Positions 1 through 64,000 of a DNA stretch of 64,000 nucleotides are shown piece by piece. A program made the position numbers and the translations under genes. Each line of letters starts with the position of its first letter. Positions within the stretch are counted from its first letter, which is position 1. The notes below the pieces were generated by a model, which was not told the DNA's origin, did not search any database, and worked only from the letters and a program-made list of their open reading frames with translations. This DNA comes from Diprion similis (taxonomy: Eukaryota; Arthropoda; Insecta; Hymenoptera; Diprionidae): contig NC_060107.1 in assembly GCF_021155765.1 (NCBI RefSeq), forward strand, positions 15,672,501-15,736,500. Reading direction: 5' to 3'.

Positions 1-2084
1 ACTGAGGAAATTTGAATAACACAAGCCAAGATAATAATTTCAATAATTTGAGAAATGATTTTATACTTAAAATTTTCAAAATGCTTGAACTTTGGCTCAA
101 TTTGCTCAGTGACTAGATTTCGACGAATTGTGTGAAAAACTTTCAGGAAAGTTACATCATAGTATAAATGTGAGTTGAAAATTTAACTGTTGACGAACGT
201 TTGTTACAACGTAATTACGTAAATCTATCCTTATCCAATACAAAGACGAGTATTTACAAAAAAAAAAATTTAGACGATCTTTGATGATCTCTGTAGTGGA
301 CAAAATAAGCTTCAAAATATGATCAAAATGGGGTAAAAAATACGAAGAAATCTCTTATCAAAATATTGATATCTTAGAGTGTGTTACTCCAATTTGTTTA
401 TATTCGTTTTTATTACATGTTCATGCTCATTGCCGCAGACAACATTGCTGTGAATTTTTTAAACGGATTTGTTTTTTCTCTCAACTTTTGGTTGAAAGAA
501 TTCAGCCTGTTCATCTTGAAAGTAACCGCAATATTTCTATAAAGTTTCATCAGTTTATAGGTTTCTTTTTGCATACGTCATTACCATTGATCCAAGAAAC
601 GAAATTCATATCAAAAGCCTTTGTATATAATGAAACTTTGCAGAAATAGGCGAAGAATTTTCTGCGGAATATCAAAAAAACTTTTCTAATACGCTAATTG
701 GCATTTCTCCGACATCTTGAAACTTTTGTCACAATATGAGAGAGCGTTTGTGAAAAAAGCACAACAGCCTCGAATTATACTCATGGTAGAACTTCTGAAT
801 AATTCACAAGTATGATCATCATGTCTATAGGGTTTCTCAAACTAACTTTATCACTCATTTAACGCTTTCCACTCTATCCACGTTACCTTGACGATAGTCA
901 CTTATTTGTGTTTATTTTCATTGAGTTATTAATAAATCAAGTCTAGAGTTTCTTTTTCTTTCACTAATATAACGATTGCTTCATTTATTTATATCAACTC
1001 ATAACTTTTAATTTACCCAAACAATCTTGGAATGAATTGTTTGACTAGCTTGATCTTGAAATGCTGTCGACTCGACTGCAACATATTAATCATTCATTGT
1101 GCATGGCTTCTGCACATAGTATATTATGTGTGAAATGTGTGAGTGTGCGATATTACTTTGATTATTTTCAAAACTCCGCATCATTGAAATTGGAGGAATT
1201 TTATGCCCATATTCTTTACACCCACATTTACCATCTTGAAGACTATGGGCACAAAATGTAGCAATTTCAATTCTTACTTATCGCTAGACTCACAAGTTTG
1301 TTAGTGTATTTTAATACTGACCCATCCTCTTCGCGTTATAAATAGTTTGAATAACCCCTTGTATACACAACAGTGAAATTGCTTCATACATTTCCGTTGG
1401 AATTAAATATGTTTCTGTTGGATCTCAGGTTGATTCCGTTAGAACTGATGTATATTCTGGCGGTTTAAACGACATTTTCTTTCCAAACGTGCTGGTATTG
1501 AACGGAAATGCATACTTCTTCTTGTTCTTGATAAATTCGATTGAAAATTTTCTTCTCGTCACCGTTTCATACCATAATTGACGGGCCGTACCACAAAAGT
1601 GCCTAGTTTTTAGCAAAATAAAAGTGAATTTCTGATATTAGCAGTTGGATGAGTGAAATGTCGTAATAAACAAAATCTGTAGCGCATTTCGCCTCAAATA
1701 TTAATTTTCATTGTCGTCTGTTCAAGTTTCAAAGTTAATACGCCATACCTAGATTCAAACGCGAGCGTCTATAAGTTTATTCATTGAAACAGAATCATTG
1801 CAGGGTTGAAATTCCGTATTCAACTGTTTCGAACTTGCATTGAGAAACTTTGACGCGTGAAGGTATTTTCGCCGTGCAAACCTTGCGGATGAACAGACTT
1901 CTAAGTTCATTTTCAAAACACATAATCCAACAGCCGATTTTTGCTAAATATAAAAAGAAAAACAAACAAACAAATAAATAAGTCTTAGGTACTTTCGCCG
2001 TGCAGCCCTTCAATCACGATAATCTTATTTGGCTTCGTCTAACATACGCGATGCGAAACTTGGCAATGCTGTATTAACTCATCA
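1..2084. other. AT-rich stretch with no supportable gene
   Basis: Only short open frames of low-complexity, AT-rich composition are seen on either strand, without splice-site support or a recognisable motif. The first beta-hydroxylase segment in the window begins near position 2085 and lacks the N-terminal part of the family. This stretch is therefore probably an intron of that gene, or its 5' flank if the gene is short. Confidence 0.5.
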
Positions 2085-5000
2085 ATGTACAACTTGTTGG
2101 ATATTTTCATTTGTCTAATCGCATCTTATGAATTCCCATCATCACGAATTCCGATATCCCATCCAAAATTCCACACCAAGACAGCAGAAAAACGGTTCGA
2201 GTATTTCACCAACTTGCTGTCGATTCATTCTGCCTCACCTCGAGCGCGATATGAGCTGGCCCGAAGTCTGGACAACTTAGCAGAGGAAAAAAAGGACAAT
2301 ATATATCTGAAGAAAGCTATCGCTGCGTATGAAAAAGTTCTCGAATTGGGAACTCGCCTACCGCCAAAACTTTTCCGAATCGCTGGAGACCGATGCGTCG
2401 ACAGACTCCGGTTCAGCGGTAAGTTTAGATCATAATTTACTTGTTATTAGGGCTGTGCGATTAATCGATTAATCGATTCATTGAGAAAATGACTGATTAA
2501 TCGAATTATCGAATTCTCGAATTGTTTATTATAATAATATGAATTAATTAATCGAAAAAATGATTTATCAAATAATAACTGAATAAATTGTTTGACTGAA
2601 AGCAAAAAAAAAAAAAACTATTAATTAGAGTTCTACTTCGTATTAACCCCTTCCTTGGCATTGACGCAATAATTCAAAATATGGCGAACAACAATCAAAA
2701 ACTTTACTCGATCTAGATGAAAATTAGTACTCTGGGATTTTCGAGGTCGCTTATTACGAATCTGAACACAAAATTAAAAAATTTTTAATGCTGGATCTAA
2801 TACCGCGGATAAAAGTGCAAAAAATAGGTACCAAGATTCATCGAAATCAAGCCGTTTTTTGTTTTTTCGTCCGTCATATTAGATCCGTCATTTTGAATTT
2901 TTAAATTTCAAGTTCAGATTCGTAATGAGCATACTCAAAAATCCCAGAGTACAAGTTTTCAGGATAAAAAATCTTTTTGCCACCTTGGTCACCTTTTGTC
3001 AAATACTCTCTGCCGACGACGGAGCTAAATTAATATAATGGGTTCTATCATAGGTTTTACCGCTGTTCAAAAAGCAGTGATGCAATTTTGTTTCAGGGCA
3101 GTACAGTGGAGCTGAAAAAGTCCACAAGAATTTAATATCAAGATTCTCTGACGAACCCCGCTTGAGGAATCAGTTGGCTGTCACATACCTCATGCAGAAT
3201 AAGTATGAAATAAAGCAATATTCCATTGCAGGTCGTTTCACCCTCTTAGTTTTATTACATTTATGCCTGAAATCGTAATGAGAGCATTTGCCAAATTTGG
3301 TAATTATTTTGTTTATCTTGTCAATTTTCAGCTTTTCTGCTCTGTTACAATACTTGATAATCTTTATACATGGTTCTGCAATAGTAGCCAAGCTATATTG
3401 CAAAATCATAAATTAAATATTCCTCTCAGATTGATGGAGAAAATTTTTACGAACCCTTATTGATGCGTGCAAAAAAAATTTCCTAATACATCTAAAAAAT
3501 ACGGTTTATTGATTCTTAAACTTCTTTCAATTTCAATCGAACTTTCAATATATTTCAAATTGCAAACTAATTACTTTCTGAACTCTATTGAGTTAAAAAG
3601 TGAAAAGGAAATTAAAGAACGTTTTGCTGTTTTTTCAGGAATCTGCCCAAATAATACGTTTAAAAAATTTTTATGCAACATTATCGTGGTTTTTGGTATA
3701 AAATTACAGGGCTATAAATAAAGACATAAATTAAATATATCACCATTATTTCCTAATTATAGTTGAATTTAATTAATTAGATTATCGGAAGCTAGAAAAG
3801 TTTTGCAAGAAACGCTGGGCCGGTGGCCAAACGACGGGTTTGCTTTGGTACATTATGGTTTTATTTTAAAAACTGGGGACGGAAATATGGTCGATGCTAT
3901 TATGTACCTGAAAGCTGGTATAGAGACCGGCGATGAGGGTACAATCGACGGTAGATTTTTCTTCCATCTTGGCGACGCTCTAGTCAGATTAGGCAGAACC
4001 GAAGAAGCTCAGAAGGTTAGTCGCAAGCACTTTGAAGAAAAACAGCCCACGAAGAGATACTGAGAAATATATTTCTTATTCAAACTAAAATCCACTATTG
4101 TAACAGGAGAACAGAGAGCGATTCTTATTTTTATTTCCTTGATTAAATTATTCTGCATTTGATAGTTTGTTGATCCTTTGTTTCTTCTTTTGCCTTTTGT
4201 TTTGTTTTTGTTTTTTCATTTTTGCTACATTTAAAAATTTTATGCCGGGTGAAAATTCTTGTAAATAAATGAAAATTTATAATATTTCTTAATTACAGAT
4301 TTACCAAAGCGGTGCCAAAAATGGACTGTTTCCTTCTGCCAGTCAGCGATCTCTGTACAATGTCAATCATTTAACGGCTCGTCCTTGGTGGACGCTGGAG
4401 GAAACTGGTTACAAAGAGTTTTTTGTCACTCTCGAAAATAATTGGCAGATTATCAGAGCTGAGGGATTAGGAGCGCTGGGCAAAAATGGGCATTTTAAAA
4501 ACGAGGCTGAAAGTTTGAGGGACACAGGCAAATGGCAGCAATTCGAATTATATGTTAGAGGTAGGTTCAAACCAAATGCATTAGACAATATGCATTTTCA
4601 CTCATCTGACTGAATGAATCCAATATGGTGTCACGATGGGCGATCAGCTAATCGTTCCATCCTTGGTTTTGACCAGATCACTGGCACAGACCCTCAGGTA
4701 TTGGGGAGTACAATGGGGGCGTGGGTAAGGAAATACAGTGCAAGCTGTGTAGCTTTAGTTATTTCGTAAGCGATGAAAAAGGTCTTTTAAAATTGAATAT
4801 GGCCTACGTAGAGTAATGCATTTTCAGAAAAATTGAAAAACAGTCAGAAGCTTACATTCTAAGTGAATCGGTAAAAAATTTTGAAGGTTTCTGACAAATT
4901 TTTACCAAAATGGACACCCAAAGTATCGGTTTCGAATAAAGAAACATATTTGATTAATCTCGACTTCCGTTTATCAAAAGATCTCTATATTTCAGGTCGC

Positions 5001-5473
5001 AAAATATCAGCGCATTGTGATAAGACCCCGAGAACTTGCTCTTTGATAGAAGGATTCTCAGCAGCGGCAGGTTGTCGCAGAGGACAAATCAAGTTTTCTG
5101 TTATGTACCCTGGAACACATGTTTGGCCTCATTGCGGGCCTACAAATTGCCGTCTGAGGGCTCACCTAGGTCTTTCGGGTACCGAAGGGACATTTATAAG
5201 GGTTGGAAATGAAACAAGGTGAGAATATGTCTCGAGTCTTAAATACGAGTGTTCGTAAAGCATTGAAACGAGTCAAGAATCCGGCTGGAACACAATGTAA
5301 AGAAATTTTATATTTGTTACAGAACCTGGCGAGAGGGGAGCGTAATGATCTTCGATGACAGTTTCGAGCACGAAGTTTGGCACAACGGAACTTTGACTAG
5401 GCTGGTGCTGATAGTTGACGTATGGCATCCGGAATTGAAAGAAAGTGAGAGACACGCTTTGCCCGCGATATGA
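2085..5473 (+). CDS. ASPH: Aspartyl/asparaginyl beta-hydroxylase, 3' part of gene (six exons seen)
   Basis: This 2-oxoglutarate/Fe(II) oxygenase hydroxylates Asp/Asn in EGF-like domains in the endoplasmic reticulum. Exons with good GT/AG borders: ~2186-2418, 3097-3202, 3781-4015, 4299-4560, 4996-5218 and 5323-5473 (stop TGA 5471-5473), with phases matching at every junction. The first three carry the TPR-like region (SPRARYELARSLDNLAEE; PNDGFALVHYGFILK). The last three carry the catalytic domain: WWTLEETGY, then HVWPHCGPTNCRLRAHLGL with the first iron-binding His, then DDSFEHEVWH with the second, ending in VDVWHPEL and LPAI as in animal ASPH. The two-His, no-Asp iron site is as expected. The 5' limit is uncertain: an ATG at 2085 opens the same frame with a short hydrophobic stretch, but the usual acceptor reading puts the exon start near 2186 with upstream exons outside the window. 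Confidence 0.93.
2727..2952. repeat. Inverted-repeat (MITE-like) insertion in an ASPH intron
   Basis: The left arm begins GTACTCTGGGATTTTCGAGG, passes through TTACGAATCTGAAC, and is mirrored on the right by GTTCAGATTCGTAATGAG followed by AAAATCCCAGAGTAC. The arms are about 40 bp or more around a centre of about 140 bp, with weaker matching just outside. No coding capacity is seen. This is what a non-autonomous fold-back transposon leaves behind, but no clear target duplication was found. Confidence 0.6.
4620..4655 (-). repeat. Copy of a short dispersed repeat (CGATCAGCTGATCG family)
   Basis: Read on the minus strand, CGATTAGCTGATCGCCCATC is followed by GTGACACCATATTGG. This order, an AGCTGATCG core and then GACGCCATATTG-like sequence, recurs at 13959, 49101, 49755, 60280 and 63884. 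It lies in the ASPH intron between the exons ending at 4560 and starting at 4996. Confidence 0.5.
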
Positions 5474-5827
5474 AAATCGAAAGAGATATCAGCCAAAGAT
5501 TAAGTGTAAGAAAAACTAGTTGGGATTCGAAATATCGAAATATGCCATTTGACACCAAAAAGGTAGATACTTACCGTCTCGTATTTCATGATGAAATTAG
5601 TTTTTCAACGTATATTTTACTCTTCAGCAACTCAACACCAACCAAAGTCTTAACTCCTTGCGCGGGGTTTTCTGTTCCGTTCCATTCGTATAATTTAGCT
5701 GAAACCGATCTTTCTAAAGCCACGTGCGTACATTGGGTTTCAAAATTGATGTCTTCTGTAGGTTTTTAACGTCACATCAACAGTGTAATAATATTATTAC
5801 GTACGTGTAGATCGTGCAAGATTTACT

Positions 5828-5880
5828 TGTGTGTGTGTGCATATGTGTGTGCGTGTGTGTGTGTGGGTCTGTGTGTGGGT
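5828..5880. repeat. GT-rich microsatellite downstream of ASPH
   Basis: Runs of TG/GTGTGTGG dinucleotides interrupted by CATA and GGTC. It lies in the presumed ASPH 3' untranslated region; the overlapping Val/Cys-rich open frame is a by-product of the repeat. Confidence 0.85.
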
Positions 5881-6020
5881 CTATCTAATGTGACGAAGAG
5901 ATCAAAAAATCGGAAAGTTTGCTTAGAATCTCCAAAACTTGTTTGGAAAGTAAGAATTTCAGCTGTACACGCGCAAATGCCTTTATACATGTATAAAATA
6001 GAATTATGATAAACTTAACG

Positions 6021-6026
6021 AATAAA
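6021..6026 (+). promoter_or_regulatory. Candidate polyadenylation signal of ASPH
   Basis: First clear AATAAA after the ASPH stop codon, about 550 bp downstream. It would end the transcript some 230 bp before the stop codon of the converging DNAAF6-like gene. Confidence 0.5.
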
Positions 6027-6186
6027 AAACGATGTTATTAGACTATTCTTGCATTCTCAATCCTGCTTAAAAACGTGACTGTTGAGGAAAGTAATGAGCT
6101 AGAAAAATTTTAGGCTTCGTGTCACCGAGTTCGAGAAAAACCCGAGTATGTATTTTATTCAAGTAAATAATATACATCGAAGTTAA

Positions 6187-6192
6187 TTTATT
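6187..6192 (-). promoter_or_regulatory. Candidate polyadenylation signal of the DNAAF6-like gene
   Basis: TTTATT on the plus strand gives AATAAA on the minus strand about 87 bp after the stop codon; a second copy lies at 6154-6159. With the ASPH signal at 6021 the two convergent transcripts end within about 170 bp of each other. Confidence 0.5.
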
Positions 6193-6278
6193 TCGTAATG
6201 TTGTAGCGTTATTATGGCACATAATTATATACACATATCGTAAACGGAAATGATTATTTGTTGAGATATTTGCAGATT

Positions 6279-8153
6279 CTAGAAATTGATTGGGTCCATT
6301 TCCCTAGTTAGCTTTAGAGTTATTTCTAGAGTCGACGAGTCGTTGTGCCACTTGGCGGTAGAATTGTGCGGATCGATCGAATGCGGAGTTGGCAAATGTA
6401 GACGGTACCTGGAAAGTAAAGAGTAAATGAAGTTGAAGGAATGTTCTTATTTTAACTCCACGTTTTATGAATAGATGTGTTTATTTTATGCGCACAATTA
6501 ACTCATGCACACGCATATTAGAAGTCTTATTTTAGGAATCAGCCCTGTCTTTCACCTTGGACTCCGAATGTCAATGAGCTCTGACTCGACGCTCAATTCT
6601 ACCTTTTCTCGCGGCTCATCAGGTAGTTTGACGATGACCGTTAACCATTCACAAGAAGCCGTTCCCGGAGTCTTGCCGTTCATCTGAAACGTAAATAAAT
6701 TCGTGATTACTTTTTCGATAAGATTCTAGAATTAGGTGCTACAGGATTCAGAAGATTGAAAAATACTGTCTGGCGGCACAAATATATATCCGCTAACTGA
6801 GCCGTGTTGAAAAAAGTGCTTTTTCTTGCATATTTCACAATTTAACAACTTGACGTGACAAAAACAAAGATTTAATCGCTTGAATAGAATTTTCTGTCTT
6901 TTATATTTATGGAATTCAGTCAACACTAAGGCTAATTGTAAAGTGCAACCCCATAGGTACGTTGCTACGTATATATCTCCAAATACCGAAGTCCAGGTAT
7001 GTAAAACACTAAAAAAAGCTTAACAGCCCCATCTTATATGCAATTCTGGACAAAAATAATTCAATACTTTTCATTTTACGTAAAAATCAATAAATGGCAT
7101 GAATTCTACGAATTTGCTATTGCGATTTCGTAGAACTCGTGCCATTTCTTGATTTCTGCATCAAATAAAAATATATTGAAAGGTTTTCATATCAGAATTG
7201 GTATCAAACGAGGCTGTTAAGCCCTTTCTCCCATTTGAGATACGTGGACTTCGATATTTAGAGATATATACGTCAACGTCAAAGTCCACCAAGGCACCCC
7301 CATAAACACCAATACCGAAGTCGCGGAATAAATCATCTGTTTTATTTCTACGAGAAATTTACCCCGAGAAAAACGTCTTCTGTGGATACAGCCTGCTTGA
7401 ACTTCATTTCGTACTCTGGCACTTCGCGAGGATCGAAAATTTCAGCGGCAGCTGGGGCTGCGGAAACTTCTGAGGAATGCCAGATGTTATCACCTTCTCC
7501 CTTTAGCACTGCATGAGGTCCACTATGTTCGAGATTTCCCGATTCCTTTTTACCGATATCCCCGGGCCCTGGAATCACGTATTTATTTTATTATTCCGTA
7601 GTTTTATCTTCTGACTAGATAGATTGAATTCCCATTTACCGTCAGACTTTCGTTAAAGTCTTTTCTGCCTTTTCATTCTCTTTAATAAAAAAAATTATTT
7701 CACTGCAGTTGATGAACGATTCGTGCACTGTTTGAGTAAAATGTAACACTTGTGTAAAAGCCGAGAATTTTAATTCGACATGATAATTCTCGGAGGGTAA
7801 ACAAGGGTTTTTGTCAGGCTGTTCATGTACCTTCTATCCACAAACAGCCTATGGTCAGACGATTAATGAAAAAATCACGCAATCCCGGTGAAAAAATTGT
7901 ATTCTAGCGTACAAAAATAGAAAAAAAAATTGCATTGGGCGTTGATTAGCTGTTTAGGAATTCCATGCAGAATATATTAACGGTTCGAAATTGTATCTAT
8001 AAGCTCTTGTCACAGTTAAAATTCACCCTAATTACCCAATTTCCGAGCACCAGCTTGTGGTAAATCGTCTTCTGAATCGGAGTCATTGTTTGTGGGGGGT
8101 GCAATAAGTTGTTGTAAGGACTTGATGTCATTAAAAGAGAAGCAGCCGTCCAT
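6279..8153 (-). CDS. DNAAF6: DNAAF6/PIH1D3-like dynein axonemal assembly factor
   Basis: Four exons, in transcript order 8153-8036, 7568-7363, 6683-6556 and 6408-6279, join in phase to 193 codons. Start ATG is 8153-8151 and stop TAG 6281-6279. The 5' exon is acidic (NNDSDSEDDLPQAGARKLG). Exon 2 ends with VPEYEMKFKQAVSTEDVFLG, the hallmark stretch of PIH1D3/DNAAF6. Exons 3-4 give a CS-like (p23-like) beta-sandwich region: WLTVIVKLPDEPREKVELSV, ELIDIRSPRYRLHLPTPH and TLEITLKLTREMDPINF. In this family the protein is a cytoplasmic HSP90-type co-chaperone that preassembles outer and inner dynein arms. Length is close to the usual ~200 residues and no lesion is seen. In insects such genes are expected mainly in the male germ line and in chordotonal neurons. 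The 679-bp second intron carries a large fold-back repeat. Confidence 0.9.
6955..7285. mobile_element. Fold-back MITE-like hairpin in DNAAF6 intron 2
   Basis: Two arms of about 155 bp each (6955-7111 and 7125-7285) are imperfect reverse complements around a ~13-bp loop. Matching blocks are ACGTATATATCTCCAAATAC with its mirror, CTTAACAGCC, AATCAATAAATGGCATGAAT and TTCTACGAA. There is no internal coding. Arm identity looks roughly three quarters by eye. It could form a long hairpin in the pre-mRNA. Confidence 0.75.
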
Positions 8154-8840
8154 CGTGTAAGCCTTTACTAAGATCTTGACTTGCGAGCTGTTTTATGCGA
8201 CGAGTTAAACAAGCCTCTCATACTATCTGGGAAATTTGATCAATAAAAGCCTGTTGCTATAGTAACTTGCTGTTTTAAGTCTATGTTTAGGCCATTGACA
8301 TTAAATTTCCACCTCGTAAATGGCTGGATTTTCACGGGCGTCAAATTGACACGGCGGCAAATTTTTGCGGCATGCAGCAGCACCGTGCCGTTGGCGGTAA
8401 AAAGACGCATATGAAAATGGGAACCGACGCAACGGTAAAATACCGCGAGTCTGAGTTGCATAGTTAAGTCAGTGTTTCTCACTTGCGATTTTATCCTAGG
8501 AATTGAAGAATATAGGATAGGTAATTGGAAGTGTGAACAAACGGTGTGAATGAATAAGTATGCAGGAAATCGAATAAAACGGTAGCAGTTTTTCGAGGTA
8601 AGAAAAAAATCGAATCCATTCTCTTCATTCCAGAATCGTGCATTCGTGTATGGTCCAAATTCCTTGTTATATATTTATTACCGCGTGTAGTTCATACTGA
8701 AAATATTGCGGTGTGTGTTCAGATCCTTTCTTCTGAACAATAAACGACAATATAAAAGATATCAAATACTTGATTTATGTCAGTGCATTACATGTATTAC
8801 GATTCTAGATCAATGAGAATGAATTAGATTTTTTTTCTTA
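8154..8840. other. 5' flank of the DNAAF6-like gene
   Basis: No coding exon with splice support is seen. The part next to 8153 must hold the DNAAF6 promoter and leader, but no TATA box or other motif could be assigned with confidence. Confidence 0.4.
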
Positions 8841-10688
8841 TCCCATGAAAAGTTTACCCACGCTGGTAATACGGGCCAAGTGTGGCGCAAGTCCAATCTC
8901 CAAACGTTGTTTACCAACGCTGGGTCAGCGCTGGTCCATGTCTTGGGTACCAGACTCGCAAAACACCAGCACTGGCTCAGGACCCGGTATCCAACTGTTT
9001 TCCGTTACTTATCCAACACTAGATTGTATTATTAGCAAAAATACCGAAACTGGCCCAGACTCGGTATTCAAGCGATGTTTGCCGACGCTGGGTCAGTGCT
9101 GGTCCATGTCTTGGGTACCAGTACTTGCAAAAACACCAAAACTGGCCCAGGCCCGTTCTCCAAGCGTTGTTTGCCGACGCTGGGTCAGCGCTGGTCCATG
9201 TCTTGGGTTACCAGTAGTAGCACAGCACTGGCACTGGCCCAGACCCAGTATCCAACTTCTGTTTCCTGTCACTCAGCCAGCACTGGTTCAGGTTTTTACC
9301 ACCAGTTTTTATACCTATTTCCAGCGACGGTGCTAGTAAAACTACCATCACCGGCATAGTTTCGATAGCGAGATGAAGTAATTCGAAGCTGTTCTAATAG
9401 AGCTGCGAAAGACAGAGAACGAACAGAGTTATGCAAAGTTCTCCTTTCATGGATTTTCCGACTTTGCCTTCTGTCCACACTTTACAGTGACTTCCAGTTC
9501 TCTAACCACCGAGCGTGTGACTGGACGTATTCATAACCTCTATTACATTTCGGGCTGAGTTTTACTTTCTCACTGTAGTTCGGTCATAGTATTAAGGTTA
9601 CGTGACGTTTGCCGCTGCATCTTTATAATGCCTTGTACAACAAATATGCTCTCTAAAATTCGTCGAATGTTAGAAATCTCAATACTTAGCCACTAGTTTC
9701 CAAGCTAAAAGAGACTTCAGATTTAACCTCACATAATTGCGAATTCTTCTTACGTATTCATGTTACAGCATGATTTGTATGTTAGTAAAACAACGGTGAA
9801 GCGAAAAAATTCATTAAGTAACAAATCTTGGGGTCATCGGTTACACAGACCATTCGGTTCACTTTGAACAGAAGGACGTCTTGGTCGATTGGACTGCGCA
9901 CTGACTCGTAACCCAAGGGTCACAGGTTCGAATTCCGCGAAGATGCTGTGCAATTTTAATTTCTAAAAAGTGATAACTTCTGTCTACATAATATACCAGT
10001 TATGACCAAATAATATTGCCTGATTTTAACTAATTTTCGGTGTATTTTCTAATTAAAAAGTATTGCTACTTCCATAAAACATTAGCGTTGCTCTGCTTCG
10101 TCGGTCGAGGGGCGGGCTCAGTATCAGTAGCGAACGCATAAATCGTATTTTAATTTTCATTGTCCGTCAAATACAATTTTGATTTCAAAAACAATACTAG
10201 CTTAGCGATGGCCAGCAATAATGGCAGAACAACGGTTAACAATACTGGTGAAGTGATGATTAACAGCACTGGCATACCAATGGCTTGCATATTGGTCCAG
10301 TGCTGATCAACAATATTGGTCCCAAGCATAGGACCTACCTTATCGTGCCAGGCGATAACCAGCAATGATCCAGTACTGGGACTAAAAGCTGAGCCAAAGT
10401 TAGCAGGAATACTGATAGAGTGATGGTTAACTATACTGGTGAAGTGATGGTCAACAGCACTGATTTAGCGTTAGCCGGCAATACTGACTGGTTGGCGGTA
10501 GGACATATTGGCCCAGTGCTGATCAACAATACTGGTCCAGATCTAAATCCCAAGCGCAGGACCTACCTTATCATGACAGCTAATCACCAGCAATGATCCA
10601 GTACTGGGACTGAAGACTGGGCTGCAGTTGTCAACATTGACAGCAGTACTGGTCCCGTACTGAGTCTGTGGTAAAACTTTTCATGGGA
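8841..10688. mobile_element. TA-flanked DNA element with inverted termini and subterminal repeats
   Basis: The left end TA|TCCCATGAAAAGTTTACC is mirrored by the right end, whose reverse complement reads TATCCCATGAAAAGTTTTAC, so both tips abut a TA dinucleotide as in Tc1/mariner-type insertions. Inside the left tip a GTTGTTTACCAACGCTGGGT-type unit, with GGTCCATGTCTTGGGTACCA, occurs three times (8898, 9069, 9160). Inside the right tip a unit with GGACCTACCTTATC and CCAGCAATGATCCAGTACTG occurs twice (~10320 and ~10560). The middle has no transposase frame, so it is non-autonomous. The 163-codon frame at 8845-9336 is made of the left subterminal repeats and is not a gene. A tRNA-like segment sits at ~9881-9960. 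Confidence 0.65.
9881..9960 (+). pseudogene. tRNA-like remnant with A and B boxes
   Basis: TTGGTCGATTGG resembles a pol III A box, and GGTTCGAATTC 32 bp further on matches the B-box/T-loop consensus. Between them ACTGACTCGTAACCC resembles an anticodon arm with loop CTCGTAA, a threonine-like CGT reading. Acceptor and T stems do not pair well, so it is more likely a decayed tRNA or the head of a tRNA-derived SINE than a working tRNA gene. Confidence 0.45.
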
Positions 10689-10699
10689 TATTTCGAACA

Positions 10700-11066
10700 G
10701 CTACTCATAGAGCTTATAGACAAGCTTCGTGGAATACGGTGCGAGTAACGTATCAGGGGTTACAGCCAAAAAACGTAAGATTCCGATCGTAATTCCTCTG
10801 CTGTTGGTCCTATGCTCTCTTCGATGTCTTTCGCATAACTGAAGGTGCAATTTGTGGAAAAAGAGTCCGGCAAAATGAATCTGAGACGAAAACTTTCCGA
10901 GCTCTGAATATCGCAAACAAGCAAGGCTGACCTCTTTGGATTTTTTCAGGCGACACTTGGCTGTTTTTGAAAAGTACTTAAACCATTTCTTTGATGCAGT
11001 ATATCGACATAATTTTGCAACAGGAATCGATTGCGCCCAGTCCGAATACCTTGTCAGCAACTTCAT
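10700..11066 (+). repeat. Orphan, diverged copy of the 342-bp satellite monomer
   Basis: Collinear with the monomers of the 15.2-31.9 kb array: GTTACAGCCAAAAAACGTAAGA, CCTCTGCTGTTGGTCCTA, a GAGACGAAAA stretch, AAGGCTGACCTCTTTGGATT, then CGACATAATTTTGCAACAGG and AATCGATTGCGCCCAGTCCG. It is much more diverged than any array member and lies about 4 kb outside the array, on the far side of the last CDO1 exon. The 121-codon minus-strand frame across it is a shadow of the repeat. Confidence 0.8.
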
Positions 11067-13191
11067 TTCGCTTCTTCATTTTCTCCATTTTTTTACACTT
11101 CTAATTGATAATAATGTAAACATATTTGGATCGGCTAACGGGTACCTACATTTCGTGGTCATTTCCAGACCTGAATATAAGACCGTGGGACTGCCGCGTC
11201 AAGTTGCTATCGTGTCAATTTGACGCCCTTGAAAATCCAGCCTAATAGTAAGAAGGAAAGGTAAGTACAATAGATATGTTTCTATCTTAAAACGAGCTCC
11301 AAACGATGTGCTGTGAATGGAAAGTATCATTTCCAATAAATGTGTCTCCAGGAGTGATTGAAAGAATTCATATCAGCATAGTATAGGATTTCTTTCTCAA
11401 TAGCCATGATAATGGTTGCATTTTTCAGAAAATAAGACGTATGGACACTGCATCGCAATCAATTTATTTACTCGTTCAAGATATTCAATTACCCGATGGT
11501 ATCCCGACGTATTCTTTTGATTCTTCTCTGTTGATATTAATCAGTTTGAGATATGTCAAGCAGTACATAAACATATTCTGTCGAAATGAAAGTTTGTGCA
11601 TGGTTTTGAGTTTCAGGGACTAGCGGATCGAAAGAATATATACATCCGAAAAGCGGAGAAATATTGGTTTCATTTTTTGGGCAGTTGATTCTGCGATATT
11701 ATAGATGTCTGTTTTGAATTACTGAGAGCTTAATTAAAATCTTAGAAAAGGAAGGCTAGGCCCAATGAATTTTTCAGCTAGATTTTTTGCTGGTTTTTAA
11801 AAACGCTACAACTAATTTATTCAAATACTATTGTGGCGTACTTTTATAAGAGTAAGCGGTTGCGTATAGTCTAAGGTCGCTTTTGGAGCAATTGATCAAA
11901 AATTTCAGCCTAAACTTGACAAAATAGCGTTTCATTTTTGCAGCTGTTGATTCTACGATGCTCTAGATATCTTGTCCGAATTTCTGAGAGCCCAATTGGT
12001 CAGAAAATGTTTCTTCAGAGCGATTATGGGATGGATAATTTTCAGGCCCCAAATATCATTAGAAAAAAAATAATAATTAGGTAATTTAAGTCGGGCTATA
12101 TAAAATTCCTGAAGTGTCGGGACTAGCTTGATGAAAATTATGCGTTTGGTAATTTACGATATTGTAATAGTATATCTGAAGGGTGAGCTTTTGAATCGCT
12201 GAATAAGACTTGTCATACTTCCTCCGGAACAGTGAACTTTATTTGTTAGTTTCATTTAAAATCAGTCCGAAAGTAACCCGACTCCACCCTCTGCATTGTT
12301 CTGTAATCTCATGCATTGGATTTAGTTTCTCACTAATGGGACAATCCGCCATTCAGATGAATTATTTTCCGATGATTGTTGCTAGGAATGGGTGTTGGAA
12401 AGAAATAAAATTTCGTGCAACATAGTTTGAAAAAAAATATCATTTCAAAAACGTCATTTGTTTTACAAAAATTGTACTTAATATAACAGTGCTTAAGAAA
12501 ACTATTCATGTTATAAGTTATCGGATTAAATTGGTACTTGAAGTTGAACCTATGCTTACGATTTACCAGCAGAATATTATAATGCTTTAAATATACAAAT
12601 TAGACATTGATTTTAAGTGAAAGATCAATTGACCCAAAAATAAAATGGTGAAGCGTCCAAAACTAGAAATTAATATAGGTATATAAATAATCGTAGCGCG
12701 CGGATTGGTAGAATACCTCGTAACGAATGAAACCTGCTTCTTGTAGTTGCGCTTTCCTTTTTGACGGAAAGTGCACTGTTTTCAGTTATCCTCGGGATCC
12801 CTCTCTTCTTGAATTGCCTGCCGACAGAAAACAGTGAAATGAGTCATAATAATCGAATGCAATGCAAAATACAAATATGGTCACGTGTCAAAAATGATGG
12901 TATTTCATCAAGTCGTAAATTCTTAGATGATTCGAAATGCGTGACATTACTATTCATACCTAACCCTGAAATCTAGTTTCGACACCTTATGGCGTCACAA
13001 TAACGAGGCGCATTCAAACTGCGTTTTACTGTTTGTGGCTTTCTGGGTACTGTTAATATTTTTTACCAGTAAATTAAACATATCAAACGTTTCTCTTCGT
13101 TATGTGAATATAATGCATGTTAATATGGGTATAAGAAAAAATATGTTTTTGCTTTCTTGCAAGCCCAATTCGCGATATTGTAGCTATGCAA
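11067..13191. other. Intergenic DNA between the orphan monomer and the CDO1 stop
   Basis: No gene is supported. Two diverged direct copies of an older ~250-bp repeat can be made out: GTTGATTCTGCGATATTATAG then ACTGAGAGC near 11686, and GTTGATTCTACGATGCTCTAG then CTGAGAGC near 11945. A block beginning GGGACTAGC occurs at 11616 and 12119. It presumably includes the CDO1 3' untranslated region. Confidence 0.4.
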
Positions 13192-16100
13192 TTAACCTAC
13201 CCGGTTGCGACGTTCTCCGAATTTCGACCAGAAGGTTACTTTGCAGGGTGTTCGCTGTCCTGTTTGCTTGTTGAACACTGAACACGTGGTAAACGGTGGT
13301 GAGTATAAGTGGAGGGAAACCGCAGGATTTACGGTACTGGGATTTTCGACACGATGCAATCCAAGGGAGTCTGAAAGTATTTTTTACAAGAATATTAGGA
13401 ACTGAGGTGAAAAAAGTCGGTCTGAAAGTCATCAAGTTACATCTACTTTCAAAAAAGTTCGCTGATGCAGGAAAAAAGTTTCTACTTCTAATTCGAACTA
13501 TAAACGCATAATCATTGTAAACAAAATATGGGGAAATCAGCTTGCTCCGCCATTTTGTTCACCCTAAAATTCGAATGTTCTTAATTGTATTGTATTGATC
13601 TGTATATTGTTCATCAAAGTCTAATGAACAGTGCTTTATTTTATTCATAGATAAATTCCCTACAAAATCTTCTGAGTTAGATCGACAACGATTCTACACA
13701 TCATGTTACGTTATGTCAGTGGCACCTGTGGTACTTCTGGAACCAAACTTTCCTTCAGAGGTGTTACAAAAACCAGCGTGTATTACACGTGCGGATAAGC
13801 AATATCTGACGTGTGTGATATGATTTCTAATGGGGTGGTTGTTTTTAATGATACAATTGTTCATTGCTAATTTATTTTGATCTCTATCGACTGGGTGGTA
13901 CAAAATCACAGCTCTTTCCCAAATATCTTGATATTTGGGAAATTCATCTGAAATGTTGGATCAGCTGATTACCGATTGCGACGCCATATTGGCTTTAGCA
14001 CACCCGCATTAAGGACTCAATAAGCCAACTAATAAATAACCCAATCATGCAAAAGTGGAAAGCATAATGGAATACGTACCGTTAATGTAACAGATAGAAT
14101 TTGGGCCAAATGTGTTTCTTTCTATCTCGCAAATAGCTGCTGGTTCTTTGGTATTACAATCGAGTTGCTTTTCGTACGGCCAGGCGTATCTTACCTGGCA
14201 TAACATATTTTGTTAAATTTTTTCCAGAGTTATCATATTTTATACTGTAATAAAATAAAGATAAACAACCGATCGTGATTCGTTACCTCGGCTAGTTCGC
14301 CCTGAAGGACTTTCATCACACAATGAGCATCCGCGTGGTCGTGAATGGCGGATCCATGTCCTTCGCCCCAACAAAGGACGATGAGGTTGAATTTTCCATT
14401 TCCTGCGTCAACCAAGTTTCTTGTATACCTTAAAACGTTAAGATGTATTTCAAGTTTTGTTTGATACGACATCAAAGTTTTATGGTGAAAGATGGAGCTG
14501 AGAATTAGACCTCACTTATTTCTACAGGTAAACAATGCGTCATAGCTGCAAAAACACTCGTTTCTTCTTTATGAAATGTTCACGGCCACAAAGCTTACAC
14601 AGTCAAATCCTACCCCTAAAATTAGAACGAGTTTCACGGAACCGTTTCTGCATTAGTAAGAGACAAAGATAAAGGAATTGATCTTCGACTTCTTCGTTTT
14701 CGTTTACAACCATGATTCTAGCCACGCCGGTAAACTTCTTGGCTTAAAATTCGGAAGGAACTTCATTGTACTCAAAATCTTGGTCTTCATTAACTCTTGT
14801 TGAAGACCGACAAAACAAAAGGAAGCTGAGAATAATTTGTAAAACATGGGAAGTGCCACGCTTTTCGTCGAACAGTTAGACCCAGATTTTTAAAATTTCG
14901 GATGAGAGTTTTTGCTCACGGATTTTCCATCCATATAAACAATTATGATCAGAATCAAACAATGGGTAAGCAAGGTATGACTGATTTATTTGAAATCGTA
15001 ACGACCACGATCACAGCCGATCAGCTGGACATAAATCTTTGAAATTTGAAGTGGAAGTTCTGGTTGGAATCTCAAACTGTATCAACTTTCATGTATATGG
15101 AACATGAGTGAGAAACTTATTTCTTATTTTGTAAAAATGGTTACGATCTTCATTTTAATGACGAATTTGTGGAATGTTGCAAAAATTCTTTGATGCGCCA
15201 TTCCGACGTAATTTTGCGAGAGGAATCGATTGAGCGCAGTCAGAATGCGCTGCGAGCAACGGATCAAAAGTTACAGCTAAAAAACGAAAGACGTATTTTC
15301 TGAATTTTTCTGCTGCTGGTCTTTGCATCGCAATTTCTCTGCTGTTGGTCCTACGCTTTTTCTCTTGTGTTTTCTGAGTTCCTGGGCGTCCAATTAATCG
15401 AGAAAGTGTCATACGAATCGATTCCGAGACGACAAATTCTCGGCTCCAAAAATGACCAAAAAAGTAAGGCTAACCCCTTTGAATTTTTCGCGAGAATTTC
15501 GACGATTCCGAAAAGTGCTGCAATAAATTCTTTGAGGCACTATTCCGACGTAATTTCGCGGGAGAAATCGTTTAAGCGCAGTCAGAATGCGCTGCGAGCA
15601 ACGGATCAAAAGTTACAGCTAAAAAACGAAAGACGGATTTTCTGAATTTTTCTTCTGCTGGTCTTTGCGTCGGAATTTCTCTGCTGTTGGTCCTACGCTT
15701 TTTCTCTTGTGTTTTCTGAGTTCCCGGGCGTCCAATTAATCGAGAAAGTGTCATACGAATCGATTCCGAGACGACAAATTCTCGGCTCCAAAAATGACCA
15801 AAAAAGTAAGGCTAACCCCTTCGGATTTTTCGCGAAAATTTCGACGATTCCGAAAAGTGCTGCAATAAATTCTTTCAGGCACTATTCCGACGTAATTTTG
15901 CGAGAGAAATCGATTGAGCGCAGTCAGAATGCGCTGCGAGCAACATATCAAAAGTTACAGCTAAAAAACGAAAGACGTATTTTCTAAATTTTTCTGCTGC
16001 TGGTCTTTGCATCGTAATTTCTCTGCTGTTGGTCCCACGCTTTTTCTCTTGTGTTTTCTGAGTTCCTGGGCGTCCAATTAATCGAGAAAGTGTCATACGA

Positions 16101-19100
16101 ATCGAATCCGAGACGACAAATTCTCGGCTCCAAAAATGACCAAAAAAGTAAGGCTAACCCCTTTGAATTATTTACGAAAATTTCGACGATTCCGAAAAGT
16201 GCTGCGATAAATTCTTTCATGCACTATTTCGACGTAATTTTGCGAGAGAAATCGATTGAGCGCAGTCAGAATGCGCTGCGAGCAACAGAATAAAAGTTAC
16301 AGCTAAAAAACGAAAGACGTATTTTCTGAATTTTTCTGCTGCTGGTCTTTGCATCGTAATTTCTCTGCTGTTGGTCCTACGCTTTTTCTCTGGTGTTTTC
16401 TGAGTTCCTGGGCGTCCAATTAATCGAGAAAGTGTCGTACGAATCGATTCCGAGACGACAAATTCTCGGCTCCAAAAATGACCAAAAAAGTAAGGCTAAC
16501 CCCTTTGAATTTTTTGCGAAAATTTCGACGATTCCGAAAAGTGCTGCAATAAATCCTCTCATGCACTATGCCGACGTAATTTCGCGAGAGAAATCGATTG
16601 AGCGCAGTCAGAATGCGCTGCGAGCAACAGAATAAAAGTTACAGCTAAAAAACGAAAGACGTATTTTCTGAATTTTTCTGCTGCTGGTCTTTTGCATCGT
16701 AATTTCTCTGCTTTTGGTCCTACGCTTTTTCTCTTGTGTTTTCTGAGTTCCTGGGCGTCCAATTGATCGAGAAAGTGTCATACAAATCGATTCCGAGACG
16801 ACAAATTCTCGGCTCCAAAAATGACCAAAAAAGTAAGGCTAACCCCTTTGAATTTTTCGCGAAAATTTCGACGATTCCGAAAAGTGCTGCAATAAATTCT
16901 TTCAGGCACTATTCCGACGTAATTTTGCGAGAGAAATCGATTGAGCGCAGTCAGAATGCGCTGCGAGCAACGGATCAAAAGTTACAGCTGAAAAACGAAA
17001 GACGTATTTCCTGAATTTTTCTGCTGCTGGTCTTTTGCATCGTAATTTCTCTGCTTTTGGTCCTACGCTTTTTCTCTTGTGTTTTCTGAGTTCCTGGGCG
17101 TCCAATTAATCGAGAAAGTGTCATACGAATCGATTCCGAGACGACAAATTCTCGGCTCCAAAAATGACCAAAAAAGTAAGGCTAACCCCTTTGAATTTTT
17201 CGCGAAAATTTCGACGATTCCGAAAAGTGCTGCAATAAATTCTTTCAGGCACTATTCCGACGTAATTTTGCGAGAGAAATCGATTGAGCGCAGTCCGAAT
17301 GCGCTGCGAGCAACGGATCAAAAGTTACAGCTGAAAAACGAAAGACGTATTTTCTGAATTTTTCTGCTGCTGATCTTTGCATCGTAATTTCTCTGCTGTT
17401 GGTCCCACGCTTTTTTTCTTGTGTTTTCTGAGTTCCTGGGCGTCCAATTAATCGAGAAGGGGTCATACGAATCAATTCCGAGACAACAAATTCGCGGCTC
17501 CAAAAATGACCAAAAAAGTAAGGCTAACCCCTTTGAATTTTTCGCGAAAATTTCGACGATTCCGAAAAGTGCTGCAATAAATTCTTTCAGGCACTATTCC
17601 GACGTAATTTTGCGAGAGAAATCGATTGAGCGCAGTCAGAATGCGCTGCGAGCAACGGATCAAAAGTTACAGCTAAAAAACAAAAGACGTATTTTCTGAA
17701 TTTTTCTGCTGCTGGTCTTTTGCATCGTAATTTCTCTGCTTTTGGTCCTACGCTTTTTCTTTTGTGTTTTCTGAGTTCCTGGGCGTCCAATTATTCGAGA
17801 AAGTGTCATACGAATCGATTCCGAGACGACAAATTCTCGGCTCCAAAAATGACCAAAAAAGTAAGGCTAACCCCTTTGGATTTTTTGCGAAAATTTCGAC
17901 GATTCCGAAAAGTGCTGCAATAAATTCTTTCAGGCACTATTCCGACGTGATTTTGCGAGAGAAATGGATTGAGCGCAGTCCGAATGCGCTGCGAGCAACG
18001 GATCAAAAGTTGCAGCTAAAAAACGAAAGACGTATTTTCTGAATTTTTCTGCTGCTGATCTTTGCATCGTAATTTCTCTGCTGTTGGTCCTACGCTTTTT
18101 TTCTTGTGTTTTCTGAGTTCCTGGGCGTCCAATTAATCAAGAAAGTGTCATACGAATCGATTCCGAGACGACAGATTCGCGGCTCCAAAAATGACCAAAA
18201 AAGTAAGGCTAACCCCTTTGAATTTTTCGCGAAAATTTCGACGATTCCGAAAAGTGCTGCAATAAATTCTTTCAGGCACTATTCCGACGTAATTTTGCGA
18301 GAGAAATCGATTGAGCGCAGTCAGAATGCGCTGCGAGCAACGGATCGAAAGTTACAGCTAAGAAACGAAAGACGTATTTTCTGAATTTTTCTGCTGCTGA
18401 TCTTTGCATCGTAATTTCTCTGCTGTTGGTCCTACGCTTTTTTTCTTGTGTTTTCTGAGTTCCTGGGCGTCCAATTAATCAAGAAAGTGTCATACGAATC
18501 GATTCCGAGACGACAAATTCGCGGCTCCAAAAATGACCAAAATAGTAAGGCTAACCCCTTTGAATTTTTCGCGAAAATTTCGACGATTCCGAAAAGTGCT
18601 GCAATAAATTCTTTCAGGCACTATTCCGACGTAATTTTGCGAGAGAAATCGATTGAGCGCGGTCAGAATGCGCTGCGAGCAACGGATCAAAAGTTACAGC
18701 TAAAAAACAAAAGACGTATTTTCTGAATTTTTCTGCTGCTGGTCTTTTGCATCGTAATTTCTCTGCTTTTGGTCCTACGCTTTTTCTCTTGTGTTTTCTG
18801 AGTTCCTGGGCGTCCAATTAATCGAGAAAGTGTCATACGAATCGATTCCGAGACGAGAAATTCGCGGCTCCAAAAATGACCAAAAAAGTAAGGCTAACCC
18901 CTTTGAATTTTTCGCGAAAATTTCGACGATTCCGAAAAGTGCTGCAATAAATTCTTTCAGGCACTATTCCGACGTAATTTTGCGAGAGAAATCGATTGAG
19001 CGCAGTCAGAATGCGCTGCGAGCAACGGATCAAAAGTTACAGCTAAAAAACGGAAGACGTATTTCCTGAATTTTTCTGCTGCTGGTCTTTTGCATCGTAA

Positions 19101-22100
19101 TTTCTCTGCTTTTGGTCCTACGCTTTTTCTCTTGTGTTTTCTGAGTTCCTGGGCGTCCAATTAATCGAGAAAGTGTCATACGAATCGATTCCGAGACGAC
19201 AAATTCTCGGCTCCAAAAATGACCAAAAGAGTAAGGCTAACCCCTTTGAATTTTTCGCGTAAATTTCGACGATTCCGAAAAGTGCTGCAATAAATTCTTT
19301 CAGGCACTATTCCGACGTAATTTTGCGAGAGAAATCGATTGAGCGCAGTCCGAATGCGCTGCGAGCAACGGACCAAAAGTTACAGCTGAAAAACGAAAGA
19401 CGTATTTTCTGAATTTTTCTGCTGCTGATCTTTGCATCGTAATTTCTCTGCTGTTGGTCCCACGCTTTTTTTCTTGTGTTTTCTGAGTTCCTGGGCGTCC
19501 AATTAATCGAGAAGGGGTCATACGAATCGATTCCGAGACAACAAATTCTCGGCTCCAAAAATGACCAAAAAAGTAAGGCTAACCCCTTTGAATTTTTCGC
19601 GAAAATTTCGACGATTCCGAAAAGTGATGCAATAAATTCTTTCAGGCACTATTCCGACGTAATTTTGCGAGAGAAATCGATTGAGCGCAGTCAGAATGCG
19701 CTGCGAGCAACGGATCAAAAGTTACAGCTAAAAAACGAAAGACGTATTTTCTGAATTTTTCTGCTTCTGGTCTTTTGCATCGTAATTTCTCTGCTTTTGG
19801 TCCTACGCTTTTTCTCTTGTGTTTTCTGAGTTCCTGGGCGTCCAATTAATCGAGAAAGTGTCATACGAATCGATTCCGAGACGACAAATTCGCGGCTCCA
19901 AAAATGACCAAAAAAGTAAGGCTAACCCCTCTGAATTTTTCGCGAAAATTTCGACGATTCCGAAAAGTGCTGCAATAAATTCTTTCAGGCACTATTCCGA
20001 CGTAATTTTGCGAGAGAAATCGATTGAGCGCAGTCAGAATGCGCTGCGAGCAACGGATCAAAAGTTACAGCTAAAAAACGAAAGACGTATTTCCTGAATT
20101 TTTCTGCTGCTGGTCTTTTGCATCGTAATTTCTCTGCTTTTGGTCCTACGCTTTTTCTCTTGTGTTTTCTGAGTTCCTGGGCGTCCAATTATTCGAGAAA
20201 GTGTCATACGAATCGATTCCGAGACGACAAATTCTCGGCTCCAAAAATGACCAAAAAAGTAAGGCTAACCCCTTTGAATTTTTTGCGAAAATTTCGACGA
20301 TTCCGAAAAGTGCTGCAATAAATTCTTTCAGGCACTATTCCGACGTGATTTTGCGAGAGAAATGTATTGAGCGCAGTCCGAATGCGCTGCGAGCAACGGA
20401 TCAAAAGTTACAGCTGAAAAACGAAAGACGTATTTTCTGAATTTTTCTGCTGCTGATCTTTGCATCGTAATTTCTCTGCTGTTGGTCCTACGCTTTTTTT
20501 CTTGTGTTTTCTGAGTTCCTGGGCGTCCAATTAATCAAGAAAGTGTCATACGAATCGATTCCGAGACGACAGATTCGCGGCTCCAAAAATGACCAAAAAA
20601 GTAAGGCTAACCCCTTTGAATTTTTCGCGAAAATTTCGACGATTCCGAAAAGTGCTGCAATAAATTCTTTCAGGCACTATTCCGACGTAATTTTGCGAGA
20701 GAAATCGATTGAGCGCAGTCAGAATGCGCTGCGAGCAACGGATCGAAAGTTACAGCTAAGAAACGAAAGACGTATTTTCTGAATTTTTCTGCTGCTGATC
20801 TTTGCATCGTAATTTCTCTGCTGTTGGTCCTACGCTTTTTTTCTTGTGTTTTCTGAGTTCCTGGGCGTCCAATTAATCAAGAAAGTGTCATACGAATCGA
20901 TTCCGAGACGACAAATTCGCGGCTCCAAAAATGACCAAAATAGTAAGGCTAACCCCTTTGAATTTTTCGCGAAAATTTCGACGATTCCGAAAAGTGCTGC
21001 AATAAATTCTTTCAGGCACTATTCCGACGTAATTTTGCGAGAGAAATCGATTGAGCGCAGTCAGAATGCGCTGCGAGCAACGGATCAAAAGTTACAGCTA
21101 AAAAACAAAAGACGTATTTTCTGAATTTTTCTGCTGCTGGTCTTTTGCATCGTAATTTCTCTGCTTTTGGTCCTACGCTTTTTCTTTTGTGTTTTCTGAG
21201 TTCCTGGGCGTCCAATTAATCGAGAAAGTGTCATACGAATCGATTCCGAGACGAGAAATTCGCGGCTCCAAAAATGACCAAGAAAGTAAGGCTAACCCCT
21301 TTGAATTTTTCGCGAAAATTTCGACGATTCCGAAAAGTGCTGCAATAAATTCTTTCAGGCACTATTCCGACGTAATTTTGCGAGAAAAATCGATTGAGCG
21401 CAGTCAGAATGCGCTGCGAGCAACGGATCAAAAGTTACAGCTAAAAAACGGAAGACGTATTTCCTGAATTTTTCTGCTGCTGGTCTTTTGCATCGTAATT
21501 TCTCTGCTTTTGGTCCTACGCTTTTTCTCTTGTGTTTTCTGAGTTCCTGGGCGTCCAATTAATCGAGAAAGTGTCATACAAATCGATTCCGAGACGACAA
21601 ATTCTCGGCTCCAAAAATGACCAAAAAAGTAAGGCTAACCCCTTTGAATTTTTCGCGTAAATTTCGACGATTCCGAAAAGTGCTGCAATAAATTCTTTCA
21701 GGCACTATTCCGACGTAATTTTGCGAGAGAAATCGATTGAGCGCAGTCCGAATGCGCTGCGAGCAACGGACCAAAAGTTACAGCTGAAAAACGAAAGACG
21801 TATTTTCTGAATTTTTCTGCTGCTGATCTTTGCATCGTAATTTCTCTGCTGTTGGTCCCACGCTTTTTTTCTTGTGTTTTCTGAGTTCCTGGGCGTCCAA
21901 TTAATCGAGAAGGGGTCATACGAATCGATTCCGAGACAACAAATTCTCGGCTCCAAAAATGACCAAAAAAGTAAGGCTAACCCCTTTGAATTTTTCGCGA
22001 AAATTTCGACGATTCCGAAAAGTGATGCAATAAATTCTTTCAGGCACTATTCCGACGTAATTTTGCGAGAGAAATCGATTGAGCGCAGTCAGAATGCGCT

Positions 22101-25100
22101 GCGAGCAACGGATCAAAAGTTACAGCTAAAAAACGAAAGACGTATTTTCTGAATTTTTCTGCTTCTGGTCTTTTGCATCGTAATTTCTCTGCTTTTGGTC
22201 CTACGCTTTTTCTCTTGTGTTTTCTGAGTTCCTGGGCGTCCAATTAATCGAGAAAGTGTCATACGAATCGATTCCGAGACGACAAATTCGCGGCTCCAAA
22301 AATGACCAAAAAAGTAAGGCTAACCCCTTTGAATTTTTCGCGAAAATTTTGACGATTCCGAAAAGTGCTGCAATAAATTCTTTCAGGCACTATCCCGACG
22401 TAATTTTGCGAGAGAAATCGATTGAGCGCAGTCAGAATGCGCTGCGAGCAACGGATCAAAAGTTACAGCTAAAAAACAAAAGACGTATTTTCTGAATTTT
22501 TCTGCTGCTGGTCTTTTGCATCGTAATTTCTCTGCTTTTGGTCCTACGCTTTTTCTCTTGTGTTTTCTGAGTTCCTGGGCGTCCAATTAATCGAGAAAGT
22601 GTCATACGAATCGATTCCGAGACGAGAAATTCGCGGCTCCAAAAATGACCAAAAAAGTAAGGCTAACCCCTTTGAATTTTTCGCGAAAATTTCGACGATT
22701 CCGAAAAGTGCTGCAATAAATTCTTTCAGGCACTATTCCGACGTAATTTTGCGAGAGAAATCGATTAAGCGCAGTCAGAATGCGCTGCGAGCAACGGATC
22801 AAAAGTTACAGCTAAAAAACGAAAGACGTATTTCCTGAATTTTTCTGCTGCTGGTCTTTTGCATCGTAATTTCTCTGCTTTTGGTCCTACGCTTTTTCTC
22901 TTGTGTTTTCTGAGTTCCTGGGCGTCCAATTATTCGAGAAAGTGTCATATGGATCGATTCCGAGACGACAAATTCTCGGCTCCAAAAATGACCAAAAAAG
23001 TAAGGCTAGCCCCTTTGAATTTTTCGCGAAAATTTCGACGATTCCGAAAAGTGCTGCAATAAATTCTTTCAGGCACTATTCCGACGTAATTTTGCGAGAG
23101 AAATCGATTGAGCGCAGTCCGAATGCGCTGCGAGCAACGGATCAAAAGTTACAGCTAAAAAACGAAAGACGTATTTTCTGAATTTTTCTGCTGCTGATCT
23201 TTGCATCGTAATTTCTCTGCTGTTGGTCCCACGCTTTTTTTCTTGTGTTTTCTGAGTTCCTGGGCGTCCAATTAATCGAGAAAGTGTCATACGAATCGAT
23301 TCCGAGACGAGAAATTCGCAGCTCCAAAAATGACCAAAAAAGTAAGGCTAACCCCTCTGAATTTTTCGCGAAAATTTCGACGATTCCGAAAAGTGCTGCA
23401 ATAAATTCTTTCAGGCACTATTCCGACGTAATTTTGCGAGAGAAATCGATTGAGCGCAGTCAGAATGCGCTGCGAGCAACGGATCAAAAGTTACAGCTAA
23501 AAAACGAAAGACGTATTTCCTGAATTTTTCTGCTGCTGGTCTTTTGCATCGTAATTTCTCTGCTTTTGGTCCTACGCTTTTTCTCTTGTGTTTTCTGAGT
23601 TCCTGGGCGTCCAATTAATCGAGAAAGTGTCATACGAATCGATTCCGAGACGACAAATTCTCGGCTCCAAAAATGACCAAAAAAGTAAGGCTAACCCCTT
23701 TGAATTTTTCGCGAAAATTTCGACGATTCCGAAAAGTGCTGCAATAAATTCTTTCAGGCACTATTCCGACGTAATTTTGCGAGAGAAATCGATTGAGCGC
23801 AGTCCGAATGCGCTGCGAGCAACGGATCAAAAGTTACAGCTGAAAAACGAAAGACGTATTTTCTGAATTTTTCTGCTGCTGATCTTTGCATCGTAATTTC
23901 TCTGCTGTTGGTCCCACGCTTTTTTTCTTGTGTTTTCTGAGTTCCTGGGCGTCCAATTAATCGAGAAGGGGTCATACGAATCGATTCCGAGACAACAAAT
24001 TCTCGGCTCCAAAAATGACCAAAAAAGAAAGGCTAACCCCTTTGAATTTTTCGCGAAAATTTCGACGATTCCGGAAAGTGCTGCAATAAATTCTTTCAGG
24101 CTCTATTCCGACGTAATTTTGCGAGAGAAATCGATTGAGCGCAGTCAGAATGCGCTGCGAGCAACGGATCAAAAGTTACAGCTAAAAAACGGAAGACGTA
24201 TTTCCTGAATTTTTCTGCTGCTGGTCTTTTGCATCGTAATTTCTCTGCTTTTGGTCCTACGCTTTTTCTCTTGTGTTTTCTGAGTTCCTGGGCGTCCAAT
24301 TATTCGAGAAAGTGTCATACGAATCGATTCCGAGACGACAAATTCTCGGCTCCAAAAATGACCAAAAAAGTAAGGCTAACCCCTTTGAATTTTTCGCGTA
24401 AATTTCGACGATTCCGAAAAGTGCTGCAATAAATTCTTTCAGGCACTATTCCGACGTAATTTTGCGAGAGAAATCGATTGAGCGCAGTCCGAATGCGCTG
24501 CGAGCAACGGACCAAAAGTTACAGCTGAAAAACGAAAGACGTATTTTCTGAATTTTTCTGCTGCTGATCTTTGCATCGTAATTTCTCTGCTGTTGGTCCC
24601 ACGCTTTTTTTCTTGTGTTTTCTGAGTTCCTGGGCGTCCAATTAATCGAAAAGGGGTCATACGAATCGATTCCGAGACAACAAATTCTCGGCTCCAAAAA
24701 TGACCAAAAAAGTAAGGCTAACCCCTTTGAATTTTTCGCGAAAATTTCGACGATTCCGAAAAGTGCTGCAATAAATTCTTTCAGGCACTATTCCGACGTA
24801 ATTTTGCGAGAGAAATCGATTGAGCGCAGTCAGAATGCGCTGCGAGCAACGGATCAAAAGTTACAGCTAAAAAACGAAAGACGTATTTTCTGAATTTTTC
24901 TGCTTCTGGTCTTTTGCATCGTAATTTCTCTGCTTTTGGTCCTACGCTTTTTCTCTTGTGTTTTCTGAGTTCCTGGGCGTCCAATTAATCGAGAAAGTGT
25001 CATACGAATCGATTCCGAGACGACAAATTCTCGACTCCAAAAATGACCAAAAAAGTAAGGCTAACCCCTTCGGATTTTTCGCGAAAATTTCGACGATTCC

Positions 25101-28100
25101 GAAAAGTGCTGCAATAAATTCTTTCAGGCACTATTCCGACGTAATTTTGCGAGAGAAATCGATTGAGCGCAGTCCGAATGCGCTGCGAGCAACGGATCAA
25201 AAGTTACAGCTAAAAAACGAAAGACGTATTTTCTGAATTTTTCTGCTGCTGATCTTTGCATCGTAATTTCTCTGCTGTTGGTCCCACGCTTTTTTTCTTG
25301 TGTTTTCTGAGTTCCTGGGCGTCCAATTAATCGAGAAAGAGTCATACGAATCGATTCCGAGACGAGAAATTCGCAGCTCCAAAAATGACCAAAAAAGTAA
25401 GGCTAACCCCTCTGAATTTTTCGCGAAAATTTCGACGATTCCGAAAAGTGCTGCAATAAATTCTTTCAGGCACTATTCCGACGTAATTTTGCGAGAGAAA
25501 TCGATTGAGCGCAGTCAGAATGCGCTGCGAGCAACGGATCAAAAGTTACAGCTAAAAAACGAAAGACGTATTTCCTGAATTTTTCTGCTGCTGGTCTTTT
25601 GCATCGTAATTTCTCTGCTTTTGGTCCTACGCTTTTTCTCTTGTGTTTTCTGAGTTCCTGGGCGTCCAATTAATCGAGAAAGTGTCATACGAATCGATTC
25701 CGAGACGACAAATTCTCGGCTCCAAAAATGACCAAAAAAGTAAGGCTAACCCCTTTGAATTTTTCGCGAAAATTTCGACGATTCCGAAAAGTGCTGCAAT
25801 AAATTCTTTCAGGCACTATTCCGACGTAATTTTGCGAGAGAAATCGATTGAGCGCAGTCCGAATGCGCTGCGAGCAACGGATCAAAAGTTACAGCTGAAA
25901 AACGAAAGACGTATTTTCTGAATTTTTCTGCTGCTGATCTTTGCATCGTAATTTCTCTGCTGTTGGTCCCACGCTTTTTTTCTTGTGTTTTCTGAGTTCC
26001 TGGGCGTCCAATTAATCGAGAAGGGGTCATACGAATCGATTCCGAGACAACAAATTCTCGGCTCCAAAAATGACCAAAAAAGAAAGGCTAACCCCTTTGA
26101 ATTTTTCGCGAAAATTTCGACGATTCCGGAAAGTGCTGCAATAAATTCTTTCAGGCACTATTCCGACGTAATTTTGCGAGAGAAATCGATTGAGCGCAGT
26201 CAGAATGCGCTGCGAGCAACGGATCAAAAGTTACAGCTAAAAAACGGAAGACGTATTTCCTGAATTTTTCTGCTGCTGGTCTTTTGCATCGTAATTTCTC
26301 TGCTTTTGGTCCTACGCTTTTTCTCTTGTGTTTTCTGAGTTCCTGGGCGTCCAATTATTCGAGAAAGTGTCATACGAATCGATTCCGAGACGACAAATTC
26401 TCGGCTCCAAAAATGACCAAAAAAGTAAGGCTAACCCCTTTGAATTTTTCGCGTAAATTTCGACGATTCCGAAAAGTGCTGCAATAAATTCTTTCAGGCA
26501 CTATTCCGACGTAATTTTGCGAGAGAAATCGATTGAGCGCAGTCCGAATGCGCTGCGAGCAACGGACCAAAAGTTACAGCTGAAAAACGAAAGACGTATT
26601 TTCTGAATTTTTCTGCTGCTGATCTTTGCATCGTAATTTCTCTGCTGTTGGTCCCACGCTTTTTTTCTTGTGTTTTCTGAGTTCCTGGGCGTCCAATTAA
26701 TCGAAAAGGGGTCATACGAATCGATTCCGAGACAACAAATTCTCGGCTCCAAAAATGACCAAAAAAGTAAGGCTAACCCCTTTGAATTTTTCGCGAAAAT
26801 TTCGACGATTCCGAAAAGTGCTGCAATAAATTCTTTCAGGCACTATTCCGACGTAATTTTGCGAGAGAAATCGATTGAGCGCAGTCAGAATGCGCTGCGA
26901 GCAACGGATCAAAAGTTACAGCTAAAAAACGAAAGACGTATTTTCTGAATTTTTCTGCTTCTGGTCTTTTGCATCGTAATTTCTCTGCTTTTGGTCCTAC
27001 GCTTTTTCTCTTGTGTTTTCTGAGTTCCTGGGCGTCCAATTAATCGAGAAAGTGTCATACGAATCGATTCCGAGACGACAAATTCTCGACTCCAAAAATG
27101 ACCAAAAAAGTAAGGCTAACCCCTTCGGATTTTTCGCGAAAATTTCGACGATTCCGAAAAGTGCTGCAATAAATTCTTTCAGGCACTATTCCGACGTAAT
27201 TTTGCGAGAGAAATCGATTGAGCGCAGTCAGAATGCGCTGCGAGCAACGGATCAAAAGTTACAGCTAAAAAACGAAAGACGTATTTTCTGAATTTTTCTG
27301 CTGCTGGTCTTTGCATCGTAATTTCTCTGCTGTTGGTCCTACGCTTTTTCTCTGGTGTTTTCTGAGTTCCTGGGCGTCCAATTAATCGAGAAAGTGTCGT
27401 ACGAATCGATTCCGTGACGACAAATTCTCGGCTCCAAAAATGACCAAAAAAGTAAGGCTAACCCCTTTGAATTTTTTGCGAAAATTTCGACGATTCCGAA
27501 AAGTGCTGCAATAAATTCTTTCAGGCACTATTCCGACGTAATTTTGCGAGAGAAATCGATTGAGCGCAGTCCGAATGCGCTGCGAGCAACATATCAAAAG
27601 TTACAGCTAAAAAACGATAGGCGTATTTTCTGAATTTTTCTGCTGCTGATCTTTGCATCGTAATTTCTCCGCTGTTGGTCCTACGCTTTTTTTCTTGTGT
27701 TTTCTGAGTTCCTGAGCATCCAATTAATCAAGAAAGTGTCATACAAATCGATTCCGAGACGACAAATTCGCGGCTCCAAAAATGACCAAAAAAGTAAGGC
27801 TAACCCCTTTGAATTTTTCGCGAAAATTTCGACGATTCCGAAAAGTGCTGCAATAAATTCTATCAGGCACTATTCCGACGTAATTTTGCGAGAGAAATCG
27901 ATTGAGCGCAGTCAGAATGCGCTGCGAGCAACGGATCAAAAGTTACAGCTAAAAAACAAAAGACGTAATTTTCTGAATTTTTCTGCTGCTGGTCTTTTGC
28001 ATCGTAATTTCTCTGCTTTTGGTCCTACGCTTTTTCTCTTGTGTTTTCTGAGTTCCTGGGCGTCCAATTAATCGAGAAAGTGTCATACGAATCGATTCCG

Positions 28101-31100
28101 AGACGACAAATTCTCGGCTCCAAAAATGACCAAAAAAGTAAGGCTGACCCCTTTGAATTTTTCGCAAAAATTTCGACGATTCCGAAAAGTGCTGCAATAA
28201 ATTCTTTCAGGCACTATTCCGACGTAATTTTGCGAGAGAAATCGATTGAGCGCAGTCCGAATGCGCTGCGAGCAACGGATCGAAAGTTACAGCTGAAAAA
28301 CGAAAGACGTATTTTCTGAATTTTTCTGCTGCTGATCTTTGCATCGTAATTTCTCTGCTGTTGGTCCCACGCTTTTTTTCTTGTGTTTTCTGAGTTCCTG
28401 GGCGTCCATTTAATCGAGAAGGGGTCATCCGAATCGATTCCGAGACGACAAATTCTCGGCTCCAAAAATGACCAAAAAAGTAAGGCTAACCCCTTTGAAT
28501 TTTTCGCGAAAATTTCGACGATTCCGAAAAGTGCTGCAATAAATTCTTTCAGGCACTATTCCGACGTAATTTTGCGAGAGAAATCGATTGAGCGCAGTCA
28601 GAATGCGCTGCGAGCAACGGATCAAAAGTTACAGCTAAAAAACGAAAGACGTATTTTCTGAATTTTTCTGCTGCTGGTCTTTTGCATCGTAATTTCTCTG
28701 CTTTTGGTCCTACGCTTTTTCTCTTGTGTTTTCTGAGTTCCTGGGCGTCCAATTAATCGAGAAAGTGTCATACGAATCGATTCCGAGACGACAAATTCTC
28801 GGCTCCAAAAATGACCAAAAAAGTAAGGCTAACCCCTTTGAATTTTTCGCGAAAATTTCGACGATTCCGAAAAGTGCTGCAATAAATTCTTTCAGGCACT
28901 ATTCCGACGTAATTTTGCGAGAGAAATCGATTGAGCGCAGTCAGAATGCGCTGCGAGCAACGGATCAAAAGTTACAGCTAAAAAACGAAAGACGTATTTT
29001 CTGAATTTTTCTGCTGCTGGTCTTTTGCATCGTAATTTCTCTGCTTTTGGTCCTACGCTTTTTCTCTTGTGTTTTCTGAGTTCCTGGGCGTCCAATTAAT
29101 CGAGAAAGTGTCATACGAATCGATTCCGAGACGACAAATTCTCGGCTCCAAAAATGACCAAAAAAGTAAGGCTAACCCCTTTGAATTTTTCGCGAAAATT
29201 TCGACGATTCCGAAAAGTGCTGCAATAAATTCTTTCAGGCACTATTCCGACGTAATTTTGCGAGAGAAATCGATTGAGCGCAGTCAGAATGCGCTGCGAG
29301 CAACGGATCAAAAGTTACAGCTAAAAAAACGAAAGACGTATTTTCTGAATTTTTCTGCTGCTGGTCTTTTGCATCGTAATTTCTCTGCTTTTGGTCCTAC
29401 GCTTTTTCTCTTGTGTTTTCTGAGTTCCTGGGCGTCCAATTAATCGAGAAAGTGTCATACGAATCGATTCCGAGACGACAAATTCTCGGCTCCAAAAATG
29501 ACCAAAAAAGTAAGGCTAACCCCTTTGAATTTTTCGCGAAAATTTTGACGATTCCGAAAAGTGCTGCAATAAATTCTTTCAGGCACTATTCCGACGTAAT
29601 TTTGCGAGAGAAATCGATTGAGCGCAGTCAGAATGCGCTGCGAGCAACGGATCAAAAGTTACAGCTGAAAAACGAAAGACGTATTTTCTGAATTTTTCTG
29701 CTGCTGGTCTTTGCATCGTAATTTTTCTGCTGTTGGTCCCACGCTTTTTTTCTTGTGTTTTCTGAGTTCCTGGGCGTCCAATTAATCAAGAAAGTGTCAT
29801 ACGAATCGATTCCGAGACGACAAATTCGCGGCTCCAAAAATGACCAAAAAAGTAAGGCTAACCCCTTTGAATTTTTCGCGAAAATTTCGACGATTCCGAA
29901 AAGTGCTGCAATAAATTCTTTCAGGCACTATTCCGACGTAATTTTGCGAGAGAAATCGATTGAGCGCAGTCAGAATGCGCTGCGAGCAACGGATCAAAAG
30001 TTACAGCTAAAAAACGAAAGACGTATTTTCTGAATTTTTCTGCTGCTGGTCTTTTGCATCGTAATTTCTCTGCTTTTGGTCCTACGCTTTTTCTCTTGTG
30101 TTTTCTGAGTTCCTGGGCGTCCAATTAATCGAGAAAGTGTCATACGAATCGATTCCGAGACGACAAATTCTCGGCTCCAAAAATGACCAAAAAAGTAAGG
30201 CTAACCCCTTTGAATTTTTCGCGAAAATTTCGACGATTCCGAAAAGTGCTGCAATAAATTCTTTCAGGCACTATTCCGACGGAATTTTGCGAGAGAAATC
30301 GATTGAGCGCAGTCAGAATGCGCTGCGAGCAACGGATCAAAAGTTACAGCTAAAAAACGAAAGACGTATTTTCTGAATTTTTCTGCTGCTGATCTTTGCA
30401 TCGTAATTTCTCTGCTGTTGGTCCTACGCTTTTTCTCTTGTGTTTTCTGAGTTCCTGGGCGTCCAATTAATCGAGAAAGTGTCATACGAATCGATTCCGA
30501 GACGACAAATTCTTGGCTCCAAAAATGACCAAAAAAGTGAGGCTAACCCCTTTGAATTTTTCGCGAGAATTTCGACGATTCCGAAAAGTGCTGCAATAAA
30601 TTCTTTCAGGCACTATTCCGACGTAATTTTGCGAGAGAAATCGATTGAGCGCCGTCAGAATGCGCTGCGAGCAACATATCAAAAGTTACAGCTAAAAAAC
30701 GAAAGACGTATTTTCTGAATTTTTCTGCTGCTGGTCTTTGCATCGTAATTTTTCTGCTGTTGGTCCCACGCTTTTGTTCTTGTGTTTTCTGAGTTCCTGG
30801 GCGTCCAATTAATCAAGAAAGTGTCATACGAATCGATTCCGAGACGACAAATTCTCGGCTCTAAAAATGACCAAAAAAGTAAGGCTAACCCCTTTGAATT
30901 ATTTACGAAAATTTCGACGATTCCGAAAAGTGCTGCGATAAATTCTTTCATGCACTATTTCGACGTAATTTTGCGAGAGAAATCGATTGAGCGCAGTCAG
31001 AATGCGCTGCGAGCAACATATCAAAAGTTACAGCTAAAAAACGAAAGACGTATTTTCTGAATTTTTCTGCTGCTGGTCTTTGCATCGTAATTTCTCTGCT

Positions 31101-34100
31101 GTTGGTCCCACGCTTTTTTTCTTGTGTTTTCTGAGTTCCTGGGCGTCCAATTCATCGAGAAAGTGTCATACGAATCGATTCCGAGACGACAAATTCTCGG
31201 CTCCAAAAATGACCAAAAAAGTAAGGCTAACCCCTTTGAATTTTTTGCAAAAATTTCGACGATTCCGAAAAGTGCTGCAATTAATTCTTTCAGGCACTAT
31301 TCCGACGTAATTTTGTGAGAGAAATCGATTGAGCGCAGTCACAATGCGCTGCGAGCAACGGATCAAAAGTTACAGCTAAAAAACGAAAGACGTATTTTCT
31401 GAATTTTTCTGCTGCTGGTCTTTGCGTCGTAATTTTGTTGCTGTTGGTCCTACGCTTTTTCTCTTGTGTTTTTTGAGTCCCAGGGCGTCCAATTAATCGA
31501 GAAAGGGTCATACAAATCGATTCCGAGACGACAAATTCTCGGCTTCAAAAATGACCAAAAAAGTAAGGCTAACCCCTTTGGATTTTTTGCGAAAATTCCG
31601 ACGATCCCGAAAAGTGCTGCAATAAATTCTTTCAGGCACTATTCTGACGTAATTTTGCGAGAGAAATCGATTGAGCGCAGTCAGAATGCGCTGCGAGCAA
31701 CGGATCAAAAGTTACAGCTAAAAAACGAAAGATGCATTTTCTGAATTTTTCTGCTGCTGGTCTTTGCGTCGTAATTTCTGTGCCGTTGATCCTACCCTCT
31801 TTGTGATGTGTATTTTGAGTTTCTGGGGGTCCAATTACTTCAGGAAGGGTTACACAAATTCATCTTCCGACATAACTTTTTTTGGCCGAAAAAAGTAAGT
31901 CGAATAGCCGTAACTCGATTCTCAGGATTTCAACAAAAATATGTTAACGCTAATTAACTTTATCTTATGTCATCTTCTAACCATTATAATTACAGAAAAA
32001 TATTCCCAAATGAAGCGAAATAATCAATTAAAATTATCCGAGTTACCTTTTTAGGAGGAAACCACAGAAAAGATAAGTAAGAAACAGATATCGACATGAA
32101 GTAAACTAGTATGTTTGTCATAGCGAGGCGTCCTTATCTACAATTGTTTAGTTGGAAAGAGGGGTCAACGTTGCAATAATATAGCATGATAGGAAATATT
32201 CCAATCGCAAGTTGAATAAATACAGAGCTTTTCTCACCTCCGATTTTTCTTGACGCTCTGCTAATGAAAAAATTAAGAATGTCTCAGAACTTTCGCCAAA
32301 GGTCCGCGATGTTCGAGAGAAAAACGGGTCTCTAACAGCTGTAATCGGCTGCGTTCAACAGACATTTGCACAACGAATGAACGCGACCTCGAACAGTCTT
32401 GTAGGTATAATTGCATGTAGCCGAGATTGGTAAAAAAGGCTTGCATCTAGGAATCATAACAACACTTGCCATGAGTCGTTGAGGTAGAGCTGCACTTGTC
32501 CATGATTCAGAAATCCGGACACCAGTGTTACAGCAATTATTATTGTCGGTTAGCTAGAACTTTCATTCACAAATACCAAACCCAGTTTAATAACGAAGCT
32601 GCGTTATTACTTTATCGGGTACACAATGAGTCTGAACTTTAGACCCAAGGCCCGTAAATATTATACAGTTGCACAATTCACATAGACATATAATATAAGA
32701 ATCCACAGCTTGCCGTCATACCACCTCAGATAGTGTTTTGTTTTGTTTTTTGTTGTTTACATTGAGAAATTTATCACTATATTAAATTTGCGCAAATTCT
32801 GTTTGATTCCGCGACTTATCTTTGTACTGTAAACTTACTTTTATCTTTTTATCAATACTTGCAAATTTTACAAAGATGGAAATAATGCACATACGTCGGT
32901 TATAAAAATATGAAAGTAAATATTTATGGAAAAAATGTATGAAATACAGTTATTTGATATAAATTAAACATGCTAATAGCCTTGATTGTCTTTTCTTAGT
33001 ATTATTGTCACAAGAATACAGGTACATAGAAAGTTCCACAGATGTTAAGCCTTTCGATAAAATCGCGCATTGTTCATGAACACGAATTTCCATCACTCAA
33101 GTGATTTCTATTCGGATATTTGTCGCCAGCCATTACCAATTATCTATTTTCTTGTTCTAACGAACTCGTTGTTGTTTCACATTTACATTGCACGGAATGC
33201 GCTATACGTAATTATTTTAACGCGCGGAAAGTCGAGGCAACGGTGTCAATTACACGTTTAAGTACGCGTACAGTTGTGCAGACAGGTAGACAGTCATTTG
33301 TCACTTCCCGTTGCTTTGCTTTAGTCCACCATTTCACTCTGCTCGAAGGTTTTCGTCTAGAAGCGGTTAATGTCGAAGTAAAAATATTTTTCACTGTTTT
33401 GGATAAAAACTTACCCCCGATTTGTTATTATTTACACGTAATTTGAGCACTTTTTGAAATTTGAACGAGATTTTGCCAAAATTTTTTAGATAGATTTAGA
33501 AATCGGATTTGTAAGAAAGGAAAACTCAATGTCTGTTTCATCGAGAAATTGAATTTGGAATTTTATATAAAAATGGTTTGAAAATCATTTGAAAAAAAAC
33601 CGATAGATCCTACCAGTACTTCAGAAATTTTGCAGAGAATTTTTAAGACGTATTGTGAAAAACTTCTACGATATTTCAAAAGTTGCCAGATTCCTGGAAT
33701 TTTTTATATATAATTTCAACATTGAATCTCTAAAAGTACACTTCAAAACACGGAAGACTAATCGGAACACTTTAATAAATGCAATCACAATTTATCGGAC
33801 ATTTTAAGTGTTTTTCAGACTGTATAGAATGTTTCAAAATTTTGTTCTGGCATAGTAAGAGTTATTCATTGTTCGTATATGATCATAGTTTTACTCCGGC
33901 TACTTTAAAAAATATGCATAACGATATAAGAAATGAAGACTATGCCGCAAGCGCAAATATGCAGACAATTTTGACTTCTCCGAAAATGATTTCAACACTC
34001 TGAAATTGAATATTTCAGCAAAATTTGATTGAAATCGTTAATTGACAGATTCTTTTATGAGTTTAACGATGCATACCAGAGAAAAGTTTAAATATTTTCA

Positions 34101-35779
34101 TCGGATTCGAGAAAAACGATTCTTCACATGATTCGCTTGCGTTTCTGCAATCGTTTCTGATAAAATCTCGATTGTTTGATTCACTTCATAGCGCTGTAAT
34201 AATGACGGATGTATGTGAAAGAGTGAAGATCATAAATCGGCCGATAACCTCATTGAACTGTTTTGATAATCCTTCATGTATTGATTTTTACTCAACCTCT
34301 TGAACATGTTGATGAAATACAATAATTGCTATTACGGGAAAACAAAAAATGCGGACTTCGAATTTAACCTGCGAGGGTGACGTTTCGTGTTTACTTCATA
34401 CCAAAAGTCAAGTCAGAAATTTTTTAAATTATTAATATATTGGGAATTAATTGTTCACAGTTTCACCGCTTTTTCTACATATATACGCCGATAAATACTG
34501 CATTAAATTATACATATTATTATCACGGGATGTAGCAAAAATAAATGGGAAGAAAATTGTTGAGAATTTCATACACTTGGCGAAAAAAAGACTTCGATTT
34601 TTTTGAATTATTGAACAAACATTTGGACCCACTCAGATGGAAAAATGCAATTTTCAAGAAGACGAATGGTTTGAAATACTTGGCCATCGCACTTATAAAT
34701 TTTCTAAAGAGGAACGATAATCTTGAAATTTCGCAGAACATAAACCGATTTTTTTTTTCATTGCCTTAAAAAGAAATTAGGAATTTATATCTTCTTGAAA
34801 GTTGCACTTGTCAAAGGATTGTTTCGAAGGCTCCGAAAAAATTGGACTACTTTTTCGTGAGAATTGTGAAGTTCGCAACAGGTTCGCTCCCGTTCATTTT
34901 GACCGTTAACTCGGTCATTTTCGAGTTACCACGTCTGTTCGAACGAGTGAATTCCAGAAAGCAAACCCAAGAACTTGAAGTTGTCGTGAAACGAAACTAA
35001 GTTAGCAAATCGCAAAATAAGAAACTACGTATCTTCTTATTTTGGAGTTAGAAGAAGACTAAACCATGTTGATGGTTGAAATACGTGAATTTCAAGCGAA
35101 ATTACCGATACTCGCTTGTTTTGTCAATATTGAATTGTAATCAAGTTATCTACAGCTGAAATTCGAAGTCCAAATTCGCTGAGAATTTGTGGTTTTTCGT
35201 GAAATTTAGAAACGTTCGCAGTTTTGTTCATTTCAGGTATTTTATAAAATCATCTCGATGCAGCACGTAGATTTTTTGATAAGATCTTTAAAATTTGACT
35301 AAAATTTCATTTTCCGTTATCATTCCAATGTTTTATTCTCAATTTTTTCTTAGAACTTTCTACGGTTATGCTGAGTAATTTTAAAGTAAGTACACCTGTC
35401 GATAAAAGTTCCTTGATTTATCCCGAGAGTCTTAGACTTTTTTACGAGACGAAAGAATTCTTCGGAATAGCTAAATTTAATCCAGAAACCATTACCTGTG
35501 TCTGTCGAATTTAGCATATTTCCGCCAGTCCGCAGGGTTGCTTTTGTACGAAGCCATCAGTTCCTGGACATGATCGATGTCCACCAGATCGGTGGCGAAG
35601 GCTTGATGCAGCTCACCGATGAGCTCTTGAAGAGTAAGAACTTGAGGTTTCGGTAATTTTGTTATCATTGGAAAGTGCAATTCCTGATTCACCCTGGCTT
35701 TGCCGGTCTGCAGTTGCTGATTATTGTTGATCTCCACAGCGGCAACACCGATTCTCAAAGGGTCCTGCACCGCTTGCAT
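13192..35779 (-). CDS. CDO1: Cysteine dioxygenase (type I)
   Basis: This non-haem iron enzyme oxidises L-cysteine to cysteine sulfinate in the cytosol and controls cysteine level and taurine/sulfate output. Exons in transcript order: 35779-35496, 14428-14287, 14194-14080, 13370-13192, joining in phase to 239 codons. All residues expected of an active enzyme are present: His124 and His126 (IHDH), His186 (GLHRVEN), Cys131 (AHCVMK) and Tyr203 (LHLYSPPF), the pair that forms the Cys-Tyr crosslink in mammals. [20 protein letters not shown] is near-diagnostic. The start is the ATG at 35779; the frame is open a little further 5' without another ATG. The N-terminal ~40 residues are longer than in vertebrate CDO. 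Intron 1 is 21,067 bp, mostly satellite, against ~90 bp for intron 2 and ~0.7 kb for intron 3. Confidence 0.94.
13916..13941. repeat. Perfect hairpin in CDO1 intron 3
   Basis: TTCCCAAATATC and its exact reverse complement are separated by TT, giving 12-bp arms. It lies just upstream of a copy of the AGCTGAT/GACGCCATATTG short repeat at 13959, so it may be one end of the same mobile unit. Confidence 0.7.
13959..13992 (+). repeat. Copy of a short dispersed repeat (CGATCAGCTGATCG family)
   Basis: GATCAGCTGATTACCGATTG is followed by CGACGCCATATTGG, in the same order as at 4620 (reverse), 49755 and 63884. It lies in CDO1 intron 3. Confidence 0.55.
14429..15164. other. CDO1 intron 1, part on the 3' side of the satellite
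   Basis: AT-rich intron sequence without a supported gene, RNA or repeat. The array begins abruptly near 15165, where GTTGCAAAAATTCTTTGATG aligns with GTGCTGCAATAAATTCTTTC of the standard monomer. Confidence 0.5.
17742..22240 (+). repeat. Higher-order repeat: tandem 7-monomer blocks of ~2,398 bp
   Basis: Monomer variants beginning at 17764, 18106, 18448, 18791, 19133, 19476 and 19819 recur in the same order 2,398 bp later at 20162, 20504, 20846, 21189, 21531, 21874 and 22217. Shared private changes include CCAATTATTCGAG with GACGTGATTTTGCG (17764/20162), CGACAGATTCGCGG (18106/20504), CCAAAATAGTAAGG (18448/20846) and AAGTGATGCAATAAATTC (19476/21874). The last pair matches less well, so the duplication ends near there. 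Confidence 0.9.
23200..27290 (+). repeat. Higher-order repeat: tandem 6-monomer blocks of ~2,055 bp
   Basis: Monomers starting at 23245, 23588, 23930, 24272, 24615 and 24958 recur at 25300, 25643, 25985, 26327, 26670 and 27013, a constant offset of 2,055 bp (6 x 342.5). Diagnostic shared variants are GAAATTCGCAGCTCC (23245/25300), AAAAAAGAAAGGC with CCGGAAAGTGCTGC (23930/25985), TTAATCGAAAAGGGGTC (24615/26670) and AATTCTCGACTCC (24958/27013). Only a few single-base differences separate the copies, so the duplication is recent. Confidence 0.9.
31896..35495. other. CDO1 intron 1, part between the satellite and exon 1
   Basis: AT-rich sequence with no supported exon, RNA or transposon. Short open frames here have strongly biased Phe/Ile/Lys/Asn composition and no splice context. 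Confidence 0.5.
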
Positions 35780-37739
35780 TTTCACAATTTGAGTGAAAAG
35801 TAATATCGAATAATGATATTTTCCTAGGTGCTAGTCGCAGTCAGATTCACTTTGCACTTAACACGGGGCTTCACTCTGCGTGCAAAATCGGTCTGGCTAC
35901 ACTGTCAAACGCATCGACAACTGACACACCAGAAGCTTCAAGTCACATTAGCTCAAGAACTGTGGCACAACGGCATCTTATACGCGCTAAGATGTCCCCT
36001 TCTCCTCATTCACTCGCCACGCGTCTTATCCGAACTTGAGACTTTTGTAAACCTGATGCTGAGTTTGTCATGTGGAAAAAGAGCCACGCCGCGCCGTCTA
36101 GGCCAATAAAGTGGACTGAAGACCACGCGTGTGGGGCTAAAAATCATGGTGAAAAATTCTCAGATATTTTCCATCATTTAATTCAGACATGCGTATAAAA
36201 TTTGGTGATATTTTTTTACATTTTTCGTTAACCAATTACAGAAATTATTAATATTATTATATATTTTTCGAAATGCTATGAAAACCCTGCAAAGTATCCC
36301 GAATTGTTATGTATGAATTAGAAACTTCAGAATACTTGGAGATTTTCAATAACAGGAAATATTGAACGATTACAAAATGCCAGAAAACGTCTTTCACAAT
36401 ATCAAATGTTATCTAAGACAGAGAATGTTTCAATTTTGTATTGTCTCGCACAATACTTCAGCAGAATGAGGGTATTTAACTGAGGAATTGGAAAACCTAA
36501 CTACATATTTACAAGTTGAATGTAAGAAATTTTGTTACAAAATTGCAAGTAGTATTATTCGTAGTAGTTTATAAATTTGAATCGTTAAAGTAGTGATGTC
36601 GATATTTTTTATCAGTTTATTTGTTGAATTTGTCAGATTTCTGAATAGTTGTTCATTAGATAGATTGATAATTAGTTGACTTGATCGGTTGGTTTATATA
36701 TTTAGTTTATATTTGAATTTTTTCGATAATTGTTGGTTTGAGGACTTGAACTTTTGATAATACGTGAAGAAAGAATTTGGAAGATTTTTGGAAAAGTAGA
36801 GGGTGCGGGAGTTTGTTGATTGGTCAATTTTTCGTATTGGTCGACTATTGTGATTGGTGGAAATTTCTTCTTATTTATTCACCTGGCAGCCAACTGAGTA
36901 TTGTAAATGGGTAAAACCCTTAGAGCATATAGTACATGAAGGGAGCCAGTCCTATCCTGTCCCATAAGCGGTGGGTGTAGAAAGGATAGGTCCCGTAGCA
37001 CGAGTACCTTTCTCACCCTCACAAAATGTGATTGTTCGGTTCAAAATACCTACGTGACTAAGTCAGTGCTGCCCCAAGCGATGTGGTAAAGGTGCAGACT
37101 GCAGTGCCCACGTAGTGCTTGAGATGCTTAAGTAGTTCGAAGTGTGCAGTGTTTGAATAATATAAATGTAATCAAATTTCAACATGGTTCTGAAATGCTG
37201 CATTTGCAAAATAGCAAGTGACAAACCAAATGGTTCTAGCATCAATTAGGTTAGGTTACTGTTTACATTCCCTTTGGAATCAGGTTCTTACATTGTATAT
37301 ATTTGATATTACACAGATTACCTGCAGGGATACACGAAATACATTCTTTTCAATCATGAATAAGTATTACATAATATAAGCGCTAACCAGTAATTCATTA
37401 TTCATGTCTATTCTTAATTATCGTTGACATTAAGTTTTGTTTAAACATAAGTACTAATGATATAATTATTCTAAGTACTTAGTTAGTATCGAGATAAGTA
37501 AAGTAAGGTACTAAGTTCAGTGTACAGTTTAATAAACTATGGTCAAAGTGCCATTGTATGAATAAAACCATCATTTTTTTGTCACAGTCAATGCATTAGT
37601 ACATCAATGATTTCCTAAAATCCAAAACCCGAAAATTCGATCCAAATACCAAATTCGTAAAGCAAGTTTCCTTTCGATCAAAAATTATCTTTTTTTGTTG
37701 CAATGGTCATGAATTCTTGAGTGTAAATATGATGCAATA

Positions 37740-37925
37740 TTTTATTATATATTATATTGAAACATAAATAACATATCGTATACAATATGCGATAATAATT
37801 TTATGTATACAATATGCGATAATAATTGTATTTTATTATATATTATATTGAAACATAAATAACATATCGTATACAATATGCGATAATAATTGTATGTATA
37901 CGTAATTACCGCACATAATATATGT
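37740..37925. repeat. Tandem duplication of a ~92-bp AT-rich unit
   Basis: TTTATTATATATTATATTGA ... AACATATCGTATACAATATG is present twice in direct order, at ~37740 and ~37832, and the sub-motif GTATACAATATGCGATAATA occurs three times. Low-complexity origin is likely. Confidence 0.85.
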
Positions 37926-38834
37926 ATACTATAACGAAGGCAACCTATATTCTTCAAAATGTCATGCAAAATTTTAATTAAGTGCGTATCATTGACGCGG
38001 GCACTAAATTTGTCACACTACGCTCCTGGCTTCGAAAGCGAGAGGTACTCATGTTACTCTTTCCCTCTCTTTCTTCCCGCTTTACGGCCAGAAGGCTCCC
38101 TCCATGTACATACATACTACATGCTCTAACAATAAGGTAAGCCCGTGGATAATAAATGAGAAACAACTCGGGTTGGAAGTCAGGTACGACCCTTCGACTA
38201 TTTATTTATTATTTGAGATTATTTTATTGTTTATTCCCAACTTAACTATAATGTTAACTTTTTTGACCTGAAAAGTGGGACGAAAGTGGCATATTATTCC
38301 CTCTTAACGAAGGCGCGGGAAATATGAGGCCACATTTCCCGCAAATTGATGTGTAACATTGTAATGTACCGAGCCTACATACCATACTCTATTGCTGCTC
38401 CTGCGATAATTATTATTTCTAGTACCGTTTACTAAGCCGTTTCAAAACAATAAAAAACTACATCTCCAGTTCTACCGCTGACCCTAATAAATAAAATGAC
38501 GAAATAGTAGGTGTCAGCATGGTCTACAAGTTTGATAATAGGCGTTTTTCGATATCTACCACGGGGAAGAAGAAAACAGCAAAAAACAAGATTTACTACC
38601 TGAATTTTTGACATTCTCGTTCGATATCTCAACAACGATGAGTTATAGGTGAAAAATGTATACAACCTAAATTCTAGAACATAAAAAAAGCAACAAAAAA
38701 GTATTATATCAAAATTTTCGTATCTCGATGGAGAGGAGAGTTATTGCAACAAACAAAATTTTACCTTTTTCTCAAGATAGCGGAAAATGCACATAGAAAA
38801 ACTTGGTCGACAATATCAAGTAAAACTTTTCTGA

Positions 38835-38874
38835 CCCCCCCCCCCCCCCCCCCCCCCCCCCACACACACACACA
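38835..38874. repeat. Poly-C tract followed by CA microsatellite
   Basis: About 27 consecutive C residues run into seven CA dinucleotides. A pure C tract this long is unusual in such AT-rich DNA; its exact length may be affected by sequencing. Confidence 0.9.
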
Positions 38875-39060
38875 ATACCCAAAATTCAGCTTGTTCGGTC
38901 CACTTGCATATGTAAGCCATTTTTTCCGACGAAATGACTGGACTACTAGGGACGAAAGTGATCTCCCAAGTGACGAAAGTGAAGCAATTGTGAACTGTGC
39001 ATGCGCGAACCTAACCTTACAACACTGAGATGAAGTTGGCGACTTTCGTCCCGCTAAACT

Positions 39061-39077
39061 GCGACGCAAAGCGTCGC
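39061..39077. repeat. GC-rich perfect hairpin
   Basis: GCGACGC-AAA-GCGTCGC, seven-base arms around a three-base loop. It follows inverted GGGACGAAAG/CTTTCGTCCC motifs at 38950 and 39043, so it may belong to the end of a decayed element. Confidence 0.7.
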
Positions 39078-39859
39078 TTTTCATATAAAAATGTTATCAC
39101 TTTAGGTGTTTCGTGTTTTGACAATGAAAAAGACTATAGGTTATGTTCACAGCTTCTATTGTAAATACTTCTACATATAACCTTATTATAGTAAACATAT
39201 TAATGTAGTATATTGATTTATTTAAAAAAAAAAATCTTTATTTTGACAAGTATACTCATTCCCGTGTAAATAGCAATAACGTTATATTACAGTAATGTTC
39301 AATTAACAATGGAAATTAACAAAAATAAATAGTACACGTTGTTTATTGGTATTTCAATTTTATAAAAAATTTTATTTCACTTTATCTTTACAAAAATTAC
39401 TGTATAAAACATAACGTGATCCACAACACTAATTGTAAGAAAAAAAAATTTCTCCACGGTCGGCATTGTATCTCCAGTAAATGTTGACCAATTTTCACAA
39501 TTTTTGAAAAATTCTTGTAAAATAAAGTTATAGTTATAGTATGTCAAGACGGAATTTTAAAATTCGAAAAATTTAGCAATTTATGGCAGTTTAAAAAAAA
39601 GTATGCGTTTTACGTCATAAATGAGAAGTGATATGCCAGTCCTTAGGAATATCATAGACAAACCTCACACATGCATTTTGCGCCCTTTGTAACTTACTGC
39701 TTAGATTACCAGACATACTCTCCATAAGAATTAGACCATAGTTAATATTTGGAAAATATTAAGTTAAGTTTGGTCTATACATATAGATACCCAGACTGCA
39801 TACAGACTCACTATATTCTATTGTTTAACCATTTATTGCTAATTTAGCAATATTGACAA

Positions 39860-40420
39860 CATCAAGTTAATTTATATAACGTCGGGTGTCCATTATTATG
39901 CCCTGAGTTTTGTTGGCATTTATGCACAGATTATGCTTCACAGTATATTCTACAATATTTTTCAACTCCTCACTAACCACTTGCACCGTGTTATTATGTA
40001 AACTGCTCTTATAGTGAAAGTAAATTTGGACGGTAACCACATACATGTGACAGCTACATTGCCGTAGTACAAAAGGCAAATCCCTAACGTACAGTAAGAA
40101 TAATAATGGGCCCAACTTGTGGGAATCCAGTTTTTATAAAAGCCCAATCAGATACATTGCCATGGTCAATCCAAACTCTTTGACAGCATTTTGACAGATA
40201 AGATACGAATCACACATGCAGAAAAACCATAGCATTGTAGTTTTGCCAGTAACAACTGGTGATGCACATTATCAAACGCTTTACTAAGTTCTAGTGATAC
40301 AAGCAAGGCTGACAGTCTTTCATCAGCAGTTTTTTTATTATCATCTGTGACCTTAACCAAGGCTGTGATAGTGCTGTGTCCTTTCCTGAAACCCGATTAC
40401 AGAGGTTGTAAACTCATGCT
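39860..40420 (-). pseudogene. Decayed reverse transcriptase of a non-LTR retrotransposon
   Basis: Conceptual translation of the minus strand gives, in order and in shifting frames, SGFRKGHSTITALVKVTDD, LVSLELSKAFDNVHHQLLLA, then after a frameshift GPLLFLLYVRDLPFVL and HNLCINANKTQGIIM. These match the F..GHST, L-D-SKAFD and GPLLF-LY-NDLP blocks of LINE (jockey/I-type) reverse transcriptases. The catalytic YADD block is replaced (YVVTVQIY), the frame is interrupted, and no endonuclease or other 5' part was found, so this is a dead fragment. Confidence 0.85.
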
Positions 40421-40922
40421 CATTAAAAAAATTAAGACTCGTTCCATTTTTCTGGTTTCCTCTTTTTCTTTTCTGTTTCTAACCCTGCGTTGGACACCTA
40501 GCACGAATTCCGTATTTTCTGTGAAATGGTCGCTTAACTCGACTTCTCAAAGTTTATGAATTTTTATTTATTACGAGAATAAATACTTTATCATTCTGAT
40601 TGTTGAAATATCAAAAAATAACTAGGTGAAAAATAACCTAGAGCGATTTGTTACTAAGTGACCAACGGCGTGAGTGAAAATAGGGTCAACGAAGGGTTAA
40701 CTACATCATTTTGTATTATAATTGATTATCATGTGAATTGTTGATGTTGGTGAGACAGAATAAATGCCAGACGATTATTTTTATTCTATTTCCAAGATTT
40801 TTTCAACTTCGATTTTATTTTCCAAACCTACTCTACTCTCACACCTTGACTCCCACCGACCTAGATCCATGCACTACCTGTGTGCGCTTCTTTTCTTTTC
40901 AGGCAAATAATGTGGCCCGAGT

Positions 40923-41012
40923 TGAGTCGGAAATAAAGTCAAATATTCCCTTGCTTCGCTCGGGCAGTAAACCCACCCGCGGGAATAATCTTCGACTTTA
41001 TTCCCTTGTGAC
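40923..41012. repeat. Imperfect ~85-bp stem-loop
   Basis: GTCGGAAATAAAGTCAAATA at the left pairs imperfectly with GACTTTATTCCCTTGTGAC at the right, and GGGCAG...CCCGCGGG sits in the centre. No coding or known element end is recognised; it may be a small fold-back repeat. Confidence 0.5.
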
Positions 41013-42064
41013 ATAATGTACTATTAGGTGCGTAGTTTTTTCAGCGCTGTATTGTCTTGTCAGATGTGAGACTTGCATTTTCTAAACAGCTGACCTGGCT
41101 TGGGGTCTACCTGTCGTGGAAATCTCAACCGTATAAGAATGTATAGATTAAAAATAAGACTAACTATCGTTTCCAATTATATTAATGTTACATTATAGAT
41201 ATAATTGTGTTGATACACAACAAAGTTTATCTCTGTCCCGAACTTCACTTCAAGCGGTACATCTTATAGAGGAATTTTGAAACTTTCTGTGAATTCTGAT
41301 ACATCAGATCGAAACAGAGATTTTTCTGCAAGACATTCCTCAGAGCAATCTTATTTTTATAAATTTTTCACCCTTCTAGTCTACAACTAAATGTCTATTT
41401 TATTTTTCATCGAGTGAATAAAATTTCAACACTCTATGTCGGAGGGCATTGCCGCACAAATATATAAGAAAATATTTATCATTAACAAGAATTACCCAGA
41501 GAAAAAAACATGATAAAACTGTTAATTAAAAAGACACTCTGAGATTTGCGAACGAATCATAAGTGGTCAGAGTAACTTTAACAACTACAAAAAAAATACA
41601 AGATGCTCAAACAGAAATCAAGGCAGTGTGCTACGACTGTTTTGATTCATCGCAGATGTTTCGTAACTCGGCACAGTGTATGATACAGTTACGTAATTAA
41701 TTAATCAAACCACATATCAATAATTTGTAGTCGCTGAGAAATAATATTTATTCATGGAACATTAATATATGAATTGAATAGTCTACAAGCTTCCAATTCC
41801 TTTTTTTTTCTTTTTGTTAATCACGCACTATGTGCAAAAAAAATTAATAAGGAAACAAAATGTACTAAAGATAAAGGACTTTTATTTAAATTGGTCAATG
41901 AAAAAAATGTCTTATTTTAATTGTATTTTTCATGACGTAACGTTTTGACGTTCTGAATGACGAAGACACTGGGAGTTTCCGTTTTCTGTACAGATAACCA
42001 TAACAATTGGGAAACTTTTCGGCACGTGAATTAGAACTACAAATATTTCATGGCACAAGATAAA

Positions 42065-45000
42065 CTAGCCGCTTCGCCTCTCTTGAATTTTTCCAGGAGG
42101 TGCTGATCCACAGCTGGGGTTACCGCAACTGCAGCATCGACAACTCCGAGAAATTCTACCGGGACTTCGTTCGGAGGCTTGGGCCGCGGTTTTTGATAGA
42201 AATCGGGCTGGAGATTCGCTGCATTTATAGATTTTGGGTACTTTCGACTTGCTTAACTCGCATCTATGGAGCAAATCGTGGGATTTCAAATAATTTTTTT
42301 CAGATTAATTAGTCAATTTCGGGTTTATGCCTGCCTTAAAGTTAAACGTATGGAGGGTAGAGAGAAGGAAGCTCACCTTGGCGCTGCTTCGTGAAACTTA
42401 ACTGCGGCCGAAATTTCGGCAAATAATAGTTCTGATTCTTGCCGAAGGCGGCGCTGGCTCAGATTAATCTCGGATTTGTAATTTGAAGTAAGGGTAACAT
42501 TGTGTTCTTCCATATACAGACATATACCTATCTATCGAGAAAGAGCGTTGTGAGCGCCACGTAGCGGCGAAAAAAAGAGTTACTATTTTCTCGAGTTTTG
42601 GCATCACGTTAGCGCCGAGTTGAAACTCCTTCTCTCTACCCTTTATATTTATACGATTACCACGAGATTGATTTCAAGGGGACCATCTGGTGGCAGTGAA
42701 TATAGGTATCATACCAACTGTCATGGCCGTTATATTTGTTAATAAAAGTACCTTTCCACTGCATATTTCACTATAATTCGATTCAATGTGAAAAAGTAAT
42801 AGTGTAACAACTTGCGCGGCGCGTTTAGTACCTTAGTGTCTCTAAAATTCATCTAAAACGTTCAGCTGATTCCCGGAATCATCGCCATGTTGTCCTAATT
42901 AAGAATACAAATGATTAAAGCGATTTACCTACAAGGCGAAGACTTGCAGTAGTAGCATTTCGCTTGTGGTTTTCTCTGGGTGGATCTACTTCTCCTGCAT
43001 CTACACGGTGTTGTTCTACATCGGTCGCAAATTTTCAACAAAGGTGTTTTCCGTCCGCCGCATTTACACCGCCCAATGCCGAGGCAATCGCGACAGAGTG
43101 GCGATCTGCTACGGGATTTTCTATGCTTCGATTTGTATGGTCGCTTATCTTCGGGCGCTGAGCTAATAAATATTGAGGGGCAAGGCATGATAGAAAATTA
43201 ATAGTTCTAGATTTTGTTTGAGGATTTTTCAATTCAACTCGTTTTAACTTCCCGCTTTTTCCCTTGATGAAACTAGTCAGATTTTGAATTTGATCGGTCT
43301 AGTAGTTCTCGCGTAATTTGGATAGCAAAAATTAACGATGAAAAAATTTCATTTAATGTTTTCTAAACTCGAAACGCATTGAGCGGAAAGTTCGTAAAAT
43401 GGCCCATGAAGATCATCCGTATTGACCAGTTTTTCTTAACATTCCTATTGATTTTTCAACATCTCAACCAAATTTCAGCGAAGTCTTTTTCTTTGAAAAC
43501 CGAAAAGAGAGAACACTGCTTACTTTACTGCTTCTTCACCCATCAGGCGACGTAGTAACGGTTACGCCTAAAGTAAAAGGCCATAACGATAAAAATGTAC
43601 ATCGAACCTTGAGTGATTGTTAATTCCTTGTATATAACAGCCACAGGGTATTTTTTCGCATCGATTGCAGCCTGGGAGATCCTTCATTTTTTGTTGCAGC
43701 TCGGTCATGACATCAGAAAAGACACTTAACCTCTGATAGGGCAGATTGTCGGATCCATAAGGGCGGATATTGTCGCAGCAAGAACAATCAGGGCGGCCAC
43801 GTTCCCGCGGATTTTTTGAAAAATACTTTCGAATGTCTCGATTCGGCTTCCAGGCGGTGACGCTAATGCTTTGATCGCCACCATCGGGGTTATGAATGAC
43901 ACGGTTAACGCATTGACATGCGTTTTTACCATAGCTGGAATCATCGCACGTCTCGGTGCAGACGCGTTGGCAGTTACAGACATCAGCCGGCATTCGGCAG
44001 TAGCTGCACTTTTCCATTGCTGGTCGGCAAACGCAGTTTTCTTGGCGTTCATCACAGTAAACACAAATTTGCGATTTCCTAGCCCCGCTGTACGATATAT
44101 TGGATGGAAGTTTCGATTGCCGACAATTTTCTTTTTCCGAATTGCAACGGCAATCATTCTCTGCTTGACAACACAGCGTGCAGACTCGAAATCCGACATC
44201 TTCTGGTGATGGTGGGTACAGTTTTTGCTCATCTTTTGAACTGGTACAATTGCACAGCTGAATCCCTTCTCGAATCCCTAGTTTCCGATTTTCACACTCG
44301 CAATCATCCTGGTTTTTGTTACAGTGAGATTGCAATGAGTTTTTTGCCTCCATAATTATGCTGTCTATCTTTGAATCGGACAGTTGGGTCCTGTTATTCC
44401 TGTCAGCTGATCCCTTTGACTTGTTCTGATCGACAGTTGAACTCTTTATCAACACCAAACTGTTTGTACAGTCGACTGCACAGTCTTTGAACACATTGCA
44501 TTGCAATTCTTCATTGCCATTACACTCTCTAAGGGTTGAAAGGGTTCCATTTTTAGTGGTCATCGCAAGTAACTCATCATTTTCAGTCGCCAAGTCTCTC
44601 TTCGAATCGCATACTGGACTTTTACTCTTCTTAGATTCGGCAGACGTGCATCTTCTTCTGAGCAGGCTTTTAGCCTTGTTCAACGACCATCTCAGACGAG
44701 ATTCTCTAGTTACTTCCTTTTTGGGACATTCTATCGGTTCTACACTTGGTTTGGCACAGGAAACAGCTGACCCAACGTTGCAGCAAGTCTCAACGTCAGT
44801 TGCGTTCGAAAGTGATTTCACGACCTCGACGACCGAGATTTTTGTGGCAACAGATCGGACCGTCGGATCTTGGCCACATTTATCCATTTCCCGTTTGCTA
44901 CTCTCTCTTCCACAAACGCTGTCGACGCGCTCCTCGTCTTCTTCTACAATACAGAAATTCGAGCACCTCGAAGGATGTTGCTTCTTGCCACCGCATATCG

Positions 45001-47040
45001 AGCCTCTGATACTGTCACTGGCTTTGATGGAATGGTCCCTCTTTAGAGGCTGACAATTATTTTTGCAGCAGACGTCACTCTGCCGACTGCCGAAGTTCAA
45101 GCTGTCCTTTTTACTCTCGCAACAGGTGCAACCGTCATTCTCTCTGCTACTTTGCGGTGCGTAACATTCGCTGCTTACCTTGCAGCCGCTGTATTTATCT
45201 TCGCAGTAACTCGAAAAAGACGCATCGCCATTGCCAGTTGGATTCTTGTCGATGCTAGGTGATCCGTTGTCAGTATCAAACTTTCGTCGAGTATAACGGA
45301 ATTCATGCTCTGAATCACGATTATTGTTCTCAGCCCAACTTTGCGCGGTGTATTCTGGGTGAGTTTCGTTAGATGGATTTAGGCTGGAGATGCTGCAGAG
45401 ACAGAAAACGTCGCTGTCATCGCTATTGGAAGGAGCTTGGAGGCACTCGCAATCCGGCGGCAGTTCTTCTTCACTAAAGGCGCGTTTCAAGCTGAGATCT
45501 TTCGGATTTTTTTTCTCTGGGATCAAGTCCTGGATCGTTTTAGAAGACTCGTCACTCGACGAGTAAGCGTAGCTCGTGTTCGTTACTACGGTTGAATTGT
45601 CTGGGCTCGATTCGGAGCTTTTCTTCTTTTGGCCACTGACCTCGTTTCCCTCAGAGCAAATGTAGATGTTGACATTGCCCGTCATTTTTCGATTATCGGT
45701 GTTCAGATGCTTGCTAGGCTTTCGAGGCTTGCTTGTCTTCTTCGCTCTCCGAGGCTTTACCGACTGATTATCTGCCGCCTGGACAATTTGAGGCCATGCA
45801 ACATCCTTTTCACCTTTGCAGATTACTGAGCTGACCGTGCTAGGCTCCGAAGAAGGCTCGCAATCCCTGGTGAAAATTATTTTCAGAACCTTTCAAAGAT
45901 TTGTAAAAATTTCCGAAATATTCTAATAGCTACTAATAAATTTCTAGAAATATGTTCATTTCAATGTAAAAAATTAATGTCAGCAAAGTTAAGGTAAAAC
46001 TTTGATATTTATTTCACAGCTAATGTGTCCATATTTTTTTCGCTTTTTTTTTTAAATTAACTTCATCTTAAAAATTCCTAATTTCTCTCAGAAATCCATC
46101 ACAGTTATTCATAAAATACGCAAAAAAAAAAAAATCAGATTTATCATCAGATTTGTGATACAAAATGAAGTTCTGAAAAATATGAGTTTTCTCCAGAAAT
46201 TGATCCGGTCTTCACCTCTGACTCGACTTGGTTAAAAAAAAGTCAGAAAGACGGAAGCGGAAGAATATAAGTTCCTAGTAAGGAAGAGTAGTCGAAAATT
46301 TTCCAAAAATAATAACTGTCCGAAAATATGGTACATTTCTGAAAAAAATTAAAAACAATTTTTCTTTACCACGGATATGTTTCAGGAAATTTTTGCTGCG
46401 TTGATCTTTGCTGATAATTGCAGCTCCTCTTCAAATTTTTCAAGCCTCCGTTGTCCCCACAAGGGCGGTAAACGCTTCCAGAACCATTCACAGGTCTAAC
46501 GAATGGCATCGCCTGATCAGAATATTGAGTCGAGCTGGTAACGACCTCTTTATTCTTTGCCAAGGGTTCAGCAGGTTTTTGATTTTCCTGCTGCTTTACA
46601 TTGGCAAGATTTTGCACAGCAGCTTTTATTGACTTGCTTATCATTTCGGTGAGCTTGTCGGGATCCGGAAAAGTGTGATTCTCGCATTCGACTGTGCAAT
46701 CATTCTGCGAGCAGCTGCACAGCTGCAGCGTCACATTTTCCCGATTCTCCATTTTTTCAGTACGAATTCCGTCACATTGCGACAAAACTTCGCTGGAACT
46801 GCTAGCGTTACTTCTTTTTGGCGGTTTTTGCGGGCAGCACACATCTTCGGTGCTCGATACCTTTGATTTTATTTCTCGATCGCACTTTACCAAGGATTCG
46901 GAAAGTGGCGAACAAGCTAATCCCCCCAAGGTCTTATCTTGCTTCGATTTTTCACCACACACTTGTTCAATGTTACTGCTTTGGCGACGGAAACTTTTGC
47001 AACACTTAAAAAGCTTGTCCAATCCCATGTTAGCAGACAT
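42065..47040 (-). CDS. Unrecognised large cysteine-motif-repeat protein
   Basis: Four exons in transcript order, 47040-46370, 45866-43608, 43162-42929 and 42218-42065, join in phase to 1,105 codons. The ATG at 47040 is preceded in frame by a TAA, so the start is firm. The N-terminal two thirds are Ser/Lys/Asp/Glu-rich and probably disordered, with scattered CC/CxC pairs. The C-terminal third repeats CxxC-x(4-6)-CxC: CTLCCQAENDCRC, CVYCDERQENCVC, CSYCRMPADVCNC, CNRCEKIPCGC, CRDCLGIGRCKC, CDRCRTTPCRC and a final CYYCKSSPC. I do not recognise the family; the spacing suggests zinc-knuckle-like metal binding or disulfide crosslinking. No signal peptide is seen. The last exon is ambiguous: another donor four bases upstream in the third exon (CCTT|GTAGGT) would put it in a different frame, ending at 42037, but would lose the final Cys. 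Exon 2's donor (AG|GTTCGAT) is weak. Confidence 0.75.
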
Positions 47041-48354
47041 TTTAACCCGTTGTTCCGAGGTTTATGAGCTTATTGACGATACTCTTGAGATTTTCCAATC
47101 ACGTCACGTTTTCGTCCACCATGTTTAGACACTTGTCTTCGCTACAATGAAAAATATGGATCGTAGAGAACGATATAACCTAATCGCTGCTACTAATTGA
47201 ATGTACTTATGTTTAATTATCAATATACGTAGTTAAGTAAATAAATAAAATTCTTTATGCACCAAAATATTTTACGAATTCTTTTTATTTAGCATTTATT
47301 TCTTACTTCAGGAATTTAACCAATTTTAACAATCGCTGGGTACTTTAAGCACATTCTTCTACTTCGCAAAACATTGAATGCATTTGATTGCATTTGTTAA
47401 ATCTCAAGGATCGATTTATCAATTAACAGAGTTAAATTTCCTCCTGTACATAGCAAAAGTCAAGTTGGTTGCATTTTACACTCAATGAACCTAAACAAAA
47501 AATCGTAACTAAAAAGAAAGACGAATGAATAAATAACTAAGTTGTCAAACCTTTGTGAATTCATGACAGGTTGTAAATATGGCAGAAATAAAAGGGTTTT
47601 TCATTCACGACTTCACTCAATGTTGTCATCCGTTTCTTTCTTCGCGCTGTTTGCGGCGCATTACAAGGTTCGTGTTCAGTTTTCCTTTGTGGTTTGTAAA
47701 AAAACAACGACACATTGACTTTCAGGCTATGTTACGCTCTTCTTGATTTTACCGCCGCAAACAGTAATCGTGATTTACTTTTCAAACGGTAGATACGTGT
47801 AGTCTCAATGTAGGTATTGAGGCAATCTTACTTATAAAATTTTGATCAAAGGCGAGTTGATTTTTTTTTTGCGTGTTTAATTATTTTTTTTACGTTAGAG
47901 ATCGGCCATCTTTACAAAACGGTGTCGAAACAACGACAAACGACTGTTTACTGATGATACTATTAGAATTTCTTCTCGGTAAGAAATTAGTAATCATATA
48001 ATGTGTGAACTTTGTTTTTGCGTGTAAATTTCGGCGTTGTAATTTTTCAAAAATATCCTCACCATTACTGGAATCACTCTAGAAAATTTGTCAGCGCTTA
48101 CGAACATATGCAACAAGTTTGATAAGGATTTTTTTTGATATACTGTAACCGTATTTTTCTATGCTGACCCAGAAAAGCGTCTTTTATCGAACAAACGACG
48201 CGACAACGGCTGAAAACTAGATCGAATAATCATGTTCACACAGAATATTGCGCGTTGAACTCATTTTGGTGCGCGTTTGAATGCTTTGCGTTAGATCTTC
48301 CTCGAATTTCATTTCACAATCAACTATTATTGACTGGATCAAAGAGTCTGATTA
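47041..48354. other. Upstream region of the cysteine-motif gene
   Basis: Presumably holds the promoter of the gene starting at 47040. No other gene is supported. Poly-T and AT-rich stretches dominate. Confidence 0.35.
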
Positions 48355-48355
48355 C

Positions 48356-48499
48356 CTCGCGATTAGCGGGGCGTCGAAATATTGTGGCCAAAACTGTGTT
48401 CGCTGCTTTAGCGAAGTTCCTGAAGATCGGAGGTGGTGAAATTTCCGCATCTGCTGTATTTTCACGATTCGTTTCCGGTTCGCTTTTCTTTTCGGATTT
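48356..48499 (-). CDS. Candidate coding exon, minus strand
   Basis: A 144-bp segment lies between a good acceptor (TTTGGTGCAG) and a plausible donor (GAG|GTAATC). The frame KSEKKSEPETNRENTADAE ... IFRNFAKAANTVLATIFRRP has many codons with a purine in first position, as real coding does. A second frame of the same segment is also open. It might be a further 3' exon of the 49.85-52.24 kb gene, but the phase fits only in the less coding-like frame, so the assignment is open. Confidence 0.3.
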
Positions 48500-48612
48500 C
48501 TGCACCAAAGATATAACGCAACAAGAATGTAAATGCCTACATCTTAAATTATATAGTGAATAAAATGTTCGTACACAAATGTGATGCCGATGTCTTCTAT
48601 TCACTCTCTCAG

Positions 48613-48762
48613 TACTCTGCAAGCGACTGCAACAACCACATTTACTTTTCTTCCTGTGACGATTGCACTGTAGAGAGCATGGATCCCGTTCCTGATATGG
48701 AGTTGATGGAAGAAAATTTGGCTCGTACCTATAAGAGACACCGAAAAAAAAACGCTACATGA
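48613..48762 (+). CDS. Candidate terminal coding exon, plus strand
   Basis: A strong pyrimidine tract and acceptor (TTCACTCTCTCAG) lead into a 50-codon frame that begins YSASDCNN, passes FSSCDDCTVESMDPVPDMEL and ends TYKRHRKKNAT before TGA. AATAAG follows about 12 bp later. No matching upstream exon could be fixed, so this is a possible last exon of an unmodelled gene. Confidence 0.3.
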   Translation, partial: YSASDCNNHIYFSSCDDCTVESMDPVPDMELMEENLARTYKRHRKKNAT

Positions 48763-49100
48763 TACAACTTTAATAAGAAATTATTTCCAGATTCACTGTA
48801 ACGTGATCTGACCTCAACAGATAGCGAAAATATCTGGCACAAGCTGAGATAAGTCAAGGAGGTCAAACTTGAGGTTAACAAATATATTTCGGGATTGTTA
48901 TATATATTGAATACGAGACATTATAAAATGCAATAGAAAATGTATTACACAAAACAGCTCGATTTTAATTGAAAAAGCGGTTTTTCCCAACCCATATACC
49001 GATCTTTCTCAACTCAATATAACAAAACAGAACTTTAAATACTTGCGCGGAATTTCCCGTCTCTTTTTATTCGTGTAATTCGGCTGAAACCGAGGTCAAG

Positions 49101-49130
49101 ACGATCAGCTCATCGCCCATTGAGACACCG
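49101..49130 (+). repeat. Copy of a short dispersed repeat (CGATCAGCTGATCG family)
   Basis: ACGATCAGCTCATCGCCCAT then TGAGACACC. The preceding CGGCTGAAACCGAGGTCAAG also resembles the AAACAGAGGCTAATG that precedes the 49755 copy, so the repeat unit extends upstream of the palindrome. Confidence 0.45.
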
Positions 49131-49754
49131 TATAGTTTTAGCCACGCCGAAATTTTTGATCCAAATATCGCGTATATGAATCCAAATTATTTGAATTATT
49201 ATAGTCTCTTCTTTTACTTGCTGTGTAAGATAGCTGTTATTATTTGCGCATGATGCTCTCGGCGTAATCTGAGAATTCCTGCTTTCTACATGAGTATGCA
49301 TGTATGCATACAAAAACTTGCACAATCCGGTAATTCCGCAATTATCGGCAAATACAAGGCTTTAAATCACGAATGAGATGTGAGTTTCTATTGATAAGCA
49401 CTTTGATCAATTATTCTTGAGTACCGAAATAACATTAATAAACTTATCGTAAAATGTAGATGCAAAATTAACATAAAGTAACAGGGCCGTATTTAATTTT
49501 AAAAATCAATTTGACTTATAGTTCAATTGAGCTTGAAGTTGTTGTGGTACATTGCACGATACACGATTAGATATATTCCTGAACACTTCATCTGATGTCA
49601 GAAAACGTAATCTGTTTGATGTAATGATGAAAATTTTTTTCTGATCTGTTTGTCTTTTTTTGCCATCTCAGTTGACTACAATCAGAGTATAAGCGCTTGC
49701 ATGAGGTTTTCGACTCCTTAATATTCATACGATCTAACTAAAACAGAGGCTAAT

Positions 49755-49790
49755 GCGATCAGCTGATCGCGGAACTCGACGCTATATTGC
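49755..49790 (+). repeat. Copy of a short dispersed repeat with perfect 16-bp palindrome
   Basis: GCGATCAGCTGATCGC is a perfect palindrome followed by GGAACTCGACGCTATATTGC. It is the best preserved copy of the family in this window and lies just past the last exon modelled for the neighbouring minus-strand gene. Confidence 0.6.
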
Positions 49791-49849
49791 TCCACCCAGT
49801 TTGAAACCCAATCAAAATATTTAAAAGCAGAAAAGTTAAGATATCGAAC

Positions 49850-52240
49850 CTTGGTGAAATTCCCTGGCTGACGGTGCCACAGACTGGAATTGTCTTATGG
49901 CAGTATTGTCCCTGGGCTAAACTGCAATCATAAAGAATAACGAACATTGAAAAATATATCGTGAAAAAATATTGTCAGCTGGATTGAGTTTCACCTTAAC
50001 GTGGATCCATTTTGTCCATACATGACGAGGCCACAGCAGGCGAGATTTGCATGTGGATACAAGCATTGCTCTGCGTCTTGGTCGTGATAAACGTGATCAA
50101 ACCCTCGAAATGACGGGCTCACGGAGCTACAACGACTCGTATTAACCTCGAATGACAGCCTAGCAGAAAGGTCTCTCTCCGACGGCGAATGTTCTCGATT
50201 TGAGCATTGACGGTTGGGTGAGTTCCGACCAACGAAACCCTCCAAATTCCCATCAGACCGAGTAGTGCTTTTCAAGCTTCTAGAAGATGCACCTTGAGAG
50301 TAAAAACAGCAGTTTTCAGGTTTAAAAATTTCTCAACGTTATTCGACGATCATACAAGCATTGCTGAAGCATTCCTGATTCCAACTTCGCTGACAGTCTA
50401 TGTTTTGAGCCTTCGATCTCCGCTGATATCGCCGCTTCTCGTCTTCTCCGCGCTCATTTGAAATGTTGTATGCATTTGCTTCGGACCCAAAATGGCAGCT
50501 GCGGTCCAAGAATTCACGATCGTAGAACGTTTTGCGATTGCAACCATCGATGGCATTGTCTTTCATTATATTTCGGACAAATTCTTCGTTCCTTAAGGAC
50601 GAATCTTCTTTCTGTTTCACACATTTGCAGTTTTTGCAGACGTATGATTCGGAAGAAGCTACTGACCCATAATTCATGTTCTCAGCCACGTGGGATCTTG
50701 CATTTACGGTGTGGCTATTGTAATGTTGATCTAGTTTAAGGTGGGGAACTTTTTCCCTCGTTCTCGGATTGACAGAAGGTAATTCCCCCTCACTTGATTC
50801 TCTGACAGTCTTGGAATTCTCTTTCTCTTCTTCTCTTTCCGCCATCTCAGCTATAACTTGACCGTCAAAATTCAACACTGCGCTGCGTTGTTTCAATTGT
50901 TTTACTATCATACTTGTGAAGAGCTTGCAATCAACGTCCGTCTCAAATCGATACCTGAAAATAACATCGAATAATACTTAGTAGGACATTATCTGACAAG
51001 AAGAAACGGGCAAAACTGTTTTCGCTGTACCTTAGCAAAGTCTCTTCAAGCTTGGCCAAAACTTCTTCAAAGCTCGGTGTACTTTTAGAATTTTCGGTGA
51101 CTGGCAATGAAGTTTTCTCCTTAATTGTACAATCGGTTATTTTATCCTTGGATTCTGTTTCATTTGTGCACTGTTCTTCTTTCCTAATAGAACATATATT
51201 TGTTGTCGATGAAATTAGCTGCCTGGGACTTAATATTTCCTGAGCACTATAAACCGTTCTACTGTCTGACGCTTGTTCATCTCTTGCAGAGTCTTTTGGA
51301 GTGGCAGCTGATTTTTCCGAATATTCCTTCGAATTGGTGGATTCTTCAGGTTCGACATTTGCACTAGCAGAGATGCGTGATGTTGGATACGCACTGGAGG
51401 TAGGTTGTAGAGAGCTATCACGTCTTATCCTCCTCACAATGTCAACTAAAAATGAGAGTCTCTTCTTTTTTTTCTTCTTCTTGTTTATTTTTAATGGATC
51501 TGCAGTCAAATTAACGGAAATCCGACTTTCTAACGGAGAGTTGGGATCCATATTCGCATTTTTCAGATCATTCTGAAAGCCCTGGAATTGACCTTCGTCT
51601 TGAACATGGTCGATCAAATGGATTGGCTTTCCATCACAGTTGCTTCGAAAATCAGCGTCCGTACAATCGTGGGGTGTTAAAAAATTCTGTCGATACTCGG
51701 AGCCAGGAATTTCACGTTGGTTACTTTCGATTTGATTGTTGTTGTTCTGGTTCTGCGATTCAGATGACTGGATTTTGAATAGATTGGCGTTAAAACTGAA
51801 AGAGTGTAATAATTCAAAATCATCTATGAGTTACACAACTTATATTCCAGACTTTGGGCTAGCTTGACTTGCTTTGCAATCTGTTTGCGGTGATACTCTT
51901 CCGGGAAATACGGCAAGTAAGTGTCATCTAATCTCTTTTCCGGGTTACGATTTCTCCTAAAAAGTCCCGCGCTGCTACGAGGGGTTCGTGATAATTTCGA
52001 CGGTGAATAAACTGGCAAGCTGAGTTGCGGGATGGATTTCGACAAGTTTTCAACTAGGATGGGAATCTGCTGTACAGGAAGTGATTCGGTGCAGTAAATA
52101 TTATAGACTTGTGGAGGAGTGGTGAAGTATTGCTGTTTTTTCATTTTACGGCGTTCCGCGAGTTTCGGCATGATAGCCACGCCTGAAACGAGGATAAATA
52201 ACAGATTAAAGCGGCTTGAAAACGAGAATACTGTATTCAT
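49850..52240 (-). CDS. Unrecognised basic, low-complexity protein
   Basis: Exons in transcript order: 52240-51837, 51795-51031, 50954-50356, 50292-49995 and 49921-49850. Phases match, but the first donor is weak (GTGTAA, or GTTGTG three bases before). The start may be ATG 52240, which gives a hydrophobic N-terminus (FNLLFILVSGVA), or ATG 52171 just after a strong acceptor (CCTCGTTTCAG). Contents include MPKLAERRKMKKQQYFTTPP, a KKKKKKKRLSFLVDIVRRIR basic patch, a Ser/Thr/Glu-rich linker, CKNCKCVKQKEDSSL and a C-terminal region with ANLACCGLVMYG and YCHKTIPVCGTV. If no further exon follows, the frame reads through the last donor (AG|GTTCGAT) to a stop at 49759, using part of a dispersed repeat as coding sequence. 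The 5' end lies only ~190 bp after the stop of the DC-STAMP-domain gene on the same strand. Function unknown. Confidence 0.55.
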
Positions 52241-52431
52241 TTTTCTCTGCAATTGGGATTGCATGTGACAACATGGAGTTGCATTGGGCAACTGGCTGAT
52301 AATTTTAAGTCTACCTTATGCATACCAGAGCCTAGAAAACTTTGTGTAACCTACTGGACGTCCATTTTGTGTGTAATACGTGTGTATTTACTGCCACCAT
52401 AACAGATCAGTTTTTACCTATTCCAGCTCCT

Positions 52432-55400
52432 TCAGTGTGACGTTTCGTTATTGTCCGTAGTATCCTCCTCGTCTTCTTCTCTAGCGATGAATTTACGGCG
52501 TCGATTTTTCCTTCGATAACGATTTAGATCGACAGAGGACATGTCGCTTTGATAATTTTGAGGTTGTGTCTTCTGATTTGGACTCGATTTCGGTACTGAA
52601 ATATCGTTCCTCCGCTGACGACCTTGCTTCGTCCTTTTATTTTCAACATTATTTTGACAGGGTTCTACCCATATTTGTGTAGGTCCGCTGACCCGTCGGG
52701 AAGAACTTGTTTTAGACTTATTCTTCTTCGGCTGACAAGAGAAGTACGTTTAATGCTTGGCGTTTAGGATGTTCAGACGCAAAGGAAAAATTATGAAGCA
52801 TAGCTAAGATCTGTCTGATATATAAAACGGTCAATTACAAATGCATTCGGAAATATCAAAGCCGTGAAACTCCTCAAGCAGGGGTTCACCAAAAATTTTT
52901 AATACATATAAAACAAACGAAAGATCTGAAACAACTTCACCTCATAATTCAAATACTGATGACTGATACCGAGTGGCGAAGTTTTTTAACCACCTACTTT
53001 TGAACCGAAGTTATTAGCGAGATCACTCGTCATTTTTGAAATGGCATCACTCTTTCGTCTTGTGGAAGCGTGAAGGTCAATCACATCAACTGTTGCGTCG
53101 GTCTGCCGTGAGGCAACATTCGTGCTTCGTTGACCACGAATTCTTTTCTTGATCTTCTTTGGCCGTTTCGATAGTTTACGTTGTTCGTACTCGTTCAGGA
53201 CTTGGTTGGAAGCCACTATTTCTTGATGCGACAGCCTGTTTCTTGACTGTGAAAAATTATTATTACGGATAGAATTCTCATTTGGACACAGACGAGAGTC
53301 CTACAAAGCGAAGCAAATCGCTCATTGATGATTATTTCATAGTGCAGATAATAGCTTTCTCTTCAATACTAACGTTTTGACCTCATTTTGATCAAGAACG
53401 CCATTTTTCAACAGGGCGGAAACATAAAATGATTAGTTTGAATTAGCTTTTCTCAAAAAACGCGAAAAAAAGTTTTCTAAATTTCATGTAGTGATGATCA
53501 AGTAAAATATCAACATTTTTTGATATTTGTACCAATGTCCAACCAAAACCTCATTTTTAGCCATCTTAATGTTAGAGTTTACAACTGTTTAGAGGTTCAG
53601 AAACGGAGTTTCAGGTTTTCAAGAAAAACAACTGTGTTACTCACATTTTCCGTAGGGTCATCTCCGCTTGGTTGTGATCGACCAGAAGTAGAGGAAACAG
53701 GAGTTTCGGAAAGTTGTGTATTTTCAACGGCTCGACTCCTGGTTTCTTTCTTTGGAATCAAACTGATCCTGTCATGTTCTTTTAGCTCGAATATCAGTTT
53801 GGGCTTTTGGGAGATGGGCAGAAACCTTCTCAAAATTGGTAACCCCATAAAACCCCTTCGACTATTGTTATTCGGACCTTCCCGTTCGATCTTGCGTGTA
53901 TCTTCAGCCACTGGATGGTCATAAGACTGGGACAGTGGCAAGCTATGCCATTGATCGATGTCTTCACTGGAATTTGTATCCATCCTCGGTTGCGGTGCGT
54001 GTCGCAGGGGTTGTTCAGGAGGAGGAAAACGTTCGTCATTGGAAACGTAGGGGTTAGGACTGAATGATGATATACCGTAATACGGATCCACTCCGTCGGG
54101 ATAATTTCTGGGACTCGGATACCTTTGAGGATATCTAAACATCCCAAACAGGCGATTAGACAGTACACCAATAAATACTGGTCGTAACGAATTGAAAAGT
54201 GAATAGTTACATTTTTTTGTATGGAACAGAAAAAATTCAAAATATCATTTCCAAATTGTACTGTGCGCTTTGAGAACGAGGATGGTATTGGGCAGAACAC
54301 GTGTGAATCGAATGAATTATATTCTCTGTGAGTAAACACCAGGAAAATGTAGATAGAACCGGAGAAAAACGGCAACTCTTTGCCTCACGCTCAAAAAATT
54401 CACGCATAAATCGTTTTGTATAACTTTGTTTTGCTACTGAATCACATTTTGCCCAAAGAACTTGTTTTACTCTCGGATTCCATTTTCCCCCGTGTCCCAT
54501 TCCCCAAATAGTCGTTCAGATCTAAGGTTCCATTTTGCCTTGTCATTTCTTACGACACCGATGTTTTTACCCACGGTTATACTCCAATACACTCTACCTG
54601 CGGTAACAAATTTGAACTGACCTGGCAATCGCTCCTGCCCCATGTGAATTCCTTGTGTCATAAGGTAGAGGGTATGATGGATCATACATTGTCACTTGGT
54701 TCATCGGTTGATCTCCGTAATCCAGCGTGTGATCAACGTTTTGATAGCCATTATCGTACTGTTCTTGATCTTCTCTCTCCTCACAATCAAGTCCTCTGAT
54801 GCCATCAGGTTCCAGTAAATTGCTCACTCGTTGCCTTCGTCCACCTTCTGGGCTCATTCGATGAGGCATCAAGTTGTATTCCTTCTCAAGACCGCGTCCA
54901 CGTCCGTCAAAGGTATGGAATCTATCTCTACACGCAGGAGGCATTCTTCTTTCCGTACTGTATCGATCTTCGCAGGGAGCAGAATCTCCAGAGGCAGAAT
55001 AACCGCCTGGTCTGTAACCTGGAGAAGAGTTTCCTGGAGTTTCCGGTGAACTATGGTCCCCACTTCGATAATATTTGTGTATCTTCACTAGTTGCCTAAG
55101 ATATTCTGGAGATCCTGAAGTATCTCCATGGCAGTGAATTGAGCTGCTTGTAGGTGTCGCTTTTCTGTGTTTACTGGCGAATATTCTACGAGGACTTGTC
55201 TCCTCGTCACTGATGGCACTTCGGTAGGATTCAGGCCCTCTTCTTCGCGAGCTGTCTTCAGCATCAGTGTAATAAGAGCCAAAACGCTTCTGCCGTTCTT
55301 TTTCACGCTTTCGCGGCGACTTTCGATGCTGCTGAGGTTTAGAATTATATTTGTACTTATTCCCACACGAGTCAGGTTGCCGCAATGTATCATAAATCAT

Positions 55401-58400
55401 TGTTAATTCATCCGTGGTTATTAATTCGCTTGTGCTAGTATCGGGTTCGGCGTTTTTAGAATTCTGAATCGGTGACTCTAGTCTTTCCTCACAGAGGTTT
55501 GACGAATCTGTTTGAACTTTACTCGTCGCTGCTTCTAGCAGATCGGTGACCTTTTCATATTCGCCAAATTTCGTCGAAGCCTTTTGTTCGGTGGGAATTT
55601 CATTACCGGAAAAATCAAAAACCTTCATGGAATTGGAGTGCTTCTCTTTACTGGTTATCTCCTTTGATTCTTCCGTCTTCTTTTCCTCCGTCTCAACTTC
55701 AATTTCACGCTGTTTTTTTCCTGCCTCTGCAACCTCCATACGGAGCTTCGGAATTTCCCAATATTTTTTAAAGCTCAACTCAGGTTGATTACCAAACAAC
55801 TGAAGTCCCGTTAATGAATTGTACAATTTGTTTGGCGGTTGCTGGCCAACACTTTCACTTCGTTTCCTCCTTTTTCTCTTTCTTCGAAACTCACGAGGAT
55901 CAGTATTTGTCGTTATTGTTTCTTCAATTACTTCTACGTCTATTATAGTCGAACTAGGCGTAGCCCCTAATTGTCCCTCTTCTAGTTCCAGTCTATTTGG
56001 ACTCCAAGGCCTTTTCACTGCCGACATGTTTCCTACCTTCTCGTCAGAGATGCAAACGTCTATCACTCGTCTTGGTCTTTTTGAGTTTAATTCCAAAGGC
56101 AATTCCTCTTCATCTGTTATTACGAATCGCTTCATACTCTTCTTCGCCTTAACTGTTTAAAACCATAACGAAAAATTCAATCACTACAGTTTCACCACAA
56201 GTTAGTTTGACTTCAAGACTAAATTGTTGGAAAAGAATTTCCGAAAAGGTTCTTTCCGTTTCAGACGGCTTCAGAATGTTTTTCAGGACAAAAGAAGAGA
56301 ATCTGTCTCACTTTTGTCTTCCCCATTCAGGTTCACTTCAAAAGTTTCGGAAGACAGGCCGGTAACGTCGACGAACTGGTCGCTTTCGACTTGTGGAGGT
56401 TCTGGAAAAACTTCGTTACTTCCTTCCTCGATTGTGCTCATATCAAATTCATGCTTGTTATTTGAGCTTCGGGGAACAACATCCAAACTGGAAATAGAAG
56501 ATCCTCTCGAACAAACGCAAATATCCTGAAACAAAGAATAATCGCATAGTTAATTGAAGTTCATCACATATTTTGCTCTCTCGGATAAATCTGCGTACGC
56601 ATTCGTCGTCAGTGCCTCTTATATTCCAAACATTCCGTATGCTCGGTGTCGTTGAGATTGTCTTTGAGCCACTTAGTTTGTTCACGTAACTCCTATCGGT
56701 ACCTTCGCTTCTCGATGTTGATCCATGAATTATCCTTTCGTTGATTTCGTCGTATTTAGTTTCCTCGACGATAGACTTCAAATATCTGAATTTCATCAGT
56801 CATAGTTTTTTCGGGTTTGAAGGTATTTGTTATGTTATTATCTAAAAAGGTTCAAAATTACCTTGGCAACGTTTTCGTTTCAAATTTATTTTCATGTGGA
56901 TATTTGGTGAAAAATTCGCTTGCAATTGTTTTCCCCACAGTGCTTTTCTTGCCAGTTTTTAAACCAACCTTCTTCCTTCTTCTGCGACGATAGTTATTGC
57001 TCCTAGAGTTGGCTTCAGCAAAGACTGAGTCTTCTTCTAAACGTTGATCCTTTTGCGTCAGGTCCATGTTAGGTAAGCAGAGTTCACTCACGGTTGGCAC
57101 GTATTTCCTCGGACTCATATTAAGTTCCACCAAATCGTCAGAACTCGACAGTTTTAGCATCGGTTTACCAGTTTGACTCTTTTCAGGTCGTCTGAAGGCT
57201 GCTACAGGAAATCTCGGCTTCGTATGCATCACGTTTACAATCTTGTCAAAGATAGATGACCCCTTCTTCTCGATGCTGAGTCCAGCACATCGCGGATCAC
57301 ACTGTGATATTTGGGTATATAAAGCCTTAAATCCTCAAAAATACAAGAAAGATCTCCGACGCAGACTTACTCCTTTCCTTGAAAATGGTCTCGATAAAAT
57401 GGCGACGATTTTTCTCACGCGGTTGCGCTTTTTGCTCCTTTTCTTCCGTTTTTTGGGCAATAAACTCTCTTCCTCGTGTCCTTCGCTGACTTCTTCCTGT
57501 ATGATTTCCTCCTCGTCCACCTCTTCGGTCGGTAGGGATTCAGTGTCGGCTATGGAAGGTGATGAAGTAGACTCGGCATCGATTGGTCTTTCCTCTAATC
57601 GCGAATCCTGCAAGTCTTCATTCACTGGACTTTCCTCGTCCGTCGATGAATCGTTAAAAACCTACCGTTGTCATACAATATAGGCGACGAATGGACAATT
57701 TACATTTAAAAATTTGACGGTTTACAGTACAGTATACAAATCGAATTTTATGCTTCAAGGACGAGAGTCAAATCAGCAGGAATAACGATAATAGCTACCT
57801 GGAGGGTGACATCATCTCTAACTTTTTGTGCCTCGATATCTTTGTACGGTTTTCGTTGTTGCGTGACGTCAACATCTCCTGGTGACTCGTCTTGGTAGGC
57901 TTTGGATAAAAGATAAGCAAATTGAATTTCGAGCCGAATTTAAAACAGGAATTAAAATGTAATTACAGTAACTGTAATCTGTCGAAGATGAACTACAGCT
58001 TTCCGACTCGTCGAGCTGTTTTTCTTCTCTCGTTTTCTTTACTAGATGGTCTGTTTCCCTTTTACGTTTTACGCGGTCGGCTACTTTTTCTTTCTCTTCA
58101 AGTTCTTCTTCACCTACAACGTTGGCTGCATCTTCTTCTTCCTCTTCAAGTTCTTCGTCATCTGCAATATCGCCTGCATCTTCTTCTTCTTCGTACTCTT
58201 CTTCATTGACTTCATCATCTTCTTCTTCGCATTCGTCTAAGAGAGCTTTCTCTTCTTCTTCGACCTCTTTCTTCTGTTCCTCTTCAACCTCAGCCTCTTC
58301 GTCTTCTTCTTCTTCTTCTTCTTCTTCTTCTTCTTTTTCTTCTTCGTTTTCTTCTTCTTCTTGTTCTTCTTCTTCTTCTTCTTTTTCTTCTTCGTTTTCT

Positions 58401-61400
58401 TCTTCTTCTTGTTCTTCTTCTCCTTCTTCTTCTTCTTCTTCTTCTTCGTCTTCGTCTTCTTTTTCACCCTTCATTTGTTCCCTTCGCAAAGCATCTTCTC
58501 TCAACTTTTCGATCAGCTTTTGTCCACAGGGTAGCGGCTCCTGACCATCTGAAGAATCTCTGTATAGACATGAGCAATGAGCAAGTTATTTTCAGTGACG
58601 GCATCGTGAGGCATCGATATTGATCTTATACCTTTCCTCGCTGATGTCAGAGAGATCACCGTAATCGATTGGTTCCAAACAAATAGTGCAGCGGTTTTGT
58701 AAATCTGCAAAACACTGGACACAGAATAAGCCTACGCAGGCTGGCTTCGGACATTTTATCAGAGGTTGATCGTCCTGCTCAACGGCCCCACACAAAAGGC
58801 ACACAGCCTTCTCTGCTCCGCAGCAATGCCGCAAGATCGGACAAATCGCCACCAGTCGTTCCCGGAGGGTCACTCTCTCAGTCCTCATCTTATCCGACTT
58901 TGTGAATTTTCTTCGTAGTTGTCGTCTCGCATATTTCATGAAACTACCGCGTGACCTGGGCGTGGATCACGGCGGACGTTTGAGAAAAGGAATGAAAAAG
59001 GTGGAACAGATCTTTCGGTGTTAGTCAAACCTTACACCTCTTTCTTATTTTACTGATTGATGTAGAAAATTGTACTTCGCACGTTTTTCTTCTCCTTGAC
59101 AAAGAAACCTATTCAAATTTTAGGAAATTACAGGTTTTATGATCGTACTTTGAAAAAATTGATAAAATGTGTTAGTATAGAGTTCAGTGAGTGGAGGACA
59201 TTGGTGATTCTACTGTCCGCCACCAGAGACGCTAGCTCCTGCGGAAAAATCACTTACGCTTCGCGTATTTGGGACTCAGGCCCCTGAGACCCCGAATTTC
59301 CAAACGTAAATGGGGTTTTTGTAAAACATATTCTCCCAAAATCAATATTCCATATAATACTATACGATTTATTAATAACAAAACGAACAATACTTACTTT
59401 AACAAATACTAGCATATGTACTAAAATTGAGTCAAGTCCAAAGAACAGGCATCAGTTATATAGAACCCGTTGTTGAATAGCCAAAAATTTTAAACAATAT
59501 AAACCTTTAAACTTGAACCTTAACCAATCCGAATTTAGACGTTGGACACCCATTATCTGAACGTCCTAGACTACGTCACCCCGAAGCTAAACTTATATAA
59601 AAGATGTTTTCTGTCCCTGACTCATCCTTTTATTTACACGTATTCTAGAACTAGCATTCTCCGTTTCACGAAACACAATACCGACTCTTTTCGGGGCCGA
59701 TCAATCAACCCCTGCCTGAGTTTTCATGAGTAATGTACATTAGTTCAGTCATAACCTCAAAATCTAATGAACCGCTGCCGCGACTATAGGTATATTTAAA
59801 GTGTTTCTGTCAAATTTCCAAACTTTTCTTGATAGTAAAGTTGTTCCAAGTTGTTTCTTTGCTCGAGAGAAGAAGAGAAGCGAAATACGACTTGATGGAT
59901 ATATCAGTAAGATAGAAATTTGAACCAGGACACCACAGACCTGATTATGTGATTGTAGAGCCAGACGGCCCTTTGCCTCGCACGATCTGGATGATAGTAG
60001 CACATCACAACGTGCCTTAGCCTCAATCCGTAGGGCTCGAAAATGGTCATGATCCAGCAAAGAAATATCAGTGACATAATTTGCGTGTATCTGTCTAAAT
60101 CGGGGGGAATTGGGTCTGGCAAGCACGGCATGGTGTCCATGTTGATCTGAGTCCCCTTGGGTGAAAACGTTCGCACAATACTTCGATACAAATCCGCCAG
60201 AAACCCGGTTCCCGACACGTATACTCCCACAGAATTCGGTGTTTCGACCTGCAGGTTAAAACGACATGGTTTTAGGGCAACATGGCATCACATCGGACAA
60301 TCAGCTGATCGTTTAGACTAATTTAATAAACATGAAGGCACGGAATACTTCGTGCAAGCTGATAGAGTCTCGTTTTATGACGTTGAGTGCAGATGCAGGG
60401 TGTAATACGCAGTGAAGAATATTATGTCACTAGTGCTAAAAGTAGGCGATATCTGAACGAGTGGGGCTTGCGGGACGAGCCAACAACGAGTATTATAATC
60501 ACACAAGTCAGATATCACCTATCCAGAAGTGCGATACATGATACATGATATTTATGGTAAGACCTGCACGGAAAGTTCAATTCGAGAAACACCGAAGGTG
60601 TCACTTACGGCGCGTAAAATTAAGGTTAGGTAACTCACGCTCAGTGACGCAGTCACTAAGAGTGCGTGAAATTGAGTTATTTGCAAATGCACGTGCACTA
60701 AAAATAGGCCTAAAGTCAACAGTAGAACATTTCTCATGTGTGCATGCGCCACCTTTTTATTTCCACAATGTTAGGAAAATAGGTGCTTAATTTTAAAACC
60801 ACTTCAAATTTAATGCAGCACCAAAATGGTGGGTAGAATCGGTAAAGTACTTTCCCACATCGCTTACCTTCGACTGGAATCGACCGTGATATCGTATTGT
60901 GCTGAGAACCCAGTATAAACTGTAGTCTGTCATCATGTGGATTCCGAGTTTGAAGGTCATGAGGCACAAAAAAACTGCCGACTTGGTAAGCTTGACCTTT
61001 TCACTCTTAATTAGAATTATGGATGTCAGAGGTATGTACTTGTTTCTTTCTCTTCGATTTAACGGCAGTACCGTCTCCTTATCAAGTCTCGCTCTTCTCA
61101 GATCTATTTCTCGCAGGTCATCAGTGAGATAGCGATTGTCAAATCTCTCACTTGTCAACCACTTGTTTCGATAATATATTACTCTATAAAAACAAATAAA
61201 CATTCTGTCACGTGCTGATAAAATGATTTTTCACAATAATTATAATGGTTATACTCCAGAAAATATCGAAATATTGAAAGTTTGAAAAATGTTTTAGACA
61301 ATCCTGACCTTCGAAAAAAATCTTTTAAAGTATTAATTAAGTAATAATTTCTTCAATTATCAGAGAAAACTTTTTTTTATACCGGAACAGTATCACTAAA

Positions 61401-63327
61401 ATTTCTGGTAATTTTCTAAGAATAAATCTTGCTTCCTTAAAAATTTCCCACCGGTCTAAAATTGCCGCGAATTCTAAAACTGTGGATTACCACAATTTTT
61501 TTTGTAGGAATTCGTACTGTCTTAAGAAAATCATAGAGTTCATGAAAAGTTATACTTTTCAATGAGATTCTTAGAATACTGCGAGAAAAAAAGTATACGT
61601 TGTATGGATCCGAAATTGTAATTATCTTTCATAGAAAATTGTGTATAATCTCAATTTTTTGTGGAAACTGGTATTTTTTTTTACAAAACTCCACGAGTTT
61701 TTACGAAAAGAAATTAATTTTTAGTGCGTCGGAAATTGTAATTATTTGTTACAGAAAATTGTAGATTTATATCATTTTTATCATCATTTATGACGATTCC
61801 CTACGATTTTCCAATATTCCCTACAATTTGGCACGAACTGCAATTTATCGTAGTTTGGCGTAGAAATTATTTTCACCATGGCATGCCCACATTAAAGATT
61901 CCAATAGCAAAACTCATTTTCCTTTGTGGTAAACTTAGATATTCTTTTTTAAGTATACAGAGATTTATAAAAATGGTATAATATTACCTAAGCATCATGA
62001 ACAGGAAAAACAAACTCGTCACGAGACTCATCCAATCAAAAACGGTCAAGAATCTATCTGTTCTAGATCTTATCTCCGTCACAATTCCTGTGGCAACTTC
62101 GTCAATACTTTTACTCTGGTTCGTTTCAAAATGGAAGGAGTGTGAAAATTTAACCTTCACATAAAACATCGCTTTCACGTGCTTCGTAAACTTGTTGATC
62201 CCTGAAAAGATGCAGTTCTGGATTATTTACAGGAAAAACTCTTGTTAAACGAACATTTCCAATTTCAAGCACAGTTTGCTGCATAATAGGTACTTGGAGC
62301 AGAAAAATGTCCAATTACTTTTCCTCACTACATCGACGATGCTGTCCGAGATGAACAACACCAGCATGCAGATTATGTCAAAGGGTTTTACTATCCAACA
62401 TAGCAGACCTGCAACGTATGCCAAGTTGCATATCGCGCCAAAAAAAGGTCCAAGCGAAGCTTTGCAATCGGCCACAGCTCCGTCAAACACCTTTTCGCAC
62501 CGCTCAAAAGGTGTGCCCAGTTTTTTGTTGCATATATTCATTATGCTGCCGAGCCATTGAAATACGGCTTTGATTACCTTAACTGAAATTAGAAAATCAT
62601 TGAATTTTTCTTATTCAATTCTAAAACATTTAATTGACCACTTTTGATCCTGATTCTATCAAGTGAATAAATGAATAGATTTTCACAAAACCATTTTTAC
62701 TTTCGATCTGCCTTCGATATTTTTCAACCAATTTGTTGAAAAATGTTGAATAAAAAAACTTTTTCGTTACTAATCGATGAAAATTCAATATTAGTTTTTC
62801 AGCCTGATCTTAAATAAGTCGATATACACCAAGTAACAGCATTGAAACTCACGTATGCTTAGCACGATTCTTTTTACAGCTAATAAAGCCCGTTTGATTT
62901 TTTTTATGACTTTTTTTAACGATTTCATAACTTTAGCTATCGCATCTCGTAGAGCATAGAATGGTTCTTTAATCAGATCAACGATAGCTCTTACCGCAGC
63001 TTTCAGTTTTTCCTAAAAAACGTATACACATGAGATAAAAATATGTGCGGTATTTTTTTTATAGTACATTGCATTACGAAAACATCACAGGAATTTTTGT
63101 TTTTTTATTACTATTTTTCCCCGTTCTTCTGCAAAACAAGTTGTGTAAGTAATTTAAAACCATAATTATTTATTACTTGTCCGCAGGCCAGCGATTCCGA
63201 TAAAACACCCACGTTGTGTAAGGTATTTTTTGCTGGACCAGTTAATGCCAGTATGAAAGCGTAGGCCATAAGGGCTTGGCGTCCACGTTTCGAGAAGAAT
63301 TGCGGCAGGAGTAGGAACACTACGCAT
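52432..63327 (-). CDS. DC-STAMP-domain/RING protein (DCST1/DCST2/Sneaky family) with long C-terminal tail; 5' end outside window
   Basis: Core exons: 63327-63177, 63012-62853, 62582-62319, 62201-61988, 61183-60868, 60248-59941 and 58943-58632, in phase, ~575 residues. Family marks: PQFFSKRGRQALMAYAFILA with TGPAKNTLHNVGVLSESLAC; a Lys-rich amphipathic exon; FERCEKVFDGAVADC; membrane segments (CNLAYVAGLLCWIV; SLVTSLFFLFMML; IMSLIFLCWIMTIFEPYG); CLPDPIPPDLDRY; AVWLYNHIIR; then an eight-cysteine RING-like end (CLLC, KCPKPAC, CVQC, CTICLEPIDYGDLSDISEE). Relatives are sperm membrane proteins acting at fertilisation (Drosophila Sneaky, mammalian DCST1/2). Unusually, the frame then continues in phase through exons 58559-57967, 57899-57799, 57661-57371, 57301-56862, 56785-56599, 56525-56312, 56152-54622, 54134-53645, 53300-52998 and 52731-52432 (TGA), adding ~1,480 low-complexity residues. 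N-terminal exons lie beyond 64000. The tail could be an alternative transcript or part of another gene, but each junction tested joins open frame to open frame. Confidence 0.82.
58085..58480 (-). repeat. Coding GAA/GAG microsatellite (Glu/Asp run) in the DCST-like tail
   Basis: The plus strand is a nearly pure TCT/TTC tract, read on the minus strand as long runs of Glu broken by Asp, Gly, Gln and Asn. It is in frame with the exon 58559-57967 that follows the RING exon. The antisense Ser-rich and Lys-rich open frames are shadows. Confidence 0.9.
58944..59940. other. Intron before the RING exon of the DCST-like gene
   Basis: About 1 kb without exon signals. The transcript passes through it from the exon ending at 59941 (donor GTCTGT, weak) to the RING exon starting at 58943 (acceptor CGGTAG). 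No repeat was recognised. Confidence 0.5.
60280..60312 (-). repeat. Copy of a short dispersed repeat (CGATCAGCTGATCG family)
   Basis: On the minus strand, CGATCAGCTGATTGTCCGAT then GTGATGCCATGTT. It lies in an intron of the DCST-like gene, about 30 bp from an exon. Confidence 0.5.
61184..61987. other. AT-rich intron of the DCST-like gene
   Basis: Contains two diverged direct copies of GAAATTGTAATTAT...AGAAAATTGT (61609 and 61731) and many poly-T/poly-A tracts. No coding sequence is seen. Confidence 0.5.
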
Positions 63328-64000
63328 CTGTCATAAATAGCAGATGTCAATGTTAAATTATAGTTCCAACCGTTAAGATACTGAGTTCTGTATTGTGTTC
63401 ATACCATCCTCTGATCACTTATCAAAGCAATGGTCTTTACTTCTAGTTTACCAGTTGGAAAATATCTGGTACAACAAATTTCTGTAAAATCTTTGTCAAG
63501 TTGTCAAAAGTGTTCGGAGTACCTGACAGTAATCGGAATAAAATCAGAGATATTCATAATATCAGATCCTGAAGGGAGTGTAATAAATTATTTCAAATTA
63601 ACAAGACACCTTATGTATAGACTATCGGAGATATTTTCCCCACCAGCAACACTCTTGAAAAGTGATGTAAACAGAATAAATACTTGATACTATTGATTCT
63701 TCAACTTATAAGACGCCATCTTGTGAGAGTCAATATAGCGCAGTAGCCAATGTTCGCATTTGATTCTAAAAGTCGTTTTTTTTTAAACAAATTTCGATTT
63801 ACATTGACTTAATGTCACAAAATGGAGGTTTCACAGCTCTCACGATGTTTTGTGTGCATTGGTATTCAGAAAATTTGACTAAAGCGATCAGCTGTTAGTC
63901 ACGATCGACGCCATGCTGCCATCAGCACGCCAGGATCAAAGATCCCAATACCAGGGGAAAAATATGGTTGGAATACCTGACACGGTTGGAAAACGCCAAG
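63328..64000. other. Right edge: intron or 5' flank of the DCST-like gene
   Basis: The first exon in view (63327-63177) begins inside a codon with a good acceptor (TTATGACAG), so upstream exons must exist. None could be found in the remaining 670 bp. GACGCCATCTTG at 63711 and the repeat copy at 63884 show transposon-derived content. Confidence 0.5.
63884..63920 (+). repeat. Copy of a short dispersed repeat (CGATCAGCTGATCG family)
   Basis: GCGATCAGCTGTTAGTCACG then ATCGACGCCATGCTGCC. Closest in layout to the reversed copy at 4620, which also has CACGAT between the palindrome and the GCCATATTG block. Confidence 0.55.

Follow-up and report, generated by a model that had tools for sequence, protein, structure and literature searches.

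A DC-STAMP-type gene of Diprion similis with a probable long, disordered extension spliced directly after its RING-like motif

Analysis of a 64,000-nucleotide stretch of the Diprion similis genome (contig NC_060107.1; hereafter the window) indicated that its minus strand probably carries a DC-STAMP-type gene with a long disordered C-terminal extension spliced directly after the RING. This tail consists of ten exons that form a single open frame of 1,483 residues, the only stop being the terminal TGA at 52432 (minus strand). Judged from its sequence, the most likely reading is that a member of a known protein family has been extended at its C-terminus by a disordered region.

Core gene and family assignment

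The core was recognised as being of the DCST1/DCST2/Sneaky type, as had been proposed, by its DC_STAMP domain, six spaced cysteines and RING-like motif. A Pfam search placed the DC_STAMP domain (PF07782) at E 6.7e-62 over profile positions 1-191 of 191. The six ectodomain cysteines are separated by gaps of 10, 10, 11, 9 and 9 residues, and the RING-like motif comprises eight cysteines in C4C4 spacing (C-x2-C-x12-C-x4-C-x4-C-x2-C-x7-C-x2-C), aligned to those of a paralogue described below. The RING exon had no match among the Pfam models at E up to 1, and an AlphaFold model of this exon alone was poor (pLDDT 56, too low for use). Members of the family have five or six transmembrane helices; a plain hydropathy scan of the present core gave values above 1.4 in several regions. 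Against solved structures the core had three hits, none of them meaningful (lowest E 0.13). The core exons, all on the minus strand, were as follows:

64865-64717, minus strand, start exon, beyond the window; ATG at 64865 in extended coordinates
64252-63977, minus strand, core exon c0, in phase with c1; its last 24 bases (63977..64000) lie in the window; absent from the original prediction
63177..63327, minus strand, core exon c1; acceptor 63327, frame CVVFLLLPQFF; the best-scoring donor, 63213, is also in phase
62853..63012, minus strand, core exon c2
62319..62582, minus strand, core exon c3; carries the six cysteines of the ectodomain, at a spacing of 9-11 residues
61988..62201, minus strand, core exon c4
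60868..61183, minus strand, core exon c5; encodes the N-terminal half of DC_STAMP
59941..60248, minus strand, core exon c6; encodes the C-terminal half of DC_STAMP
58632..58955, minus strand, core exon c7; eight-cysteine RING-like motif

Position 63327, previously taken as the beginning of the core, proved to be a splice acceptor, and two earlier exons extend beyond the window. The RING exon itself stood, while its start was moved from 58943 to 58955, because the paralogue aligns there without a gap. DCST1/DCST2/Sneaky-type proteins total about 700 residues; with both earlier exons the core measures 720 residues, and the whole protein, read to the TGA at 52432, 2,203 residues.

Tail exons and coding potential

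The tail exons, again all on the minus strand, were placed as follows:

57967..58559, minus strand, tail exon t1; acidic, with a GAA array at 58296-58465 and a 48-base repeat at 58084-58189
57799..57899, minus strand, tail exon t2
57371..57661, minus strand, tail exon t3; alternative acceptor possible at 57607
56862..57301, minus strand, tail exon t4
56599..56785, minus strand, tail exon t5; weak donor TGC/GTACGC
56312..56525, minus strand, tail exon t6
54622..56152, minus strand, tail exon t7, the largest tail exon
53645..54134, minus strand, tail exon t8; alternative acceptors possible at 54107 or 54059; the least certain exon by order-3 and order-4 coding scores
52998..53300, minus strand, tail exon t9
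52432..52731, minus strand, tail exon t10; TGA at 52434-52432, with a donor TAG/GTAAAA 14 bases further on (exon end 52418)

The predicted exon chain and its phases were upheld, with phase 2 at the junction between the RING exon and the tail, then 1, 0, 0, 2, 0, 1, 2, 0, 0 and no internal stops. The tail is indeed more than twice as long as the core (1,483 residues on 720). The description of the tail as low-complexity held for approximately the first 180 residues; the remainder is disordered but ordinary in composition. Of the 25 tail blocks, 3 had an entropy under 3.1 bits (residues 1-180), and by charge and hydropathy all 25 fell in the disordered region. None of these 25 blocks contained a hydrophobic stretch, and a Pfam search of the tail gave no match. 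Its layout is an acidic block followed by separated basic clusters; the GAA array in t1 has 84% matches and a longest pure run of 11 copies. When t2-t10 were compared with the genome (t1 being left out of the query), all 9 matches lay at this locus, and the 10 candidates scored included no retrocopy or paralogue of the tail able to show its splicing.

Coding potential was scored with a model trained on other open reading frames of the same genome, namely 22 mechanical frames of at least 200 residues, some resembling mobile elements. One repetitive frame from locus L027 was retained in all runs, and the earlier training sets also held one frame from locus L005 and one antisense to a 774-residue frame. 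A cleaner set was obtained by dropping four of the 22 and keeping 18, and the outcome was the same in kind. With the order-2 model, the frame of the gene model ranked top and scored positive in 10 of 10 tail exons. It also ranked top in all ten with the order-3 model, t8 scoring negative. The order-4 model, for which the training set included the core of the gene under study, ranked it first in 9 of 10 (t8 losing by 0.6 bit), with negative scores in 4 of 10.

Junction between the RING exon and the tail

The tail is attached to the core through a single short intron:

58560..58631, minus strand, intron of 72 bases between the RING exon and t1; weak donor AAG/GTATAA, acceptor CTATACAG at the 95th percentile

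The donor lies at the 90th percentile of all GT dinucleotides in the strand scanned, and four other tail introns are of comparable length (67-76 bases). When the best splice pair was picked without regard to phase, within search ranges set around the model exons, it was in phase at 7 of 7 core junctions and 9 of 10 tail junctions (16 of 17). The sole exception was the RING-to-tail junction, where a GT at 58659 scores above that at 58631. At c1-c2, t2-t3 and t7-t8 the best pair used a site other than that of the model, also in phase.

Parses by an exon-chain program were withdrawn as evidence for the join, and the difference between joined and split scores was used instead, because a control showed over-joining: artificial neighbours were joined in 96 of 120 cases at spacings of 72-300 bases and in 33 of 120 at 300-1000. 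In L005, where a gene boundary is known, the same program kept to it in 2 of 5 runs; in the present gene, 7 of 10 runs began at 64865. The joined-minus-split score for the RING exon and tail was 15.9, a value reached by 0 of 120 artificial gene pairs; with the cleaner training set it was 15.5 and 16.7 in two settings (0 of 200 controls each). At the seven core junctions it ranged from 0 to 5.4 and is uninformative there, since a short piece of the core by itself cannot offset the cost of a start codon. Overall, the splice join from the RING exon to the tail appears likely.

Alternative readings of the locus

The weak junction donor would also fit two separate genes, the DCST gene ending by read-through of this donor to a TGA at 58594-58592 and the tail having its own start, e.g., at the first ATG in t1, with a promoter within the RING exon or the preceding intron. 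The paralogue and SPE-42, which both end shortly after the RING, point the same way. So do the next minus-strand frames downstream (from about 47040), which also resemble a disordered-protein gene; such genes may therefore be neighbours here. The sequence around the junction argues otherwise, since the read-through is not coding-like (-9.0 bits), whereas t1 upstream of its own first ATG is (+7.5 bits). The joined-minus-split score, unmatched by any control, also speaks against separate genes, as do the mere 72 bases between the RING exon and t1 and the absence of any minus-strand AATAAA between the RING exon and 56890, which lies in t4. Taken together, two genes seem improbable. A locus producing both isoforms, i.e., a short RING-ending form by intron retention alongside the long-tailed form, would be allowed by the weak donor and by the in-frame TGA, which ends 40 bases into the intron; with a read-through peptide that does not look coding, we consider it quite improbable. 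Least of all do we expect the tail to be an assembly misjoin, a duplicated stretch or mobile-element coding sequence, which is highly improbable: nothing was found in favour, the matches found for t2-t10 and the downstream exons were all at their own locus, the tail had no Pfam match, and the coding frame is unbroken across ten exons.

The stop at 52432 may not be the end of the tail, judging by the coding exons that follow:

48320..52182, minus strand, coding exons d1 to d6, downstream of t10; approximately 820 residues ending at the TGA 48322-48320; possibly a continuation of the tail or a separate gene

In a longer version, t10 would be skipped or shortened, the TGA at 52432 would go unused, and the frame would run through d1-d6 to 48320, giving 2,945 residues. 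Such a chain exists, open with only a terminal stop, via 52510-52418, 52182-51869 and 51767-51031, and is favoured by the donor just beyond the TGA of t10 and by the d1 acceptor (99.8th percentile). Moreover, the model frame ranks top in 6 of 6 downstream exons (d6 with a negative score), and at the end of t10 the +1 frame scores +6.7 bits vs. -2.9. The exon-chain program passed through in 10 of 10 runs (nine parameter sets), but this program over-joins. The joined-minus-split score was only 7.1 and was reached by 14 of 150 controls; with cleaner training it was 6.8 (equalled or exceeded by 16 of 150) and 5.0 (28 of 150). Two of the required sites are poor (the 51869 donor at the 59th percentile and the 52510 acceptor at the 75th), and order-4 windows over t10 prefer the stop frame in 7 of 9. 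The longer tail is thus a possibility of some weight, though we lean against it. A repeated hydrophobic-basic motif, which by eye seemed common to the tail and d1-d6, was rejected on alignment: the score of 56 (tail without t1 against the downstream protein) was reached by 182 of 200 window-shuffled controls. Among the six best tail/downstream exon pairs shown, out of up to 105, two came out just above the highest score among 100 shuffles of the same pair (33 vs. 31 and 49 vs. 48).

Comparison with related proteins

Two DC-STAMP-type genes were found in the genome, counting the long-tailed one. The second (locus L005, G000:C2, approximately 20.607 Mb) is 28% identical across the C-terminal half of DC_STAMP and the RING, with the same pattern of cysteine spacing. 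It ends 17 residues past the last RING cysteine, in the same exon, whereas 1,483 residues would follow the RING in the long-tailed gene.

DCST proteins are described as sperm factors common to worms, flies and vertebrates (PMC8989947). Vertebrate DCST1/DCST2 and Drosophila Sneaky likewise have a DC_STAMP domain, a multi-pass core and a C-terminal RING-like motif (PMC8989947, PMC8055269); their RING is described in the C-terminus, whereas here at least 1,483 residues follow it. SPE-42 of C. elegans has six ectodomain cysteines 9-13 residues apart and a C4C4 RING, and the last exon after the RING encodes a separate, divergent end of 29 residues (30 in C. briggsae); differences in this end do not account for the failure of the C. 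briggsae protein to replace that of C. elegans (PMC3053230). The D. similis gene resembles SPE-42 in its six-cysteine ectodomain, C4C4 RING and separately encoded post-RING region, but would have ten exons and 1,483 residues where SPE-42 has one exon and 29 residues. The RING lies near the C-terminus in homologues of all species that the authors of the SPE-42 report examined (PMC3053230); in the present protein, should the join hold, 1,483 residues come after it.

That such a tail would be unusual for the family was borne out against the paralogue (17 residues after the RING) and SPE-42 (29 residues; PMC3053230). A literature search of titles and abstract openings found no long-tailed DCST protein. 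We treat the post-RING extension as a variant feature, and family membership rests on the DC_STAMP domain, the six cysteines and the eight-cysteine RING.

Possible role and implications

The core would work like its DCST, Sneaky and SPE-42 relatives: a sperm membrane protein that crosses the membrane several times and has its RING and C-terminus in the cytosol, where the C-termini of family members are placed in two reports (PMC8989947, PMC3053230). With a cytosolic RING and C-terminus, as in the family, the tail would extend into the cytosol as a flexible arm, 1,483 residues long or longer, and given the join this is likely. The acidic block and basic clusters would most simply form a tether or scaffold holding partners beside the membrane, candidates being the cytoskeleton, the nuclear or acrosomal matrix, or RING substrates; this putative role is tentative and less likely than not.

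More speculatively, a gamete-fusion protein may have absorbed a neighbouring disordered-protein gene. The resulting single transcript would encode a DCST protein of 2,203 to 2,945 residues, with a tail two to three times the core running to 52432 or 48320, and the fusion machinery of this lineage would have gained a new cytosolic arm; we regard this as doubtful. For annotation, caution is warranted, as loci of this kind may be split or merged by gene-prediction programs. A natural DCST with a giant cytosolic arm would show that large modules can be added to the post-RING region, and truncation of the tail would offer a handle on what binds there.

Structure of the core gene and its family traits

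The genome assembly comprises 269 Mb in 60 contigs, and the window is one stretch of it. A gene model on the minus strand was reconstructed from the sequence; its start exon lies outside the window, so that the N-terminus is invisible from the window alone.

Core exons and the paralogue (window coordinates, extended beyond 64,000)
64865-64717 (1366-1218 of L006, the stretch beyond the window edge), minus: start exon, 49 residues
64252-63977, minus: core exon c0
63327-63177, minus: core exon c1; 63327 is an acceptor, with the frame there reading CVVFLLLPQFF
63012-62853, minus: core exon c2
62582-62319, minus: core exon c3
62201-61988, minus: core exon c4
61183-60868, minus: core exon c5
60248-59941, minus: core exon c6
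58955-58632, minus: core exon c7, RING
5630-3044 of L005 (G000:C2, ~20.607 Mb), minus: second DC-STAMP gene, ending soon after the RING

The start exon and c0-c7 encode a core of 720 residues, or 2,203 residues together with the tail. The original prediction comprised seven core exons; c1-c7 were rebuilt, but 63327 is an acceptor, preceded by c0 and the start exon. For the RING exon, the acceptor at 58955 was preferred over the predicted start at 58943, because the paralogue alignment is ungapped across the c6-c7 junction with 58955.

The core matched DC_STAMP (Pfam) at full domain length (6.7e-62). A genome search for DC-STAMP, with nine candidates scored, gave four matches at two loci, namely this gene and the paralogue on C2, which aligned with 28% identity over 198 columns. 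For SPE-42 and its homologues, three traits are described: six ectodomain cysteines spaced 9-13 apart, a DC-STAMP domain and an eight-cysteine RING, the latter located in the cytosolic C-terminal region (PMC3053230). All three were present in this gene; the RING was recognised by its cysteine pattern and the paralogue alignment, and the RING exon gave no match to Pfam models at E up to 1. The paralogue stops 17 residues past the last RING cysteine; c7 has a donor 15 residues past it. A gene beginning at about 2309 of L005, after the paralogue, resembles a GMC oxidoreductase in sequence.

Probable splicing of the RING exon to the tail

Ten exons (t1-t10, 58559 to the TGA at 52432) follow the RING exon in one frame and encode 1,483 residues with zero internal stops. 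The phase is 2 at the RING junction, and the predicted phases 1,0,0,2,0,1,2,0,0 were reproduced after it. Under an order-2 coding model for which other ORFs from the same genome served as training set, the model frame came top with a positive score in all ten tail exons. At order 3 it was again top in 10/10, with a negative score for t8; at order 4, where the training set included this gene's core, it was top in 9/10, with negative scores for four. Best-scoring splice pairs chosen blind to phase were in phase at 7/7 core junctions and 9/10 tail junctions. No matches to t2-t10 were found elsewhere in the genome.

From the sequence, splicing of the RING exon to the tail is likely, if unproven. 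The junction intron measures 72 bases, in line with four other tail introns of 67-76, and read-through beyond the RING donor has a coding score of −9.0 bits. The 28 t1 codons before the first ATG score +7.5 bits, with another frame there also at +5.3, and no AATAAA was found on the minus strand from the RING exon to 56890. A simple exon-chain program joined RING and tail in 10/10 runs; because it also joined artificial neighbours 72-300 bases apart in 96/120 runs, its parses were not counted for the join. More telling was the score difference between one joined gene and two separate genes: 15.9 for RING/tail, while 120 artificial neighbours averaged 2.0 and never exceeded 10.2. Two settings with a cleaner training set gave 15.5, against at most 12.3 in the controls, and 16.7, against at most 12.6; none of the 200 controls per setting reached the value of the real junction. 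The predicted in-frame join is strengthened by these controls and weakened by its donor (AAG/GTATAA), which is weak (90th percentile among all GT scanned) and outscored by an out-of-phase GT at 58659.

Composition and end of the tail

The tail matched no Pfam family and no hydrophobic stretch was found in it; by charge-hydropathy, 25/25 blocks of 60 residues fell on the disordered side of the line. Its beginning is acidic, with a net charge of −40 over residues 61-120, and clusters of basic residues occur at tail positions 165, 302, 434, 699, 1328 and 1457. Its description as low-complexity throughout was wrong, block entropy dropping below 3.1 bits only in residues 1-180. A GAA array occupies 58296-58465 in t1 (longest uninterrupted run, 11 copies), and GAA accounts for 79/89 of the t1 Glu codons. 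Close to the array, also within t1, is a 48-base tandem repeat at 58084-58189 (2.2 copies, 84% matches), whose period is a whole number of codons.

Downstream open frames (window coordinates)
52182-48320, minus: d1-d6, six coding exons, ~820 residues, Ser/Asn/Arg-rich with Cys-rich patches; stop TGA 48322-48320
47061-43568, minus: next open frames, two polar ones of 231 and 774 residues, of which the longer is rich in Cys and contains CxC and CCxC patches

The TGA at 52432 is one possible end of the coding frame, and d1-d6 may be a separate gene or a continuation of the tail. Fourteen bases past the TGA is a donor (exon end 52418), and 235 bases beyond it an acceptor at the 99.8th percentile opens the d1-d6 chain. 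The d1-d6 frame was top in 6/6 exons, and no matches to these exons were found elsewhere in the genome. A first d1-d6 model needed a d1-d2 intron of 44 bases, too short to trust. The t10 frame does not continue directly into d1; another choice of splice sites (53300-52994, 52510-52418, 52182-51869, 51767-51031) would yield a single open chain of 2,945 residues. Sites that this chain requires are poor (52510 at the 75th and 51869 at the 59th percentile) and controls reach the joined-minus-split difference for tail/d1-d6: 7.1, reached by 14/150, and in further comparisons 6.8 (16/150) and 5.0 (28/150). Further downstream, the exon-chain program began a gene at 47040 in 3/5 runs, extending to 42065 or beyond; the 231- and 774-residue frames matched no Pfam family above cut-off.

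Comparison and possible function

Family members are described as sperm membrane proteins on which fertilisation depends in mice, fish, worms and flies; their C-terminus lies inside the cell (PMC8055269, PMC8989947, PMC3053230). The last exon of SPE-42, after the RING, encodes 29 residues (30 in C. briggsae). The two worms differ greatly in these residues, which do not account for the incompatibility of the two species (PMC3053230); SPE-42 is a precedent for an end after the RING diverging freely. No long-tailed DCST protein was found in the literature searched, which lay mostly outside subscription journals; animal protein collections may already contain automatically annotated examples. If the family topology is kept here, the tail would be a cytosolic arm, for which a role as tether or scaffold is a tentative guess from composition.
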